A stretch of DNA of 64,000 bases from Actinoalloteichus fjordicus (lineage in GTDB: Bacteria; Actinomycetota; Actinomycetes; Mycobacteriales; Pseudonocardiaceae): positions 2,480,001 to 2,544,000 of the forward strand of contig NZ_CP016076.1 in NCBI RefSeq assembly GCF_001941625.1, read 5' to 3'. Of the stretch, positions 1 to 64,000 are shown piece by piece; positions within the stretch are counted from its first letter, which is position 1, and every line of letters starts with the position of its first letter. The notes beneath the pieces were generated by a model, which worked only from the letters and a program-made list of their open reading frames with translations, was not told where the DNA came from and searched no databases. A program made the position numbers and the translations under genes.

Positions 1-377
1 ACTCCGACCTCGCCCTGATTCGTCGTCAGCGTGGCCTCGACGGTGCCCTCGGCGGGCGTCGGATCGACGTCCTCGGGGACCGCGACCTCCTTGGCGGGCG
101 GCTCGCCGCCGATGATGTAGCCGCAGGGGCCCTCGGTGGTCTCGGTCGGGGGCATCTCGTCCGAGGCGGCGGGCGGATCGGTCTGTCCGGCGGCCTCCGC
201 GTCGTCGCCCCCGCCCTGGGTGGCGAAGAAGTAGACGAGGCCGACGACCAGGACCGTCCCCAGCACCGTCGCGCTCATCGCGATCGTGCGACGGCGTTTG
301 GCACGTTGGGCACGGCGTTGGAGCTGCCGTTCAAGCTTCCGCTTGGCGGCTGCGCGACGTTGCTCGTTGGTGGGCAC
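1..377 (-). CDS. Membrane-anchored peptidyl-prolyl cis-trans isomerase (cyclophilin type), 5' part
   Basis: Only the first 125 codons are in the window; the gene runs off the left edge. The start is GTG at 377-375, with a GGAGGGAG ribosome site about 5 bases upstream. The N-terminus (MPTNEQRRAAAKRKLERQLQ) is a strongly basic helix typical of actinobacterial cyclophilins. One membrane segment follows at about residues 33-52, then an acidic Pro/Glu linker. The last visible residues (ATLTTNQGEVG) match the first strand of a cyclophilin domain. The catalytic domain is outside the window, so the function rests on the N-terminal family signature. The enzyme would catalyse proline isomerisation outside the membrane. 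In many actinomycetes this gene sits divergent from a metallo-beta-lactamase-fold hydrolase, as here. Confidence 0.8.
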   Translation of the reverse strand, partial: MPTNEQRRAAAKRKLERQLQRRAQRAKRRRTIAMSATVLGTVLVVGLVYFFATQGGGDDAEAAGQTDPPAASDEMPPTETTEGPCGYIIGGEPPAKEVAVPEDVDPTPAEGTVEATLTTNQGEVG

Positions 378-535
378 CGGCTCCCTCCTAGGGATGCTGG
401 AGACGGGGGTGGCAGGCGGCAGTCTAGAGCGCCCGGGTGTGGTCTGTGTGTACCGGGAGGCGCCGGCTAGGCTGACCTGTCTGCGGGGCTGGTCGACGAC
501 TCGCCCCGATCACCGGTTCACACGAAAGGCACCTC

Positions 536-1237
536 GTGCTCGTCGTCGGCTTCCCCAGCGGTCCGTTGCAGGCTAACTGCTATCTGCTCGCCGGTGGACC
601 GGACAGACCGTGCGTGATCATCGATCCAGGTCAGCATGTCATGGGGGAGCTGGCCGACAGGCTGACCGAGCATCGGCTGACTCCCGTGGCCGTCCTGCTG
701 ACCCACGGCCACTTCGACCACGCCTACTCGGCGACCGAGGTGTCCGAGGCGTACGACATCCCGGTGTGGGTGCATCCCGGCGACCGGACGCTGCTGTCCG
801 AGCCCCTGCGCGGCGTCGGCTCGGAGCTGGCCAGACTGCTCGGACCCGAACTGGCGATGAGCGAGCCGCAGCGGATCGCCGAGCTGACCGACGACCAGGC
901 GATGGACCTGGCGGGGCTGCGGATCACGGTCCTGCACACGCCGGGTCATACCGAGGGGTCGGTGTGCTTCCGGGCCGCGACCACAGGGGGCCCTGCCGTG
1001 GACGGCGGCGTCGAGCCGGACGTGCTGGCGGCGGGAGACACCCTCTTCGCGGGCACGGTGGGCCGCACCGACCTGCCCGGCGGCGACCCCCAGACGATGA
1101 TCGAGACACTGCGTCGTCGCATCCTGCCGCTGCCGGACGACCTGGTGGTGCTCCCCGGTCACGGTCCGGCGACGACCATCGGGCGGGAACGGAGCCGCAA
1201 TCCCTTCCTTCGCGGCCTGACCCCTCCGGAGGGCTGA
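536..1237 (+). CDS. Metallo-beta-lactamase-fold hydrolase (glyoxalase II-like)
   Basis: A 233-residue single-domain hydrolase. The metal-binding signature THGHFDHA (HxHxDH) lies near residue 60, a second metal His sits in HTPGHTEGS, the bridging Asp in AAGDTLF, and the last His in VLPGHGP. Length and motif order match the glyoxalase II / YcbL subgroup of dinuclear zinc hydrolases, which act on thioesters such as S-lactoylglutathione. Actinomycetes use mycothiol or bacillithiol-like thiols instead, so the substrate is unknown. The start is GTG at 536 with GAAAGG about 7 bases upstream. The gene is divergent from the cyclophilin gene and no signal peptide is seen, so it is probably cytosolic. 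Confidence 0.88.
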   Translation: MLVVGFPSGPLQANCYLLAGGPDRPCVIIDPGQHVMGELADRLTEHRLTPVAVLLTHGHFDHAYSATEVSEAYDIPVWVHPGDRTLLSEPLRGVGSELARLLGPELAMSEPQRIAELTDDQAMDLAGLRITVLHTPGHTEGSVCFRAATTGGPAVDGGVEPDVLAAGDTLFAGTVGRTDLPGGDPQTMIETLRRRILPLPDDLVVLPGHGPATTIGRERSRNPFLRGLTPPEG

Positions 1238-1412
1238 GCCCTGTCGTCCCGCCGTCCGAAGACGCAGGATGCCGCCCTCCGACGGCCGGCTGTGCGGGAG
1301 CCTCTCCTGACGAGCGGTCCTCGCGGGCTCGAGACCGGGTCTTCGTCGAGCCCCGCTGGCGCTGGTGGATCATGCGAGAGGACACGCCGAAGATGAAGGA
1401 GACATCGATCCG

Positions 1413-2102
1413 GTGACCGAGAACGATCCTGGTGAGCTCGACCGGCCTGGCGGTTCCGATCGGCCCGAACGACCGGCGGTGCCTGCGGGCATCGCGTTGA
1501 ACCTGCTGCCACCGGAGCTTCTCCGCCGCCGCGCGCTGTCGATAGCGCTGGGGGCACTGATCATCGGTGCGGCGATGGGCGGACTGTTCGGCCTGATCGG
1601 CGGGCGGGTCGCCGGGCTGGTGGCGGCGGGGGTGATCACCGTGCCGTTCCTGCTGCTGGCCCTGTCGGAGGCCAGGAAGCGGACGCGGCTGGACGGCCGT
1701 GTCGTGTCCGTCTCGTCCTTCGGCACCCGGCGGGTGGATCTGACCGAGCTGCGCGAGATCGACCTCCTGGTCTCCGATCAGCGCGGGGTGCGCACGGTCG
1801 CCCTGTTGATCCAGGGCCATGGCCGGACCCTGAACGTGGCCCTGGCGATCTACGCGGGCGCAGGCGGCCGGGAACTGGGCATTCTGGAGCTGCGTCGACT
1901 CGCCGACGCGCTGGCGGGCGTCGGGGACACCCGGACGCTGGCGCTGTCTCAGCTGCTCGTCAACCAACTGCGGGCCGAGGCACGCGGCGAGGCTGCGGCG
2001 AACCGACCGCTCTATCAGATCGCCTCGGCAGCGCCCGGCGGACGACTTCCCACGCGTCTCGACCCGGCCGCCGTAGCCCGGTTCGTCGCGACGCTGGACT
2101 GA
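1413..2102 (+). CDS. Small membrane protein of unknown function
   Basis: A 229-residue protein with a charged Pro-rich N-terminus (about 40 residues) and two closely spaced hydrophobic segments at about residues 45-90 (ALSIALGALIIGAAMGGLFG and VAGLVAAGVITVPFLLLAL). A soluble C-terminal domain of about 140 residues follows, whose alternating strands (RVVSVSSFGTRRVDLTELREI) resemble a PH-like or bPH fold; this is inference only. I chose GTG at 1413 because AAGGAGA lies 10 bases upstream; longer in-frame extensions have no ribosome site. I do not recognise a named family. A stem-loop lies directly after the stop codon. Confidence 0.75.
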   Translation: MTENDPGELDRPGGSDRPERPAVPAGIALNLLPPELLRRRALSIALGALIIGAAMGGLFGLIGGRVAGLVAAGVITVPFLLLALSEARKRTRLDGRVVSVSSFGTRRVDLTELREIDLLVSDQRGVRTVALLIQGHGRTLNVALAIYAGAGGRELGILELRRLADALAGVGDTRTLALSQLLVNQLRAEARGEAAANRPLYQIASAAPGGRLPTRLDPAAVARFVATLD

Positions 2103-2108
2103 TGCCGG

Positions 2109-2148
2109 GCCGGTGAGCCGTGGCCGGGCGGGTGAGCCACGGTCCGGC
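2109..2148 (+). terminator. Stem-loop after the membrane protein gene
   Basis: CCGTGGC (2118-2124) pairs with GCCACGG (2136-2142), and an outer GCCGG/CCGGC pair extends it to 2109-2148. It begins 7 bases after the stop codon. There is no T tract, as is common in high-GC genomes. Confidence 0.5.
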
Positions 2149-2541
2149 AGGCCGGGGTCGCAGGTCGTTCGACGCGCGGCGAGTGCGGCTGGCGGATCGT
2201 GCCGCGCCGCATCTCGGCCTATGGGGTGAGCCCGGCTGCGTTCGCCCGGCCGCCCACGACCGGCCGAGGTCGTCTGAAGCGGATCGCCTGGGCAGGTGAA
2301 CGCAGACCTCCTGCGGACCCCACCTGCGCGACGCCGCATCTGACCGGATCGGCGGGTCAGCGAGCGACGCCGCCGGGCCTGCTGCGTCGGCGCCCACTCC
2401 GGAGCACAGACGCAGTGCGGACGACGCAGTGTCGGCAGGGGAGCCCGTCGGGTAGCAGCCCGGGCCGGAGCGGGGCGTTCGAGACGAGGACGAGGCGGTC
2501 TGGGCTCAGACGATCTCCACGGACGAACCGCAGGACCGGCG
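2149..2541. other. Gap between convergent genes
   Basis: About 390 bases between the stem-loop and the end of the YibE/F gene. It is open in several frames, but no frame has a ribosome site, a family signature or a plausible composition. I see no feature here. Confidence 0.4.
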
Positions 2542-5064
2542 CTATCGAGGGGCCCCGTCCGGCGGCGGTCGCCTCGGTCGTTGCGGCCGCCGCGTCGTCG
2601 TGTCCCGAGACTGCTGGGCAGGCTCGCCGGCAGCGGCTGCCGACCTCGGGTCCGCCCCGGTCTCGGGCGGTCCCGCCCGCCTGCCGCGATCCGGGCGCGG
2701 CCTGCCCTCGCGGGGCGGCGGCTCGTCCGCAGCGCCTGCTCCGCCGTCGTCCGCCGCCCTCCCTCGCGAGGCTGCCTGCGGCCCCGCAGCCTCCCTGCTC
2801 ACCGCCCCTCGCGGCGGCGTGTCGGACGGACCTGCGGTCGGAGCCTCGGCAGGCGGCGCCGTTGTTCTCGACCGGGTCCCGGGTCGCTCAGGCCGGACCG
2901 TCGCCGTTCGCCCGGCTCCACGAGTCTGCCGGGCACCGCCGGACGCCGCCGTGGGTCGAGCCGAGTCCGGACGCGGCGCCGCATCCGCGCCGTCGTCCGC
3001 CGCCGCGTCCTCGTCGGGATCGGCGGCGTCCCGGCCGTCGGGGTCGTCCGGACCGTCGTACTCGGCCGTGCCTGCCCGGCCGGGCGGTTCCCTGGTGATC
3101 ACCAGCGCGGCGAGCGCCGTGGTGATCGGGACGGCGGCCACCAGACCGATGCTGCCGACGAGCGTTCGGACGATCTCCTGGGCGACGACCTGCGCGCCGA
3201 CCAGGGTCGACAGGTCGACGCCGGACAGCGAGTAGGCCAGCAAGAGTGGCAATGCCGCACCCGCGTAGGCCAGCGCGAGGGTGTTCACGGCCGCCGAGAT
3301 GTGGTCTCGGCCGATGCGCACCCCGGCGGCATAAAGCGCTCGCCAGCCCATCGACGGGTTTGCCTTGCGCAGTTCCCAGACGGCGCTGGTCTGGCTGATG
3401 GTCATGTCGTCGAGGACACCGAGCGCGCCGATGATCACCCCGGCGAGCAGCAGACCCCTGGCATCGACGTCGGTGCCCAGGATGGTGATGAGGTTGACGG
3501 TCTCCTCGTCCAGCCCGGTGAGGTGGGTCAGCTCGGCGAACAGGATGCCCAGCCCGGCGATCAGCGCCAGGCTGAGCAGGGTGCCCAGCACGGCGGCCGA
3601 GGTCCTGGCCGAGATGCCGTGCGTCAGATAGAGGACGACGAACATGATCAGCCCCGCGCCCACCACCGCGACGGTGACGGCGTTCTCGCCCGCCAGGATC
3701 GCGGGCATGATGAACGTCGTCAGCACGCCGAAGCTCACCGCGAGCCCCGCGAGCGCTGTCAGGCCCTTCCACCGGGCCAGCAGCAGCACGGACGCGGCGA
3801 ACAGGACCGCCAGCCACAGCAGGGAGCCGCCCCGCTGGAAGTCCACGATGCGATAGGACGTGGGCTCGGTCGGCTCGGCCCCCGCGTAGGACAGCACGAC
3901 CTGGTCGCCCTGTTCGAAGGTGGGCGTGCTCGGCTCGAAGGCGATGACCTGGCCGATGGTCTGCCCGGCCGCCTCGCCGTCGTCGAGCCGTACCTCGAGC
4001 ACCTGGCATTCCGACTCGTCCGGATTCGTGCCGATGTCGGGCGACGCCTGCTCGGCTCCGGACTGACAGCTCCCCACGGCTGCGGAGACGACCTCGCCGT
4101 TCACCGGCTGCTGGAAGAAGCCCAGATCGCTCTCCGAGCGGGGCTGCTCGCCGAAGGGATAGAGCAGCAGCACCCCCAGCACGGTGGCGAGTGCGGCCGG
4201 GACCAGCAGCACGGCCAGCAGGAGGCGGACCCGCGAGGACGACGGCCCGGCGGGGCCGTGCCCGTGGCCGTGGCCGTGCCCCACGGAGCCCGCGCCGCGT
4301 CGTGCGCCGCGTCGCGCGGCCTGCTCCGCCGAGGGCGCGTCCGCATCGGCCTCTCGCCGTGCTGTCTCGGCGCCGCGCCGCCGCTCGGGACGTCGGGCCG
4401 GTCTGCGTTCGGCAGGGGCGTCCTCGTTCATAGCGGCTGCCGCGTGCCGGTCCTCGGCCCCGCCGCGCCGGGGCCTGCCCGGCGGGTCGTCGCGCCGCTG
4501 AGCCTCGGCTGGTCGACCTGACGGCTGCTCCGCGCCGCGTTCCCCGCCCGGGGATCGGCGACCTCGATCGCCGCCGCCGGAGCGAGGTCGTCGCGCCGCG
4601 TCCCCAGCCGGTCGCGACCGGCCACCCGGGCTGTCCGCCTGCGGGTCGCCCGCCTGCCCTGCCCGGCCGCCTGGCGGCTCGGCCTCGCGGTGTGCGCGCG
4701 GCTCCGATGTCTCCTCGCGATCAGCAGGCGGGCGGCCGCCCGCCGAGGGCTGCCCCTCGCCGCCGTCGCCGGTCCGTCTCGGCCTGCGCCGGTTCGGCGG
4801 CGCACCGGCCCCGCCATCCGGCGGCCTCGCCCGTCCGCCGCTCGGCGGCCTGTCGTGCCTGCGGGGCTCCTCGGCCTCGCCGGGTTCGGCGGGTCGGGAT
4901 CGACGAACCTCGGGCGGCGGCCCGCCGTCGTCGGGGCGGCCTCGACGGCGCGGGGTCCCCTCGGCATCGACCGAGGGGAATTCGTCGGTCGTCTCGCCGG
5001 GCGGCGGGACATCGGGGGAGGGGGGACGCCCGAACCAGTCGTCGCCCCGGCGTTCGTCGCTCAC
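2542..5064 (-). CDS. YibE/F-family membrane protein with long disordered tails
   Basis: An 840-residue protein. Residues 1 to about 270 are Arg/Pro/Gly/Glu-rich and predicted disordered. A first membrane helix lies at about 276-300 (LLLAVLLVPAALATVLGVLL), followed by an extracytoplasmic loop (about 305-405). A block of seven or so membrane helices (about 410-650) contains LGALGVLDDMTISQTSAVWE, the hallmark of the YibE/F family. The last 185 residues are again disordered and charged. YibE/F proteins are polytopic membrane proteins of unclear role. The start is GTG at 5064 with a weak AGGG upstream. An internal ATG at 4431 would remove most of the N-terminal tail, so the true start is uncertain. 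The transmembrane core and family call are firm. Confidence 0.82.
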   Translation of the reverse strand: MSDERRGDDWFGRPPSPDVPPPGETTDEFPSVDAEGTPRRRGRPDDGGPPPEVRRSRPAEPGEAEEPRRHDRPPSGGRARPPDGGAGAPPNRRRPRRTGDGGEGQPSAGGRPPADREETSEPRAHREAEPPGGRAGQAGDPQADSPGGRSRPAGDAARRPRSGGGDRGRRSPGGERGAEQPSGRPAEAQRRDDPPGRPRRGGAEDRHAAAAMNEDAPAERRPARRPERRRGAETARREADADAPSAEQAARRGARRGAGSVGHGHGHGHGPAGPSSSRVRLLLAVLLVPAALATVLGVLLLYPFGEQPRSESDLGFFQQPVNGEVVSAAVGSCQSGAEQASPDIGTNPDESECQVLEVRLDDGEAAGQTIGQVIAFEPSTPTFEQGDQVVLSYAGAEPTEPTSYRIVDFQRGGSLLWLAVLFAASVLLLARWKGLTALAGLAVSFGVLTTFIMPAILAGENAVTVAVVGAGLIMFVVLYLTHGISARTSAAVLGTLLSLALIAGLGILFAELTHLTGLDEETVNLITILGTDVDARGLLLAGVIIGALGVLDDMTISQTSAVWELRKANPSMGWRALYAAGVRIGRDHISAAVNTLALAYAGAALPLLLAYSLSGVDLSTLVGAQVVAQEIVRTLVGSIGLVAAVPITTALAALVITREPPGRAGTAEYDGPDDPDGRDAADPDEDAAADDGADAAPRPDSARPTAASGGARQTRGAGRTATVRPERPGTRSRTTAPPAEAPTAGPSDTPPRGAVSREAAGPQAASRGRAADDGGAGAADEPPPREGRPRPDRGRRAGPPETGADPRSAAAAGEPAQQSRDTTTRRPQRPRRPPPDGAPR

Positions 5065-5453
5065 ACGACCCTGCCAACCGGCCTCACGTCGATCATTCCG
5101 CGCATCTTATGGGGTGGACGACATCACGGCGCGGTCAGCGCGACCGCCCGGCTGCCGCGGCGGCTTCGGGGGCATACGCTGCGAAGACGTTCCGATCGAG
5201 GGCCGCAGCGGGAGCCCGTGGCGGCGCGACCGCCGATCCCGTCGAGATCGACCACGACGGTCGAGCACCGGGCGGGTAGGCTGGTCGCTGCGTGTGAACA
5301 GACGCGAGGCTGGAGTCACTCCCCGGTGCACATGAGTGGCGGTTCCGCCGCAGGGTTGAGGCACTCCTGTTCATCGATCACCGAACGCCTCCGACGCCCG
5401 CGATGTCGAGCGTCCTCACCATGCCGAGCCGGGCGGCAGAACCGAGGACCGTC
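5065..5453. other. Divergent intergenic region
   Basis: Separates the YibE/F gene from the plus-strand gene at 5454. I find no tRNA-like fold and no convincing small gene. It must carry both promoters, but I cannot place -10/-35 elements with confidence. Confidence 0.4.
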
Positions 5454-6521
5454 ATGTCACGAACTTCTCTGACCGATCGACTCGTCGCCTTGCGTCGCGA
5501 CTACACCGGCGAGAACACCGGCGAGGCCGCCCCCGAGGTGGCCGCCGCCCTCGCCCGACTCACCCGCGCGCAGCGGGAGTCCCTGGTCGACGTTCTGCGC
5601 TCAGACGATGCCGCGCTCGAGGGAATGAGCGTCGGCGAGCCGGTCCGCCGGGCACTGTTCCCGATCGCCGAGACGGCGGGCCAACGGCGGCTGGAGTCCG
5701 CCCTGCTGACGGCCGCGACGCGGGTGGTCGATCACCTGCATCTCCGCCCGCCCGCGACCCTGCTGCGGCCCGCGCACGCCTTGCGCGCCGTGCGCCCGAC
5801 GGCGGCCGGTCTTGTCCTGCACCTGCGACCGGACGCGCTCGGACCGCTGCTCGTCGAGCTCCTGCCCGGAACCGGCCCGAACGGCCTCGCCGGGCTCGCG
5901 GGCCTGCGCTACCGGCGCAGACATCGATCGGTCGAGCTGATCCTGCTCGGCGACGAGACGCCGGGGCGGGCCGTGCTGGCGGGAGTGACCGGGCGGAGTT
6001 GGCAGGCGGGCATCGCGTTCGTGCGACGGTGGACGGCGGAGACCGGACGCGGCACGCGGCTGTCCGGCGCGGACCTCGCCGATGGGCTCGGCGAGGAGGA
6101 ACGACGGCAGCGTGCGGCGGCCGCACCGGACCCCGGCGGCCTCGGCAGCGCCCTGCTCCGGCGCAGCGGGCTGCTCTCGGCCGGACTCTGGTTCACGGCC
6201 TGGGAGTACCCGGCGTCAGGGGTTGCGGCCGGGGACGGCGAGCAGGGCGACTGGTGGTGGGAGTGGGCAGGCGGCCCCGAACCCGTCGACGTCCACCGGC
6301 GGCTGCGACATCCGATCCTGGGCCTGCCCGACCCGGTCGGCGTCCTGCTGTCCGGTGACGGGCGTATTCCCACTCGTCGGCGTGCTGATGCGCGCCCGGG
6401 ACCGACGGTGTGGCTGCGCACGGTCCCGGCCCCCACCGAACAGGACGAACGACGCCTGGCCTCCTTCGCGTGGCCCGCCGAGTTCCAGGCCTGGCGGGAG
6501 TGGGACTCCCGGATCGGCTGA
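5454..6521 (+). CDS. Protein of unknown function
   Basis: A 355-residue soluble protein with no signal peptide or membrane segment, rich in Arg, Leu and Trp. The N-terminus (MSRTSLTDRLVALRRDYTGE) is helical. The C-terminal half has several Trp-rich stretches (EQGDWWWEWAGG, WPAEFQAWREWD). I chose ATG at 5454, with GAGG about 8 bases upstream, over an in-frame ATG at 5403 that has no ribosome site. I do not recognise the family. The gene is monocistronic between a divergent YibE/F gene and a long gap. Confidence 0.65.
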   Translation: MSRTSLTDRLVALRRDYTGENTGEAAPEVAAALARLTRAQRESLVDVLRSDDAALEGMSVGEPVRRALFPIAETAGQRRLESALLTAATRVVDHLHLRPPATLLRPAHALRAVRPTAAGLVLHLRPDALGPLLVELLPGTGPNGLAGLAGLRYRRRHRSVELILLGDETPGRAVLAGVTGRSWQAGIAFVRRWTAETGRGTRLSGADLADGLGEEERRQRAAAAPDPGGLGSALLRRSGLLSAGLWFTAWEYPASGVAAGDGEQGDWWWEWAGGPEPVDVHRRLRHPILGLPDPVGVLLSGDGRIPTRRRADARPGPTVWLRTVPAPTEQDERRLASFAWPAEFQAWREWDSRIG

Positions 6522-7106
6522 TCGGGGCCGGACCCTCGATCTCGCGGCCGCGTCGGCGCACTGCCCGCGAGACGTCGGGGCGGCCGGTTCAGCCGAGTGC
6601 CGTCCGCCCCGACGTGCCCACGCGCCCGGCGAATCAGCGATCGGCGGGACCGAACTCCTGGATGACACGGCCGCTGTGGCGCGAGTCAAGCGGGGGAGAA
6701 GACGTGGCACGGCTGGGGCCATCGCCACCCCGGACCGCGCCGCCCCCGGACTGCGCGGACTCGGCCCGGCCGGGCCGCAGGGCGCAGGCACGCCCGGAAT
6801 CGCCGCCGGGAACCGCTGTCGGCCTGGCGGGTCTCCGCGCGGCGACCGCGCGCTCCGCTGCACTGCGTCGCACGCACACTTCGTAGACTCTGGTGCCGTC
6901 GTCGTCGGCTGGGCGCGGACGCCGACTCTCCCGAGGTGCCCGGGGCAGCCTGGCCGGTCTCGATCTGCCGGGTGAGCCCAGCGGTGCGCCGGTACACCCG
7001 GCGGTGGTCGGCGATTCCGGCCCCGTCGCTGCGTAGGCTGACGATCGAGAGAAGGCCGACCGACCCGCCAGGGCCGATCCACGAAGGAAGGACCGGCGCG
7101 AGTGCG
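6522..7106. other. Gap before the acyltransferase gene
   Basis: About 585 bases. Frames are open on both strands only because of base composition, and none has a start with a ribosome site or a recognisable product. No RNA gene or strong stem-loop was seen. Confidence 0.4.
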
Positions 7107-8300
7107 ATGAAGAGGTCGGCGGCAGGCTCCCCCCTCGGCAGGATCGGCCGCCTCGCGGCGCAGGCCGACGGCGACCGGGACCGGGTGGTGGATCTGCTGC
7201 GGGCGGCGAGCATCGTGGTGGTGATCCTCTGGCACTGGACGCTCTCGGTCACCCAGCAGCGTGCCGACGGCGTGCTCGTCATGCCCAACCCCATCCCGCA
7301 GATCCCCTTCGGCTGGGCGGCCACCTGGCTCCTCCAGGTGATGCCGGTGTTCTTCCTGGTCGGCGGGTACGCCAACCTCGCGGGCTGGCGATCGGTTCGA
7401 CGAGCGGGCGGCGGCACCGGACTCTTCCTCTCGCGCCGGGTGCGGCGACTCCTCATCCCGGTCGTGGTGTTCCTGATCGTGTGGGCGGTGGTCGAGACGG
7501 TGCTGTGGGCGGTGGGGCTGACGGGGGTGGCGGTCTACGGCCCGGTGCTCGTCTCGCCGCTGTGGTTCATCGCCGTCTACCTGGTCGCCGTGCTCCTCGT
7601 TCCCCTCACCGCGCGGCTGCACGAACGGTGTCCACTCCCGACCCTGGCTGCGCTCGGTATCGCGGTCGCCCTGTTCGACTTCGGCCGATTCGCGCTGGGC
7701 ATCTCGGCGCTCGCCTGGGTGAACACGGTGCTGATCTGGATCTTCGTGCACCAGCTCGGCTACTTCCACCGCGACGGCACCCTGCCCGGCCTCGCCAGGA
7801 GCAGGCTGCTCCTGCTGACGGTCGGCGCACTGGCGGGGCTCGTGCTGCTGACCGGTCCGCTGGGGTATCCCCGGTCGATGGTCGCGCACGAGGGTGCGGA
7901 GCTGAGCAACATGTATCCGACGACGGCGGTGATCGCGGTGCTCGGCGTCTTCCAACTCGGCGTGCTGATGCTGGCCGGGCCGTTCCTCGCGCGCTGGCTG
8001 CAGCGCCGCCGGGTCTGGACGGCGGTCGTGGCGGCGAACATGGTGATCATGACGATGTTCGTCTGGCACATGACGGCCCTGCTGCTCGCCCTGGGCACCT
8101 ACCACGCACTCGGGTTCGAACTGCTCCGGGAGCCGACGGCCGAGTGGTGGGCTCAGCGGCCGGTCTGGCTGCTGCTGCCTGCGGTGTTCCTCGCCCTCTT
8201 GGTCGTCGTCTTCCACCGGGCCGAGACCGGGTCGCGGCGACCGAGGGCGGACCCGGGGACCGCCCTCGGCACCGCAGCAGGTCGGGGCCCTGACGCCTGA
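7107..8300 (+). CDS. Acyltransferase-3 family membrane protein
   Basis: A 397-residue polytopic membrane protein of about ten helices. The N-terminal part (RVVDLLRAASIVVVILWHW) carries the R-x-x-D-x-L-R-x...H pattern of acyltransferase-3 enzymes; in that family the His is essential for acyl transfer to sugars, lipids or antibiotics. Later helices include PVFFLVGGYANL and LSNMYPTTAVIAVLGVFQLG, also typical. I chose ATG at 7107, with AAGGAAGGA about 14 bases upstream, over longer in-frame extensions. The substrate cannot be told; no polysaccharide or glycolipid genes lie next to it. The last 25 residues are cytoplasmic and charged. Confidence 0.85.
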   Translation: MKRSAAGSPLGRIGRLAAQADGDRDRVVDLLRAASIVVVILWHWTLSVTQQRADGVLVMPNPIPQIPFGWAATWLLQVMPVFFLVGGYANLAGWRSVRRAGGGTGLFLSRRVRRLLIPVVVFLIVWAVVETVLWAVGLTGVAVYGPVLVSPLWFIAVYLVAVLLVPLTARLHERCPLPTLAALGIAVALFDFGRFALGISALAWVNTVLIWIFVHQLGYFHRDGTLPGLARSRLLLLTVGALAGLVLLTGPLGYPRSMVAHEGAELSNMYPTTAVIAVLGVFQLGVLMLAGPFLARWLQRRRVWTAVVAANMVIMTMFVWHMTALLLALGTYHALGFELLREPTAEWWAQRPVWLLLPAVFLALLVVVFHRAETGSRRPRADPGTALGTAAGRGPDA

Positions 8301-8792
8301 GGCCGGGACGGCCCTGGGCGAATCCGGCCGCATCACGACCGGCAGTGCTCGCCACACCACCGCCGGCCGAGGCCTCGCGCGCGCCGGGGCGCGTTCACCA
8401 CCTGCGGAGACCGCTGCGGTTCCGACGCGACGCCCGACGGCCGGGGCCTGCGCACCGTCGGACGCCGGTGGTGTCGGGGTGCGATCCTCAGCCGCCGCTG
8501 AGGTCCTCCGGTGGACCAGGCAGGAGCCGCGTTCGGTGCAGCCGGGGCGGCTCCCACTCCGCCGCGGCCCGCCGAGCGCTCGGCCGGTGACAGCGCCCCC
8601 GGAGTGCGCCCGCGCCGCTGATCGCCTCCGCACCTCGGCCACGACGACGCCGATCCCTCCCACCGCCAGAACCAGCCGACTTGCTGCGTCCCGATCTCGC
8701 GGGGATATCGAGGGTGGGCGTGTGCACCGGACAGGCTGACCACGGCGGGGTGCGGGGTCCGAACCGGGGTGCACCGGCTCGCACCCCGTAGA
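8301..8792. other. Gap between convergent genes, with one hairpin
   Basis: About 490 bases between the ends of the acyltransferase and TPR genes. It contains a perfect 7-bp hairpin CCTCAGC-CGCC-GCTGAGG (8486-8503) that could end transcription of either gene. No gene was recognised. Confidence 0.4.
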
Positions 8793-11700
8793 TCACTCGT
8801 GCTCGGGCGGGTGCGTCCGTTGCCACTCGCGGAGCAGGATGCGGAAGCGTTCCATCGAGCGTCCGGCGTGCTCTTCGAGTTCGGCGAGGTACTCGATGGT
8901 GTGGGCCACCTCGCTGTGGCGGACCGGCCGGGTGAGCGCCTCCCGCATCGCCCGTGTCGCGGCCTCCTCCTCGCCCAAGGCCGCGAGGTAGGTCGCGATG
9001 CTCAGCCGCACCCGGTGTCTGGTCTCGTCCTCGGCCAGCAACCGCCGGTCTCGATCGAGGGCATCCACGAAGTGCGCCTCGGCCTGCTGCTCGTCGCCGA
9101 GCCCGAGCCGCACGACGCCGATCAGATAGCGATCCCACCCGGTGCCGCCGCCGGTCCGTTCGGCCTCGGTGAAGTCGGCGATCGCCCGCTCGTGATCGCC
9201 CCTCTCCTGAAACAGCCTGCCCCGCAGAATGAGGGGGCGGACGTCGTTCGGATCGAGCGCGATCACCGCGCCGAGGTCCGTGATGGCACGCTCGGTCTGC
9301 CCCAGCTCCTGATGAAGCTCGGCCCGCTCGATCAGCACCCAGTCCAGGGCGGGATCGAGTGCGAGTGCCTGATCGAGGTCGGAGAGTGCTCGGCGGGGGT
9401 CACCGAGCGCGCGATGCACCTGGCCTCGGCCGCCCAAGGCCCACGCGTAGTCGGGTTCGAGTGCGAGGGCGGCGTCGAAGTCGGCGAGACCCTCGGCGAG
9501 GCTGCCGTCCAGCCGGTGGATCTCGCCGCGGCGGGCCAGCGCCCAGGAGTAGTCGGGTCGCAGCGTGATCGCCCGGGTCAGATCGGCCAGCGCCCGTGGA
9601 CGGTTGTCGAGGGCCTCATACGTCTGCCCTCGGCTGGCCAGCGCCCAGGCGTAGTCGGGGTCGAGCGCGATCGCCCGATCGAACTCGGCGAGTGCCTGCG
9701 TGAGGTGATCCGCCAGCCGATGTGCCTCCCCGCGATGCCCGTGGCTCGACCGCAGCTCCGGTTCCAGCCCGGCCGCCCAGCCCGGCCCGGCCGCCGTCCA
9801 GTACTCGTCACGCCGGTGCAGGGACGGGACGGCCTGCGCCGACTCGATCTCCGCCGGGAGACCAGGGGAGAGCTGCTCCGCCCTCATCAGATCGGCCGCC
9901 GCCCCCTGCTCGTCACCGAGGGCGCGGCGGGTGCGAGCGCGGCTGCACAACGCCCACGGGTCGTCCGGGTCGAGTTGGAGGGCCCGGCCGAGATCCGCGA
10001 GCGCCCGTGCCGGTTCGCCCGTCAGCCGGTACACCTCGCCCCGACCGGCCAGCGCCGCGACGAGATCGGGATCGATCTCCAACGCCCGATCGAAGTCGGC
10101 CAGCGCCTCGGCCGCGCGGCCCGTCGCGCGGTGGACGTGCCCGCGTGCCGCGATCGCCGCCAGGAAGCGGGGACGCAGCTCGACGGCCAGATCGAAGTCG
10201 GCGAGCGCGAGTTTCGGGCTGCCGAGCAGATGATGCGCCTGACCGCGTGCCGCCAGCGTCCACTGATAGTCCGGGTCGAGTTCCAACGATCGATCGAAGT
10301 CCGCGACGGCGGCGGGAAGATCCCCGAGGAGCCGATGCAGCCTGCCCCGCTCGTCGAGCCCCCAGCCCAGCTCGGGGTCGATCTCCAAGGCTCGATCGAG
10401 GTCCACGAGCGCATGGGCGGTCTCGCCGAGGGCGCGGCGGACCTGCCCCCGGCTGGCCAGCGCGTAGGCGTCGTCGGGGTCGATCTCCAGCGCACGGTCG
10501 AAGTCGGCCATGGCGAGAGCCAGATCGCCCGCCATCCGGTGCGTCTCGCCGCGATGCCGGTACGGCGCCGCATGGCCGGGGACGTCGTCGACCGCGCGGT
10601 CGTAGTCCGCGATCGCCTGCCGGTAGTCGCCGCTGCGACGATGCAGCCTGGCGCGTGCCGCTCGTGCCCAGATCAGCGCCGGGTCGATGTCGAGCGCCGC
10701 GGTCAGATCCGCCATGGCCTGGTCGTCGTGGCCGAGCAGGAGGTGGGCCTGTCCTCGGCTGCCCAGTCCCCACGCGTTCTCGGGGTCGAGTGCCAGCAGG
10801 CGGTCGAAGTCGGCCACCGCCCGTTCCCCGTCACCGGCCAGGCGGTGCGTCTCTCCTCGGTCGGCGTAGGCGAGCGCCAGCCCGACCTCGACCCCGGCTG
10901 CGGTCTCGCGCTCGACGGCCACGTCGAAGTCGCGGAGCGCGGCCTCGAAGTCCCCGAGCGAGCGGTACACCTTGCCGCGTTCGGAGCGTGCCCAGACCAG
11001 CATCGGCTCCCGCGCGATCACCTCGTCGAAGTCGGCCAGCGCCGCCGCGTCCTCGCCGAGGGCATGGTGGGTCCGCCCTCGATTCATCCGGGCCCACAGA
11101 TAGTCGTCGTCCAGTTCCAACGCCCGGTCGAAGTCGGCGATCGCCGCCACCAGGCGGTCGGTCTCGCGATAGGCCTCCCCTCGGCTCGCATAGGCCGCGT
11201 CGAACTCGGGGTCCAGCGCGACGGCCCGGTTCAGGTCGGCGAACGCCTCGTCGAAGCGATCGAGCATGCGGTACAGCTCGCCTCGGTGGTAAGCGGCACC
11301 CGCGTGATCCGGGTCCAGTTCCAGCGCGCGGTCGAAGTCGGCCAGCGCGAGATCGACCTCGTCACGCCGGTCGTGCAGCCTGCCGCGCCGGACGAGTACG
11401 TCCGGGTCGGGGTCCACCAGGAACAGCCGGTCCAGATCGGCCAGCTCGGCCTCGGTGTCGAGCCGCAGACGGTGGACCTCGATGCGTTCCCCGAGCAGCC
11501 AGGGCAGGCCAGGGGCGAGTTCGATCGCCCGGTCGAGGTCGGCCATCGCCTGATCGAGATCGCCCCGCGCCCGATGGACCTGCGCCCGGCCGCCTAAGGC
11601 CCAGGGATAGTCGGGCGCCGTCGTGAGGGCCCGGTCGAAGTCGGCGAGGGCCCGATCCAGGTCGCCCAGCAGCCGATGCGTCTCGGCACGACTCGCCCGC

Positions 11701-12587
11701 ACGGCGGGATGATCCGGGGTCAGCAGGACCGCCTGATCTCCGTCGACCAGCGCCGCCGAGAGGTCGCCGAGCGCCCGGTGCACCCTGGAGCGCTCGTCCC
11801 ATGCCCAGCCGATGGCCGGATCGAGCCGCAGCGCCCGGTCGAGGTCGCGTAACGCCTCCTGGTGCCTGCCGAGCGAGTGATAGGCCTGACCGCGCGAGGC
11901 GAGGGTGAAGGCGTGGTCGGGGAGGCGGTCGAGTACCACGTCGAAGTCCAGGACGGCGTCCTCGTCGTGGCCCAGCACTCGGCGAGTCTCACCGCGTTCG
12001 ATGCGCGCGTACAGGTAGTCGGGGTCCAACTCCACGGCCCGATCCAGATCGCGGAGGGACTCGGTCAGCCGGCCGGCCATGCGATGCGACTCGCCGCGCC
12101 GGGCGTAGGCGACGGCGTACTCCGGACTGTGGCGGATCGCCGCGCCGAAGTCCGCACAGGCCTGGTCGTACTCGCGAACCTCGTGCCGCAGGACCCCGCG
12201 CTCCACCAGCGCCCAGTCGAGATCCGGATCGAGGTCGATGGCGCGATCGAGATCGGCGAAGGCCTCCACCAGACTGCCCAGGGCCCGATGCACCTGCCCC
12301 CGACTGGCCAGCGCCCACGGCTCGTCCGGCTCGATCTCCAGCGCCCGGTCGAAGTCGGCGACGGCCGCCTGATTCTGTCCCAGCAGCCGGTGCGTCTCGC
12401 CGCGCTGGGTGAGCAGCTCGGCGGAGTCGGGTTCGAGCCCCAGCGCCCGGTTCAGATCGGCCATGGCCGCCTCGTCACGACCGTGAGAGCGGTGCAGCTT
12501 GGCTCGCAGGGACAGCGCCATCACCGGCTCGGGATCGTTGGCGATCGCGCGCTCCAGATCGGCCGCGAGGTCGTCGAGGTAGCTCAT
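8793..12587 (-). CDS. Giant TPR-only protein (about 33 tetratricopeptide repeats)
   Basis: A 1264-residue protein composed almost entirely of 34-residue TPR units with the core ALADFDRALELDPD followed by A-x-x-x-RGETHRLLG-type helices. I count about 33 units. Only one region breaks the register, a linker after about unit 26 with LPAEIESAQAVPSLHRRDEY. The last 90 residues are helical but not canonical TPR. There is no signal peptide, membrane segment or enzymatic domain, so it should be a long cytosolic superhelical scaffold for protein binding. The start is ATG at 12587 with AGAGAGGA about 12-20 bases upstream. It lies 226 bases downstream of the ATPase-TPR gene on the same strand and probably forms a unit with it. 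The nearly regular 102-bp period means the DNA itself is repetitive and prone to assembly or recombination errors. Confidence 0.88.
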   Translation of the reverse strand: MSYLDDLAADLERAIANDPEPVMALSLRAKLHRSHGRDEAAMADLNRALGLEPDSAELLTQRGETHRLLGQNQAAVADFDRALEIEPDEPWALASRGQVHRALGSLVEAFADLDRAIDLDPDLDWALVERGVLRHEVREYDQACADFGAAIRHSPEYAVAYARRGESHRMAGRLTESLRDLDRAVELDPDYLYARIERGETRRVLGHDEDAVLDFDVVLDRLPDHAFTLASRGQAYHSLGRHQEALRDLDRALRLDPAIGWAWDERSRVHRALGDLSAALVDGDQAVLLTPDHPAVRASRAETHRLLGDLDRALADFDRALTTAPDYPWALGGRAQVHRARGDLDQAMADLDRAIELAPGLPWLLGERIEVHRLRLDTEAELADLDRLFLVDPDPDVLVRRGRLHDRRDEVDLALADFDRALELDPDHAGAAYHRGELYRMLDRFDEAFADLNRAVALDPEFDAAYASRGEAYRETDRLVAAIADFDRALELDDDYLWARMNRGRTHHALGEDAAALADFDEVIAREPMLVWARSERGKVYRSLGDFEAALRDFDVAVERETAAGVEVGLALAYADRGETHRLAGDGERAVADFDRLLALDPENAWGLGSRGQAHLLLGHDDQAMADLTAALDIDPALIWARAARARLHRRSGDYRQAIADYDRAVDDVPGHAAPYRHRGETHRMAGDLALAMADFDRALEIDPDDAYALASRGQVRRALGETAHALVDLDRALEIDPELGWGLDERGRLHRLLGDLPAAVADFDRSLELDPDYQWTLAARGQAHHLLGSPKLALADFDLAVELRPRFLAAIAARGHVHRATGRAAEALADFDRALEIDPDLVAALAGRGEVYRLTGEPARALADLGRALQLDPDDPWALCSRARTRRALGDEQGAAADLMRAEQLSPGLPAEIESAQAVPSLHRRDEYWTAAGPGWAAGLEPELRSSHGHRGEAHRLADHLTQALAEFDRAIALDPDYAWALASRGQTYEALDNRPRALADLTRAITLRPDYSWALARRGEIHRLDGSLAEGLADFDAALALEPDYAWALGGRGQVHRALGDPRRALSDLDQALALDPALDWVLIERAELHQELGQTERAITDLGAVIALDPNDVRPLILRGRLFQERGDHERAIADFTEAERTGGGTGWDRYLIGVVRLGLGDEQQAEAHFVDALDRDRRLLAEDETRHRVRLSIATYLAALGEEEAATRAMREALTRPVRHSEVAHTIEYLAELEEHAGRSMERFRILLREWQRTHPPEHE

Positions 12588-12813
12588 GGGGTGTTGATCG
12601 TCCTCTCTGGACGGTAGACGCCGGGCAGCATCCCACGGCAGGCCGTGCGGCTGCCTCGGGATTTCGCACGCGAAGGGATGGGCCCATTCTGTCGGCAGGC
12701 GCCGACAGGGACCGCTGTGGGCGGGGGATCGTCGCGGGGCGTCTCGGCCGGGCGAGGAGAGGAGGAGAGAGGCGCCCAGGGCGCTGCTGCGGACAGAGAG
12801 TCGAGTGGCGTGC

Positions 12814-15441
12814 TCACGGTGCCGGTTCGGCTGGTGAGTTGCCCGCTACCGGCCCGGTGAAGCGCTGATCCTGAGTCGGCACGTCGGTGAACATCTCGAC
12901 GACGGCGGGCTCGATCTCTACTGCACGATGAAGATCCAGCCGAGCGCGGTCGGTCCTGCCTGCCAGCAGATGAACCCAGCCCCGCAACGCGAGCGCAGGT
13001 GCGTGGGCCGGATCGACGGTGAAGGCTCGGTCGAAGTCGGCGAGTGCGGCGTCGAGGCATCCCGCCTGCAGACGAAGTTCTCCTCGGGTGGTCAGGACCG
13101 TGACGTTGTCCGGATCGAGATCGAGCGCGCGTTCGATGTCGGCGGCGGCATTCTGCATGTCACCCGACTCCCCGTATAGGTGCGCGCGGAAGGCCAGCGC
13201 GAGGACATGACGCGGGGAGATCCTGATGACCTGATCGAGGTCGGTGAGGGCGCTCGTCACCTTGCCCAGACTCGCCAACACAGCAGCTCGGTAGTACAGC
13301 ACCCCGGCCTCACCGGGAGTCAGCCTGTTCACCTGATCCAGATCGGCCAGGACACGTTCGAGGTCTCCGAGACCCCGGTACGTCGTTGCTCGTAGGTGAT
13401 AGGCGACAAGGTGATCGGGATCGAGGTGGATCGCATGGTTCAGGTCGGCGAGGGCCGGGGCAACTGCGCCGAGGTCGTTGTGCAGAGCAGCCCGCGCCAC
13501 CAGGCCGTACACATGGTCAGGATTCAGCCGGACGGCGTGATTCAACTCGGCCAACGCGCGGTCGTACTGGCGAAGGCCTCGGTATGTCACGCCCCGTTGT
13601 ACGCGGGCGAGTACATGGCCGGGATTGAGCTCGACTGCGCGGTCCAGGTCCCGAAGCGCCCGCTCGTCGTCGCCGAGTTCACGACTTGTGACCCCGCGTA
13701 ACACATGGGCCATCACGTGCTCGGGCTGGAGTTCTATAGCCCTGTTCAGGGCGATCAGGGCTCCGGGATGGTCTCCCGACTCGACCAAGGCCCTGCCATG
13801 CAACAGGTATGCAGTGCCACGCGCGTGCTCGTCCAACAGACGGTCCGCCGCGAGATGCGTCGTCAACGCGGTTTCCTCAACGTCGGCGTCCGACACCAGC
13901 GTCGACAGCTGCCTGCCACGCTGCCGAAGCCTCGTGTCGTTGACCACCGCCCCCGCCTGCTCCATCATCTCCACCCACGCGCCCGCCGCCGAGTCCTCCC
14001 AGTACAGGACGCTGACGAGGCCGCTCAGCGCGGCGGGCAGCTCGGCAGGCCGGGCGCACAGTAGGTGGTAGTGCTGCTCCATGGCGAGCCCGCGCCACGC
14101 GGCATCGGCCCAGCATCGCCCGGCGGGCAGCTCCAACGCCGCCCCGGCCGCCGCGTAGTGGTCGGCCAATGCCTGATGCATCGCACGCCAGCGGCTCGGT
14201 GAGCGCCGTCGCAGGTCGCGCAACATCACCGAGCGCACCACCTGGTGGTAGCGGTAGCCGTCGGGGTGCTCGGTGACGAACGGCAGCGAGTACAGCCACC
14301 GGAACACCGCGTCCGGGGCGCCGTCGAGGTCCGCACCGGCCACGCCCGCCAGCTCCGCGAACAGGTCCGCATTCAGCGTGCGGGGCAGCGCGCCGAGCAG
14401 CGCCGCTGACCGGCGGCGCTCGTCCGGCTCGCCGCCGAGGAAGCGCGCCACCGCGCCCGCACTGGGATCGGCGACCTCCGCCGCCGTGGCCGGGCCCGCC
14501 TCGGCGAGCATCGCCACCAGCACGGGCAGCCTGCCGGACAGCCGCAGGATCTCCTCGATCACCGGCTCCTCGGTCACGCCCCGCCGAGCGAGCAGCTCCT
14601 GGCACTCCGGCTCGGTGAACGGCGCCAGCGCCAGATCGACGCGGAAGCCGAGATACTCGCCCCAGTGGTGCGCGTTCAACGGCTCCTGGCCTGCGATGGT
14701 CAGCACCAGGTTCGGCGGCAGGTCGCCGTGTCGGCCCGCCAACAGATCCAGCAGCCAGCGCTCCAGGAACCGGCCGACCTGTTCGAAGGTGTCCACGAAC
14801 AGGGCGAGCTGGGCGTGCTCTGCCGCTGCGCCGAGATCGACGAGCAGCGCCGAGGTCAGGACGTTCACCGGCGCGAGCAGCAGCTCGACGTCCTCACTTC
14901 GGGAGAACTTCCGACTCAGGTAGGCACGGACCTCGTCGACGTTGGTCGCGACGGTGTCCGCGTCGATCTCCGCCGCCAGCGCCCCGAGCACGGGAATTCC
15001 GCCGCCCGCCCGCAGGCCCAGCCGCACGGCGGAGCGGGTCAGCATCGTGGGCAGCCCGTCCGGCGCGGCCGGGTCGCGGTCCACCTCGTGCCGTCGTTCC
15101 CGGTAGGTCGTCAGCGCCGCCCTGGCCTTCCGACAGCGCACGTCCTGCCGCTCCAGATCGGCCACCAGCTCCTCGATCGCGGTGGGGACGTCCTGCGCGC
15201 TCTCCTGCACCAGCGCGGTCCGGCAGCCCTGGTCGCCGGCCGCCTTGCGGAACTGCCGCAGCAGGGTCGACTTCCCGACCCCGGACGGGCCGTGCACGCT
15301 GAACAGGAATCGGCGACGCGGGTCCTCCGCCGAGAAGCCGAGGTTGGTCTGGAAGCCGCCGAGCTGCTCCGTGCGGCCGACGAAGGTGTCCTGCTGTCGT
15401 TGCCGGATCACGTCCTGCAAGGACAATCGCGTCTTGCTCAT
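12814..15441 (-). CDS. STAND-like P-loop ATPase with C-terminal TPR array
   Basis: An 875-residue protein. Residues 1-20 are a short helical lead with VGRTEQL, the usual AAA/STAND entry motif. Walker A is GPSGVGKS at 51-58, and a Walker B-like strand LALFVDTFEQ lies at about 210. A helical winged-helix-like section follows to about 480. About nine TPRs (ALIALNRAIELQPEH-type) fill residues 520-850. This order, NTPase then superhelical repeats, is that of STAND signal-transducing ATPases, which act as molecular switches in regulation, cell death or antiphage defence. No effector domain precedes the NTPase. The start is ATG at 15441 with GGGAGCG upstream. The next gene downstream is an all-TPR protein. 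A pathway cannot be assigned. Confidence 0.85.
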   Translation of the reverse strand: MSKTRLSLQDVIRQRQQDTFVGRTEQLGGFQTNLGFSAEDPRRRFLFSVHGPSGVGKSTLLRQFRKAAGDQGCRTALVQESAQDVPTAIEELVADLERQDVRCRKARAALTTYRERRHEVDRDPAAPDGLPTMLTRSAVRLGLRAGGGIPVLGALAAEIDADTVATNVDEVRAYLSRKFSRSEDVELLLAPVNVLTSALLVDLGAAAEHAQLALFVDTFEQVGRFLERWLLDLLAGRHGDLPPNLVLTIAGQEPLNAHHWGEYLGFRVDLALAPFTEPECQELLARRGVTEEPVIEEILRLSGRLPVLVAMLAEAGPATAAEVADPSAGAVARFLGGEPDERRRSAALLGALPRTLNADLFAELAGVAGADLDGAPDAVFRWLYSLPFVTEHPDGYRYHQVVRSVMLRDLRRRSPSRWRAMHQALADHYAAAGAALELPAGRCWADAAWRGLAMEQHYHLLCARPAELPAALSGLVSVLYWEDSAAGAWVEMMEQAGAVVNDTRLRQRGRQLSTLVSDADVEETALTTHLAADRLLDEHARGTAYLLHGRALVESGDHPGALIALNRAIELQPEHVMAHVLRGVTSRELGDDERALRDLDRAVELNPGHVLARVQRGVTYRGLRQYDRALAELNHAVRLNPDHVYGLVARAALHNDLGAVAPALADLNHAIHLDPDHLVAYHLRATTYRGLGDLERVLADLDQVNRLTPGEAGVLYYRAAVLASLGKVTSALTDLDQVIRISPRHVLALAFRAHLYGESGDMQNAAADIERALDLDPDNVTVLTTRGELRLQAGCLDAALADFDRAFTVDPAHAPALALRGWVHLLAGRTDRARLDLHRAVEIEPAVVEMFTDVPTQDQRFTGPVAGNSPAEPAP

Positions 15442-15892
15442 GCTCGCTCCCGCACGCCGGTGTGCACCCAGTGTCGTCTATCGATCACCGACGCCGGGAG
15501 CGCTCCGCAGGAACAGCGCCTGCGTGGTTTCGGCAGGCGAGTCGGCTCCCCGGCACCCGTTGCGTCCAGCGTGTTTCGGCTCCTTCGGCCCGTCGTTCCG
15601 CTGATCACCGACGGTGATCATCCACGGTCGGCCCGCGTGTCGGACGTCGACATCCGGCGTGGCACGGCCTGCAGAGCACCGTTCGGCGACGGCTGCGGGC
15701 AGCCTGCCGACCGGCCGCGACTCGCGCGGCGGCGTCCGCCGGGCTCCTGCAATCCCGTGACCTGCCGTTCTGCCAGGTCACGCCGTGGATGGCGTCGTGC
15801 GCACTGCGGATGTGATCACAGTCGGTGATCGGTTTACCGTCCGTCCGAGTGATCAAGACGGAACTCTCCGTCGGAAGAGTGAGGTGGCATTC
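15442..15892. promoter_or_regulatory. Divergent control region with repeated GATCACCGAC half-sites
   Basis: Separates the STAND ATPase from the FAD monooxygenase. It holds a perfect 19-base dyad TGATCACCGACGGTGATCA (15602-15620), a perfect 10-base palindrome TGTGATCACA (15811-15820), and further copies of GATCACCGAC at 15483-15492 (plus) and 15821-15830 (minus). Repeated dyads of this kind are typical operators for TetR/GntR/MarR-type regulators. No regulator gene is adjacent. The regulator and the target direction are unknown. Confidence 0.6.
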
Positions 15893-17212
15893 GTGCGACG
15901 TGCGCTGGTGCTCGGCGGCGGCATCGCGGGACTGACGGCGGCCGTGGTGCTCGCCGAGTACGCCGAGGAGGTGATCGTCGTGGATCGTGACGACCTCGCG
16001 ACGGACTCCGCCCCCCGGCGCGGGACCCCGGCCGCGCCGCACTCCCTCGGCATCCACGAACTCGCCCGCAGGCAGTTCGACCGCTGGCTGCCCGGACTGA
16101 TCGAGACGCTCGTCGACGAGGGCGCGCGACCGGTGGACTCCGGCTCGCACTGGCACGTCGACGGGGTACGCAAGGCCCCGGTGGTCGGCGAACCGCTGAT
16201 CTGTCTCACCGCGCCCTTCCTGGAGCGGCACCTGCGGGACCGGGCCGCCGCGCTGCCCGCCGTGCGCTTCGTCCGGGGCAAGGCCACCGGACTCACCCAT
16301 CACGGGTCCCGAGTGGACGGTGCGCTGGTCGCCGAGCCGGGCAGGCGGGGTCCCGGCGACCGGATCAGCGCCGACCTCGTCGTGGATGCGATGGGCCGCT
16401 CCAGCAGGCTGGGGGAGTGGCTGGGCCGGGCGGGCTATCCGACGCCGCCGACTCGGCGCGTCGTCATCGACCTCGGCTACGCCACCCGGCTCTACCGCCG
16501 CGACCCCGGCCAGCGCGTCGACGACACGGACAGCGTGTACTCGCTGCGCACGGGCAGGCTCGGTCCGGCGGGCGGTCTGCTGCTCCTGCCGGTCGAGGGC
16601 GACCGATGGAGCGCCACCGTCGTCGGTTACGGCGACGACCGGCCGACCAGGGACGTCGAGGACTTCGAGGCACGGTGCAGGACCGAGCCGGTGTCGGCGT
16701 TGAACCGGTTGGTCCAGTCCGGCGAGCCGGTCTCCGAGGTGTCGGCCTCCCGTCATCGGGACAGCCGACGCCGCGACTTTCACCGGATGCGCAGGCTGCC
16801 CGCCGGACTGGTGGCCCTCGGCGACGCGGTGGCCTCGCTCAACCCCATGTACGGGCAGGGCCTGAGCGTCGCGATGCTCCAGGCGAGTGCTCTGCATGCC
16901 TGGCTGCGCACCCGGCCCGCGATCGACGAGCCCGCCGAGGGCTACTTCGATCGCAGCCGCGTCGTCGTGGACGCGGCCTGGCAGCTCTCGGCCGCCGAGG
17001 ACCTCCTGCTGCCCAACGCCGAGGGGCGCGGGGCACTCGGTCTCCCGCTGAGCCGGGGCTTGGCGGGGCTGTTGGCGAGGGCGACGATCACCGACGCGGG
17101 CGTGCATCGGCAGTATCTCGACGTCGCCGCGATGCGCCGTCATCCCCGCGAACTCGCTCGCCCCCGCTTCGTGCTCAGCACCATGCGGGCCGCGCTGCGC
17201 TCCACCTCCTGA
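15893..17212 (+). CDS. FAD-dependent monooxygenase / halogenase-like flavoprotein
   Basis: About 439 residues. The N-terminal GGGIAGLTAAVVLAE is the FAD-binding Rossmann GxGxxG. An Asp/Glu-type ribose-binding end follows at VVDRDD, and the second FAD motif is ALGDAVASLNPMYGQGLSVA at about residue 310. It belongs to the group of aromatic-hydroxylase-like flavoproteins that hydroxylate or epoxidise secondary metabolites; the substrate cannot be told. There are two candidate starts: GTG 15893 (behind GAGGTGG) gives the classic VRRALVLGGG start, and GTG 15884 (behind GGAAGAG) adds three residues. It is monocistronic, with a repeat-rich promoter region upstream and a strong hairpin downstream. Confidence 0.85.
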   Translation: MRRALVLGGGIAGLTAAVVLAEYAEEVIVVDRDDLATDSAPRRGTPAAPHSLGIHELARRQFDRWLPGLIETLVDEGARPVDSGSHWHVDGVRKAPVVGEPLICLTAPFLERHLRDRAAALPAVRFVRGKATGLTHHGSRVDGALVAEPGRRGPGDRISADLVVDAMGRSSRLGEWLGRAGYPTPPTRRVVIDLGYATRLYRRDPGQRVDDTDSVYSLRTGRLGPAGGLLLLPVEGDRWSATVVGYGDDRPTRDVEDFEARCRTEPVSALNRLVQSGEPVSEVSASRHRDSRRRDFHRMRRLPAGLVALGDAVASLNPMYGQGLSVAMLQASALHAWLRTRPAIDEPAEGYFDRSRVVVDAAWQLSAAEDLLLPNAEGRGALGLPLSRGLAGLLARATITDAGVHRQYLDVAAMRRHPRELARPRFVLSTMRAALRSTS

Positions 17213-17543
17213 ACTCCAGGGCGCCCCGGCTGAACTCCGGACCTGTTCCGACGCCCCCAGCAGGCCCGCCGGCTCGGCTCGATCGGCGAGACGGCGGCGG
17301 GCGAGCCGTGAACTGCCGGGTTGTCCGCCCTGCTCCCGCGACCCTCGGCGTCTGGCTGCGGCGACCGGAAGAGGGGCGACCGGAAGCGGGCAACCGCGAG
17401 CGGACGCCCGGGAGGAGGCGCCGGACCGGGGCGACCGCCACCGATCGAGCCGAGACGACCCGGCCCGGCGGACGGGCAGACGAGATCGAGGCGATCCGGG
17501 ACTGACGACCCGCTGCCGGTCGCGCGGTCGGTTGACTGTGCCT

Positions 17544-17580
17544 GCGGGCGGCCCGACGTCGGTCGGATCGGGCCGCCCGC
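17544..17580. terminator. Bidirectional terminator hairpin
   Basis: A perfect 13-bp stem: GCGGGCGGCCCGA (17544-17556) with TCGGGCCGCCCGC (17568-17580) and an 11-base loop. It sits between the convergent FAD monooxygenase gene and the gene ending at 17616. Bases 17213-17543 hold nothing else that I recognise. Confidence 0.65.
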
Positions 17581-17615
17581 CCGGGCATCGTGTCGCCCGG
17601 TGACGCGGCGCCGAT

Positions 17616-18254
17616 CTACCGCTCGTGTTCACCGGCCGGGCAGCTGCCCGGCCGAGCCCGACCGGTCCCGTTGTGCGACGAGTCGTGCGGATCGGACCCG
17701 AGGAGATCGGGACCTGAGAACTCGGACCCTGCGAGATCGGACCCTGCGAGATCGGACCCTGCGAGATCGGACCCGACAGGCTCCGACCCGACCGGACCGG
17801 CTCGATCCGCGCCGCTCGTCGGACAGGCCGCAGCACAGGTCCCGTCGTCGGCGGGACCGATCAGCCCGGCCGACTCGGCGGGCTCCGTCGCCCGCCCGCG
17901 GGCCGCGGACATGTCGGGCGCCTGCGCGGTCGATCCAGACCACACCGGCGCGGCCTTCCAGGCAGGCTCACGGCTCGCCGCCTGGTCGACGACGGTGGTC
18001 GGAACCTGATGGACCGACAACAGGCGCAGCCCGAGCGTCTGCACGCGGACGAGCAGCCCGTGCAGCGCCGCATCGTCGAGGACCATCCCGCGCAGGATCG
18101 CCTCCTGCGGGGTCCGCCCCACGCTCATCTCGGGGAACACCTGGGCGATGCGGTGCACCGACCTGCCTGCCACCCGCAGCTCGTAGCAGCGGGTCGTACC
18201 CGGTGGCAGCCCTGCACCGGGACTGTTCGGGGGCGGTGATGCACCGGCGTTCAC
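17616..18254 (-). CDS. Unknown protein with pentapeptide-like C-terminal repeats
   Basis: About 212 residues. Residues 20-90 form a compact alpha/beta module (CYELRVAGRSVHRIAQVF ... LHGLLVRVQTLGLRLLSVHQ) seen as stand-alone small proteins of unknown function in actinomycetes. A low-complexity stretch follows, then tandem SDLAG units (three exact copies, with SEFSG and PDLLG variants) that fit the pentapeptide-repeat pattern. The start is GTG at 18254, overlapping the TGA of the upstream 30-codon gene (GTGA), which indicates translational coupling; GTG 18257 is an alternative. The C-terminal repeats are also exact at the DNA level. Function unknown. Confidence 0.6.
   Translation of the reverse strand: MNAGASPPPNSPGAGLPPGTTRCYELRVAGRSVHRIAQVFPEMSVGRTPQEAILRGMVLDDAALHGLLVRVQTLGLRLLSVHQVPTTVVDQAASREPAWKAAPVWSGSTAQAPDMSAARGRATEPAESAGLIGPADDGTCAAACPTSGADRAGPVGSEPVGSDLAGSDLAGSDLAGSEFSGPDLLGSDPHDSSHNGTGRARPGSCPAGEHER
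17727..17771 (-). repeat. Three exact 15-bp tandem repeats
   Basis: CCCTGCGAGATCGGA occurs three times in a row (17727, 17742, 17757), with degenerate copies on both sides. It encodes the SDLAG units at the end of the minus-strand gene. Exact identity suggests recent slippage expansion. Confidence 0.85.
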
Positions 18255-18343
18255 CACGGCGCACCCCCGTCCCGCATCACCGGAGGACGGCCCTCGGCTG
18301 GCTGACGGCGGATGGTGACGGGGAGGGAAACAGAACTGGTCAT
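18251..18343 (-). CDS. 30-residue peptide gene, translationally coupled to its neighbour
   Basis: ATG at 18343 is preceded by GAAGGAG with 7-base spacing, a near-optimal ribosome site. The 30 codons begin MTSSVSLPVTIRRQPAEG and end GGAPW; the TGA at 18253-18251 overlaps the GTG start of the next gene as GTGA. It is too short for most gene callers. No signal peptide or known leader motif was recognised. It could be a conserved short protein, a leader peptide that sets translation of the next gene, or a peptide product. The ribosome site and stop/start overlap are strong evidence for translation; the role is unknown. Confidence 0.6.
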   Translation of the reverse strand: MTSSVSLPVTIRRQPAEGRPPVMRDGGAPW

Positions 18344-18384
18344 CGTCGACTCCTTCGGCGAACGGGTGACCTGAAGACGTCCGG

Positions 18385-18400
18385 AGCGTGATCGGACGCT
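18385..18400 (-). promoter_or_regulatory. Dyad upstream of the 30-codon gene
   Basis: AGCGT-GATCGG-ACGCT is an inverted repeat 42 bases upstream of the ATG, placed where an operator or core promoter would be expected. The rest of the gap up to 18831 shows only a -10-like TAGAAT (18790-18795) that may serve the L11 gene. Confidence 0.35.
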
Positions 18401-18831
18401 GATTCCGACGGTGCCTCAGGGGCAGGACGATGTCTGTGATTCACGAGGGAAACCACCCGGTCGATGGGCGCGCCGCACCGCAGATCCACACCCTGGGAGT
18501 GGCGTCACTCCGTCGGACGGTGATCGGTTCGCCCTGCACACGGCTCGGAGTGGCGCCGGAGCGGAGGACCCCGCGCGACCTGCATGGGCCCGCGTGTGAC
18601 ACAGTGGTGGGCAGGAGGCCGGTCCAGGCCTCGGATTCGCGGCGTGAGCCGACGGTCGAGGCGGATCAGGCGGAGTCGACGGCGGACCGACCTCATCACA
18701 CCACGCAGCTGTAGACGGTGTCATGCCGTGCGTGCCCGGCTCCTCGGGTGCCCTCGGCCCACGGGCCGTGTTCGGCGATCGGCGTGGTGTAGAATTCGTC
18801 GGCGAAGTGTACGAAAGGTGAGGGGTCGTAG

Positions 18832-19263
18832 GTGCCACCCAAGCAGCGCAAGACGTTCGAGGCGACACTCGAACTTGAGGCTGGCAATGCAGCCATGGTC
18901 GATCTCGGAAAGATGCTCGGCCCGACGGGTGTCAACACCCGGAACGTCAAGCTCGAGTACGACGAGAACACCTCCGCTCACCGAGGCGAGATCGTTCCCG
19001 TGGTGGTCTCGGTCTTCGAGGACCGGACCTACAAGCTCCGGTACAAGACTCCGCCCACGAGCTTCCTGATCCGTCAGGCCATGGGTGCGAAGTCCGGCTC
19101 CGAGCGCCCCGGTCACGTTCCCGGCGGCACCATCTCCAAGGAGCAGGTGCAGGCGATCGCCGAGCGCAAGATGCCCGACCTGAACGCGGGCGGCGACCTG
19201 GAGGCCGCGATGAAGATCGTGGCGGGCTCCGCGCGTTCCATGGGCGTCACCGTCCAGGCCTGA
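18832..19263 (+). CDS. rplK: Divergent stand-alone ribosomal protein L11 paralogue
   Basis: A 143-residue protein with full-length L11 architecture. The C-terminal RNA-binding domain is well conserved (LIRQAMGAKSGS, MPDLNAGGDLEAAMKIVAGSARSMGVTV). The N-terminal domain diverges: the usual proline-rich loop (NPxPPVGPALGQHG) is replaced by AAMVDLGKMLGPTG at residues 20-33 and has lost every proline of that loop. In the family these prolines contact 23S rRNA helices 43/44 and thiopeptide antibiotics. The usual neighbours nusG, secE and rplA are absent. The start is GTG at 18832 with GAGGGG 6 bases upstream, and a strong terminator follows, so it is monocistronic. It is likely a second L11 for special conditions or antibiotic resistance, not the housekeeping copy. 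Confidence 0.88.
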   Translation: MPPKQRKTFEATLELEAGNAAMVDLGKMLGPTGVNTRNVKLEYDENTSAHRGEIVPVVVSVFEDRTYKLRYKTPPTSFLIRQAMGAKSGSERPGHVPGGTISKEQVQAIAERKMPDLNAGGDLEAAMKIVAGSARSMGVTVQA

Positions 19264-19296
19264 GGCCTGCGGTTCCACCCTGAGCGAGGCTGACTG

Positions 19297-19327
19297 AAGG
19301 GGGCCACCCGAATCGGGTGGCCCCTTT
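19297..19327 (+). terminator. Intrinsic terminator of the L11 gene
   Basis: GGGGCCACCCG pairs with CGGGTGGCCCC around an AAT loop and ends in TTT (19325-19327). It lies 34 bases after the stop codon. The remaining bases to 19595 hold nothing recognised. Confidence 0.9.
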
Positions 19328-19595
19328 CGGCATGTCCGGACGTCTCCCGGTTGGGCAGTGCGGAACGAGGTCCGCCGGAGTCCGGCCGCCCTGGGCGTCG
19401 GACCCGGCCCGACGCCACCGGTCTGTCCCCCGCCTGCCACGTACAGGTCCGTGTCGGGGGCCACCGGCGCCGCCGGGCACTCGACGAGGAGCCGGCATCC
19501 GGCGCCGTCCCACGCCGAGGAGTCGACCACGGCCGTCGTCACCCGCGCGGCCGCAGTCGAAACTGGATCGCAGGCGGGCCGCGCGGGGCGGGCGA

Positions 19596-21218
19596 TCAGA
19601 CACCGCCCGCGAGGCTCTCCAGCTTCACGTCGGGATGGCGGCGGAGCAGCAGCCGCAGCGTGATGTCATCGGTGAACAGAGCAAGTTCCGCACCGTCGCC
19701 CCTGGTCAGAACCTCGCTGCTGGTGCCGTCGACCAGCTTGCGCTCGGCAGGGTCGCCCAGCCTGCGGACCACCGTGTAAGGCAGGTGATTCAGCAGGATC
19801 GTCACGCCGAACTCGTTCTGCAGCCGGTCGGTCGCGACCTCGAACTGCATGGGACCCACCGCCGCGAGCACCGGGGTCGCCTCGCCGCGCCGATCCGAAC
19901 GCAGGACCTGCACGACGCCCTCCTGCTCCAGCTGCTCGACGCCGCGCCGGAATTGCTTGGCCCGGCTGGGGTCCTTGGCCGAGGCGGTGGCGAAGTGGCG
20001 GGGCGCGAAGCTGGGCAGTCCGGGGAAGGTGACCTTCGGCCGCCCGGAGTACAGCGTGTCGCCTACTCGCAGGTTCGACGCGTTGACCAGGCCGATCACG
20101 TCGCCGGGATAGGCGACGTCCAGCGTGCTGCGCTGTTGCCCGAACACCTGCTGCGCGTACTTGGTGGCGAAGGGCCGTCCGCTGGCGGCGTGGGTGACGA
20201 CCATGCCTCGGTCGAAGCGGCCGGAGCAGACTCGGGCGAAGGCCACCTGATCGCGGTGCGCCCGGTCCATGCCGGTCTGCACCTTGAAGACGAACGCCGA
20301 GAACGGCGCCTCCAGCGGCCGCGCGCCGCCGTCGACGTCCGGGCGAGGGGTGGGGCGGGGCGCCAACTCGACCAGCAGGTCCAGCAGGTGCTTGACGCCG
20401 AAGTTGAGCACGGCGGAGCCGAAGAGCACCGGGGTGGCCCGCGCCTGGAGGAACTCCTCGTAGTCCAGGTCGGCCCCCGAGATGGACAGCAGCTCGGACT
20501 CCTCGCCCGCCTGGGCCCAGTCCTCCCCGACGGCCTCGGCCGCCTCGGCGGCCGACATCCGCTGGACGCCCGCCCGACCGGCACCCGCCGCGTTGCGCGT
20601 GAAGCCGATGAAGCCGCCCTCGGTGCGGTCCAGGACGCCGTGGAAGCGGCCCGCCTCGCCGACCGGCCAGGTCAACGGCATCGGGCGCAGGGAGATGCGC
20701 TCGGAGATCTCGTCACACAGCTCCAGCGCGCCCCGGCCGGGACGGTCCCACTTGTTGACGAAGGTGATCACCGGGATGTTCCGGTGGCGGCAGACGTCGA
20801 AGAGCTTGAGGGTCTGTGGCTCCAGGCCCTTGGCCGCGTCGAGCAGCATCACGGCGCAGTCGACCGCGGCGAGCACCCGGTAGGTGTCCTCGGAGAAGTC
20901 GGAGTGGCCCGGCGTGTCCAGGAGGTTGATCACCGAGTCGCCGTAGGCGAACTGGAGTGCGGCCGAGGTGATCGAGATGCCTCGGGCCTTCTCCATCTCC
21001 AGCCAGTCCGAGACGACGCCCTTGCGGCCCGCCTTGCCGTGCACCGCGCCCGCCTCCGAGATGACCTGCGCGTGCAGCGCGAGCGCCTCGGTGAGGGTGG
21101 ACTTTCCGGCGTCGGGGTGGCTGATCACCGCGAAGGTTCTCCGGCGGGCGGCCTCTCGTCTCACCAGCGACTCGTCGTTCTTCGTCTGTCGCCCGAGGGC
21201 CGGATCGTTGCCCGCCAC
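19596..21218 (-). CDS. prfC: Peptide chain release factor 3
   Basis: A 540-residue translational GTPase. Its motifs are the P-loop SHPDAGKST, switch region and DTPGHSDF (G3), NKWDRP (G4), and the RF3-specific C-terminal domains (RPFATKYAQQVFGQQR, ANASNLRVGDTLYSG-like section, QFEVATDRLQNEFGV). RF3 releases RF1/RF2 from the ribosome after peptide hydrolysis. I chose GTG at 21218 because AGGGAG lies 7 bases upstream and the length (540) is close to the family norm of about 530; a longer frame to 21287 adds an Arg-rich stretch without a ribosome site. It is not part of an obvious operon. Confidence 0.95.
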   Translation of the reverse strand: MAGNDPALGRQTKNDESLVRREAARRRTFAVISHPDAGKSTLTEALALHAQVISEAGAVHGKAGRKGVVSDWLEMEKARGISITSAALQFAYGDSVINLLDTPGHSDFSEDTYRVLAAVDCAVMLLDAAKGLEPQTLKLFDVCRHRNIPVITFVNKWDRPGRGALELCDEISERISLRPMPLTWPVGEAGRFHGVLDRTEGGFIGFTRNAAGAGRAGVQRMSAAEAAEAVGEDWAQAGEESELLSISGADLDYEEFLQARATPVLFGSAVLNFGVKHLLDLLVELAPRPTPRPDVDGGARPLEAPFSAFVFKVQTGMDRAHRDQVAFARVCSGRFDRGMVVTHAASGRPFATKYAQQVFGQQRSTLDVAYPGDVIGLVNASNLRVGDTLYSGRPKVTFPGLPSFAPRHFATASAKDPSRAKQFRRGVEQLEQEGVVQVLRSDRRGEATPVLAAVGPMQFEVATDRLQNEFGVTILLNHLPYTVVRRLGDPAERKLVDGTSSEVLTRGDGAELALFTDDITLRLLLRRHPDVKLESLAGGV

Positions 21219-21587
21219 TGTCCGCTCCCTGTCTTGTGCCGTCGGTGCGTGCGGCCGCCGTCGGATGCGCGCCGCGCGCCGAGTCACTCTACCGGCCCGT
21301 CACCTTCCGGCCCGACCCGCCGCAGGTCAGCGCCCTGCCGTGCAGGTCGTCCGCCTGCGCGGGCCGCGAGTCGTACCGGGACGGCGTAGGGGCCGACCGC
21401 CGGACACGGCACGACTGCTTCGGCCGAGGGTCGGTGCCCACGGCGCAGGCGCCCTGGTGCGCACGGGGACGGTGTCACGGGAGTGACGAGGTTTGCTCGA
21501 CGCATTGCTTCTGGTCGAAGTCACGGTTAACGTAGGTTTTACGGTCAATTGATGGATCTAGAGGAAAAAATCCTGGAGGGAGTCGGC
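21219..21587. promoter_or_regulatory. Divergent region upstream of lat
   Basis: About 370 bases between prfC and lat. The last 80 bases (from about 21500) are noticeably AT-rich (GGTTAACGTAGGTTTTACGG) for this genome and probably carry the lat promoter. An Lrp-type regulator often controls lat, but none is encoded nearby and no clear dyad is visible. Confidence 0.4.
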
Positions 21588-22940
21588 ATGACTCAGGGCA
21601 GCACGACGGCACTCGACGCGACGATCGCACCGAAGGACGTTCATCGGCTGCTGGGCAGGCACCTGCTCGTGGACGGCTTCCCCTTCGTCCTGGACACCAA
21701 GGCCAGCGCGGGCTCATGGCTCGTCGACGCGCGCAACGGCGACCGGTACCTGGACCTCTACTCCTTCTTCGCCTCCGCGCCGCTGGGCTTCAACCCCACG
21801 GGGATCGTGGACGACCCGGAGTTCATGGCGGTGCTCGCCGAGGTCGCGGCGAACAAGCCCGCGAACTCCGACATCTACACGACCCACTACGCCGCCTTCG
21901 TCGAGACCTTCGCCAGGGTGCTGGGCGACCCGGAGCTGCCGCACCTGTTCTTCGTCGAGGGCGGGGCGCTCGCGGTGGAGAACGCCCTCAAGTGCGCCTT
22001 CGACTGGAAGAGCAGGCACAACGAGCAGCACGGCCGGTCCCCGGAGCTCGGCACCCGCATCCTGCACCTCACCCGCGCCTTCCACGGCCGCAGCGGCTAC
22101 ACGATGTCGCTGACCAACACCGACCCTGGCAAGACGGCCCGCTACCCGGCCTTCGACTGGCCTCGGATCGAGTCCCCGGCACTGCGCTTCCCGGTCGCCG
22201 ACCACCTCGACGAGGTCATCGCCGCCGAGCAGCGGTCGCTGGCCGCCGCCGAGGCCGCCTTCGCCGCCCACCCCCATGACATCGCCGCCTTCATCGTCGA
22301 GCCCATCCAGGGCGAGGGCGGGGACAACCACCTGCGCCCCGAGTTCCTCCAGGCCATGGAGCGGCTCTGCCACGCCAACGACGCGTTGTTCATCGTCGAC
22401 GAGGTGCAGACCGGCGTCGGCGTCACCGGGACCGCCTGGGCCTACCAGCAGCTCGGCCTCCGACCGGACATCGTGGCCTTCTCGAAGAAGACGCAGGTCG
22501 GCGGCGTGATGGCAGGCCGTCGGGTGGACGAGGTGGCTGACAACGTCTTCGCCGTCGGCGGCCGCATCAACTCCACCTGGGGCGGCGGGCTGGTCGACAT
22601 GGTCCGTTCTCGCCGGTACCTGGAGATCATCGAGCGGGACGGCCTGTTCGACAAGGTCGCCGGGGACGGTGTCTGGCTGATCGAGCAGCTGACCGCGCTG
22701 GCGGGCCGCCACCCCGGCCGCATCGACAACATCCGAGGCCGAGGCCTGATGGTCGCGCTCGACCTGCCCGACACCGCGACTCGCAACGCGGTGCTGGGCA
22801 GACTACTGGAGCAGGAGGGGGTGCTGGCGCTGCCCAGCGGCGAGCGGTCGATCCGCTTCCGCCCCGCGCTGACGATCAGCCGGGACGAACTCGGCGTGGC
22901 GGTGACCGCGCTGGACACGGTGCTCGGCGCGACGGGCTGA
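21588..22940 (+). CDS. lat: L-lysine 6-transaminase
   Basis: A 450-residue class III PLP-dependent aminotransferase. The first 40 residues and the motif YLDLYSFFASAPLGFNP are characteristic of lysine epsilon-aminotransferase. The PLP pocket is FVEGGALAVENALK, the PLP-ring Asp is in FIVDEVQTGVG, and the Schiff-base Lys is in SKKTQVGG. It converts lysine and 2-oxoglutarate to 2-aminoadipate semialdehyde (piperideine-6-carboxylate) and glutamate. This is the first step of alpha-aminoadipate supply for cephamycin-type beta-lactams, but it also serves lysine catabolism and persistence physiology. No beta-lactam genes lie nearby. The start is ATG at 21588 with GGAGGGAG 5-6 bases upstream. Confidence 0.93.
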   Translation: MTQGSTTALDATIAPKDVHRLLGRHLLVDGFPFVLDTKASAGSWLVDARNGDRYLDLYSFFASAPLGFNPTGIVDDPEFMAVLAEVAANKPANSDIYTTHYAAFVETFARVLGDPELPHLFFVEGGALAVENALKCAFDWKSRHNEQHGRSPELGTRILHLTRAFHGRSGYTMSLTNTDPGKTARYPAFDWPRIESPALRFPVADHLDEVIAAEQRSLAAAEAAFAAHPHDIAAFIVEPIQGEGGDNHLRPEFLQAMERLCHANDALFIVDEVQTGVGVTGTAWAYQQLGLRPDIVAFSKKTQVGGVMAGRRVDEVADNVFAVGGRINSTWGGGLVDMVRSRRYLEIIERDGLFDKVAGDGVWLIEQLTALAGRHPGRIDNIRGRGLMVALDLPDTATRNAVLGRLLEQEGVLALPSGERSIRFRPALTISRDELGVAVTALDTVLGATG

Positions 22941-22979
22941 GTCGTCGATTCGCCGTGGCCGGTGGGCGTGACCGTTGTC

Positions 22980-23011
22980 GGGCGGGGCCGGGAGAGGGAG
23001 TCGGCCCGCCC
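22980..23011 (+). terminator. Hairpin after lat
   Basis: GGGCGGG (22980-22986) and the following GCCG pair with CGGCCCGCCC (23002-23011), with one bulged G. It lies between convergent lat and the gene ending at 23044. Confidence 0.55.
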
Positions 23012-23043
23012 GCCCGGCCCTGACCGGCCGGGCGAGTCGATGA

Positions 23044-23529
23044 TCAGAGCGGGGGCGGCGCCTGCGGGTGCTGTCCCTCGCCGTCGTCTGCGGCCCGCTC
23101 CGTGCGGCGGCGGATCTCCTCCTCGGCGAGCTGCCGCGCGGTGTCCGGATCCAGCGCCATCGCCTGGAGAACCGTCACCGCTCGGCCGTGCACCTGCTGC
23201 TCCAGCGCCCCGGCCGCCTCGTCGATGAACACCTGCGGCGCAGGCTCGGCCTCGCCGGGCATGAGCAGACCGGCCGCCCCTCTCATCCGCTGCGGCTCGC
23301 CCATCGTGACGTCGGTGCCGTCGACGATGGCACGGACCTGCCACCAGGCGAACGGATGGACCTCCTCGCCGAGCAGCCTGGTGGTCTCCAGCTCATACGG
23401 CTCGCCCAGCGCGGCCAGCCACCCCTCGGCTTGGGCGCGATCGAGGGTAGCGGCGATGATCGAGATGTTGGTCTCGCGGTGGCGGCGCGTCAGCAACCAG
23501 ATCCGGTTCGCGTCGTCATGGTCGGTCAT
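23044..23529 (-). CDS. Protein of unknown function
   Basis: A 161-residue soluble protein beginning MTDHDDANRIWLLTRRHRE. The first half looks alpha/beta (ISIIAATLDRAQAEGWLAAL, HPFAWWQVRAIVDGTDV); the C-terminus is helical and charged. The start is ATG at 23529 with AAGGGA about 7 bases upstream; longer frames have no ribosome site and run over the divergent CYTH gene. No family was recognised. It is divergent from the CYTH gene with only 69 bases between the starts. Confidence 0.65.
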   Translation of the reverse strand: MTDHDDANRIWLLTRRHRETNISIIAATLDRAQAEGWLAALGEPYELETTRLLGEEVHPFAWWQVRAIVDGTDVTMGEPQRMRGAAGLLMPGEAEPAPQVFIDEAAGALEQQVHGRAVTVLQAMALDPDTARQLAEEEIRRRTERAADDGEGQHPQAPPPL

Positions 23530-23598
23530 CGGGAGTCCCTTCACGGGCGGTGCGGGCGGGGTCGGCGCAGTCGGTCGAGGAAGCAGCGGAGCGGGCCG

Positions 23599-24135
23599 GT
23601 GGCCACGGAGTACGAGGCGAAGATTCTGGACGTGTCCGTCGACGCGGTCCGACAGGCGCTGCGACGGGCCGACGCCGAGTTCATCGGCGAGACCGCCCAG
23701 CGCCGCTACGTGTTCGACATCGTGGAAGGCGACGCCGCCACCTGGATGCGGCTGCGCGACAACGGCACGGTCGCCACGCTGTCGGTGAAGAAGATCGAAC
23801 ATGACGGCATCGGCGGCACGCACGAGTGGGAGACCGCCGTCGGCGACTTCGCCGAGACGCTGACCTTTCTGTCCCGGCTGGGCTACGAACCGAAGTCCTA
23901 TCAGGAGAACCGGCGCGAGTCCTACCGCTGCGACGGCGCGGAGATCGAGATCGACACCTGGCCGCTCATCCCGCCCTACGTCGAGATCGAGGCCGCCACG
24001 CGCGACCGGGTGGTGGCGACGGCCGCCCGGCTGGGCTTCGTCGAACACCAGCTCACCGGCGAGAACACCACCAAGGTCTACGCGCGCTACGGCATCGACC
24101 TGACCCGCATTCGGGAGCTGCGCTTTCCCGAGTGA
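23599..24135 (+). CDS. CYTH-domain protein (class IV adenylate cyclase / thiamine triphosphatase-like)
   Basis: A 178-residue single-domain protein. The CYTH signature ExExK is at residues 4-8 (EYEAK). It also has the tunnel-lining basic and acidic residues expected of the fold (WMRLRDNG, LSVKKIE, RRESYRCDGAEIEIDTWPLIPPYVEIEA). CYTH enzymes act on triphosphates with Mg or Mn: adenylate cyclase, thiamine triphosphatase or inorganic triphosphatase. PYVEIEA resembles CyaB-type cyclases, but the exact activity is open. The start is GTG at 23599 behind GGAG. It is followed directly by the CRISPR mini-array. Confidence 0.85.
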   Translation: MATEYEAKILDVSVDAVRQALRRADAEFIGETAQRRYVFDIVEGDAATWMRLRDNGTVATLSVKKIEHDGIGGTHEWETAVGDFAETLTFLSRLGYEPKSYQENRRESYRCDGAEIEIDTWPLIPPYVEIEAATRDRVVATAARLGFVEHQLTGENTTKVYARYGIDLTRIRELRFPE

Positions 24136-24157
24136 AGGGTGTCAGGCGTGCGGCTAG

Positions 24158-24185
24158 CGAACAGTCCCGAGGGTGCGGGACGAAT
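24158..24185 (-). repeat. Degenerate terminal CRISPR repeat
   Basis: This 28-base stretch matches the array repeat at 19 of 28 positions by eye (shared CGAACA, CCCG and GGTGCGGG cores) and sits 59 bases before the first clear repeat, close to the 61-base period. It is probably the decayed trailer-end repeat. Confidence 0.5.
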
Positions 24186-24216
24186 CCCGGATGAAGTAGG
24201 CCTTCTCTTCGGCCCC

Positions 24217-24427
24217 GGAACAACCCTGCGCGTGCGGGGAGGACCTCGTCGACCACGGCCCCGGACGCGGTGCATCGGGAACAACCCCGCGCGTGCGGGG
24301 AGGACCAGCCCTGTACGCCTGCGGACGTCAGGTCGGACGGAACAACCCCGCGCGTGCGGGGAGGACAGCCTGATCTTCTCGTCGCTGATGCCACCGGACG
24401 GAACAACCCCGCGCGTGCGGGGAGGAC
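24217..24427 (-). CRISPR. Four-repeat type I-E-like CRISPR mini-array, no cas genes in the window
   Basis: Four 28-base repeats start at 24217, 24278, 24339 and 24400. The core is ACCCCGCGCGTGCGGGGAGG, bounded by GGAACA and AC. Three unique 33-base spacers give an exact 61-base period. The first repeat has one change (CCCTGCG). On the minus strand the repeat begins GTCCTCCCCGC and ends GTTGTTCC, the usual type I-E orientation, so transcription should run right to left with the leader beyond 24428. The mutated and degenerate repeats at the left end fit the trailer. No cas gene lies within the window, so Cas proteins would have to act in trans. Confidence 0.93.
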
Positions 24428-24770
24428 ACTTGCTGACCTGGGGTTCTACTCGCCGGTAACCGGATTCTCGTTCACTGCTAATCGGCCCAGTGCCCGGATG
24501 TCGATTCCGAAGCGCGAGCGAATCTCCATGAACGGTGACGATACGCGATCGTCGTCGACGGCCGTCGGACGCTGATCCGACCCTGCCCGTCACCCGTTCG
24601 TGGTTGCAGCTCGAGGTGTCTCGTGCCTGGGCCGAGACCGCCGCCGGGCACTTCATGGAATCGTCACGCCAGGTCGATCGGCCGCAACACGCTGTGGCAA
24701 TCCTGGGAACGTGACCAGTGACAGGACGGCGCAGAGGCGCGATCACTCGACCCGGCACACAGTCTCACCG
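24428..24770. promoter_or_regulatory. Presumed CRISPR leader and upstream region of the ACT-GNAT gene
   Basis: About 340 bases. The first 100 are AT-richer than the surroundings (GGTTCTACTCGCCGGTAACC, TTCTCGTTCACTGCTAATCG), as expected for a leader read on the minus strand. No further gene was recognised. Confidence 0.4.
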
Positions 24771-26336
24771 ATGCACCCGCCCCAGGCGCCAGGGTCGCCG
24801 CAGGCCGTGCCGCCACGGGTGCCGGGATGGGCCAGGGAGGCGCTGGAGCTGGCGGGCGTGTTCTTCGCGGCCGCCGTCGCCCACGTCTTCGCGGGCGGGC
24901 TGGCCGAGCAGGAGGACGGCCCGGCCCTGCTGATGGTGACCGGCGCGGTGCTGGTCGCCGCCTCGGTCCTGGTGCGAGCCTGGCATTCCCGACGCGGTTC
25001 CGGTCGCCGCCCGGCGGTGCTGCGTACCGGACGTCGGCGGGATCGGGCCCTCGCCTGGATCTTCCGCGCCCGCAGGCGCAGGCTCGCAGGCGGAGGCGGG
25101 ACGATCACGGGTGAGGCAGGCCCAGCCGAGTCCGGCCCAAGAGAGTCCGGCCCGGCGCAGCCGCACCCGGCCGAATCCGACACCCGGCCCGCAGCCGACG
25201 GCCTCGTGGCCGAGACCGAGCGCGGCGCCGACGCGGCAGCGACGGCCGCGTCCGCAGCGCCGAGCCCTCGTCCCCTGTTCGTGCCGACGCAGCCGGGAGC
25301 CGCACGGGAAGCCGTCCTCTGGCGGCTGCGCGTGTCCGTCGAGGACCGGCCGGGCAGGCTGGCCTTCCTCACCGGCGTCCTCGCAGGCCTGTCGGTGGAC
25401 ATCCGATCGCTGGAGGTGCACCCGACCGATGCCGGGATCGTCGACGAGCTGCTCGTCGATGCGCCGACCTCGGTGACGGCAGCCGATCTCGCCGAGGCCC
25501 TGCTGCGCGCGGGCGGGACCCAGCCCCATGTCGTGCCCGCCGACCGCCATGAACTCACCGATCCGCCCGCGCGGGCGTTGGGACTGGCCGCCCGGATCGC
25601 GGCCGATCCCGACGAACTGGTCGCGGTTCTGGCCGATCTCCTCGACACGGCAGAGATCCGACTGGACGAGGTCGCGATCGGTGAGTCCGACGTGCTGGCG
25701 GGCACCCGGCTCACCCTTGCCGAGGCCCGGATCGGCACGCTGCGGCTGTCTCGGCCGGATCTGGCGTTCACCCCGGCCGAGTTCGCCAGGGCGCGGGCCC
25801 TGCGCGACCTGGCCGTCCAGATTCGGGCAGGCCGACGTCGGGACGGCGTCACGATGCTTGCGGCGGGGCGGGAGATCTCCGTCGAGCAGGCGGATCGACT
25901 CGACCTCGCGGCGGTGCGGGACCTCCACCGTCGATGTTCCCCGGACTCCCGGTTCCGCCGCTACCGCACCGCAGCCGGTCCTGGTCGGGACGGACTTCGG
26001 CGGCTGCTCACGCCGGGTCACGCCCACACCCTGCTGGCCAGGGACGCCGACGACGGCGTGATCGCCATGGCCTGTCTCGTCTGGCGCGACGGCGAGGGCG
26101 AACTGGGGTTGTTGGTACGCGACGACTGGCAGCGCCGTGGGCTGGGCACGATGCTGGCCCGCGAGCTGATGCGCACGGCCGAGGCACGGGGAGCCCGGTC
26201 GGTCCACGCCTACGTCCAGGCGGACAACCTCTGCATGATCAGGATCATGAACCGGGTGGTCCCCGAGCCCGCCCGCAGCTGTCGGGACGGCATCCTGCAC
26301 CTGACCGCCGATCTTCAGGACCAGCCCCGCACCTGA
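24771..26336 (+). CDS. Membrane-anchored ACT-domain GNAT acetyltransferase
   Basis: About 521 residues. Two hydrophobic segments lie near the N-terminus (LELAGVFFAAAVAHVFAGGL and LLMVTGAVLVAASVLVRAW), followed by an Ala/Glu/Pro linker. An ACT domain begins LWRLRVSVEDRPGRLAFLTG at about residue 180. The C-terminal GNAT domain carries LGLLVRDDWQRRGLGTMLA, where QRRGLG is the acetyl-CoA pyrophosphate loop, and AYVQADNLCMIRIMNR. ACT domains bind amino acids. ACT-GNAT fusions are known in actinomycetes as amino-acid-regulated protein lysine acetyltransferases; the N-terminal membrane part is an addition. ATG 24771 is one start; GTG 24711 (GGGA upstream) would add 20 residues. Neither ribosome site is strong. 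Confidence 0.82.
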   Translation: MHPPQAPGSPQAVPPRVPGWAREALELAGVFFAAAVAHVFAGGLAEQEDGPALLMVTGAVLVAASVLVRAWHSRRGSGRRPAVLRTGRRRDRALAWIFRARRRRLAGGGGTITGEAGPAESGPRESGPAQPHPAESDTRPAADGLVAETERGADAAATAASAAPSPRPLFVPTQPGAAREAVLWRLRVSVEDRPGRLAFLTGVLAGLSVDIRSLEVHPTDAGIVDELLVDAPTSVTAADLAEALLRAGGTQPHVVPADRHELTDPPARALGLAARIAADPDELVAVLADLLDTAEIRLDEVAIGESDVLAGTRLTLAEARIGTLRLSRPDLAFTPAEFARARALRDLAVQIRAGRRRDGVTMLAAGREISVEQADRLDLAAVRDLHRRCSPDSRFRRYRTAAGPGRDGLRRLLTPGHAHTLLARDADDGVIAMACLVWRDGEGELGLLVRDDWQRRGLGTMLARELMRTAEARGARSVHAYVQADNLCMIRIMNRVVPEPARSCRDGILHLTADLQDQPRT

Positions 26337-26951
26337 GACCGAGGCCTCGGCGTCCCGCATACTGCCTGCCGCCGGGCGGTGCTCGGCGACACCAGCCTGG
26401 CCCGGCGACACCGGTTCGGCTCCGCGCCGGGTCCGGTCTGTCGCCTCCTCCGCCGGCGAACCCGCCGGCGAACCCGCCCACGAATCCGCCGGACGTGATC
26501 GAGCAGACACCTCGGCCGTCACGTCGTCCGACATCGCCGGATCGGCCTTTCCCGTGGCTGTCGATGTCGCCGCTGGTCGGTTATTCACCGCCTGTTCCTT
26601 CATTTCGTTTCCCGGTGGTCGGGAAATCGGTCGATCGGCCGCCCGATTCGGGGACTGATTCCTGCATTCGGGTGGATTTCCGGTGCCCGAAAGTCTTGGA
26701 TTGCTCGGCTTCTCGGCCCTTCTCTGGTAAGTCGGTCAACTGTTTCGAGCCGGTTAAGCGTTTCAACTGAATTGAACAGTCTGCGCTGCTGCGCTGGTGG
26801 TGACCGCGCATTCGGGAATGCTCGGGTATTCCGCCGAATGGTCTCTTGTGGGACGTGAGACCAGCGAGGTTAGGTCGAAGACGGTTTCCGTTCACGGCAA
26901 CTTTATGTGGCCTGGACGGTGGCCCCGGTGTCTGGCCTAAAAGGAGGCTTG
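26337..26951 (+). promoter_or_regulatory. Control region of S8 peptidase 1
   Basis: AT-richer than its surroundings. It holds TGCCCGAAAG (26684-26693), a perfect palindrome GCATTCGGGAATGC (26808-26821), the dyad ATTCCGCCGAAT (26828-26839), then GGTCTC...GAGACC, and AAAAGGAGG just before the start. The first two kinds of motif recur upstream of the other two S8 peptidases at similar distances. No gene is supported between 26337 and 26951. Confidence 0.55.
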
Positions 26952-29900
26952 GTGTCTAGAACACTCGTCTCGGCGCGCCCGAGAGGACGTTCCACAACCC
27001 CGATCGGGTCGCGTGGAGCAATGGGTCTGGTATTCACGGTGGTGGCCGCGTTGATCGCGGCCACCGCTGCCCCGTCGGTCGCACAGTCGGCGGACGAGCA
27101 CAGCGCGGAACCGGCTTCGATCGATGCCGACGTGGTGGAGACATTGGCGGAGAAGGGCGCCGCCGACGTCTGGATCGTCCTGGAGGAACAGGCCGACCTG
27201 TCGGCGGCGGCAGGTGTCGCCGACTGGGCGGAACGCGGTCAGGCCGTGGTCGACACGCTGCGCGGGCACGCCGAGCAGACGCAGGCCGACGCCGTCGCGT
27301 TGTTGAGCGATGCGGAGGCGGACTTCACGCCGTACTGGATCTCCAACCGCATCCTGGTCCGCGACGCCTCCGAGCCGTTGGCGAACTCGATCACCACGGT
27401 GCCGGGCGTCGAGCGGATCTCGCTGCCCACCGTGCTGGCGGTCCCGGAGCCGACGGAGGCCGATGAGGACGGTTCGTCCGTCGACGCCGTCGAGTGGGGC
27501 GTCAGTTCGATCAACGCCGATGACGTGTGGGCCGATTACGGCGTCACCGGTGCGGGCATCGTGGTGGGCAGCGTCGACACCGGCGCGCAGTTCGACCACC
27601 CGGCGCTCGTCGGCTCCTACCGGGGCAATCTCGGCAACGGCGGCTTCGACCACGATTACAACTGGTTCGATCCCTCCAACGCCTGCGGCTCGCCGTCGGT
27701 GGTCCCCTGCGACAACAACCGCCACGGGAGCCATGTCACCGGCACGATGACCGGCGACGACGGTGCGGGCAACCAGATCGGCGTCGCCCCCGGCGCCCAG
27801 TGGATCGCCGCGAAGGGCTGCGAGAGCAGCGGCTGTTCGGACACCTCCCTGCTGGCCTCCGGTCAGTGGATGCTGGCCCCCACCGACGTGGGCGGCCAGA
27901 ATCCGCGTGCCGACCTGCGCCCCCATGTGGTGAACAACTCCTGGGGCTCGGCCAACGGCTCGATCATCGACCCGTGGTACGACGAGATCGTCGGCGCCTG
28001 GACCGCCTCGGGCATCTTCGGCCTGTTCTCCAACGGCAACTCCGGTCCCGGCTGCAACACGACGGGCTCCCCGGCCGACTCGGCGTTGTCCTACGGGGTC
28101 GGCGCCTACGCGGTGAACAACACCATCGCCTCGTTCTCCAGCCGGGGCCCCGGAGCCGAGGGCGACATCCGCCCGAGCATCTCCGCCCCTGGCGTCGCCA
28201 TCCGCTCCTCGGTTCCCGGCAACAGCTACGCGCTGCTCAACGGCACCTCGATGGCGGCCCCGCACGTCTCGGGCGCGGTGGCGCTGCTGTGGTCGGCCGC
28301 ACCGAGCCTGGTCGGCGACATCGAGGCCACCAGGGACCTGCTCGATGTCACGGCCATCGACGTCAATGACACGACCTGCGGCGGCACCGCTGCCGACAAC
28401 AACGTCTGGGGCGAGGGCAGGCTCGACATCCTGGCCGCCGTCGACGCCGCACCGCGCGGTGAGACCGGCGCTCTCGCGGGCACCGTCACCGATGCGGGCA
28501 CCGGCGAGCCCGTCGCAGGAGCCAGGGTGACCGTCGCCGGTCCGCAGGACCGGACCGTCATCGCAGGCTCGGACGGGACGTTCGCCCTGACGCTGTCGGT
28601 CGGCGACTACACCGTCACCGGCTCGGCGTTCGGCTACGGCGAGGCGAGCGGCACCGCCGCCGTCGGAGCCGACGAGACCGCCACACTCGACCTCGCCCTG
28701 ACCGCCGTCCCGGCCAGGACCGTGTTCGGCCAGGTGTCGGACTCCGGCGGTGCGGGCCTCGCAGGAGTCGAGGTCGGCTTCGGCGGCGGCGTGCTGCCCT
28801 CGACGACCACGGACGCGGGCGGCGGCTTCGTGTTCCAGTCCGTCCCGGAGGGCACCTACGAGCTGGCCGCAGCAGGTTCGGGCTGCGTCGGCGCGCTGAC
28901 CAGAGAGCTGGTCGTCGCGGGCGGTAACACGGTCGCCAACTTCACCCTGCCCGACGTGACCGACACCCACGGCAACTACTGCCGCAACGAGGGCGACGCC
29001 TTCGTGGCGGGCGACACGCGGGTGGCGCTCAGCGGCGACGACGCTTCGGCCACCGTGGCCCTGCCGTTCCCGGTCGGCTTCTACGGGCAGCAGTACAGCG
29101 AGGCCTTCGTCGCCACCAACGGGTTCCTCAGCTTCACGGCGCCCTCGACCGCCTACAGCAACGGCCGTCTGCCCACCGCAGGGGCGCCCAACGGCGCCGT
29201 CTACCCGTTCTGGGACGACCTGACGGTCGACGCGTCGGCAGGTGTCTACACCGGAGTCTCTGGCGCGGACGGCGAGCGGGTCTTCGTCGTCGAATGGCGC
29301 AACGTCCGGCTGCTCAGCTCGCAGACCAGACTGACCTTCGCCGCGCAGTTCCACGAGGACGGCGGCATCGTCTTCGCCTACGAGAGCCTGCCCGCCGACC
29401 TCCCGGCCGCGCTGGGCTCCTCCGCCACGGTCGGCATCGAGAACGCCGCCGGAACCGACGCCCTGGAATACTCCTACAACTCGCCCGTCCTGTCCTCGGC
29501 GACGTCGATCCGCTTCGGCGAGCCCGACTTCGGCTACGTGACCGGCACGGTCGTCGACGCCAACGACGGGCTGCCCGTCGGCGGCGTCTCGGTGGCGATC
29601 TCCCAACGGGACTCGGTGCTGAACACGGTGACGACCGCGGACGACGGCACCTTCCGCGCCCAGCAGCTCCTCGGCTACTACACGGTGACCGTCGGCAAGG
29701 AGAACTACTCGGAGTACGTCACCACCGCGTACCTCGGCGACAACCGGGAGACGGTGACCGTCGACGCCGAGCTGACCACCGCGCGCGGTGAGGCCAGTCC
29801 GGGTGACGTGTCGTGGGTCGTCCCCCAGGACGCCACCCGCAGCACCTCGGTGACCCTGAGCAACACCGGCGACCACGACCTGAGCTGGGAGATCTCTGAA

Positions 29901-31421
29901 CGCGGCGGCGACCGCGTGACGCAGGCGCCCGCACAGGCCGAACTGCTGTCCGAGGTGCGGTCGGCGGCGGAGGACACCGCCTTCGACACACGGGACAACT
30001 ACACCGAGGAGGAGATCGAGGACCTCGCCGAGGCCGCCCCGCTCGCGGCGGGCGACGTGCTGTCCTCCTGGTCGGTCGGACAGGTCGACACCGCATGGGG
30101 CGTCGGCGTCGACGACAGCCTGTGGATCTCCGACGCCGTCGGGCTCACCAACACCGAGTTCGGCACGGACGGCGGTCCCACCGGTCGATCCCACGACGCC
30201 GACTGGGCGACCTCCTGGAACGCCGACCTGGCCTACGACACCCGTAACGATCTGTTCTGCCAGGTCAACGTCGGCGGCGACAACGGAATCCACTGCTGGG
30301 ACGAGTCGGACGGCGACGTCGGCTACAACATCACCGGCTCGCCGTGGAGCGCGATCTCGCAGCGGGGCCTCGCCTACCGGGCCGACGACGACTCGTTCTA
30401 CATCGGCGGCTGGAACGAGGGCGTGATCTACCACGTCGCGGGTTCCTCGCACGCCGAGCCGGGAACGATGCTCGGCCGGTGCACCGCGCCGGAGACGGGC
30501 GTGGCGGGTCTGGCGTATCACCCGGAGGCCGGGACGCTGTGGATCACCACCAACAGCCCGACCAACACGATCTACCAGGTCGACCCCGCCACCTGCGCGG
30601 CCGTCTCGACGGTCGGCTTCCCGGAGAACGAGCAGTTCGCGGGCGCGGGCCTCGAGTTGGACTCCGCTGGCGCGCTGTGGGCGACCTCGCAGGTCTCCAA
30701 CACCGCCTATCTGATCGACAGCGGCGTGCCGATGTCGACCGACGTGCCGTGGCTGCGGCAGAAGGTCTCCACCGGCACCCTGACGCCCGGTGACGAGATC
30801 GACGTCGAGGTGGAGATCGACACGACCGGTCTGGAGGCGGGCGTCTACCGGGCGACCCTCCTCTTCGACACCAACGCGGGCAGGCAGCCCGTCGTCCAGG
30901 TGCCGGTCGAGGTCGTCGTCTCCGGTTACTGGCAGGGCGTCGCGGTGGGCGGCACCGAGGAGCACGTCGCGGCCGACGAGATCGCCTTCGCCCCCGACCA
31001 GACCTACACCGAGGGATCGTGGGGCTGGATCGGCGAGGACTCGACCACGGGCAGTGTCGGCGCGAACGTCGACATCACCAACACCAGGGAGGACGCCCTC
31101 TACCGCAACCAGCGGACGAACCTGGAGGCCTACCGGTTCGACGATCTTCCGGCGGGCACCTACGAGGTGACGCTCGGCTTCGCCGAACTCCAGCGCTCCC
31201 CGAAGGTGGACTGGCGCCGGTTCGACGTCACCCTCAACGAGCGGGTGATCCTGCTGGGCTACGACATCGCCCAGACCGTGGGCGGCCGGGCGGCCGACAC
31301 GCGGGTGTTCACCGTGACGATCGCCGAGGGCGAGTCGCTGGACCTCGAGTTCCTCAACCGGCGCAGCTACCGGCCCGCCGCGATCAACAACATCGAGGTG
31401 GTGCACCGGCCGGACTGGTGA
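26952..31421 (+). CDS. Secreted S8 (subtilisin-like) peptidase 1, with propeller and malectin-like C-terminus
   Basis: A 1489-residue exported protease. A Sec signal (basic start, then FTVVAALIAATAAPSVAQS) is followed by a prodomain to about residue 180. The catalytic triad is Asp209 (GSVDTGAQ), His258 (HGSHVTG) and Ser433 (NGTSMAAPHVSG). From about 520 there are carboxypeptidase-regulatory-like beta sandwiches (GTVTDAGTGEPVAGARVTV), a nidogen-like jelly-roll section and a second regulatory-like domain. A beta-propeller-like region follows (about 1030-1270), and the final 160 residues resemble malectin (YRFDDLPAGTYEVTLGFAEL), a sugar-binding fold. The start is GTG at 26952 behind AAAAGGAGG. 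It is paralogous to the genes at 31922 and 38430, which lack the last 600 residues. It probably degrades extracellular protein and binds glycans. Confidence 0.9.
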   Translation: MSRTLVSARPRGRSTTPIGSRGAMGLVFTVVAALIAATAAPSVAQSADEHSAEPASIDADVVETLAEKGAADVWIVLEEQADLSAAAGVADWAERGQAVVDTLRGHAEQTQADAVALLSDAEADFTPYWISNRILVRDASEPLANSITTVPGVERISLPTVLAVPEPTEADEDGSSVDAVEWGVSSINADDVWADYGVTGAGIVVGSVDTGAQFDHPALVGSYRGNLGNGGFDHDYNWFDPSNACGSPSVVPCDNNRHGSHVTGTMTGDDGAGNQIGVAPGAQWIAAKGCESSGCSDTSLLASGQWMLAPTDVGGQNPRADLRPHVVNNSWGSANGSIIDPWYDEIVGAWTASGIFGLFSNGNSGPGCNTTGSPADSALSYGVGAYAVNNTIASFSSRGPGAEGDIRPSISAPGVAIRSSVPGNSYALLNGTSMAAPHVSGAVALLWSAAPSLVGDIEATRDLLDVTAIDVNDTTCGGTAADNNVWGEGRLDILAAVDAAPRGETGALAGTVTDAGTGEPVAGARVTVAGPQDRTVIAGSDGTFALTLSVGDYTVTGSAFGYGEASGTAAVGADETATLDLALTAVPARTVFGQVSDSGGAGLAGVEVGFGGGVLPSTTTDAGGGFVFQSVPEGTYELAAAGSGCVGALTRELVVAGGNTVANFTLPDVTDTHGNYCRNEGDAFVAGDTRVALSGDDASATVALPFPVGFYGQQYSEAFVATNGFLSFTAPSTAYSNGRLPTAGAPNGAVYPFWDDLTVDASAGVYTGVSGADGERVFVVEWRNVRLLSSQTRLTFAAQFHEDGGIVFAYESLPADLPAALGSSATVGIENAAGTDALEYSYNSPVLSSATSIRFGEPDFGYVTGTVVDANDGLPVGGVSVAISQRDSVLNTVTTADDGTFRAQQLLGYYTVTVGKENYSEYVTTAYLGDNRETVTVDAELTTARGEASPGDVSWVVPQDATRSTSVTLSNTGDHDLSWEISERGGDRVTQAPAQAELLSEVRSAAEDTAFDTRDNYTEEEIEDLAEAAPLAAGDVLSSWSVGQVDTAWGVGVDDSLWISDAVGLTNTEFGTDGGPTGRSHDADWATSWNADLAYDTRNDLFCQVNVGGDNGIHCWDESDGDVGYNITGSPWSAISQRGLAYRADDDSFYIGGWNEGVIYHVAGSSHAEPGTMLGRCTAPETGVAGLAYHPEAGTLWITTNSPTNTIYQVDPATCAAVSTVGFPENEQFAGAGLELDSAGALWATSQVSNTAYLIDSGVPMSTDVPWLRQKVSTGTLTPGDEIDVEVEIDTTGLEAGVYRATLLFDTNAGRQPVVQVPVEVVVSGYWQGVAVGGTEEHVAADEIAFAPDQTYTEGSWGWIGEDSTTGSVGANVDITNTREDALYRNQRTNLEAYRFDDLPAGTYEVTLGFAELQRSPKVDWRRFDVTLNERVILLGYDIAQTVGGRAADTRVFTVTIAEGESLDLEFLNRRSYRPAAINNIEVVHRPDW

Positions 31422-31471
31422 TCGACCGGGTCGGCGGGGATGGAACCCGCCTGCGGTCGCAAGCGAGGTGC

Positions 31472-31506
31472 GCGGGCGTCGGACGGATCATTCGTCCGGC
31501 GCCCGC
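31472..31506 (+). terminator. Terminator of S8 peptidase 1
   Basis: GCGGGCGTCGGACG (31472-31485) pairs with CGTCCGGCGCCCGC (31493-31506), with one T-G wobble. The same stem sequence follows S8 peptidase 3. Confidence 0.75.
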
Positions 31507-31921
31507 GCCGCGCGCCGGGGTCACCTGGGTTCGGTGGCCCGCCTGCTTCCGGGCAGGCTGGTCCCGCCGCTCCCGGCACTCGGCGAGGGAGACTGTGTGG
31601 TCTCGGCGAGTCTTCCGGGCCTGCTGCATCACGCCGAATCGCTATCCGGCCGTCGTGCCGGTACCGCCGCCGTTTCCCGATTCCGGCGTTCGACTTCTGC
31701 CCGAAAGACTCGAGTTCGACGGTTCTTCCTGTGCTGAGCGACGGGTCGTTCTGTTCCCTAATCGGGCGGGATCACCGCAGATCACCAGCCCTGTTCCGCG
31801 TTCCGCCGAATGGTCTCTTGTCGGCGCAGGCGGCAGGAAGTTAGGTCGAAGGCGGTCGCCGTTCACCTCGACCTCATGTCGAACACGCCGACCTTGCCGT
31901 CTCGCTCGACAAGGAGGATCG
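31507..31921 (+). promoter_or_regulatory. Control region of S8 peptidase 2
   Basis: Holds TGCCCGAAAG (31698-31707), TTCCGCCGAAT (31801-31811) followed by GGTCTCTTGT, GTTAGGTCGAAGGCGG (nearly identical to the copy upstream of peptidase 1), and AAGGAGG just before the start. No gene is seen. Confidence 0.55.
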
Positions 31922-34564
31922 GTGTCTGAAACCCGCACCTCGGCACGATGGTCAAGACGGGGCACGAAGGGATTGCGCGGTGCATCCGGTCTGGTGCTCG
32001 CCATGGCGGCCGCATTGTTCGCGGCTGGCACGGTGCCGTCGATCGCGCAGCAGACCGACATCGACGATGACCGGGCGTCGATCGACGCCGACGTACTCGA
32101 GGTCCTCCACGAGCAGGGCACCAGCGACGTCTGGATCGTCCTGGAGGAGCGGGCAGACCTGTCGGCCGCCTCGGAGGTGTTCGATTGGGCCGAGCGGGGC
32201 CAGGCCGTCGTCGACACCCTGCGCGCGACCGCCGGGCAGAGCCAGGACGAGGCGGTCACGCTGCTCACGGCCGAGGGTGCGGACTTCACGCCGTACTGGA
32301 TCTCCAACCGCATCCTCGTCCGGTCCGCCTCCGAGTCACTGGCCGACTCGATCACCCGGATACCCGGTGTCGACCGGGTCTCGCTGCCGACCGTGCTGGC
32401 GATCCCGGAGCCGGTCGATCAGCCTGCGGCGGACGCGGCCGTCGACGGAATCGAGTGGGGCATCGACTCGATCAACGCCGACGACGTCTGGGCGGACTAC
32501 GGCTTCACCGGCGAGGGCATCGTGGTCGGCAGTGTGGACACCGGCGTCGAATTCGACCATCCAGCGCTGGTCGGCTCCTACCGGGGCAACCTCGGCAACG
32601 GCGGCTTCGACCACGATCACCACTGGTTCGACCCCTCGAACACCTGCGGTTCGCCGTCGACCGTCCCCTGCGACAACCACGGCCACGGCACCCACGTCAC
32701 CGGCACCATGATCGGCGACGACCGGGCGGGCAACCAGATCGGCGTGGCACCCGGCGCGCAGTGGATCTCCGCCAAGGGCTGCGAGGGCGGCACGGGCTGT
32801 TCGGAGAGCGCGTTGCTCGGTGCGACCCAGTGGATGCTGGCCCCGACCGACACCGACGGGCAGAACCCGCGCGCCGACCTCCGGCCGCACATCGTCAACA
32901 ACTCGTGGGGGGTCCCCAACGGCCCGGCCGTCGACTCCACCTTCGACGAGGTCATCGCCGCCTGGGACGCCTCGGGAATCTTCGCCCTGTTCTCCAACGG
33001 CAACTCCGGTCCCGGCTGCGACACCATCGATTCACCGGCCGATTCGATGCTGGCCTACGGCATCGGCGCCCACTCGGTGAACAACACCATCGCCAACTCC
33101 TCCGGCCGGGGGCCCGGTGCGGACGGCACGATCCGGCCGAACATCACCGCTCCCGGCGTGAGCGTCCGCTCCGCCCTGCCCGGCGCGCTCTACGGCGCCG
33201 CCAGCGGCACCTCGATGGCCGCCCCGCACGTCGCGGGATCGGTGGCCCTGCTGTGGTCGGCCGCGCCGAGCCTGATCGGCGACGTCGAGGCCACCCGAGC
33301 CCTGCTGGACACCACCGCCATCCCGGTCAACGACACCAGTTGCGGCGGAACCCCCGAGGACAACAACGTCTGGGGCAAGGGCCGACTCGACGTCCTGGCC
33401 GCCGTGGACGCCGCGCCGCGCGGTGACGCAGGCGTCCTGACCGGCACCGTCACCGACTCGACCACCGGAGAACCTGTTGCCGCCGCCAGAGTCGCGGTGT
33501 CCGGCCCCCAGAACCGGGCCGTGGTCGCCGCAGCGGACGGCACCTTCACGCTGATGCTGCCCGTCGGCGACTACGCGGTGACCGGCACCGTCTTCGGCTA
33601 CGCCGAGAACGGGGCATCGGCCACCGTCCTCGCCGACCAGACGGCGACGGTCGACCTGGCCCTGACCGCCCTGCCGACCCACGCCGTGTCCGGCCGGATC
33701 TCCGACTCGGGGGGCACCGGGCTGGCCGGTGTCGAGGTGGTCTTCGGCAATGGCGAGCTGCCCTCGTCGACCACCGACGCAGGCGGCGACTTCGTGTTCG
33801 ACGCCGTCCCGGCAGGCACCCACCGCCTCGCCGCCCAGGGCTCCGGCTGTGCCGAGCCGCAGGCCAGGGACGTGGTCGTCTCGAACGGCGACACGGCCGT
33901 CGACTTCACCCTCGCCGACGTCACCGATGCCTACGGCAACTTCTGCCGCGTCCAGGACGGCGCGTTCCCTGCCGGGGACACCCGGTTGGCGTTGAGCGGC
34001 GACGACGCCTCGGAGACGGTCGCCCTGCCCTTCCCGATCACGTTCTACGGGCAGCGCTACGAGCAGGCATTCATCGCGACCAACGGCTTCCTCAGCTTCG
34101 TCTCCGCCTCCACCGCCGCAGGCAACACCACGCTGCCCAACCCGCTGTTGCCCAACGGCTCCGTCTACCCGTTCTGGGACGACCTGGTCGTCGAGGGAAC
34201 GGGCGGCGTCTTCACCGGGGTGTCCGGCGCCGAGGGCGACCGGGTGTTCGTCGTGGAGTGGCGGGATGTCCGGCTGGTCGATTCGCAGGCCGAGATCACC
34301 TTCTCCGTCGCCTTCCACGAGGGTGGCGGCCTGGTGTTCGGCTACGCGGACCTGCCCACCGACGAGCCGACCGCGCTCGGCGGGTCGGCCACGGTCGGCA
34401 TCGAGAACTTCCGGGGCAGCGATGCGTTGCAGTACTCCTTCAACACGCCGGTCCTCACGGCCGGGACCTCGATCCGATTCCACCAGCCCGACACGGGCGT
34501 CGACCGGATCTCTGGTCCGGCACCCGCGCCGTCGGCGTTCCGAGGCCGAGATCGGCCCGCCTGA
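31922..34564 (+). CDS. Secreted S8 (subtilisin-like) peptidase 2
   Basis: An 880-residue paralogue of peptidase 1. A signal peptide (LVLAMAAALFAAGTVPSIAQQ) is followed by a prodomain. The triad is Asp206 (GSVDTGVEFDHP), His255 (HGHGTHVTGTM) and Ser431 (SGTSMAAPHVAG). Carboxypeptidase-regulatory-like domains (GTVTDSTTGEPVAAARVAV, GRISDSGGTGLAGVEVVFG) and the nidogen-like jelly roll come next, ending about 25 residues after SIRF. The long propeller/malectin extension of peptidase 1 is absent, and the last residues are Pro-rich. The start is GTG at 31922 with AAGGAGG about 5 bases upstream. Expected to be extracellular. Confidence 0.9.
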   Translation: MSETRTSARWSRRGTKGLRGASGLVLAMAAALFAAGTVPSIAQQTDIDDDRASIDADVLEVLHEQGTSDVWIVLEERADLSAASEVFDWAERGQAVVDTLRATAGQSQDEAVTLLTAEGADFTPYWISNRILVRSASESLADSITRIPGVDRVSLPTVLAIPEPVDQPAADAAVDGIEWGIDSINADDVWADYGFTGEGIVVGSVDTGVEFDHPALVGSYRGNLGNGGFDHDHHWFDPSNTCGSPSTVPCDNHGHGTHVTGTMIGDDRAGNQIGVAPGAQWISAKGCEGGTGCSESALLGATQWMLAPTDTDGQNPRADLRPHIVNNSWGVPNGPAVDSTFDEVIAAWDASGIFALFSNGNSGPGCDTIDSPADSMLAYGIGAHSVNNTIANSSGRGPGADGTIRPNITAPGVSVRSALPGALYGAASGTSMAAPHVAGSVALLWSAAPSLIGDVEATRALLDTTAIPVNDTSCGGTPEDNNVWGKGRLDVLAAVDAAPRGDAGVLTGTVTDSTTGEPVAAARVAVSGPQNRAVVAAADGTFTLMLPVGDYAVTGTVFGYAENGASATVLADQTATVDLALTALPTHAVSGRISDSGGTGLAGVEVVFGNGELPSSTTDAGGDFVFDAVPAGTHRLAAQGSGCAEPQARDVVVSNGDTAVDFTLADVTDAYGNFCRVQDGAFPAGDTRLALSGDDASETVALPFPITFYGQRYEQAFIATNGFLSFVSASTAAGNTTLPNPLLPNGSVYPFWDDLVVEGTGGVFTGVSGAEGDRVFVVEWRDVRLVDSQAEITFSVAFHEGGGLVFGYADLPTDEPTALGGSATVGIENFRGSDALQYSFNTPVLTAGTSIRFHQPDTGVDRISGPAPAPSAFRGRDRPA

Positions 34565-34592
34565 CCGGGGCGGACCGAGTGGGCTGAGCCCG

Positions 34593-34614
34593 CCGGGGCG
34601 TCAGGCAGCCCCGG
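34593..34614 (+). terminator. Hairpin after S8 peptidase 2
   Basis: CCGGGGC (34593-34599) pairs with GCCCCGG (34608-34614). It differs from the terminator shared by peptidases 1 and 3. Confidence 0.5.
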
Positions 34615-34660
34615 TGTCCTGCCTGGACTCGGGCGGCCCGGCCGACGCTCCGGCCGGAGA

Positions 34661-34954
34661 TCAGTGCTTGTCACCCGCCGGCCGCTGCTGGGCGACCATG
34701 GCGGCCAGTGCCGCCCGACTCTCGGCGAGCGCCTTCTCATACTTGGCCTGCTGAACCTCGCGGGTGTGCAACAGCGAGTCGAGCAGGACGGCGTAGGACG
34801 AGTGATGCAGGTCCAGCATGACCCGCTGGTTCACCCCGAAGGACACGTTCACCTCGGTGCCGTCCGCGCTGACGTGGACCTCGACGGGGGTCTCCTCCGG
34901 GATGGTGATGGACGAGTGCGTGCTGATCGCGTCATCGCTGACGAACGAGGCCAT
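34661..34954 (-). CDS. Small protein of unknown function
   Basis: A 97-residue soluble protein. The N-terminal half is beta-rich (EETPVEVHVSADGTEVNVSF). The C-terminal half is an Ala/Glu/Gln-rich helix (REVQQAKYEKALAESRAALA) that could form a coiled coil. The start is ATG at 34954 with AGAAGG upstream. It is divergent from the XRE gene with 260 bases between. Not recognised. Codon use and composition look genuine. Confidence 0.65.
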   Translation of the reverse strand: MASFVSDDAISTHSSITIPEETPVEVHVSADGTEVNVSFGVNQRVMLDLHHSSYAVLLDSLLHTREVQQAKYEKALAESRAALAAMVAQQRPAGDKH

Positions 34955-35043
34955 GGCGATACCTTCTTCCCTGGTCGATGCAGTCTGATCACCCGTCGGC
35001 CCCGGATGGGGTGGGCGATAGGGTTTCGTGAGAGATCGAAACC

Positions 35044-35091
35044 AAGAGACTTATGTCTCTTGTCATGAACCTAGTGAGACTTATGTCTCTT
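35044..35091 (+). promoter_or_regulatory. Two tandem operators upstream of the XRE gene
   Basis: AAGAGAC-TTAT-GTCTCTT (35044-35061) is a perfect dyad. A near copy, GTGAGAC-TTAT-GTCTCTT, starts exactly 30 bases later (35074-35091). Three helical turns of spacing suggests cooperative binding, most simply by the XRE protein encoded just downstream. Confidence 0.65.
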
Positions 35092-35215
35092 GTATGTCCC
35101 CTGTTCGAGTGGTGCTTGTGGCGTCTCCGGCCAGCAGGATCAGGGCTCGACAGTTTCGACCCCGACGAGCTCTGACCGAGACGAAGTCCTGACCCAGACG
35201 AGGAGAAGGTGTGCG

Positions 35216-36079
35216 GTGAGCAGCGGCAGGCAGACCGTGGAGAGACGCCAGCTCGGCCTCATGCTCAAGCGGCTGCGTGAACGCGCGGGTCGTTCGCAGG
35301 CCGAGACCGCCCGCGCCATCGGCAAGGATCAGGCCCGCCTGAGCCGTGTCGAGCTGGGAACCGGTTCGCTCAGTCCCGATGAGATCGCTACGCTGCTGGA
35401 CTTCGTCGAGGTCGATGCGGAAGAACGGGCGACGGTGCTCTCGCTCGGTGCCGAGACACGCAAGCGGCAGCGTCGGCGCGGTTATACAGACCTGCTGCCC
35501 GGCGATTTCGCTCGGCTGGCCGATCTGGAGGCTGATGCAGTCGAGATTCGCGGCTATGATGCCGGTGCTGTTCCAGGCCTCATGCAGTCACCTGAGTATG
35601 TTCGGGCATTGTTGAACGCGGGAAACAGTGTCTGGTGGGAGTCTTCTGAGGAGGAGCTGGCCCGGCGGGTCGATTTCCGGCTAGCTCAACAGAGGCGGGT
35701 CATCGAGGCGACGTCGCCGAAGAAGCTCCATTTCGTTTTCACGGAAGATGCTCTGCATTACGTCGTCGGCTCGCCTGCCGTGATGCGTGGTCAGGTGCTG
35801 CACCTGCTTCAGCTCGGCGAGCTAGTCTCGGACATCACGATTCAAATTTTGCCGTTTGGTGCAAAGGATAATCCGGCTCCTGGCGGCGGCCTGATCCTCT
35901 TGGACTTTGTCGCTGCGCCCGCCATTGGCTTTGTTTCGGTCTTGTTTGGGCCGTGTACCTATCATGATCAGAAGCAGGACATCGACGCAATGGCTCGGGC
36001 CTTCGGCCGGGTATCTCAGCTGGCGTTGTCACCCGAGGAATCACGGGGTCTTCTGATCAAAAGACTGAAGGAGCAGTAG
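35216..36079 (+). CDS. XRE-family helix-turn-helix regulator (DUF5753 type)
   Basis: A 287-residue DNA-binding protein. The N-terminal helix-turn-helix covers about residues 14-70 (LKRLRERAGRSQAETARAIG, then DQARLSRVELGTGSLSPDE). The rest is the DUF5753 ligand/partner domain with EIRGYDAGAVPGLMQSPEYV and ITIQILPFGAKDNPAPGGG. Such regulators in actinomycetes are nearly always paired with a small DUF397 protein, as here, and act in development, secondary metabolism or toxin-antitoxin-like control. The start is GTG at 35216 with AGGAGAAGG 6 bases upstream. Two dyads upstream suggest autoregulation. The coding sequence is lower in GC than its neighbours. Confidence 0.92.
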   Translation: MSSGRQTVERRQLGLMLKRLRERAGRSQAETARAIGKDQARLSRVELGTGSLSPDEIATLLDFVEVDAEERATVLSLGAETRKRQRRRGYTDLLPGDFARLADLEADAVEIRGYDAGAVPGLMQSPEYVRALLNAGNSVWWESSEEELARRVDFRLAQQRRVIEATSPKKLHFVFTEDALHYVVGSPAVMRGQVLHLLQLGELVSDITIQILPFGAKDNPAPGGGLILLDFVAAPAIGFVSVLFGPCTYHDQKQDIDAMARAFGRVSQLALSPEESRGLLIKRLKEQ

Positions 36080-36081
36080 AT

Positions 36082-36261
36082 ATGCCATATGACACTGGTT
36101 GGTTTACCAGCAGCAGAACTACCCCTGCCAGTAACAACTGCGTTGAGGTGCGAATGACCGAACCGACGGTCTTCGTGCGCGATTCCAAGAATCCGGGTGG
36201 CGGTGTTCTGGCGGTGACGCCCGCAGCGTGGGCCGCGTTCTTGCGGCGATCTGCGGGCTGA
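36082..36261 (+). CDS. DUF397 small protein
   Basis: A 59-residue protein starting at ATG 36082, two bases after the XRE stop, with AAGGAG 8 bases upstream. It shows the DUF397 pattern: W-F-TSSRT near the start, NNCVEVR, VFVRDSKNPGGGVLAVTPAAW and a final FLRRSAG. DUF397 proteins are the usual partners of XRE/DUF5753 regulators and probably antagonise them. It was found by reading the sequence directly because it is below common length cut-offs. Confidence 0.92.
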   Translation: MPYDTGWFTSSRTTPASNNCVEVRMTEPTVFVRDSKNPGGGVLAVTPAAWAAFLRRSAG

Positions 36262-36353
36262 CGCTCGCCTCGTCACTCTTACGGGTGGTCCGTTGCCGAT
36301 CTTCACGTCCGGGTTGATCAGCTTTGGCACGCTCAGGCCGCGAGGGGTGCGCG

Positions 36354-37184
36354 GTGTCGTTGGAGGAAGTGTCTGCCGGGTTGGCTCGAACGCTGGCGCT
36401 GATCACGGAGGCGCGATCGGCTGCGGTCGTGGCCTCGGCTGCCGCACGCGACGGGGCGGAGCTGATGGCTGTGGGAACTCAGGGGTCCCACAGTGACGCA
36501 GTGGCCGCCGCGTCGCTGATGCACGATCGGACACAGCCGGAACTGGGTGCGGCGGTGGAGACCTTGACCGCAGCGGAGGAGCTGATTCGCGGCTATCGCC
36601 GAGACGTTCTCGGCGAAGTCGGCGACCCTTCCGTTGTCGTCGCCGACATTGCAGACACCTCCGCCGCCGACCGCGGAAATCATGACGACTTGCCGCGCGC
36701 AGTACCAACAGCCACGACGGAAGCCGAAAACTCATGCCGTGCCAAGTTGATTGCCGAAGCCCGCCGCCAAGGCCTGAAGATCTCGGCTGAAGAAGTCCGG
36801 TTTATCGGCGTAGATCCGAACGGTCGTATTGTCTGGATTGAGAACGGTTGGCATGACGAAGAGTCGAATGAGGGAGCTGGCTTGGCGCATATCATGTCTC
36901 ACGCGAACGAGTTCACGGAGAAGGGTATCGGACGCCCGGCGATTGGCGCATTCGTACTTGCCGCCATCGTGCGTGGCCAATACAGCGGATATGATCAAGG
37001 GAAAAGGCGGACTTCTCGTCCCATTTTCAAGGTGAACATCGATGATGAGGATCGATATGTAGGTGTTCAGGTGGGAAGTAACGGATTCATCATTGGGGCG
37101 AATATGCGCAGCTTGCGAAACCCCTATCGGGGAGCGCGTCGAAATGAAAGAGCTAATTACGATGCGACTTATCGCGGGTGGTGA
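36354..37184 (+). CDS. Nuclease-toxin-like protein with an ESX/DUF6244-like N-terminus
   Basis: A 276-residue protein. The N-terminal 90 residues are a helical hairpin-like domain (LEEVSAGLARTLALITEARS, QPELGAAVETLTAAEELI) of the DUF6244 type, found on actinobacterial polymorphic toxins. A variable linker follows. The C-terminal 110 residues (NGRIVWIENG, GLAHIMSHANEF, SRPIFKVNI, VGSNGFIIGANMRS) have the order GLxHIxxxH ... GSNGFIxGANP that I associate with Barnase-EndoU-colicin E5-RelE-like nucleases. The domain call is pattern-based. The start is GTG at 36354 with GAGGGG 6 bases upstream. Two paralogous small genes follow that fit immunity proteins. Confidence 0.7.
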   Translation: MSLEEVSAGLARTLALITEARSAAVVASAAARDGAELMAVGTQGSHSDAVAAASLMHDRTQPELGAAVETLTAAEELIRGYRRDVLGEVGDPSVVVADIADTSAADRGNHDDLPRAVPTATTEAENSCRAKLIAEARRQGLKISAEEVRFIGVDPNGRIVWIENGWHDEESNEGAGLAHIMSHANEFTEKGIGRPAIGAFVLAAIVRGQYSGYDQGKRRTSRPIFKVNIDDEDRYVGVQVGSNGFIIGANMRSLRNPYRGARRNERANYDATYRGW

Positions 37185-37549
37185 GAGTAGTGCCAGACGA
37201 TGAGATCGTCTCTGTGACCCTCTGGGCTGAGCTTGGTGCAGGCCCCCTGTGGGTCACCTTCGCGGACGAACCTCAGATGAGAGTGCCGCTGGACGTCGAG
37301 GAATTTCAGCGTTACCTACCGCTGCCTGCTTCTCTGGCACAGGCGATCACGTCCTGGGACGACGAGTTGACCGCGATCTACCGGGGTGACGACCCTCAAT
37401 TGTGGCGGTTCGAGTCCCCCGCTGTCCGGCAGGACTGGCAGGGCCGTGGTCGAACACTGGCCGAGCACCTTGCCCGAGAACTACCCGACGACATGACCAT
37501 CGGTTACTTCGGCACCGAGATCATCCGGCGTGGAACACGATCTTTTTAA
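37178..37549 (+). CDS. Immunity-like protein 1
   Basis: A 123-residue acidic soluble protein overlapping the stop of the toxin-like gene (GTGA), so translation is probably coupled. Possible starts are GTG 37178, 37181 or 37190; the last aligns best with the paralogue. It shares with the gene at 37660 the pattern GxGPLWV..., ...W-D-x-E-L/F-x-x-x-Y-R-x-x-D-P..., a Trp, then GR-x-LA-x-x-LA-x-ELPD and a C-terminal Tyr. Its position right after the toxin and its small acidic nature fit an immunity protein. The family is unnamed to me. Confidence 0.6.
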   Translation: MVRVVPDDEIVSVTLWAELGAGPLWVTFADEPQMRVPLDVEEFQRYLPLPASLAQAITSWDDELTAIYRGDDPQLWRFESPAVRQDWQGRGRTLAEHLARELPDDMTIGYFGTEIIRRGTRSF

Positions 37550-37659
37550 CATGCTGCCGCTCGGAGGACGGCAGTTTGATCCACTACTGAAGCTGGATTT
37601 TGGTCCAGGGCACCTGATGTCTTCTCGTCAAGGGCCACACACGATAAAGTGAGGTCCCG

Positions 37660-38013
37660 ATGGAAGCCGATCGCGATGTTTTCGTCTCGGTGCATGTCAG
37701 TTCCGAGTGGGGTGCTGATCCTCTCTGGGTGGTGACGACGACGAACTCGGTCCGCACGCCGTGTCCGATCGACGCTTTCCGCACGAGATACGGGATCTCG
37801 GCGGGCCTCGCGGACGAGCTGGCCGGCTGGGATCAGGCATTCCGGGACACCTACCGTCCGAATGATCCGCTCGAATCGGGGTTCGACACCGAGGCCGAGG
37901 CGGTGGCGTGGGATGAGACCGGCCGGAGACTGGCGATCAGGCTCGCCGGGGAACTGCCGGACTCGGTTCGGGTGATCTACCGCTCGGACACCGATGAGGT
38001 GGTGCGTGCGTGA
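37660..38013 (+). CDS. Immunity-like protein 2 (paralogue of the preceding gene)
   Basis: A 117-residue acidic protein starting MEADRDVFVSVHVSSEWG. The conserved blocks match the upstream gene: GADPLWVV, LAGWDQAFRDTYRPNDPL, GRRLAIRLAGELPDSVRVIY. The start is ATG at 37660 with GAGG about 8 bases upstream, 110 bases after the previous gene. It may protect against a related toxin (an orphan immunity gene) or be a diverged duplicate. Confidence 0.6.
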   Translation: MEADRDVFVSVHVSSEWGADPLWVVTTTNSVRTPCPIDAFRTRYGISAGLADELAGWDQAFRDTYRPNDPLESGFDTEAEAVAWDETGRRLAIRLAGELPDSVRVIYRSDTDEVVRA

Positions 38014-38429
38014 CCGGACCGCCAAACAAGAGTCGCCTCGTCGCCTAGGTGGATTATCGGGCCAACGGGTCGGTCGGTCCGGCAGCGTGTTCCGCCCCTT
38101 GATATCTCGGAACCGGACAGCCCGCTGATTCGCGGCGCAGGCTTTCGGGCAGGGTTCCGATGCCCGAAAGCCTCTGGTTCGCAGGCTGAGTCTGCTCGAC
38201 TCGTGATCGGCGGGCAGCCGTGCGTTACGTTGCCTTGGCCGTGGTGAACACCCGATTTTGTCACGCCGACAATGACCCTGAATTCGGGGTCCCGTCGGGC
38301 ATTCCGCCGAATCATCTTAATGAGACCGTGCGACCAGCGAGGTCAGACCGATGGGCGGGCCCTGTCCCGTCGGCGATTTCAGAGTGACCGGTAGCGGCGT
38401 CGGTATCCGGCTTACCAGGAGGATCTTCA
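38014..38429 (+). promoter_or_regulatory. Control region of S8 peptidase 3
   Basis: Holds a perfect 11-bp hairpin GCTTTCGGGCA ... TGCCCGAAAGC (38141-38171), whose right arm is the TGCCCGAAAG motif shared with the other two peptidase genes. It also has ATTCCGCCGAAT (38301-38312) and AGGAGG just before the start. No gene is seen. Confidence 0.6.
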
Positions 38430-41021
38430 GTGTCTAGAACAGTCATTCCGAAACGCGCGAGAAGACGTTCCGCGACCTCGCCGAGGTCGCGGAGGTCGAT
38501 CGGTCTGGTGTTCACGGCGGTGGCCGCGTTGATCGCGGCCACCGCCGTGCCGTCGGTCGCGCAACAGCCGGACGAGCACGGCGCCCAACCTGCTTCGATC
38601 GATGCCGACGTGCTGGCGGCGTTCGCCCAGCAGGACTCCGCCGATGTCTGGATCGTCCTGGACGATCAGGCTGATCTGTCGGCGGCGGCAGGCGTCGCCG
38701 ACTGGGCGGAACGCGGTCAGGCCGTGGTCGACACGCTGCGCGGCCACGCCGAACGCACGCAGGCCGATGCCGTCGCGCTCCTGACCGAGTCGGACGCGGA
38801 CTTCACGCCGTACTGGATCTCCAACCGCATTCTGGTCCGCGACGCCTCCGAGTCGCTGGCGGATTCGATCGCCACGGTGCCCGGCGTCGAGCGTGTCGCG
38901 CTGCCCACCGAACTGGCGGTGCCGGAACCGACCGAGACCACCGAGAACACCCCGGCCGACACCGTCGAGTGGGGCATCGAGTCGATCAACGCCGATGACG
39001 TGTGGTCCGAGTACGGCGTCACCGGCGAGGGCATCGTCGTGGCGCCCATCGACAGCGGTGCCGAGTTCGACCACTCGGCACTCGTCGACTCGTATCGGGG
39101 CAACCTCGGTGACGGACGCTTCGACCACGACTACAACTGGTTCGACCCCATGGCGGACTGCGCCGCTCCGTCGCTGGTGCCCTGCGACAACCACCGGCAC
39201 GGCACCCACGTCACCGGCACGATGGTGGGCGAGGACGGTGCGGGCAATCAGATCGGCGTCGCGCCCGGTGCCCAGTGGATCGCCGCGAAGGGCTGCCTGT
39301 ACCTCGGCTGCCCGGACGTCGGCCTGGTGGAGTCCGGGCAGTGGATGCTCGCACCCACGGACCTGGCCGGCGAGAATCCTCGCCCCGACCTGCGGCCGCA
39401 CGTGATCAACAACTCCTGGGGCTCGCCCGGCGGCACGGTCCTCGACCCGTGGTACGACGAGATCAGCGCCGCCTGGACCGCTTCGGGCATCTTCGGTCTC
39501 TTCGCCAACGGCAATTCCGGTCCGGGCTGCACCACGTCGGGGGCGCCTGCGCACTCGCCCGAGTCTTACGCCGTCGGTGCCTACGCGGCGGACGGCGGCA
39601 TCGCCGCGTTCTCCAGTCGGGGACCCGGGCCTGCGGGCGACATCCGTCCGAGCATCGCCGCACCGGGCGTCGCCGTCCGCTCCTCGGTCCTCCGGGGCGG
39701 CTACGCGAGCCTCAACGGCACCTCGATGGCCGCCCCGCACGTGGCGGGCGCGGTCGCGCTGGTGTGGTCGGCGGCGCCGAGCCTGGTCGGCGACATCGAG
39801 GGCACCCGGGCGCTGCTGGGCGCCACGTCGATCGACGTCGACGACACGAGCTGCGGCGGCACCGCCGCCGAGAACAACGTGTGGGGCGAGGGCATGCTCG
39901 ACGTCCTGGCCGCCGTCGACGCGGCACCGCGCGCCGAGACGGGCGAGCTCACCGGCACCGTGACCGACGCGGACACCGGCGAGCCCCTCGGCGGCGCGAG
40001 GGTGACCATCGCGGGCCCGCAGCACCGGAGCATCGTCGTGGGGACGGATGGAACCTTCACCCGACGGCTGGCGGTGGGCGACTACACCGTCACCGGCTCG
40101 GCGTTCGGCTACGGCGAGGAGAGCGGCGCCGCGACCGTCGTCGCCGACGAGACCACCACGTTCGACACGGTCTTGACGATCCTCCCCACCCACGACGTGC
40201 GAGGCACGGTGTCGGACTCCCGTGGTGTGGTCCTCGACGGCATCGAGGTCGCGATCGGCCGAGGCGTGCTGCCGTCGGAGACCACCGGTCAGGACGGGGG
40301 ATTCGTCTTCGAGTCGGTCCCGGAGGGCGCCTACGAGCTGTCCGCCACCGGATCGGGCTGCCTCGTTCCCGCCGCGAGGGAGGTGGTCGTCGCGGGCGAC
40401 GCCGTGGTCGTCGACTTCACCCTGCCCGACGTGACGGACTCCCACGGCCACTTCTGTCGCGACGGCGGGGACGTCTTCATCGCCGGTGAGGACCGGCTCA
40501 GTCTCACCGGCTGGGACGCCGTGACGACCGTGACACTGCCGTTTCCCGTCGACTTCTATGGCGAGCAGTACAGCCGGGCCTTCGTCAGCTCCAACGGCGT
40601 CCTCAACTTCCTGGCGCCGTCGCCGGGCGGCGGCACCACCCCGCGGATACCCGCGGCTGCCGCGCCGAATGCCGTGGTGGCTCCCTTCTGGACCACGATC
40701 AACGTCGAGGCGACCGCAGGCGTCTACACCGGGCTTTCCGGGGAGCCGGGCGAGCGGGTGTTCGTCATCGAGTGGCGTGACGTACGACCGCTGAGCTTCG
40801 AGCCGGAACTGACCTTCGCCGTGCAGTTCCACGAGGCGGGCGGGATCGTCTTCTCCTATGCGGACCTGCCCGCCGACGACCCCGTCGCGCTGGGCCTGCG
40901 GACCACGGTCGGCATCGAGAACGCCGACGGGACCGACGGACTGCAGTACTCCTACCGCGCCCCGGTCCTGTCCTCGGGGACATCGATCCGCTTCGACACG
41001 CTCGACATCGCCGCGGGCTGA
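38430..41021 (+). CDS. Secreted S8 (subtilisin-like) peptidase 3
   Basis: An 863-residue paralogue very close to the first 880 residues of peptidase 1 (same start VSRT and same signal region FTAVAALIAATAVPSVAQQ). The triad is Asp208 (APIDSGAEFDH), His257 (HRHGTHVTGTM) and Ser432 (NGTSMAAPHVAG). Carboxypeptidase-regulatory-like and nidogen-like sections follow to SIRF, then about ten residues. It lacks the propeller/malectin extension. The start is GTG at 38430 with AGGAGG 7 bases upstream. Resemblance to peptidase 1 in promoter, signal region and terminator suggests that these two are the most recent duplicates. Confidence 0.9.
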   Translation: MSRTVIPKRARRRSATSPRSRRSIGLVFTAVAALIAATAVPSVAQQPDEHGAQPASIDADVLAAFAQQDSADVWIVLDDQADLSAAAGVADWAERGQAVVDTLRGHAERTQADAVALLTESDADFTPYWISNRILVRDASESLADSIATVPGVERVALPTELAVPEPTETTENTPADTVEWGIESINADDVWSEYGVTGEGIVVAPIDSGAEFDHSALVDSYRGNLGDGRFDHDYNWFDPMADCAAPSLVPCDNHRHGTHVTGTMVGEDGAGNQIGVAPGAQWIAAKGCLYLGCPDVGLVESGQWMLAPTDLAGENPRPDLRPHVINNSWGSPGGTVLDPWYDEISAAWTASGIFGLFANGNSGPGCTTSGAPAHSPESYAVGAYAADGGIAAFSSRGPGPAGDIRPSIAAPGVAVRSSVLRGGYASLNGTSMAAPHVAGAVALVWSAAPSLVGDIEGTRALLGATSIDVDDTSCGGTAAENNVWGEGMLDVLAAVDAAPRAETGELTGTVTDADTGEPLGGARVTIAGPQHRSIVVGTDGTFTRRLAVGDYTVTGSAFGYGEESGAATVVADETTTFDTVLTILPTHDVRGTVSDSRGVVLDGIEVAIGRGVLPSETTGQDGGFVFESVPEGAYELSATGSGCLVPAAREVVVAGDAVVVDFTLPDVTDSHGHFCRDGGDVFIAGEDRLSLTGWDAVTTVTLPFPVDFYGEQYSRAFVSSNGVLNFLAPSPGGGTTPRIPAAAAPNAVVAPFWTTINVEATAGVYTGLSGEPGERVFVIEWRDVRPLSFEPELTFAVQFHEAGGIVFSYADLPADDPVALGLRTTVGIENADGTDGLQYSYRAPVLSSGTSIRFDTLDIAAG

Positions 41022-41125
41022 TCGGCCGGACACCCAGGATGTCGCCTGCCGAGATGCGGCGTCTCGATTCCCGGGGATCGAGACGGACCTGACCCGGTAG
41101 CGGCGGCCGCACCGGATGATCGGCA

Positions 41126-41161
41126 GCGGGCGTCGGACGAAAACGATCGTCCGGCGCCCGC
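41126..41161 (+). terminator. Terminator of S8 peptidase 3
   Basis: GCGGGCGTCGGACGA (41126-41140) pairs with TCGTCCGGCGCCCGC (41147-41161), with one T-G wobble. It matches the stem after peptidase 1 base for base over 14 positions on both arms. Confidence 0.8.
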
Positions 41162-41862
41162 GTTCTCGCGTCAACAGCGCACGCGGAGACACCCGATGCG
41201 TGGACGTGCGGAATACCGCAGCGGTTGATGTTCGGCCCGCAAGGCAGCGGACTGCTCGATGTCGATTCTGTCCGCACCGCATCCGGATTCCCGGCGAAAG
41301 AATTCGAGCCGTAGAAAGAGGAAAGCGGCCAAGAGGGACGCTTCGCGATCTCTTTCCCGCCGCGCTCGGGCCAGAGTGGACAGTGTTTCCGGCATTCGGG
41401 TGAACGAATTGACCACATCTTCCCTACGCGATATCGGAAACCGTGAATCCGCTTCGGCGGCGCGTGCTCGGCAGGCCACAGGGCCGCCGGAGCTGTGGTA
41501 TCCGCGATCGACGCTGGTCGAAGGGTGCAATGAACACGACTCCGGCGCCGATCCCATTATACCGGGAGATGATCTCCCCGGCCAGTTGACGAAGATCATG
41601 CCTGCGGTGCGAATCCGGCGTTGCCAGGCACGAGCGGCAGCCGCGATCGAGGGCTAGGGTCGTCGGTGTACGGCAGGTCGGCGGTGGTCGTACCCGGCGT
41701 GGTCGCCCCGGTGGCGACGCCGAATGGGGCACGCCTCTCCCCGTCGGATCGTCCGGCGATTCACCGTCATTCCGCCTGCTTCGCCGATGCCCGCACGGAA
41801 CCGCGCGGGTGCCGGCTGCCTCGTACCGAATCGTTCTCCTTCGTGAGGAAGGCACCGCATTC
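41162..41862. other. Long gap before the luciferase-like gene
   Basis: About 700 bases, AT-richer than average between 41250 and 41600. It contains the dyad GGGAGA-TGA-TCTCCC (41564-41578). Frames are open, but none has a ribosome site plus a plausible product. I see no RNA gene. Confidence 0.4.
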
Positions 41863-42750
41863 ATGGAGCTCGGCTTTCATCTCCCCATCTTCGACATCGA
41901 CGGCGGCACCTCCGCCATCGCCGGTGAACTGGCCAGAGTCGGCACGGCGGCGGAGGCGTCCGGTGCAGTCTGGCTGTCCTTCATGGACCACTTCTTCCAG
42001 ATCGAGCAGACCGGCCTGCCTGCGGAGTCGAACATGCTGGAGGGCTACACCGCACTGGGCTTCCTGGCCGCCCACACCACCACGATCGAGCTCGGGCTGC
42101 TCGTCACTGGGGTGACCTATCGGCATCCTGGCCTGCTAGCCAAGACCGTCACCACGTTGGACGTCCTGTCCGGCGGGCGTGCGGCACTGGGCATCGGTGC
42201 CGCGTGGTTCGAGCGCGAGCATCTCGGGCTGGGCGTGCCGTATCCGCCGGTGGCCGAACGGTTCGAGCGGCTGGAGGAGACGCTGCGCATCTGCGGGCAG
42301 ATGTGGGACGCGGAGAACAACGGATCGTTCGAGGGCAGGCACTATCAGCTGGCCGAGACGATCTGCGCACCGCAGCCGATCCACCGGCCGAAGGTCCTCA
42401 TCGGCGGCGGCGGGGAGCGCAAGACCCTGCGGCTGGTCGCGCAGTACGGCGACGCCTGCAACCTGTTCGCCTCCTCGACCGAGGAGGTCCGCCACAAGCT
42501 CGACGTGCTGCGACGGCACTGCGACGACGTGGGCCGGGACTACGACGAGATCCGAAAGACGATCCTCGCCTCGGGTCTCGAGCCGGACTCGGCCGCCCAC
42601 GACGCATTCGTGCGGACGATGGCGGACTACGCCGAACTCGGCGTGCACACCGCCATCGTGACCCCGACGACCGGTTCACCTGCCGCCTGGATCGACGGCG
42701 TCGCACCCGTCGTGCCTCGGCTCGCCGAGCTGGGGGCGGCGAGGTCCTGA
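41863..42750 (+). CDS. LLM-class (F420-dependent, luciferase-like) oxidoreductase
   Basis: A 295-residue TIM-barrel enzyme. It has [14 protein letters not shown] at the first strand, FMDHFFQ, then the family signature [38 protein letters not shown] (read in parts) and [25 protein letters not shown], which binds the F420 phosphate tail. The family uses reduced F420 (or FMN) to transfer hydride to varied substrates; the substrate here is not predictable. The start is ATG at 41863 with GAGGAAGG about 10 bases upstream. It is convergent with the trypsin gene across a shared terminator. Confidence 0.9.
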   Translation: [295 protein letters not shown]

Positions 42751-42954
42751 ACCCGGTTCTGCGCGGGCGGGGCCGTCGCGGGGCGGCCCGCGTGCCCGGC
42801 CGAGCGGGTCCAATCGGGATCGGCCCGAGCACGGAGCGGACGGGCGGGACCGACACACGGCGGGATCGAGCGAGACGCTGATCCGGGTCCGGCCCGCTGC
42901 GGACGGCAGGCCGGGACGTCTGCGTATGGCGGGGTGAGTCCGCCTGCGAGACGA

Positions 42955-42990
42955 CGGCGGCGGGCAGGAGGAGGGGCCTGCCCGCCGCCG
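42955..42990. terminator. Bidirectional terminator
   Basis: A perfect 14-bp stem: CGGCGGCGGGCAGG (42955-42968) and CCTGCCCGCCGCCG (42977-42990) with an 8-base loop, placed between two convergent genes. Confidence 0.85.
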
Positions 42991-43006
42991 AAGCGAAGGG
43001 TGGTGA

Positions 43007-43813
43007 TCAGGAGGCGATCTGCGCCTCGATGTCGGCGGTGTAGGCGCCGACCCGCGTGTAGACGCCGGGGAAGCCTGCCTGGGCGCAGCCTCGGCCCCAG
43101 GAGGTCAGGCCGACCAGCACGCCGTCCACGACCAGCGGTCCGCCGGAGTCGCCCTGGCAGGCGTCGATGCCGCCCTCGGGATAACCAGCGCAGATCATCG
43201 AGTCGCTGCCGTAGGAGCTGCCGTAGGCGTCGGAGCAGGTGGCATCACTGGTCAGCGGGACCACCGCCTCCAGCAGGTACCGCGAGCTCGATCCGGTCTC
43301 CGTGGTGCCCCAGCCCAGGACCGTCGCGGAGTTGCCCTGCGCGTAGAGGGCGTCGTCGGCCGACGACGCCAGATCGATGGTCTCGTAGGGCAGCGAGGTC
43401 TCCAGCGTCAGCACCGCGACGTCCTCGCCCGAGGTCGCCGTGACGTAGTCCGGGTGCACCCAGATGTCGGTGACGCCGACGACCTCGCCTGCCGTGCCCT
43501 GCTTGTCCTCGCGGCCCGCGACCACGTCCACCGAAGACGGGCTGTCGCCGTCCACGCAGTGCGCGGCGGTGGCGACCTTGTCCGGGGCGACGAGCGCGCC
43601 GCCGCAGAACTGGAAACCCGTCGACGTGGCGAGGTAGACCGTGTACGGGTAGTCGTCGATGGACGCCCGCTCACCGCCGATCACCCGGGTCTCGATCGGG
43701 TCCGTGGCGGGGTCGTCGGCCGCCGTCGCGACGCCAAACCCGGTGACGCTGAGCGACACCGCCGCCAGTGATGCTCCGAGCAGCGTCCGCAGGCGAGGCA
43801 GGGTGATCGCCAT
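43007..43813 (-). CDS. Secreted trypsin-like (S1) serine protease
   Basis: A 268-residue protease. The signal peptide (TLLGASLAAVSLSVTGFGVATA) ends near residue 32. A short propeptide leads to the activation site TRVIGGERAS. The triad is His in TAAHC, Asp in GEDVAVLTL and Ser in QGDSGGP. The residue six before the catalytic Ser is Asp (GIDACQGDSGG), which gives trypsin-like Arg/Lys specificity. The Cys pattern (FCGG/AHC and CAGYPEGGIDAC) indicates disulfides. The start is ATG at 43813 with AAGGAG upstream. Activation would need cleavage after Arg, possibly by itself or another secreted protease of this window. Confidence 0.95.
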   Translation of the reverse strand: MAITLPRLRTLLGASLAAVSLSVTGFGVATAADDPATDPIETRVIGGERASIDDYPYTVYLATSTGFQFCGGALVAPDKVATAAHCVDGDSPSSVDVVAGREDKQGTAGEVVGVTDIWVHPDYVTATSGEDVAVLTLETSLPYETIDLASSADDALYAQGNSATVLGWGTTETGSSSRYLLEAVVPLTSDATCSDAYGSSYGSDSMICAGYPEGGIDACQGDSGGPLVVDGVLVGLTSWGRGCAQAGFPGVYTRVGAYTADIEAQIAS

Positions 43814-44267
43814 GTGGTTCTCCTTCGTCTCATGTTCCTGGTCGAGCGCCTTTCACATCAACAGAGACGGTGAATCACTGACAATCGTCCGTTTGGGTTA
43901 CCTAGCACCGATAGGGGGCCTCGAGAGTGGAACCGGTGACGGAAATGTCATCTGGGGCGAACGTGATCACCCGAAATATGTGCTCAGTGACGATTCCGAT
44001 GCGAAGAGTGATCACAATGTGTCGTCCAGTGAGGACCGTCGCAGGTCCTTCGGCGCGACCGGCCAGACGCCGCACATTCCTCACTGAGCGTGATCAATCT
44101 TCGGGTTGATCGGCGCGGCCTGCCTGCGACGCGACGGGTGTCCGGCCGCCTCGTCCTCGTGCTGCGGACGGGCGAACGGGGCGCGTCCCGCGCGGTCCGC
44201 ATGGGCTGCGCCCGGCCGACGCGGTCCGGTGCTTGCCCGCCGTCGACGCGACCGGTATCCAGAGACG
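43814..44267. promoter_or_regulatory. Divergent region between the trypsin and aminotransferase genes
   Basis: About 450 bases, AT-richer than average from 43850 to 44100. It contains two copies of the palindrome GTGATCAC (43963-43970 and 44008-44015) and a third partial copy, GTGATCAA, near 44090. It must hold both promoters, but I cannot assign -10/-35 boxes with confidence. Confidence 0.4.
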
Positions 44268-45470
44268 ATGGTCTCGATGACGGATACGGACGTCGCCAGG
44301 GCGCGAGCCCTCACCCTGGGCTGTGGTGAGGTCGTGCACCTCAACAACGCGGGGGCGGCGCTGCCGCCCGCGCCCGTCACCGACATCGTCGTGGAGCACC
44401 TGCGTGCCGAGGCGATGCGCGGCGGCTACGAGGCCGCCGAGGAGGCGGCCCCTCGCGTCGACGCCGTGTACCGGTCGATCGCCGCCCTGATCGGAGCCGA
44501 GACCGAGGACGTCTCGATCACCGACAGTGCCACCCGTGCCTGGCAGGCGGTGTTCTACTCGATCCCGTTCGTGCCGGGCGACCGCATCCTGACCTGCAAG
44601 GCCGATTACGCCAGCAATGCCATCGCGCTGTTGCAGACGGCGCGGCGGACCGGCGCCGAGATCGAGGTCGTCGCCGACGACGAGAGCGGCCAAGTCGATG
44701 TCGAGGACCTCCGCCGCAGGCTCGACGGCCGCGTCCGACTGATCACCATGACCCACGTCCCGACCCAGGGCGGCCTGGTCAATCCGGCCGAGCAGGTCGG
44801 CGAGATCGCCGAGGAGGCGGGCATCCCCTTCCTCCTCGACGCCTGCCAGTCCGCTGGTCAGCTCGAACTCGACGTCGCCCGGCTGCGCTGCGACGCGCTG
44901 AGCGCCACCGGCCGCAAGTATCTGCGCGGCCCGCGCGGCACCGGCTTCCTCTACACCAGCCCGCGACTGCGGAAGAAGCTCGAACCGGCGGTGCTCGACC
45001 TGCACTCGGCGACGTGGACGGCGCCCGACGCCTACCAGGTGCACGAGGACGGCAGGCGGTTCGAACTCTGGGAGAAGAACGTCGCTGCAGTACTGGGACT
45101 CGGTGCGGCGGTGGACCACGCGTTGTCCTGGGGCCTGGACGCCATCGAAGAGCGGGTGAGCGGGCTGGCCGCAGGCCTGCGCACCGCGTTGGCGGACATT
45201 CCCGGCGTCACCGTCCATGATCAGGGGGTGCGCCGCTGCGGGATCGTCACCTTCAGCCTCGCGAGCCTGCCGTCGGCTCGGCTGCGGCGGCTGCTCGGCG
45301 CGGAGAACATCAACACGAGTCTGTCGCGGCGTGAGTCCGCCCAGCACGACTTCACCGCGCGCGACCTGCCGGAGATGATCAGGGCGTCGGTGCACTACTA
45401 CAACACCGAGGACGAGCTGAGCAGGCTCGTCGACGCGGTGGCGCGGTCGTCGAGGCGCCGGGCGGGCTGA
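44268..45470 (+). CDS. Class V aminotransferase / cysteine desulfurase-like enzyme
   Basis: A 400-residue PLP enzyme of fold type I. It has HLNNAGAALPP near the start, the PLP pocket TDSATRAWQAVFYS, PFLLDACQSAGQ with the PLP-pyridine Asp, and the Schiff-base Lys in SATGRKYLRGPRGTGFLY. The subgroup is close to SufS/IscS-like and isopenicillin-N-epimerase-like proteins. Without a clear catalytic Cys loop it may be an aminotransferase or lyase rather than a desulfurase. Starts at ATG 44268 and ATG 44277 are both possible; neither has a strong ribosome site. It is monocistronic. Confidence 0.85.
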   Translation: MVSMTDTDVARARALTLGCGEVVHLNNAGAALPPAPVTDIVVEHLRAEAMRGGYEAAEEAAPRVDAVYRSIAALIGAETEDVSITDSATRAWQAVFYSIPFVPGDRILTCKADYASNAIALLQTARRTGAEIEVVADDESGQVDVEDLRRRLDGRVRLITMTHVPTQGGLVNPAEQVGEIAEEAGIPFLLDACQSAGQLELDVARLRCDALSATGRKYLRGPRGTGFLYTSPRLRKKLEPAVLDLHSATWTAPDAYQVHEDGRRFELWEKNVAAVLGLGAAVDHALSWGLDAIEERVSGLAAGLRTALADIPGVTVHDQGVRRCGIVTFSLASLPSARLRRLLGAENINTSLSRRESAQHDFTARDLPEMIRASVHYYNTEDELSRLVDAVARSSRRRAG

Positions 45471-45548
45471 GGCGTTCTTCCCGCGCGCCCGGCGTCCGGC
45501 ACCCCTGGTCCGGCACCCGGGCAGGTCGCCCGCTGGACTTGGCTCGCG

Positions 45549-46277
45549 TCACCGAGGATCGGCGGCGACGGGCGGGCCCTGCGTTGCGAGGTGCGCGGCG
45601 AGTCGGGCCCGGAACTCGTCGAGATCGCCGACGACCTCCTCGACGCGGTCGGCGTGTCGATGCAGGTCGAGGTATCGGGCGCCGATCGCGTCCGGATCGC
45701 CGTCGCCCGCGCCCGCCGCGATGCGGGTGCCGATCGTCACGGTGGCGACGTGGACGCCGTGTGGTGCCAGCTCCTCGTGCAGGGTGTGTGCCCAGTTCCG
45801 CAGGCCCGCCATGGCGAGTCCGACATTGGCCAGGATCGGCACGGGCTCGCTGGCGGAGATCCCGGTGGTCAGCAGCACGGTCCCGGCCCCCTTGGCGAGC
45901 ATGTCGGGTAGCACCCGGCCGACGGCGGTGATCGCCCCGAGCACGTGCAACGCGAACTGCGCGGCGGCGGACTCCACGGTGGTCTCGGCGGCCGAGGTGA
46001 TGCTCCCCGTCGGACTGGGGCTGTACTCCAGCACGTCGATCTCGCCGAGGGCGTCCTTCGCGGCGGTCAGGGCGTCGGCCAGCGATGCCCGGTCCAGGAT
46101 GTCCGCCGGGAAGGCCCGCGCGGTGACGCCCCGCGCCTGAAGCTGCGCCGTCAGCTCGGCCAGCGTGGCGGGATTCCGGGCGATCAGCCCGACCCGGAAC
46201 CCCTCGGCTCCGAAGGCCCGTGCGACGCCCATGCCCAGCCCCGGGCCCGCCCCGACGATCACCAAGGTCTTGCTCAT
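45549..46277 (-). CDS. SDR-family protein lacking the usual catalytic Tyr/Lys
   Basis: A 242-residue Rossmann-fold protein. The nucleotide-binding motif is GAGPGLGMG at the N-terminus, with ARNPATL for NADP-type binding, PADILDRASL, and a Ser region LLTTGISAS. Where SDR enzymes have YxxxK, the sequence reads NVGLAMAG, so neither catalytic residue is present. It may act by another mechanism or as a binding or sensor protein. The start is ATG at 46277 with GGAG 6 bases upstream. It is divergent from an HxlR regulator, the usual arrangement for a regulated reductase. Confidence 0.85.
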   Translation of the reverse strand: MSKTLVIVGAGPGLGMGVARAFGAEGFRVGLIARNPATLAELTAQLQARGVTARAFPADILDRASLADALTAAKDALGEIDVLEYSPSPTGSITSAAETTVESAAAQFALHVLGAITAVGRVLPDMLAKGAGTVLLTTGISASEPVPILANVGLAMAGLRNWAHTLHEELAPHGVHVATVTIGTRIAAGAGDGDPDAIGARYLDLHRHADRVEEVVGDLDEFRARLAAHLATQGPPVAADPR

Positions 46278-46331
46278 CACCGCTCCGATCACTTCAGGAC
46301 GTCAGGGGATGACGGCTCCGACGTCGACACT

Positions 46332-46346
46332 TACGCTTTGTGCGTA
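46332..46346. promoter_or_regulatory. Candidate HxlR operator
   Basis: TACGC-TTTGT-GCGTA is an inverted repeat in the 143-base divergent region between the SDR and HxlR genes, 75 bases upstream of the HxlR start. Confidence 0.45.
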
Positions 46347-46420
46347 GCAGCATCGTTTGTCATCGAGGGTCCAGCCACAAGACGGCACATTCATGTCAGT
46401 CACGAACACGGAGGTGACCA

Positions 46421-46918
46421 TTGGCCGCCACCAGCGACTCGGCGGCGACGCGACGCGCGTTGCCGTCCTCGCCATGGCCGGAGCCGGGCACGGCAGAGCC
46501 CGCCGAGGAGGTCTGCCGCCAGGTGCTCTCGATCCTCGGCAGGGTGGGTGACAAGTGGAGCGTGCTGGTGATCGGCGCGCTGGCGGAGGGAACCCTCCGC
46601 TTCGGCGAGCTGCATCGCACCGTCACGGGCATCTCGCAGCGGATGCTGACCCTGACCCTGCGCCAGCTCGAACGCGACGGGCTGCTCACACGCACCGTCT
46701 ACGCGAGCGTCCCGCCCAGGGTGGACTATGCGCTTACCGGACTCGGCGAGACGCTGCTCGACGCGGTGATCGGACTCTCCGACTGGGCCAGGGACCACCG
46801 CGTGGAGATCAACGAGAACCGCAGCCGCTACGACGAGGGGACGACGGGCCCGAGCAGCGACGCGGGTACGGCTCGGCGGTCGACGCTGCCGGAGCATCGG
46901 ATAGCAGGCATGGGATAG
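46421..46918 (+). CDS. HxlR-family transcriptional regulator
   Basis: A 165-residue winged-helix regulator. After a 30-residue lead it has VCRQVLSILGRVGDKWSVLV (the HxlR start of domain with its Cys), the recognition region RFGELHRTVTGISQRMLTLT and LRQLERDGLLTRTVY, and the wing PPRVDYALTGLG. The family senses aldehydes or redox through a conserved Cys and controls neighbouring detoxification genes. The start is TTG at 46421 with GGAGG 6 bases upstream. It is divergent from the SDR gene, which it probably controls. The C-terminal 30 residues are disordered. Confidence 0.92.
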   Translation: MAATSDSAATRRALPSSPWPEPGTAEPAEEVCRQVLSILGRVGDKWSVLVIGALAEGTLRFGELHRTVTGISQRMLTLTLRQLERDGLLTRTVYASVPPRVDYALTGLGETLLDAVIGLSDWARDHRVEINENRSRYDEGTTGPSSDAGTARRSTLPEHRIAGMG

Positions 46919-47302
46919 CGGCATCGGACAGCCGGGACGCGAGTGCCGCCGCAGGCCGCAGGCCTACTACTCGTCATGCCTGCCGGTCGGCAGTTCCGAG
47001 GACTGCCGGAACTCGTGTTTCGTGGCCGACCTGATCTATGCCGACGTGATCTGTTCCGCACGCACTCCGACCGGCTCCTCTTCGCAAACCGGCTGGGTCG
47101 GTCTCACGCCGAGGCGCTGTCCGGTCCGGCTCCGCGAGGTCGAGTCTGCGGCGCGGCCCCGGTGCCCTCGGCTGAGCCGGACCGGCACACCGAGGTGGGG
47201 GAGGTGCTCGGACAGATCGTTCTTCCCCGCACGTTCGGAGAAGAAGGCAGCGAGTACAGCGCTGACATGATCACCGACCACCTCCCCCTGATCGCTACCC
47301 GA
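46919..47302. other. Gap between convergent genes
   Basis: About 380 bases between hxlR and nrdB. No gene or strong stem-loop was recognised; open frames on both strands lack ribosome sites. Confidence 0.4.
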
Positions 47303-48391
47303 TCAGTCCCAGTCCAGCGCCCCGCCGGTCTGGTACTCGTTCACCCGCGTCTCGAAGAAGTTCTTCTCCTTCTTGAGGTCGATCATCTCCGACATCCACG
47401 GGAAGGGGTTCTCCGTCGCCGGAAACACCGGCTCCAGACCGAGCTGTACGCAGCGTCGGTTGGTGATGAAGTGCATGTACTGCTCGCAGGCGTCGGCGTT
47501 GATGCCGAGCACGCCCCTGGGCATCGTGTCGTGGCCGTAGGCCACCTCCAGCTCACAGGCCTCGACGAGCATCCGCCGCACCTCGTCCTGGAACTCCTCG
47601 GTCCACAGCCGAGGGTTCTCGATCTTGATCTGGTTGATGGCGTCGATGCCGAAGTTCAGGTGGATCGACTCGTCCCGCAGGATGTACTGGTACTGCTCGG
47701 CGATGCCGACCATCTTGTGCCGCCTGCCCAGCGAGAGGATCTGGGCGAAGCCGGTGTAGAACCACATGCCCTCGAAGATCACGTAGAAGGCCACCAGGTC
47801 CCGCAGGAAGGCCTGGTCGGCCTCGAAGGTCCCGGTGCGGAACTCCGGGTCCTCCAGGTTGCGGGTGTACTCCAGTGCCCACGCCGCCTTCGCGGTGATC
47901 GAGGGCACCTCCCGGTACATGTTGAACAGTTCGCCCTCGTCCAGGCCGAGGCTCTCGCAGATGTACTGGAAGGTGTGCGTGTGCACGGCCTCCTCGAACG
48001 CCTGGCGGAGCAGGTACTGCCTGCACTCCGGGTTGGTGAGCTGCCGGTACACCGCCAGCACGATGTTGTTCGCGACCAGCGACTCCGAGGTGGCGAAGAA
48101 GCCCAGATTGCGCTTGATCATCCGACGCTCGTCGTCGGTCAGCCCGTCGGCGGACTTCCACAGCGCGATGTCGGCCTGCATGGAGACCTCGGTGGGCATC
48201 CAGTGGTTGTTACAGCCCGCGAGGTACTTCTCCCAGGCCCAGCGGTACTTCAGCGGCAGCAGCTGATTGACGTCTGCCCTGGCGTTGATCATCGCCTTGT
48301 CGTCGACGTCGACCCGGCCGCCCTGGCGGTCGATCTCGCCGAGGCCGCTGCCCTCGACGGGGGCGGTGCGCTGCGTCTCGACTCCGGTCAT
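47303..48391 (-). CDS. nrdB: Ribonucleotide reductase small subunit, class Ic by residue criteria
   Basis: A 362-residue R2 protein that supplies the radical for ribonucleotide reduction. The metal ligands are visible: Glu103 (TSESLVANN), Glu134 and His137 (EEAVHTHTF), and Glu/His of the second half ([16 protein letters not shown]). The position of the radical Tyr of class Ia (E. coli Tyr122, four residues after the His ligand) is Phe141. The first ligand is Glu where E. coli has Asp84, at the same 31-residue spacing to the next Glu. Both changes are those of class Ic (Chlamydia type), which uses a Mn/Fe centre instead of a tyrosyl radical. The start is ATG at 48391. It lies 94 bases downstream of nrdA. 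Confidence 0.93.
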
Positions 48392-48485
48392 CGGTCTGCT
48401 CCGTTGCGCTCGTGTTCGGTGGCGGCCCTGCTGCCGGGCCCCGTGCCTGCTCCGGCGGTCGGCCGGGTGATCGGGTGCGTCCTGG

Positions 48486-51074
48486 TCACTGGCAGGCCTC
48501 GCAATCCGGCTCGTCGATCGCGCAGGCCGCCGCCGAGATGGCGACGGGAACCTCGGCCGCCGGGACGGGCGTCGGTGCTGGTCCGCCCGCCTGGACCGCG
48601 TTGAGCCTGCCGTCGGTGCCCTGCAACGTGCTCTTCTCCACGTGGGTGGCGCTCTGCGCCCGCAGGTAGTACGTGGTCTTCAGGCCGGAGCGCCAGGCCA
48701 GCCGGTACAGGGTGTCGAGCTTGCGGCCGCTGGGCTCGGCCAGGTAGAGGTTCAGCGACTGCGCCTGGTCGAGCCACTTCTGCCTGCGGGAGGCGGCCAG
48801 CACCAGCCACTTCGGGTCGATCTCGAACGCCGTGGCGTAGAGCGAGCGCAGCTCCGCGGGCACGCGGCCGATCGCGCCCAGCCTGCCGTCGTGACGCTTC
48901 AGGTCGGCGATCATCTGCTCGTCCCACAGACCCCGCTCCTTCAGCGCGGCCACCAGATGCGGGTTGACCACGGTGAAGTCGCCGGACATGTTCGACTTCA
49001 CGAACAGGTTCTGATACTGCGGCTCGATGGACTGGCTCACGCCGCAGATGTTGGCGATGGTCGCGGTCGGCGCGATGGCCATCACGTTCGAATTGCGCAT
49101 TCCGACGGTGCGGACCCGTTCGCGCAGGGACTGCCAGTCCATCGTGGACGTCGTGTCCATGACCAGGTCGCCGCTCTGCCGCTGCTCGGCCAGCAGGGCG
49201 ATCGAGTCGATGGGCAGCACGCCCCGGCTCCACAGCGAGCCCGCGTAGGACTCGTAGCTGCCGCGCTGCGCCGCCAGCTCGCTGGACGCGGCGATGGCGT
49301 GGTAGCTGATCTCCTCCATGCTGCGGTCGGCGAAGGCCACCGCCTCATCGGAGGCGATCGGCAGACCGAGCTGGAACAGGGCGTCCTGGAAGCCCATCAT
49401 GCCCAGGCCGACCGGGCGGTGCCGCAGGTTCGACCGTCGTGCCTCGGGGATCGTGTAGAAGTTCACGTCGATGACGTTGTCCAGCATCCGCACGGCGGTG
49501 GTGACGGTGGCGGCCAGCCGCTCCCGATCCAGCTCCAGCCGTCCGTCGGGGCCGGGGCGCAGGTGCTCGGCCAGGTTGACCGACCCGAGGTTGCAGACGG
49601 CGACCTCGTCGGCGGAGGTGTTCAGCGTGATCTCGGTGCACAGGTTCGACGAGTGCACCACGCCGATGTGCTGCTGCGGCGAGCGCAGGTTGCACGGGTC
49701 CTTGAAGGTGATCCACGGGTGGCCGGTCTCGAACAGCATGGTCAGCATCCGCCGCCACAGCTCGACGGCCCGGACCCGGCGGAAGACCCTGATCTCACCC
49801 CGGTCGGCGGCCCGCTCGTACTCCCGGTACCGCTCGGCGAACGCGGTGCCGTAGAGGTCGTGCAGGTCGGGGACCTCGTCGGGGGAGAACAGCGTCCACT
49901 GGTCGTCGGCCTCGACGCGGCGGAGGAACTCGTCGGGAACCCAGTTCGCCGTGTTCATGTCGTGGGTGCGGCGCCGGTCGTCGCCGGTGTTCTTGCGCAG
50001 GTCGAGGAACTCCTCGACATCGACGTGCCAGGTCTCCAGGTAGGCGCAGACCGCACCGAGCCGCTTGCCGCCCTGGTTCACGGCCACCGCCGTGTCGTTG
50101 GCGATCTTCAGGAAGGGGACGACGCCCTGCGAGCTGCCGTTGGTGCCCTTGATGTGCGCGCCGAGGCCGCGGACCGGCGTCCAGTCGTTGCCGAGTCCGC
50201 CCGCGTACTTCGACAGCATGGCGTTGTTGCGGATGCCGTGGAAGATCCCGCTCAGGTCGTCCTCGACGGTGGTGAGGAAGCAGGACGAGAGCTGCGGTCG
50301 GGTGGTGCCCGAGTTGAACAGCGTCGGGGTGGAGCACATGAAGGCGAAGGTGGACAGCAGCTCGTAGAACTCGATCGCCCGCGCCTCGCGCTCGTCCTCG
50401 CGCAGTGCCAGGCCCATCGCGACGCGCATGAAGAACATCTGCGGCAGTTCGAACCGCACGCCGCCGCTGTGCTGGAGGTAGCGGTCGTAGAGCGTCTGGA
50501 GGCCGAGGAACTGGAAGTCCCGATCGCGCTCCGGGCGCAGCGCGGCGGCGATCCGGCCGAGGTCGAAGTCGGCGAGGGTCGGGTCGAGCAGGTCCAGGGC
50601 GATGCCGCGCCGCACGAAGGCCTCGAAGGCGGCCGGGTAACTCGCCGCGACCGCCTCGGGGCTCGCGTCGGGCACGGGGCGGCCGAGGAAGGTCAACGCC
50701 TCGGCACGCAGCTTCTCCAACAGCAGCCGGGCGGCCACCTGCGAGTAGTGCGGCTCGATCTCGACCATGCTGCGGGCGGCCATGATCTGGGCCAGCGCCA
50801 GCTCGTCGGCGTCGATGCCGTCGTAGAGGTTGCGCACCGTCTCGTCGAGGACGGTCTGCGCGGTGACGCCTGCCAGCCCGGCACACGCCTCGTGCACGGT
50901 CGCGGCGAGCCGTTCGACGTCGAGTGGAGCGAGAGCGCCGTCCGCGTCCTTGACCCGGATCACCCGATCGGGAAGTTCAAGCGGCGCGGGAGCGGCGGAG
51001 GCGGGAATCCCCTCGGCGATCGCGCGGCGATCTGCCTGAACGGGTCGTGCTGGTCGGAGTGACTCGACGGTCAC
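48486..51074 (-). CDS. nrdA: Ribonucleotide reductase large (catalytic) subunit
   Basis: An 862-residue class I R1 protein that reduces nucleoside diphosphates. An N-terminal ATP-cone ([20 protein letters not shown]) provides dATP feedback. The active site shows [10 protein letters not shown] and [11 protein letters not shown], then [24 protein letters not shown] in parts, with the Asn-Cys-Glu triad. The C-terminal redox pair is CEAC in the last residues. I chose GTG at 51074, with GAGGAG 7 bases upstream; the frame continues upstream but would read through the riboswitch. The operon order is nrdA-nrdB, preceded by a cobalamin riboswitch and NrdR-like boxes, so it should be off when B12 is available to a class II enzyme. 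Confidence 0.95.
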
Positions 51075-51221
51075 GGTGGTCTCCTCGTAGCCGGGGCGGC
51101 ATCGGTTCACCCCCGAGGAGGAGCGCGCGGCAGCACGCGGACCTGCCGATGGCATGATCCGTCGCTGTCCACACGGCCCACCCTCGAGGCCTCGGACGGC
51201 GTGCTCGGTGGCACGCGCCGA

Positions 51222-51436
51222 TGGCAGGTCTTCGGACTCACGGGCTTCCGGCGAGGTGGGACTCGCCGGTCCTACGGCCGTCACTTCCCGAGAGACCGAG
51301 GTCTCCTAGTGTGTGCACCGTCCGGTATGGACGGCGACGGCCTTCGTTCCCGTTCACCGCTGCGGGGCAGTCCCGGACTCGCACCGGGTTCCCTGTCTCC
51401 TCGTCATGACACCGGCAGGCGCCCTGACGAACCATC
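51222..51436 (-). ncRNA. Cobalamin riboswitch controlling nrdAB
   Basis: Read on the minus strand, the conserved elements appear in order: GGGAACCCGGTGCGAGTCC, ACTGCCCCGCAGCGGTGA, GGGAACGA, a variable arm, GGGAAGTGACGG, and the B12 box AGTCCGAAGACCTGCC (at about 51222-51240). All canonical blocks of the AdoCbl riboswitch class are present. It lies about 150 bases upstream of the nrdA start; the region between contains possible pairing partners for a terminator or sequestering stem. Known precedent: Streptomyces nrdABS is repressed by such a riboswitch. Confidence 0.95.
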
Positions 51437-51447
51437 AGCGGGGGTGA

Positions 51448-51493
51448 GACTACATGTTGGGGTCGGTGCTTTGTCTCACCCCAACATCCTGGC
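51448..51493 (-). promoter_or_regulatory. Pair of NrdR-like boxes upstream of the riboswitch
   Basis: Two related sites face each other: ACCCCAACATGTAGTC (minus strand, 51463-51448) and ACCCCAACATCCTGGC (plus strand, 51478-51493). Their centres are 32 bases apart, about three helical turns, which is the spacing of NrdR repressor boxes. NrdR represses ribonucleotide reductase operons when dATP is high. No nrdR gene is in the window. Confidence 0.6.
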
Positions 51494-51590
51494 GTGTTCC
51501 CGACTGTGGTCGGCTAGGGTGACTCGCCGAGAACGAGGCGATCACAGGGTGACCGGGCCGACCGGGAGGGTGACGCGACCCGGTTCTTAG

Positions 51591-51605
51591 TGAAAACTGC
51601 TCTCA
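51591..51605 (+). promoter_or_regulatory. Candidate metalloregulator (Zur/MntR-like) dyad
   Basis: TGAAAACTGCTCTCA, an imperfect 7-1-7 dyad (5 of 7 pairs), lies 33 bases upstream of the metal-transport operon. It resembles an actinobacterial Zur box in its TGA...TCA ends. Weak evidence. Confidence 0.3.
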
Positions 51606-51637
51606 TCAGAGTGGGCGTCCTTCTCGAGAGGAGAGCC

Positions 51638-52639
51638 GTGGACGGGGCAACGGAAGCCGAATCGGGCAGACACCGCAGCAGAGCCCGTCGCCGCCGCCGC
51701 GTCGTGCTGGGCATCACCTCGGCGCTGCTGGTCGTGCTCGCCGCGTCGGCCTGGGCAGTGCGCCAGGACGTCGGCGGCGGATACAGCGAGGCAGGGAGCA
51801 GACTCCGGGTCGTGACCACGACGAACTTCCTCACCGACGCCGTCGGTGAGATCGGCGGCACCGACATCGAGCTGACCGGGCTGATGGGCAGCGGCGTCGA
51901 CCCGCATCTCTATCAGGCCCAGGCGGGTGATCTGCGGCTGCTGCGGGAGGCGGACCTGATCGTCGCCGTCGGCCTGCATCTGGAGGCCGGGCTCCGGCCG
52001 GTGCTCGACGATCTCGCCCGCGACACCACGGTCCTGTTCGTGGGCGAGACCGTGCCGACCGCCTCGCTCCTTCCCGCCGAGGAAGCGGGCTCGGCGACGG
52101 AGTACGACCCGCACATCTGGTTCGACGTGGCACTGTGGCGAGACGCACTCGCGTCGGTCGGCGGCACGCTCGCCGAACTCGATCCCGACCGGGCCGACCG
52201 CTTCGACGGCCGCTGGGAACGGCATCGCGTCGAGCTGAGCGAACTGCACGAGGAGGTCGGCGAGCGGCTCGCCGAGATTCCGGAGTCCCGCCGCATCCTG
52301 GTCACCTCGCACGACGCCTTCCGCTACCTGGGCCGCGCCTACGACATCCGGGTCGAGGCGGTGCAGGGCGTGTCCACTGTGGACGAGGCGACCATCGGCG
52401 ACATCGATCGAGTGGCGGGCGTCATCGCCGAGCACGGCGTGCGGGCCGTGTTCGTCGAGTCCAGCGTGTCCGGTCAGACCGCTGCCGCGGTGCTCGACGC
52501 GGCGGCCGCCCTCGGCGCGACGGCGACGCTCGGCGGAAGCCTGTACTCCGACGCGGCGGGCGCGGAAGGCACGCCGGAGGGCACCTACCTCGGCATGGTC
52601 CGCGCCGACGTCGACCTGCTCGTGGCGGGACTGCGATGA
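51638..52639 (+). CDS. Mn/Zn ABC transporter substrate-binding protein (TroA/MntA type)
   Basis: A 333-residue cluster A-I solute-binding protein. A basic N-terminus and one hydrophobic segment (VVLGITSALLVVLAASAWAV) form an uncleaved anchor or signal; no lipobox Cys is seen. The metal ligands are visible as His in VDPHLYQ, His in YDPHIWFD, His in TSHDAF and a late Asp in LYSDAAG. PHLYQ and PHIWFD are closest to TroA/MntA proteins, which bind Mn and Zn. The start is GTG at 51638 directly behind AGAGGAGAG. First gene of a four-gene operon whose coding regions overlap by ATGA. Confidence 0.9.
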   Translation: MDGATEAESGRHRSRARRRRRVVLGITSALLVVLAASAWAVRQDVGGGYSEAGSRLRVVTTTNFLTDAVGEIGGTDIELTGLMGSGVDPHLYQAQAGDLRLLREADLIVAVGLHLEAGLRPVLDDLARDTTVLFVGETVPTASLLPAEEAGSATEYDPHIWFDVALWRDALASVGGTLAELDPDRADRFDGRWERHRVELSELHEEVGERLAEIPESRRILVTSHDAFRYLGRAYDIRVEAVQGVSTVDEATIGDIDRVAGVIAEHGVRAVFVESSVSGQTAAAVLDAAAALGATATLGGSLYSDAAGAEGTPEGTYLGMVRADVDLLVAGLR

Positions 52640-53691
52640 TCCGCCGCGCAGCCGCCACGCCCGATTCGCCGACTCCAGGGGCGACCGAGCCCGCGCCCGC
52701 CCTCGTCGCGACGGGGCTGACGGTCGGCTATCGCGGGCGGACCGTGTTGACGGTGCCGGAGCTGGTGGTGCCCGCAGGCCGACTCACCGCCGTGGTCGGG
52801 CCCAACGGCGCGGGCAAGTCGACGCTGATCAAGGCCGCGCTCGGTCTGCTCCCGTCGACCGGGGGCGCCATCCGACTGCTCGGCGAGCCGTTGGCCCGGG
52901 TGCGCAGGCGGGTGGCCTACGTGCCGCAGCGCGATGCCGTCGCCCAGGACTTCCCCGTCACGGCCGTACAAGTCGTGGAGATGGGTCGCTACCCGCATCG
53001 CGGCTGGTTCCGCAGGCTGACTCGGGAGGACGACCGCGCCGTCAGCGAGGCCATGCTGCGGACGGGGGTCACCGACTCGGCCGACACGCCGTTGGACGAG
53101 CTGTCCGGCGGTCAGCGGCAGCGGGTGTTCCTGGCGAGGGCACTGGCCCAGCAGGCCGACCTCCTGGTACTCGACGAGCCCTTCGCCGCCGTCGACACGA
53201 GCACCGAGACACGACTGCTGACGCTGCTCGTCGAGCTGTGCGAGCAGGAGGGCCGCTCGGTGCTGATGGTGCATCACGACCTGCGCACGGTGCAGGACCA
53301 CTTCGACCACGCCGTGCTGCTGTCGGGCCGGGTGATCGCCGACGGGCCGGTGAGCCGCGTGCTGCGGCCCGAGCACCTGGAGGCGGCCTACGGCATCCCG
53401 ATGCCGAGTCGCGCCGACTCCGCAGACCGCGACGCCCACTCCGCGACCCCGCCGACGGCGGACGGCACCGACCGGACCACCGAGGCGGACGTCGAAGGCC
53501 GGGCACCTGCGCGCGGCTCCGCTGCGTCCGACCCGACCGCTCCCGGTTCCTCAGCGTCCGGTTCCTCAGCATCCGATTCCTCAGCGTCCGATTCCCCAGC
53601 GTCCGATTCCCGAGCGTCCGATTCGAACGCGCCCGATTCGGACACACCCGGCTCGGATTCGGCAGGGTCCGGACCGGAGCGGACGGGATGA
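52636..53691 (+). CDS. Mn/Zn ABC transporter ATP-binding protein
   Basis: A 351-residue ATPase. Walker A is GPNGAGKST, the Q-loop is VPQRDAV, the signature is LSGGQRQR, Walker B is LLVLDEPF, and the H-loop is MVHHD. Residues 1-250 are the nucleotide-binding domain. The last 100 residues are an unusual low-complexity tail with SASDS-type repeats. It starts ATG 52636, overlapping the preceding stop (ATGA). It energises metal uptake with the two following permeases. Confidence 0.92.
   Translation: MIRRAAATPDSPTPGATEPAPALVATGLTVGYRGRTVLTVPELVVPAGRLTAVVGPNGAGKSTLIKAALGLLPSTGGAIRLLGEPLARVRRRVAYVPQRDAVAQDFPVTAVQVVEMGRYPHRGWFRRLTREDDRAVSEAMLRTGVTDSADTPLDELSGGQRQRVFLARALAQQADLLVLDEPFAAVDTSTETRLLTLLVELCEQEGRSVLMVHHDLRTVQDHFDHAVLLSGRVIADGPVSRVLRPEHLEAAYGIPMPSRADSADRDAHSATPPTADGTDRTTEADVEGRAPARGSAASDPTAPGSSASGSSASDSSASDSPASDSRASDSNAPDSDTPGSDSAGSGPERTG
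53545..53640 (+). repeat. 15-bp-period repeats in the ATPase tail
   Basis: Units of the type GCGTCCGATTCCTCA recur about six times with small changes and encode a Ser/Ala/Asp-rich tail (SSASDSSASDSPASDS). No function is known. Confidence 0.7.
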
Positions 53692-54710
53692 CCGGCGGAG
53701 TCCTCGGCCTGTCCTACGCCGCGTCCGTGGTGATCGGCGGCTCCGCGCTGCTGGGCATGCTGGCCGGAGTCCTCGGGCCCTTCGCCGTACTGCGCGGTCG
53801 AAGCATGTTCGGCGACGCGATGAGTCACGGGACGCTGCCCGGCGTGGTGATCGCCTTCATGGTCGGGGGAGTGAAGGACGCTCCGGTGCTCCTGATCGGG
53901 GCGGCGATCTCGGCGCTGCTCGCCGCGCTGGCCATGATCGGTCTGGAGCGAGCCGGGCGGGTCAGCCCGGACGTGGCGATCGGCGTGGTGCTCTCCGCCG
54001 CCTTCACCCTCGGGATCGTGTTGCTGACCCGGCTCTCCGCCGCCGGGTCCGGCGGACAGAGCGGTCTGGAGGAGTACCTCTTCGGGCAGGCCGCAGGCCT
54101 GGTGCGCGGTGATCTGGTGGTCGCGGCGATCGTCGGGGCGCTCGCGATCGGCGCCGTCCTGGTCTGGTTCCGGCTGCTGCGGACCGCGATCTTCGATCCG
54201 GGATTCGCCTCGGTCGCCGGAGCGCCGGGCTGGGCGGTGGACGTGCTGACCACCGCGCTGCTGGTCGTCGGGATCGTGCTCGGTGTCCGCACCGTGGGGG
54301 CGATCCTGATGGTCGCGCTGCTCGTCGCGCCTGCCGTGGCCGCGAGGCAGCTCACCACCAGGCTGTCGACGCTGGTTCCACTGTCCGGCCTGATCGGCGC
54401 GGCGGCAGGCGGGGTCGGCGCCTTCGTGTCCGGCCGGGCCGACCTGCCCACCGGGCCCGCGATCGTGTTGCTGGCGACCGCCGCCGCCCTCGCGTCGGTG
54501 CTGCTGGCACCGCGCCGAGGCGTGCTGCTGCGGGCGGTCCGGTCTCGACGTCATCGCGGCGGTGTGGCCGAGGAACGGGGCCTGTCGGGCGACGGGAGCA
54601 GGCACGAACCCGATCCGCTCACCGCCGGTGCGGCGTCGGAGAGCCCGCACCGTGTCGGCGGGCCTTCGCCAGGCGAGGCATCGTCTCGATTCGGGGAGGG
54701 CAGGCGATGA
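53688..54710 (+). CDS. Mn/Zn ABC transporter permease 1
   Basis: A 340-residue ABC-3 family integral membrane protein with about eight helices. RSMFGDAMSHGTLPGVVIAF is the coupling-helix motif, with the conserved DAxSHxxLPG. VRTVGAILMVALLVAPAVAAR is the other family hallmark. The C-terminal 60 residues are cytoplasmic and charged. It overlaps its neighbours on both sides by ATGA. It probably forms a heterodimer with permease 2, as in MntABCD/TroABCD. Confidence 0.92.
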   Translation: MTGGVLGLSYAASVVIGGSALLGMLAGVLGPFAVLRGRSMFGDAMSHGTLPGVVIAFMVGGVKDAPVLLIGAAISALLAALAMIGLERAGRVSPDVAIGVVLSAAFTLGIVLLTRLSAAGSGGQSGLEEYLFGQAAGLVRGDLVVAAIVGALAIGAVLVWFRLLRTAIFDPGFASVAGAPGWAVDVLTTALLVVGIVLGVRTVGAILMVALLVAPAVAARQLTTRLSTLVPLSGLIGAAAGGVGAFVSGRADLPTGPAIVLLATAAALASVLLAPRRGVLLRAVRSRRHRGGVAEERGLSGDGSRHEPDPLTAGAASESPHRVGGPSPGEASSRFGEGRR

Positions 54711-55588
54711 GCGCCGACGACGTCGTGATCATCCTCACCGCCGGCCTGCTCGGCACCGCCTGCGCGATGCTCGGCTGCTTCCTCGTGCTGCGCAGACAGG
54801 CCCTGCTGTCCGACGCGATGAGCCATGCGGCGCTGCCGGGGATCGTGCTGGTGTACCTGATCACCGGTCAACGGGCGCCGCTGACCATGATCCTGGGCGC
54901 CACCGCATTCGGCGTCGTGTGCGTGCTCGGCTACACGGCGCTGCGCCGCAGCGGCCTGCTCGGCCCGGACGCCGCCATCGCCCTGGTCTTCCCCGCGCTG
55001 TTCTCTCTCGGGGTCGTCGGCGTGAGCAGACACGCCTCCGGCGCGCATCTGGACCTGGACGCCGCGGTCTACGGCGAGATCACCTTCGCCCCGCTGCGCA
55101 CCATGGCGATCCTCGGCGTCGACGTGCCCCGATCGCTGGTGATCACCGGCCTCGCGGCGCTGTCGGTGCTGGCGGTGGTGCTGGTGCTCTGGCGGCCACT
55201 CCAGGCGGCCACTCTCGATCCGGAGTTCGCGCGCGTCGCAGGCCTCGGCTCCCGCGTCGTCGATCGCACGGTGCTGGTGGCGACCGCGCTCGTGGCGGTG
55301 ACGGCCTTCGAGAGCGTCGGCGCGATCCTGGTGGTGACCTTCTTCATCGTCCCCGCCGCGACCGGCGGCCTGCTCGCGGTGCGGCTGGACGGGATGCTGG
55401 CCATCGCGGTGACCTCGGCCTGGGTCGCGGCCATCGCCGGGCAGCGACTGGCCGTCGGGCTGAACGCGTCGATCGCGGGCACCGTCGGACTCACCGCCGT
55501 CGGACTCTTCGTGCTGGCACTGCTGTTCGGCAGGCGCCGGGGCCTGCCGAGGACCTTCCGACGCTCCGCCCGAGAGGCCCAGGGCTGA
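54707..55588 (+). CDS. Mn/Zn ABC transporter permease 2
   Basis: A 293-residue ABC-3 family permease with RRQALLSDAMSHAALPGIVL and FESVGAILVVTFFIVPAATG. It is related to permease 1 but clearly diverged, so the transporter is of the two-permease type. Last gene of the operon; start ATG 54707 overlaps the preceding stop. Confidence 0.92.
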   Translation: MSADDVVIILTAGLLGTACAMLGCFLVLRRQALLSDAMSHAALPGIVLVYLITGQRAPLTMILGATAFGVVCVLGYTALRRSGLLGPDAAIALVFPALFSLGVVGVSRHASGAHLDLDAAVYGEITFAPLRTMAILGVDVPRSLVITGLAALSVLAVVLVLWRPLQAATLDPEFARVAGLGSRVVDRTVLVATALVAVTAFESVGAILVVTFFIVPAATGGLLAVRLDGMLAIAVTSAWVAAIAGQRLAVGLNASIAGTVGLTAVGLFVLALLFGRRRGLPRTFRRSAREAQG

Positions 55589-55877
55589 CCCTGCCGTCGA
55601 GCCGCCCGACTCCGGGTCTGGGCGCTGCTCGCGACGGCGCCTCCTCGCGCCGTCGTCCGTCGCGACCGGCCTCGGCGGGCACCGTCGGACTACATCCGAG
55701 GGAGTAGCGGCCCACACCCGAGATACCCCGGCGGGCGGATCGACTACCGACAGGCGGTGGACGACGCGCGCGCGGTGGCTCCGTAACGTGGTAGAACGAT
55801 CGCTCTTCGTATCGGGACGCCGCGGGCGCACGGGAACCGTCGCACGTCTGGATCGGCATTCACTGGAGGACCTGGGC

Positions 55878-57425
55878 ATGACGCTGACTCGAAGGACCAT
55901 GCTTCGACTCATCGGTGGTGCGGTGGTGTCGCTGCCGTTGCTGTCGGCCTGTGCGGCGGAGGGCAGCACCGGAATCCTGCTGCCCAGCGGTGCCCCGCTG
56001 CCCGATCCCTTCGGCGTGCCGCTGCCCGTTCCGCCGGTGCTCCAGCCGACCGGGACGGACGAGACGACCGACTACTACGCGATCACTCAGCGCGCGGCGG
56101 ACGTCGAGATCCTGCCGGGCCTGACCACGGAGGTCTGGGGCTACAACGGGATCTTCCCCGGTCCGACGATCGTGACGCGGCGCGGCAGACGGGTGGTCGT
56201 GCGGCAGCGCAACGAACTGCCGGTGCCCGTCGCGGTGCACCTGCACGGCGGGGTCAACCCGGCCGAGCACGACGGATATCCGACCGATCTGATCCTGCCG
56301 GTCGGCGGCTGGGAGCCGAACCCCGAGCATGCCGCGCACCATCCGATGGGCGACACCACTCAGGACGAGCGGGAGTACGTCTATCCGCTGGAACAGCGAG
56401 CGTGCACCCTCTGGTACCACGACCATCGGATGGACTTCACCGGCCCGCAGGTCTACCGAGGTCTCGCGGGCTTCCACCTCCTCCGCGACGACGGCGAGGA
56501 CGCGCTCGGGCTGCCCTCGGGCGATCGGGACATCCCGTTGATGATCTGTGATCGCAGCTTCACCGAGGACGGCTCCTTCGACTACCCGTCGCTGGACCCC
56601 TCGCTCGGCGGCGCTCCCGGCGTCGGCGAGGAGATGATGGAGGGCGTCCTCGGCGACGTCATCCTGGTCAACGGGGCGCCGTGGCCTTATCTGGAGGTCT
56701 CCGACACCCGGTACCGCTTCCGCATCCTGAACGCCTCCAACGCCCGGCGTTATCAGCTCCAACTCGATCCGCCGCCTGCGGACGGCCCGTCCTTCGTGCA
56801 GATCGGCAGTGACGTCGGGATGTTGGGCGCGCCGATCTCCCACGATCAGGTCGAGATCGCCTCGGCGGAGCGCTTCGACCTGGTGATCGACTTCTCGGCC
56901 TACCCGGTCGGCACCGAGGTGACGCTGGTCAACGCCTACGGGACCGAGACGACCCGACCGGTGATGCGCTTCCACGTCGTCCGGGAGGAATCCGACGACA
57001 GCAGCATCCCGGACCGTCTCGTCGAGTTCGAGACCCTCGATCCCGCCACGGCCGTCGTCGAACGCGACTTCCGCTTCGCCAGGGACCGGATCGACGGCGA
57101 GCGGATGTGGACGATCAACGGCGAGCCGTTCGACCCCGAGCGCATCGACGCCGATCCGGCCCTGGGATCGGTCGAGATCTGGCGGCTGCGGACGAACGTC
57201 CATCACCCGGTTCACCTGCACATGGCGCACTTCCAGGTGCTGACGCGCAACGACCGCGAGCCGGGGCCCTACGACGCGGGCTGGAAGGACACCATCGACC
57301 TGGCGGGCGGGGAGGAGGCGGAGATCATCATCCGCTTCGCAGGCCACACCGGGCGATACGTGTTCCACTGCCACAACCTGGAGCACGAGGACATGATGAT
57401 GATGGCGAACTTCCAGGTCTCCTGA
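55878..57425 (+). CDS. Multicopper oxidase, probable Tat-exported lipoprotein
   Basis: A 515-residue three-cupredoxin oxidase. The N-terminus has a twin-arginine motif (TRRTMLR) followed by a hydrophobic stretch and the lipobox LLSAC, so it is probably folded before export and then lipid-anchored. The copper motifs are HLHGG, WYHDHR, HHPVHLHMAHF and HCHNLEHEDMMMM, giving the T1 site and the T2/T3 cluster. The Met-rich end fits CueO/CotA/bilirubin-oxidase-like enzymes, which oxidise Cu(I), Mn(II) or phenols. The start is ATG at 55878 with TGGAGGA 7 bases upstream. It follows the metal importer operon after 290 bases. Confidence 0.93.
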   Translation: MTLTRRTMLRLIGGAVVSLPLLSACAAEGSTGILLPSGAPLPDPFGVPLPVPPVLQPTGTDETTDYYAITQRAADVEILPGLTTEVWGYNGIFPGPTIVTRRGRRVVVRQRNELPVPVAVHLHGGVNPAEHDGYPTDLILPVGGWEPNPEHAAHHPMGDTTQDEREYVYPLEQRACTLWYHDHRMDFTGPQVYRGLAGFHLLRDDGEDALGLPSGDRDIPLMICDRSFTEDGSFDYPSLDPSLGGAPGVGEEMMEGVLGDVILVNGAPWPYLEVSDTRYRFRILNASNARRYQLQLDPPPADGPSFVQIGSDVGMLGAPISHDQVEIASAERFDLVIDFSAYPVGTEVTLVNAYGTETTRPVMRFHVVREESDDSSIPDRLVEFETLDPATAVVERDFRFARDRIDGERMWTINGEPFDPERIDADPALGSVEIWRLRTNVHHPVHLHMAHFQVLTRNDREPGPYDAGWKDTIDLAGGEEAEIIIRFAGHTGRYVFHCHNLEHEDMMMMANFQVS

Positions 57426-57432
57426 CAGCGGC

Positions 57433-58215
57433 TCAGCTCGCTCGACCGCGTTGCTCGATCAGCGTCGCGATGCCGCTCAGGATGAGTTCGAGGCCGAACT
57501 CGAAGTCCTCGGCCAGATAGTCCGCCGCCTGCGAATCCGGAGGCTCGTTGTCGAAGACGCCGTCGGAGATCAGCGCGGACAGCGCGGGGTGGGTCGCGGG
57601 GTCGACGAGCCGTGCCAGGGTCTGTCCGTAGCCGTCCGCGCTGCTCTGCTGCGGGTCGGGTCGGGAGAGGTCCTTGGCGAAGGCGGCCTCATGACGGACA
57701 TAGCCGGTGATCGTCGCGATCACGCCCAGCTTCTCGGTCTCGTCCAGGCCGGTGTCCTGCATCGCGGCGAGACCGCGTTCCATCCAGTCCAGTGACGCCG
57801 GGGTCAACGGCGGGCCGGTGATCTTCATGTCCGAGAGCCAGGGATGGCGGACGTACATGGTGACCTGATCCCGAGTCCAGGATTCCAGTCTGCCCCGCCA
57901 GCCGGACGACGACGGCGGGGCGGGCGAGGCGGCGGTCATCGCCGTCGCCTTGTCGTGCATCAGCACCAACAGGACGTCCTTGCTGCTCACGTAGCGATAC
58001 AGCGACATCGTGGTGAACCCGAGCCGGTGGGCGACGGCCGCCATCGAGAGTCCGGCGAGCCCCTCGGCGTCGGCGATCTCGACGGCCGCCGTGACGACGG
58101 CCTCCAGGCTCAGTCCCGGCCGGGTGTTCCGTCGGGGGGCCTCCCGGCCTGCGGCCTCGCCCTTCCACAGCATCGTCAGGGCCTGAGACAGCCCGGCTGT
58201 CGCGTTGGTGTCCAT
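57433..58215 (-). CDS. TetR-family regulator divergent from a DrrAB exporter
   Basis: A 260-residue repressor. The helix-turn-helix covers about residues 36-80 (LSLEAVVTAAVEIADAEGLA, MAAVAHRLGFTTMSLYRYVS). A TetR_C (tetracycline-repressor-type) ligand domain follows. The start is ATG at 58215. It is divergent from the ABC exporter with 172 bases between them that hold two perfect inverted repeats, so it very probably represses the exporter and itself until a drug-like ligand binds. Confidence 0.93.
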   Translation of the reverse strand: MDTNATAGLSQALTMLWKGEAAGREAPRRNTRPGLSLEAVVTAAVEIADAEGLAGLSMAAVAHRLGFTTMSLYRYVSSKDVLLVLMHDKATAMTAASPAPPSSSGWRGRLESWTRDQVTMYVRHPWLSDMKITGPPLTPASLDWMERGLAAMQDTGLDETEKLGVIATITGYVRHEAAFAKDLSRPDPQQSSADGYGQTLARLVDPATHPALSALISDGVFDNEPPDSQAADYLAEDFEFGLELILSGIATLIEQRGRAS

Positions 58216-58258
58216 CGTCTCCCGCGTCCGTCGTCCGGTTGACCCGCATCCTAGGTCT

Positions 58259-58304
58259 GTGTATAGGATACACTCGAACGTATGGCATAAACTCAGTCGT
58301 TTAT
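58259..58304. promoter_or_regulatory. Two perfect operators between tetR and drrAB
   Basis: GTGTAT-AGG-ATACAC (58259-58273) and ATAAAC-TCAGTC-GTTTAT (58287-58304), both perfect inverted repeats in an unusually AT-rich stretch. The first is a typical TetR operator. The second could be another site or mark the exporter promoter. Confidence 0.7.
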
Positions 58305-58387
58305 CTCATATACAGGTACTGGTCCGGTGTCGTCGAGGCGACCTCGGGGGTCGATGACGCCTGATTCAGAGAAGAAGGGGGAGAGAC

Positions 58388-59347
58388 ATGGTGATGGACC
58401 CGATTATTCGGGCCGTCGGACTCACCAAGTCCTATGGTGACAATCCGGTGCTGCGGGGGGTCGACCTCCAGGTGGCACCCGGCACGATCTTCGCGTTACT
58501 GGGCCCCAACGGCGCCGGTAAGACGACGATGGTGCGCATCCTGTCGACGCTGATCCGTCCCGACGGGGGGCGGGCCTTCGTCGCTGGCCACGACGTGGCG
58601 CGCGAGCCGAAGGCGGTGCGTGGCGTGATCAGTCTCACCGGGCAGTATGCGGCGGTCGACGAGCTGCTCACTGGGCGAGAGAACATGGTGATGATGGCCC
58701 GACTGAACCGTCTCGGCAGGTCGGCGGCCCGCGAGCGGTCGGCCGAGCTGTTGCGGCGGTTCGACCTCGAAGACGCCCAGGACCGCCTGGCGGGCCGCTA
58801 CTCCGGCGGAATGCGCCGCAGGCTAGACCTCGCGATCAGCCTCATCACCGCCCCGCCGGTGATCTTCCTCGACGAGCCGACCACCGGGCTGGACCCGCGC
58901 AGTCGGCAGACGATGTGGAGCGTGATCCGGGAACTCGTCGACGAGGGCGTCACCATTCTGCTCACGACGCAATATCTGGAGGAGGCGGATCAGCTCGCGA
59001 ATCGGATCGCCGTTCTGGACGGCGGCCGAATCGTCGCCGAGGGCACCGCCTCGGAACTCAAGAGGGGATTGTCGGCGGGCACGGTCGAGCTGACCTTCTT
59101 CGACGTCCCGGCGTTCGACCGAGCCGCCCGATACCTCGGGCACGAGGCGCTGCACCGCGATCAGACGAACCTCTGTCTGCGGGTCTCGTTCGACGGCCAC
59201 GCCGAGCAGGTGCGTGTCCTGCTGGAGCGGTTGCGACAGGCGGGTGTGCCTGCGGCGAGCCTCGAGCTGCACACCCCGAGTCTCGACGACGTGTTCCTCT
59301 CCCTCACCGACACCGCCCGCGCACCTCAGGAGACGGCAGCCCGATGA
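58388..59347 (+). CDS. DrrA-type ABC exporter ATP-binding protein
   Basis: A 319-residue ATPase with GPNGAGKTT (Walker A), SLTGQYAAVDELLTGREN (Q-loop and DrrA-type region), YSGGMRRRLD (signature), VIFLDEPTTGLDPRSR (Walker B) and the C-terminal extension with LHTPSLDDVFLSLT typical of the daunorubicin-resistance family. It drives drug or lipid export with the overlapping permease. The start is ATG at 58388; it is controlled from the TetR operators. Confidence 0.93.
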   Translation: MVMDPIIRAVGLTKSYGDNPVLRGVDLQVAPGTIFALLGPNGAGKTTMVRILSTLIRPDGGRAFVAGHDVAREPKAVRGVISLTGQYAAVDELLTGRENMVMMARLNRLGRSAARERSAELLRRFDLEDAQDRLAGRYSGGMRRRLDLAISLITAPPVIFLDEPTTGLDPRSRQTMWSVIRELVDEGVTILLTTQYLEEADQLANRIAVLDGGRIVAEGTASELKRGLSAGTVELTFFDVPAFDRAARYLGHEALHRDQTNLCLRVSFDGHAEQVRVLLERLRQAGVPAASLELHTPSLDDVFLSLTDTARAPQETAAR

Positions 59348-60138
59348 CCGCAACGACCAGCCCGACGACTCGCCCCAGCCTGCGCTGGGCCGTCTCGGAC
59401 GTCCTGACCATGATCGGCCGGAAGCTCCGGCACGTCCTGCGCACGCCGGACGAACTGATCGTGTCGTTGATCCTGCCGATCACGATGATGCTGCTCTTCG
59501 TGTTCGTCTTCGGCGGTGCGCTCGACCGCAGCGGCGGCTACGTCGACTACGCCGTTCCCGGCGTGCTCATCCTGTCGGCGGGCTTCAGCGCCTCGCAGAC
59601 GGGGATCGGCCTGACGAGCGATCTGGTCACGGGCGTCGTCGATCGATTCCGCTCACTGCCGATCGTCGTGTCCTCGGTGCTCACCGGGCATGTGGTCGCG
59701 AACCTGCTGCGCAACCTCGTCTCCACGACACTGGTGATCCTCGTTGCACTGCTGATCGGCTTCCGACCCGCCGCGAACGTCCTCGAATGGGCGGCTGCCT
59801 TCGGGGTGGTGGCCCTCTACATCCTGATGATCAGCTGGCTGTCGATGATCTTCGGACTGCTGGCCAAGACCGTGGAGGGTGCCGGCCAGTTCTCCTTCGT
59901 CATCCTCTTCCTGCCCTATCTGAGCAGCGCGTTCGTCCCCACCGAGACGATGCCGGACGCACTGCGCGTCGTCGCGGACAATCAGCCTGCCACGCCGGTC
60001 ATCGAGACGGTGCGGGCGCTGCTGACGGGGTCGCCGGTCGGGAACAGCGCGGCATGGGCCCTCGGCTGGTGCGTCGGGCTCGGCGCGCTGGCGTTCGTGA
60101 TCTCCAGCGTGCTGTTCGTCCGTCGCACCAGCCGCTGA
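59344..60138 (+). CDS. DrrB-type ABC exporter permease
   Basis: A 264-residue ABC-2 type permease with six hydrophobic segments (LILPITMMLLFVFVFGGAL, then VVANLLRNLVSTTLVILVAL and others) and the family motif FVPTETMPDALRVVADNQPATPVIETVRALL. It starts ATG 59344, overlapping the ATPase stop (ATGA). Partner of the DrrA-like protein. Confidence 0.93.
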   Translation: MTATTSPTTRPSLRWAVSDVLTMIGRKLRHVLRTPDELIVSLILPITMMLLFVFVFGGALDRSGGYVDYAVPGVLILSAGFSASQTGIGLTSDLVTGVVDRFRSLPIVVSSVLTGHVVANLLRNLVSTTLVILVALLIGFRPAANVLEWAAAFGVVALYILMISWLSMIFGLLAKTVEGAGQFSFVILFLPYLSSAFVPTETMPDALRVVADNQPATPVIETVRALLTGSPVGNSAAWALGWCVGLGALAFVISSVLFVRRTSR

Positions 60139-60934
60139 CCCTCGGCTGATCTCGATGCGCGCGGCGGCGGTGCACCGTGGGGGAGAGCCGCTGATCCGCA
60201 CGACGTCGGACGATCGACCGAGACGGGGCCCCGTGCCCTCGGCGGCGCGCCCGGAGCGGCAGCGTCCCTGGCATCTCGGTGCCGCGAAACCCGGTGACGG
60301 GGACGAGAACGGGGATCTCGACCGCGGTCAGCCGGGCACGGCGCCCGTACCGGCAGGCGCCGTGGCGACACGGTGCTCCGCAACGGACGGTGGCTCCGTG
60401 GTGAGTGGACGGCCGATCGGCAGGCCCGATGACGCCGCCCCCGGCCGTTCTCCGCGCTGACGGAGCGCGGCCGGACTCCCCCGATCGGGCGGATGACGAG
60501 CGCCGGGGGTGTGCTCGGTCGGTGAGGGGGAAGCCGTCACGGTGTGGGGCGGCGGCCCTGCGGACGGCACGGCAGGCGGGTGCAGGGGGGAGGCCCGTCT
60601 GTGGTGTCGCCCGATGTCTGCTCGGGTCCGCTGTTGCACGTGCGGGCGGTTCGTCGTCGATGAGGGGTGACGACGAACCGCCCGCACTCGGCTTCTCCGC
60701 CCCGACCATCCTCGCCCGGCCTGCCTGTCGGCGGGTTCGCCTGCGCCGGGACGCAGCCATCGTTCGCTGCGAGCGCCGAGGGCGGGCGGCTGCCCTGCCT
60801 CGCAGGCCGCGTGCGGCGGGGAGTGGTCGGGCGGGCACCGGTCCGGCCCCGCCGAGCGACCTCGCCGGCCTGGCCCGGACGGGACAGGCCGCCGCCGTGC
60901 CTGCCCGCCGGATCGCCTCGGCGCCGACCGTGAC
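60139..60934. other. Long gap between convergent genes
   Basis: About 800 bases. Open frames are long but Arg/Pro/Ala-rich without ribosome sites or family signatures. I see no gene, RNA or strong repeat. Confidence 0.4.
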
Positions 60935-61483
60935 TCAGGAGCGGGCAGCGGGGTCCGAGGCCGCAGGCTCGGGGCCGACCTCTCGACTGCGCTTGATGGC
61001 CGCGCGTCGGGCCAACCGGTGCTCACGGCGGATGCCCGCCTCGGCGTGCCGTCGTCGATCGGTCGCCGACTCGGGAAGGACCTCGGGAACCGGTCTCGGC
61101 TTCCCGTCGGAGTCGACCGCGACGAACACCAGGTAGGCGCTCGCCACATGCGTGGGCGGCACCGACTCGTTCCAGCGCTCGGCCACGACCCGCACCCCGA
61201 CCTCCATCGAGGTGCGACCCGTCCAGTTGACCTGGGCGCTGGCGTGTACGAGATCACCGACGCGAACCGGGATCAGGAACAGCATCTCGTCCATGAACAC
61301 TGTCAGCGCCGTGCCACCCGAGTGTCGCCCGGCGCAGGCCGCCGCGACGTCGTCGACGAACTTCATGATCACGCCGCCGTGCACCGTGCCGTACAGGTTC
61401 GTCTCGGTCGCGGTCATGATCTGACTGAGCGTGGTGGCCGCTGCCGAGGTCGGCTTACCGGGAAGCTCGGAGACGGGATGCAT
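60935..61483 (-). CDS. Acyl-CoA thioesterase (hotdog fold)
   Basis: A 182-residue single hotdog domain. NLYGTVHGGVIMKFVDDVAAACA contains the HGG-x-x-M and helix of the acyl-CoA hydrolase family (YciA/BACH type), with VRVGDLVHASAQVNWTGRTSMEV as the core strand. It hydrolyses acyl-CoA to free acid and CoA; chain length is unknown. The C-terminal 50 residues are charged and probably flexible. The start is ATG at 61483 with no clear ribosome site. Convergent with the drrB side and divergent from metE. Confidence 0.88.
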   Translation of the reverse strand: MHPVSELPGKPTSAAATTLSQIMTATETNLYGTVHGGVIMKFVDDVAAACAGRHSGGTALTVFMDEMLFLIPVRVGDLVHASAQVNWTGRTSMEVGVRVVAERWNESVPPTHVASAYLVFVAVDSDGKPRPVPEVLPESATDRRRHAEAGIRREHRLARRAAIKRSREVGPEPAASDPAARS

Positions 61484-61556
61484 GGCGTCGAGGGTAGGCG
61501 ATCCCGGCCTGCGAGATGTCGAGTCCGCGTCGAGACGAGCCCGTTAGGATCGGTTT

Positions 61557-61800
61557 CGCCGATGGTTCGTCGGCGTCCACGGCCCACGCCGAACGGCGTG
61601 GATCAGCGGCGGTGACGAGGCAAGAGGGAACCCGGTGGGAATCCGGGACTGCCCCGCAGCGGTGAGCGGGAACGAACTCCGTCACCGTCCTCACAGCGAG
61701 GACGGTCACAGCACTGGAGGTCCGGCCTCCGGGAAGCGACGGACAGTAGGTCAGCCGACCTCGACGGTCGGAAGCGCCCGTGAGTCCGAAGACCTGCCGT
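61557..61800 (+). ncRNA. Cobalamin riboswitch controlling metE
   Basis: The canonical blocks are in order on the plus strand: GATGGTTCGTC (P1 side), GAGGGAACCCGGTGGGAATCC, ACTGCCCCGCAGCGGTGA, GCGGGAACGA, a variable arm with GAGGACGG, GGGAAGCGACGG, and the B12 box AGTCCGAAGACCTGCC (about 61783-61798). The flanking GCCGATGG/CCGTCGGC closes P1. Between it and metE, GGACCG-GTCT-CGGTCC (61874-61889) could form part of the expression platform. B12 should switch off metE. Confidence 0.96.
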
Positions 61801-61964
61801 CGGCGGCGCGGTCCCGACGGGTCCGTGCCGCTCCGAGGTCTTCGCGGGAGGACCGGGGTGAGCAGTCAGTCGGGGACCGGTCTCGGTCCTGCCCGTTCTG
61901 CTCGCGTTCCGGTCGCTCGCGTGCCCGCCTCGGGGTTTCGTTGCCGCCTCGCGAGGAGAGAGCA

Positions 61965-64000
61965 GTGACCCATCGCACGCATGTCCCGGCGCTCGGCGCC
62001 ACGGTCCTGGGCTACCCCCGGATCGGACCCGATCGAGAACTCAAGCGTGCCCTGGAGGCGTACTGGGCCGGGCGGATCGACGCCTCGGCCCTGCACGAGG
62101 TCGCGGCCGCATTGCGCGCGGCCACCTGGACGGCCTTGCGGGACGCAGGCCTCGGCTCGGTGCCCTCCAACACGTTCTCCTACTACGACCAGGTCCTCGA
62201 CACGGCGGTCCTGGTCGACGCGTTGCCCGCCCGCTATACCGAGTCGGGTCGCACGCCGTTGGACGCCTACTTCGCCGCCGCCAGGGGAGCCGACTCCCTC
62301 GCGCCCCTGGAGCTGACCAAGTGGTTCGACACCAATTATCACTACCTGGTGCCCGAACTGGGCCCGGACACCGTGCTGCGACTGGCCGGCCGCAAGCCGG
62401 TCGAGGAGTTCCGGGAGGCCGCTGCCCTCGGCATCACCACCCGGCCGGTGCTGATCGGGCCGGTCACGTTCCTGCTGCTCTCCAAGTCCGCCCCCGACGC
62501 TCCGGCAGGCTTCGACCGGCTGGACCTGCTCGACGCGATGATCGACACACAGCTGGAACTCCTCGCCGAGCTGGCGGACGCGGGCGCGGAATGGGTCCAG
62601 TTCGACGAACCCGCCTTCGCAGCCGATCGGACTCCGGCGGAACTCGACGCGCTCGCCCATGCCTACCGCAGGCTCGGCGAGGCTCAGCGGCGACCCAATC
62701 TCCTGGTCACCGGCTATCACGGTGCACTCGCTGACGCACTGGGCGTGCTCGCCGACGCGCCGATCGAGGCCGTCGGACTCGACCTCGTGGCGGGTCGGGC
62801 CGACCTGGTGGGCATCGCGAGCATCGCCGGGATTCGGAACAAGACCCTCCTCGCCGGGGTCGTCGACGGACGCAACGTCTGGCGCACCGACCTCGACGAG
62901 GCCCTCGCCTACTGCGCGACTCTGCTCGGGGTGGCCGACAAGGTCGAGGTCGGCACCTCCGCGCCGTTGCTGCACGTCCCCTACGACCTCGACGCCGAAT
63001 CCGGGCTCGACCCCGCGCTGCGTGCCCGGCTCGCCTTCGCTCGACAGAAGGTGGACGAGGTCGTCCTGCTGAGCAAGGCGCTCAGCGGGGCCGACGAGGT
63101 GGCCGCCGAGCTCCAGGAGTCGCGGCGGGCCCTGCGGGCACGCGAAGGCGCGGCAGCCCGCGACCAGCGGGTCAGGGCCAGGCTCGACTCGCTGCGTCCG
63201 GAGCACAGCAGGCGGGCCGACTATCAGGTCCGGGTCGAGGGCCAGGCCGAACGGCTGGGCCTGCCGCCGCTGGCCACCACGACCATCGGCTCCTTCCCCC
63301 AGACCGGCGGGGTTCGCCGGGCGAGGGCGGACCGCCGGGCGGGCCGGATCGACGAGGACGAGTACCGGCGGCGGATGCGCGCGGAGATCGCCGACGTCAT
63401 CGCGCTTCAGGAGGACATCGGCCTGGACGTGCTGGTCCACGGCGAACCGGAACGCAATGACATGGTGCAGTACTTCGCCGAGAACCTGGCGGGCTTCCTG
63501 TCCACCGAGCACGGCTGGGTGCAGTCCTACGGCTCCCGCTGTGTCCGGCCGCCGATCATCCACGGCGACGTCAGCAGGCCCGCCCCGATGACCGTCGAGT
63601 GGAGTTCCTACGCACAGTCGCTGACCGAGCGGCCGGTCAAGGGGATGCTCACCGGACCGGTCACGATCCTGGCCTGGTCTTTCGTCCGAGACGATCAGCC
63701 GCTCGGCGACACGGCACGCCAGGTGGCGCTGGCGCTCCGCGACGAGATCCGCGATCTGGAGAGCGCCGGGCTGCGCATCGTGCAGGTGGACGAACCCGCG
63801 TTGCGGGAGCTGCTGCCGCTGCGGGAGGCCGACCGCGCCGACTACCTCGCCTGGGCGGTCGACTCCTTCCGGCTGGCGACCTCCGGCGCCGCCGACAGCA
63901 CGCAGATCCACACCCATCTGTGCTACTCGGAGTTCGGGGACGTCATCGACGCGATCGACGCGCTCGACGCGGACGTGACGACGATCGAGGCGGCGCGCTC
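61965..64000 (+). CDS. metE: Cobalamin-independent methionine synthase, 5' part
   Basis: The first 678 codons of a protein normally about 760 long; the window ends inside the gene. It starts GTG 61965 behind GAGGAGAG. The N-terminus [24 protein letters not shown] and [20 protein letters not shown] identify the N-terminal barrel. The second barrel begins [15 protein letters not shown], and the catalytic region has [29 protein letters not shown] and the zinc ligands starting in HTHLCYSEF at the window edge. It transfers the methyl of 5-methyltetrahydrofolate polyglutamate to homocysteine. It is preceded by a B12 riboswitch. Confidence 0.97.

Follow-up and report, generated by a model that had tools for sequence, protein, structure and literature searches.

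The window analyzed here, a stretch of 64,000 nucleotides from Actinoalloteichus fjordicus (genome G000), carries at 18832..19263 (+) a divergent uL11 coding sequence of 143 aa, with a GTG start and a TGA stop, which is the sole L11 gene found in the genome. The Ribosomal_L11_N domain (Pfam PF03946; residues 12-67, 18865..19032, +) scores 46 bits against a cut-off of 32.9, and the L11 RNA-binding domain (PF00298; residues 72-141, 19045..19254, +), which has its full length and one additional residue, scores 92.9 bits against 21.4. The NCBIfam equivalog for bacterial L11 (TIGR01632) is not reached (119 bits, where 141.85 are needed), so we regard the protein as a divergent member of the uL11 family. 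It is 96 and 95% identical to its counterparts in the genus mates G001 and G002, with dN/dS values of 0.13-0.33 (NG86), which together exclude a chance open reading frame, and 41% identical to rplK of a relative, G003.

Where canonical L11 has its proline loop, alignment and an AlphaFold2 model place the codons for AAMVDLGKMLGPTG (residues 20-33, 18889..18930, +). In the alignment to rplK of G003, canonical ANPAPPVGPALGQHG lies opposite A-AMVDLGKMLGPTG; all four canonical loop prolines (4/4) are lost, one residue is deleted, and a single new proline appears at residue 31. The loop ANPAPPVGPALG of a relative likewise corresponds to A-AMVDLGKMLG in the window protein. The AlphaFold2 model (mean pLDDT 77.4, pTM 0.52) has the uL11 fold (best match 8fmw_AK, VIA-align Z 14.3, rmsd 3.4, 133 aligned), and residues 22-32, the former proline loop, are helical in the prediction.

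An earlier note gave the gene a promoter-like region and a terminator of its own. A consensus scan at the gene matched neither, but candidate signals are shared by both genus mates, as read by eye from the G000/G001/G002 alignment. These are a -10-like box, TAGAAT, without a full sigma-70 consensus match (18790..18795, +), a ribosome-binding-site-like AAAGGTGAGG (18814..18823, +), and, past the stop, a terminator-like 10-bp GC-rich hairpin with a short T run (19300..19324, +), which shows a compensatory change in G001. The leader and first 66 codons (18785-19030) have nearly no synonymous change within the genus and a GC3 below that of the rest: 1/64 codons in the front part versus 14/67 in the rest between G000 and G001 (p = 5e-4), and 0/64 versus 7/67 between G000 and G002 (p = 0.013). 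Copies from the Actinoplanes group and Amycolatopsis show a weaker trend in the same direction. Either an RNA element with a regulatory role or a tract of recombination may lie behind this pattern.

Searches of the whole 7.12 Mb, one-contig G000 genome with PF03946 and PF00298 returned one place each, the window gene, and the two genus mates hold one L11 apiece. The gene is not a paralogue, as it is the only L11 found. The canonical rplK is missing from its operon: rplA lies 1.88 Mb from the window gene, directly after nusG, with no rplK between, and rplK is likewise absent from this position in G001, G002, and Actinoalloteichus caeruleus (G025). In these four genomes the nusG-rplA spacer is 94-133 bp long and holds a GTGGGAGGGC-(palindrome)-GCCC-CACCACNACTGATCC element. 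A close form of this element, with few mismatches, occurs in two genomes that have rplK (G003 and G011), where it lies between rplK and rplA and not between nusG and rplK. On the simplest reading of this position, excision removed rplK and left the rplA leader in place, and the stand-alone gene took over. The earlier note was right about a real gene with a replaced proline loop and an intact RNA-binding domain outside the nusG-rplA operon, and wrong in calling it a paralogue; a genome with no other L11 gene, which the note itself had named as refuting its reading, is what the searches showed. As these searches revealed no other L11, we infer that the divergent protein is incorporated into ribosomes, and on this gene content all G000 ribosomes must carry it.

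The palindromic element retained before rplA despite the loss of rplK (L037:1291-1410, L036, L038, L033) resembles an L1-binding operator. An Rfam search of the operon leaders L037, L036, and L033 and of the L11 gene gave no match. A candidate rplK remnant in the G000 spacer, a CTCAAGACCCCGCCG stretch that reads LKTPP, is not conserved in G001 or G002 and was taken as chance.

A profile built from 14 divergent L11s was run on 390 Pseudonocardiaceae genomes. Among the matches listed, which extend down to about 154 bits, there are two score classes (>=196 bits versus <=167 bits). By hand count, 109/390 genomes hold a divergent-class L11, 97 of them together with another L11 and 12 as the only form: G000, G001, and G002, A. 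caeruleus (G025), Actinoalloteichus spitiensis (G060), Actinokineospora fastidiosa (G067), three Allokutzneria (G134-G136), Herbihabitans (G010), and two Sciscionella (G404, G405). In draft genomes the absence of an L11 may be an assembly gap; G000, G001, G002, G025, and G134 are single-contig assemblies. Seven of the 390 genomes, one of them 59% complete, gave no L11 match at all, and G012, G163, G197, G227, G307, G334, and G348 have an extra match beyond those listed, their best match being canonical-class or weaker. Within the genus code of Actinokineospora, G067 has the replacement, and each of 15 other genomes shows one score only, of the canonical class. For named genomes, a scan took the best 80 of 370 hits, and 49 of those 80 genomes were searched for L11s; the divergent gene is the sole L11 in 8 Pseudonocardiaceae (all within the 12) and in 25/25 Actinoplanes-group genomes, and a canonical-class L11 stands alongside it in 16, all 49 having been picked for holding the divergent gene, so that the count is no proof that every Actinoplanes relative has it. 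The loop is altered in 82/82 divergent genes listed; one proline survives in the accessory type (A-P-V-V-D), and there is hardly any variation in the replacement type, AAMVDLGKMLGPTG.

A tree was built from 46 divergent and 31 canonical L11s; the divergent gene L116, to which no start was assigned, was left out of it and of the alignments. A branch (100/100) separates all the divergent sequences from the canonical ones. The window gene clusters with those of G001 and G002 and then with Herbihabitans and Allokutzneria (96/89), and the A. fastidiosa L11 groups with those of A. caeruleus and A. spitiensis (88/79). The neighbors of the gene vary from genus to genus. Taken together, the tree, the differing neighbors, and the 1-versus-15 pattern in Actinokineospora fit horizontal movement with repeated displacement, and the divergent L11 is probably a horizontally spread form that displaced the canonical rplK.

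In the window's genus the gene adjoins prfC, which encodes RF3 (window 19599-21287, -). In six Actinoplanes-group loci it lies near typA/bipA (e.g., L071:5057-6985, -), a translational GTPase gene other than prfC. Another gene near that of the L11 (12817-15441, -) encodes a long array of TPRs and has weak, below-cut-off matches to AAA/STAND ATPases. In the Amycolatopsis locus L117 (7367-10213), the accessory divergent L11 overlaps a small gene that matches ABATE weakly, short of the cut-off, and stands between genes for a hexapeptide-repeat protein and a serine hydroxymethyltransferase; the arrangement is found again in part in other Amycolatopsis, in Prauserella, and in G022 and G011.

Thiopeptide precursors were searched for in the 390 genomes with TIGR03892, which gave hits in 23 at E 0.01 or better, 14 of them over cut-off. 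The peptides of 12 returned loci were read, and six show an SCT[T/S]C-type core, which from known thiopeptides we take to indicate an L11-site thiopeptide, by a rule applied after the peptides were seen. These cores are SCTTCICTCSCSS in G002, SCTTCECCCSCSS in A. spitiensis (G060), SCTTCECSCSCSS in A. fastidiosa (G067), SCTTCICTCSCSS again in G182 and G204, and SCTSCECCCSTS in G069. Seven hits are strong (E < 1e-8); among them is that of G062, which we left out of the L11-site producers on account of its different core (ACTSSSSTSTCSS...) and which lacks Tsr and has an L11 of the canonical class. Seven more genomes exceed the TIGR03892 cut-off with lower scores, of which G352, G012, G110, G148, and G127 have other cores and G114 and G290 were left unread. 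Strong precursor hits are commoner in divergent-only genomes (3/12 versus 4/378, p = 7e-4); at E 0.01 no precursor was found in 9 of the 12 divergent-only Pseudonocardiaceae genomes. TIGR03892 detected none in G000, so that self-immunity is unlikely as a present role there.

The clusters of G002, G060, and G067 contain thiopeptide pyridine synthase-like genes, below the model cut-off, and those of G002 and G060 contain a SagD-family gene over cut-off. In G002 the L11 gene lies outside the thiopeptide cluster (2.38 versus 3.54 Mb). A PerS4 homologue of A. fastidiosa JCM 3276, the strain from which the divergent L11 L063 comes, is reported to rhamnosylate nosiheptide (PMC11406533). A literature search combining A. 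fastidiosa with nocathiacin found no paper. TIGR03891 was dropped as a thiopeptide marker, as 25/36 genomes match it, and the first A. fastidiosa region inspected was set aside as an apparent LanB/LanC pair, judged by eye.

The resistance methylase family Tsr (PF04705) was absent from a search of 40 genomes that included G002, A. spitiensis, and A. fastidiosa. Whether the canonical-L11 producers G182, G204, and G069 have Tsr was a question posed before the search was extended to the 390 genomes. There, Tsr exceeds the cut-off in 5/390 genomes (G182, G204, G069, G194, and G031), each of which has one L11, of the canonical class, and in 0/12 divergent-only genomes; weak below-cut-off matches in fourteen genomes, none divergent-only, were not counted. 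The six L11-site genomes thus split into three that are divergent-only and lack Tsr (G002, G060, G067) and three with canonical L11 and Tsr (G182, G204, G069), and no genome combines the two. For six genomes drawn at random, the chance that all would be among the 17 showing one state or the other is 2.6e-9 (8e-8 when they are counted as five lineages), with kinship ignored, and the chance that three canonical-L11 producers would all have Tsr is 1e-6; the bare producer contrast of 3/0 versus 0/3 gives p = 0.1. Two further loci, L185 (G194) and L187 (G031), combine Tsr with a canonical L11 and have no detected thiopeptide precursor.

We consider that the sole L11, the operon without rplK, the single clade, the changed loop, and the Tsr split are best explained, with a rough probability of 0.72, by drug-target replacement: the divergent protein would confer thiopeptide insensitivity and would have become fixed as the only housekeeping uL11 in place of a deleted rplK, serving as self-immunity in producers and as standing resistance in A. 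fjordicus. The binding site of thiostrepton-type drugs lies between the N-terminal domain of L11 and helices 43/44 of 23S rRNA. A review reports that the thiazoles of thiostrepton stack on L11 prolines, that resistance arises from changes there or at A1067 or A1095, and that the thiostrepton producer has a methylated A1067 (PMC5960728). In the proposed mechanism, the divergent L11 would have displaced canonical rplK, with its deletion from the nusG-rplA operon, and the RNA-binding domain of the divergent protein would still seat it on the GTPase-associated center of 23S rRNA. Its N-terminal domain, lacking the proline surface for thiazole stacking, would let thiostrepton-type drugs bind the ribosome only poorly. 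In thiopeptide-encoding relatives this would provide self-immunity and substitute for rRNA methylation by Tsr; in G000, where no precursor gene was detected, it would amount to standing, inherited resistance to the thiopeptides of neighbors. We infer both the reduced drug binding and selection by thiopeptides. The suggestion in the earlier note of a thiopeptide-insensitive L11 is strengthened by the lost loop prolines and the exact 3/3 Tsr split, while its ideas of a second L11 and of special ribosomes fail for this genome. Altered rRNA was rejected as an explanation in G000, as all three 23S copies found (3/3) retain A1067 and A1095, positions that we take from the usual numbering.

Several points count against this reading. 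The absence of a detected precursor from G000, the position of the G002 L11 gene outside the thiopeptide cluster, the p of 0.1 for the bare producer contrast, and the core rule, chosen after the peptides were read, by which G062 was dropped all weigh on this side. According to a review, L11 mutations in one study did not keep thiostrepton from binding, which rRNA mutations diminished (PMC3917276). A thiostrepton-resistance screening vector for actinomycetes was introduced into Actinoplanes teichomyceticus L-27 (PMC3897980). Such use hints that this strain is sensitive to thiostrepton, in passages that give neither a dose nor its natural sensitivity, and may speak against insensitivity of the Actinoplanes group; the parts available of the literature on Actinoplanes and thiostrepton yielded no susceptibility data. 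A self-resistance screen lists rplK among the "resistance indicator" genes of organisms that make protein synthesis inhibitors and, in the part available, marks it "-" for Actinoplanes friuliensis, which we also count against the reading, as we do the 97 genomes with a divergent L11 beside another (PMC9290621 for the screen). Literature searches for L11 with Actinoalloteichus or with Pseudonocardiaceae found no paper. With somewhat better than even odds, we would extend the reading to a horizontally moving, drug-insensitive L11 that displaced the housekeeping gene on two or more occasions in Pseudonocardiaceae and on one in the Actinoplanes group, making whole genera natively refractory to thiopeptides, so that producers there would need no rRNA methylase.

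Among the alternatives, a takeover by drift, in which a divergent paralogue assumed the L11 task through chance loss of rplK and the loop has no role against drugs, seems improbable to us. It would sit well with the changing gene neighborhoods and with the nine of twelve divergent-only genomes that have no detected precursor, but it does not account for a loop that is altered in every divergent gene listed and nearly constant in the replacement type, for the enrichment of strong precursor hits in divergent-only genomes, or for the presence of Tsr in all three canonical-L11 producers of L11-site thiopeptides and otherwise in two genomes only. Less probable again is that the loop tunes the factors of the GTPase center (EF-G, RF3, BipA, Rel), for example, by weakening ribosome-dependent (p)ppGpp synthesis, with resistance as a side effect. 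The L11 N-terminal domain is a site of factor contact, and the gene lies beside prfC here and near typA/bipA in Actinoplanes-group loci, yet these GTPase genes run on the opposite strand and vary with the genus, and tuning does not predict the Tsr split. A second L11 for special ribosomes beside the canonical one, as the earlier note had it, is refuted for G000, where the window gene is the sole L11 and neither genus mate has another, even though a divergent L11 accompanies another L11 match in the 97 family genomes; the accessory copies of Amycolatopsis and others may serve in this way.

Drug-target replacement by an altered L11 has a precedent in TclQ, encoded in micrococcin clusters, which is reported to replace L11 and give self-resistance (PMC6804068), with a P-to-T change (PMC12724294); Bacillus cereus is reported to keep its native rplK elsewhere (PMC10704990). 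Like TclQ/TclT of micrococcin P1/thiocillin systems in Bacillota, the window protein appears to be an altered L11 that stands in for a drug-sensitive one, and a loop-proline change is common to both, being VGP to VGT in both of the genes read from the tclQ position (pBac115 and a Staphylococcus hominis plasmid). However, TclQ keeps PAPPVG and has a threonine at the next proline, whereas the window L11 has lost 4/4 of the canonical loop prolines; TclQ is encoded within a biosynthetic cluster beside a retained rplK, whereas the window gene stands as sole L11 in a genome with no precursor found. TclQ also falls outside the divergent clade, with 18 divergent rows on one side of a branch (100/99), a placement that carries a long-branch warning. 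By this comparison, the window L11 probably works like TclQ yet belongs to a separate, more altered lineage and is not a member of the TclQ group. With canonical uL11 it shares the two-domain fold and the status of the cell's sole uL11; canonical rplK has the proline loop and lies in the nusG-rplA operon, and the window gene lacks both and scores below the equivalog cut-off. Tsr/NshR, which methylates the 2'-O of A1067 in 23S rRNA, resembles it in drug class, ribosomal site, and inferred role in producers, but modifies the rRNA, whereas the window L11 replaces the protein.

As described in the passages available from three reports, resistance by L11 exchange has so far meant an extra gene in thiopeptide clusters of Bacillota (PMC6804068, PMC10704990, PMC12724294). 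Here, the exchange appears to be permanent in whole genera, with the original gene deleted. We predict intrinsic thiopeptide insensitivity for Actinoalloteichus, Allokutzneria, Sciscionella, Herbihabitans, and the Actinoplanes group, which would explain three species that encode L11-site thiopeptides without Tsr. These organisms may also offer a natural system for the roles of the conserved L11 prolines beyond drug binding, such as in the action of EF-G or Rel. A candidate rule for genome mining is that an L11-site thiopeptide cluster is accompanied by Tsr or else by a proline-less L11.

The 23S site was checked in 15 genomes, three of which (A. spitiensis G060, A. fastidiosa G067, and G003) gave no match. 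A whole-slice 23S comparison at 61% identity was taken as a misalignment and set aside. In Herbihabitans (L149; G010:C23:2160-2202), the single 23S copy recovered carries G at the position that we number A1067, and A in place of U1097, within otherwise conserved surroundings, and as read from this copy, it is a putative second natural change at the thiopeptide site beside a proline-less L11.
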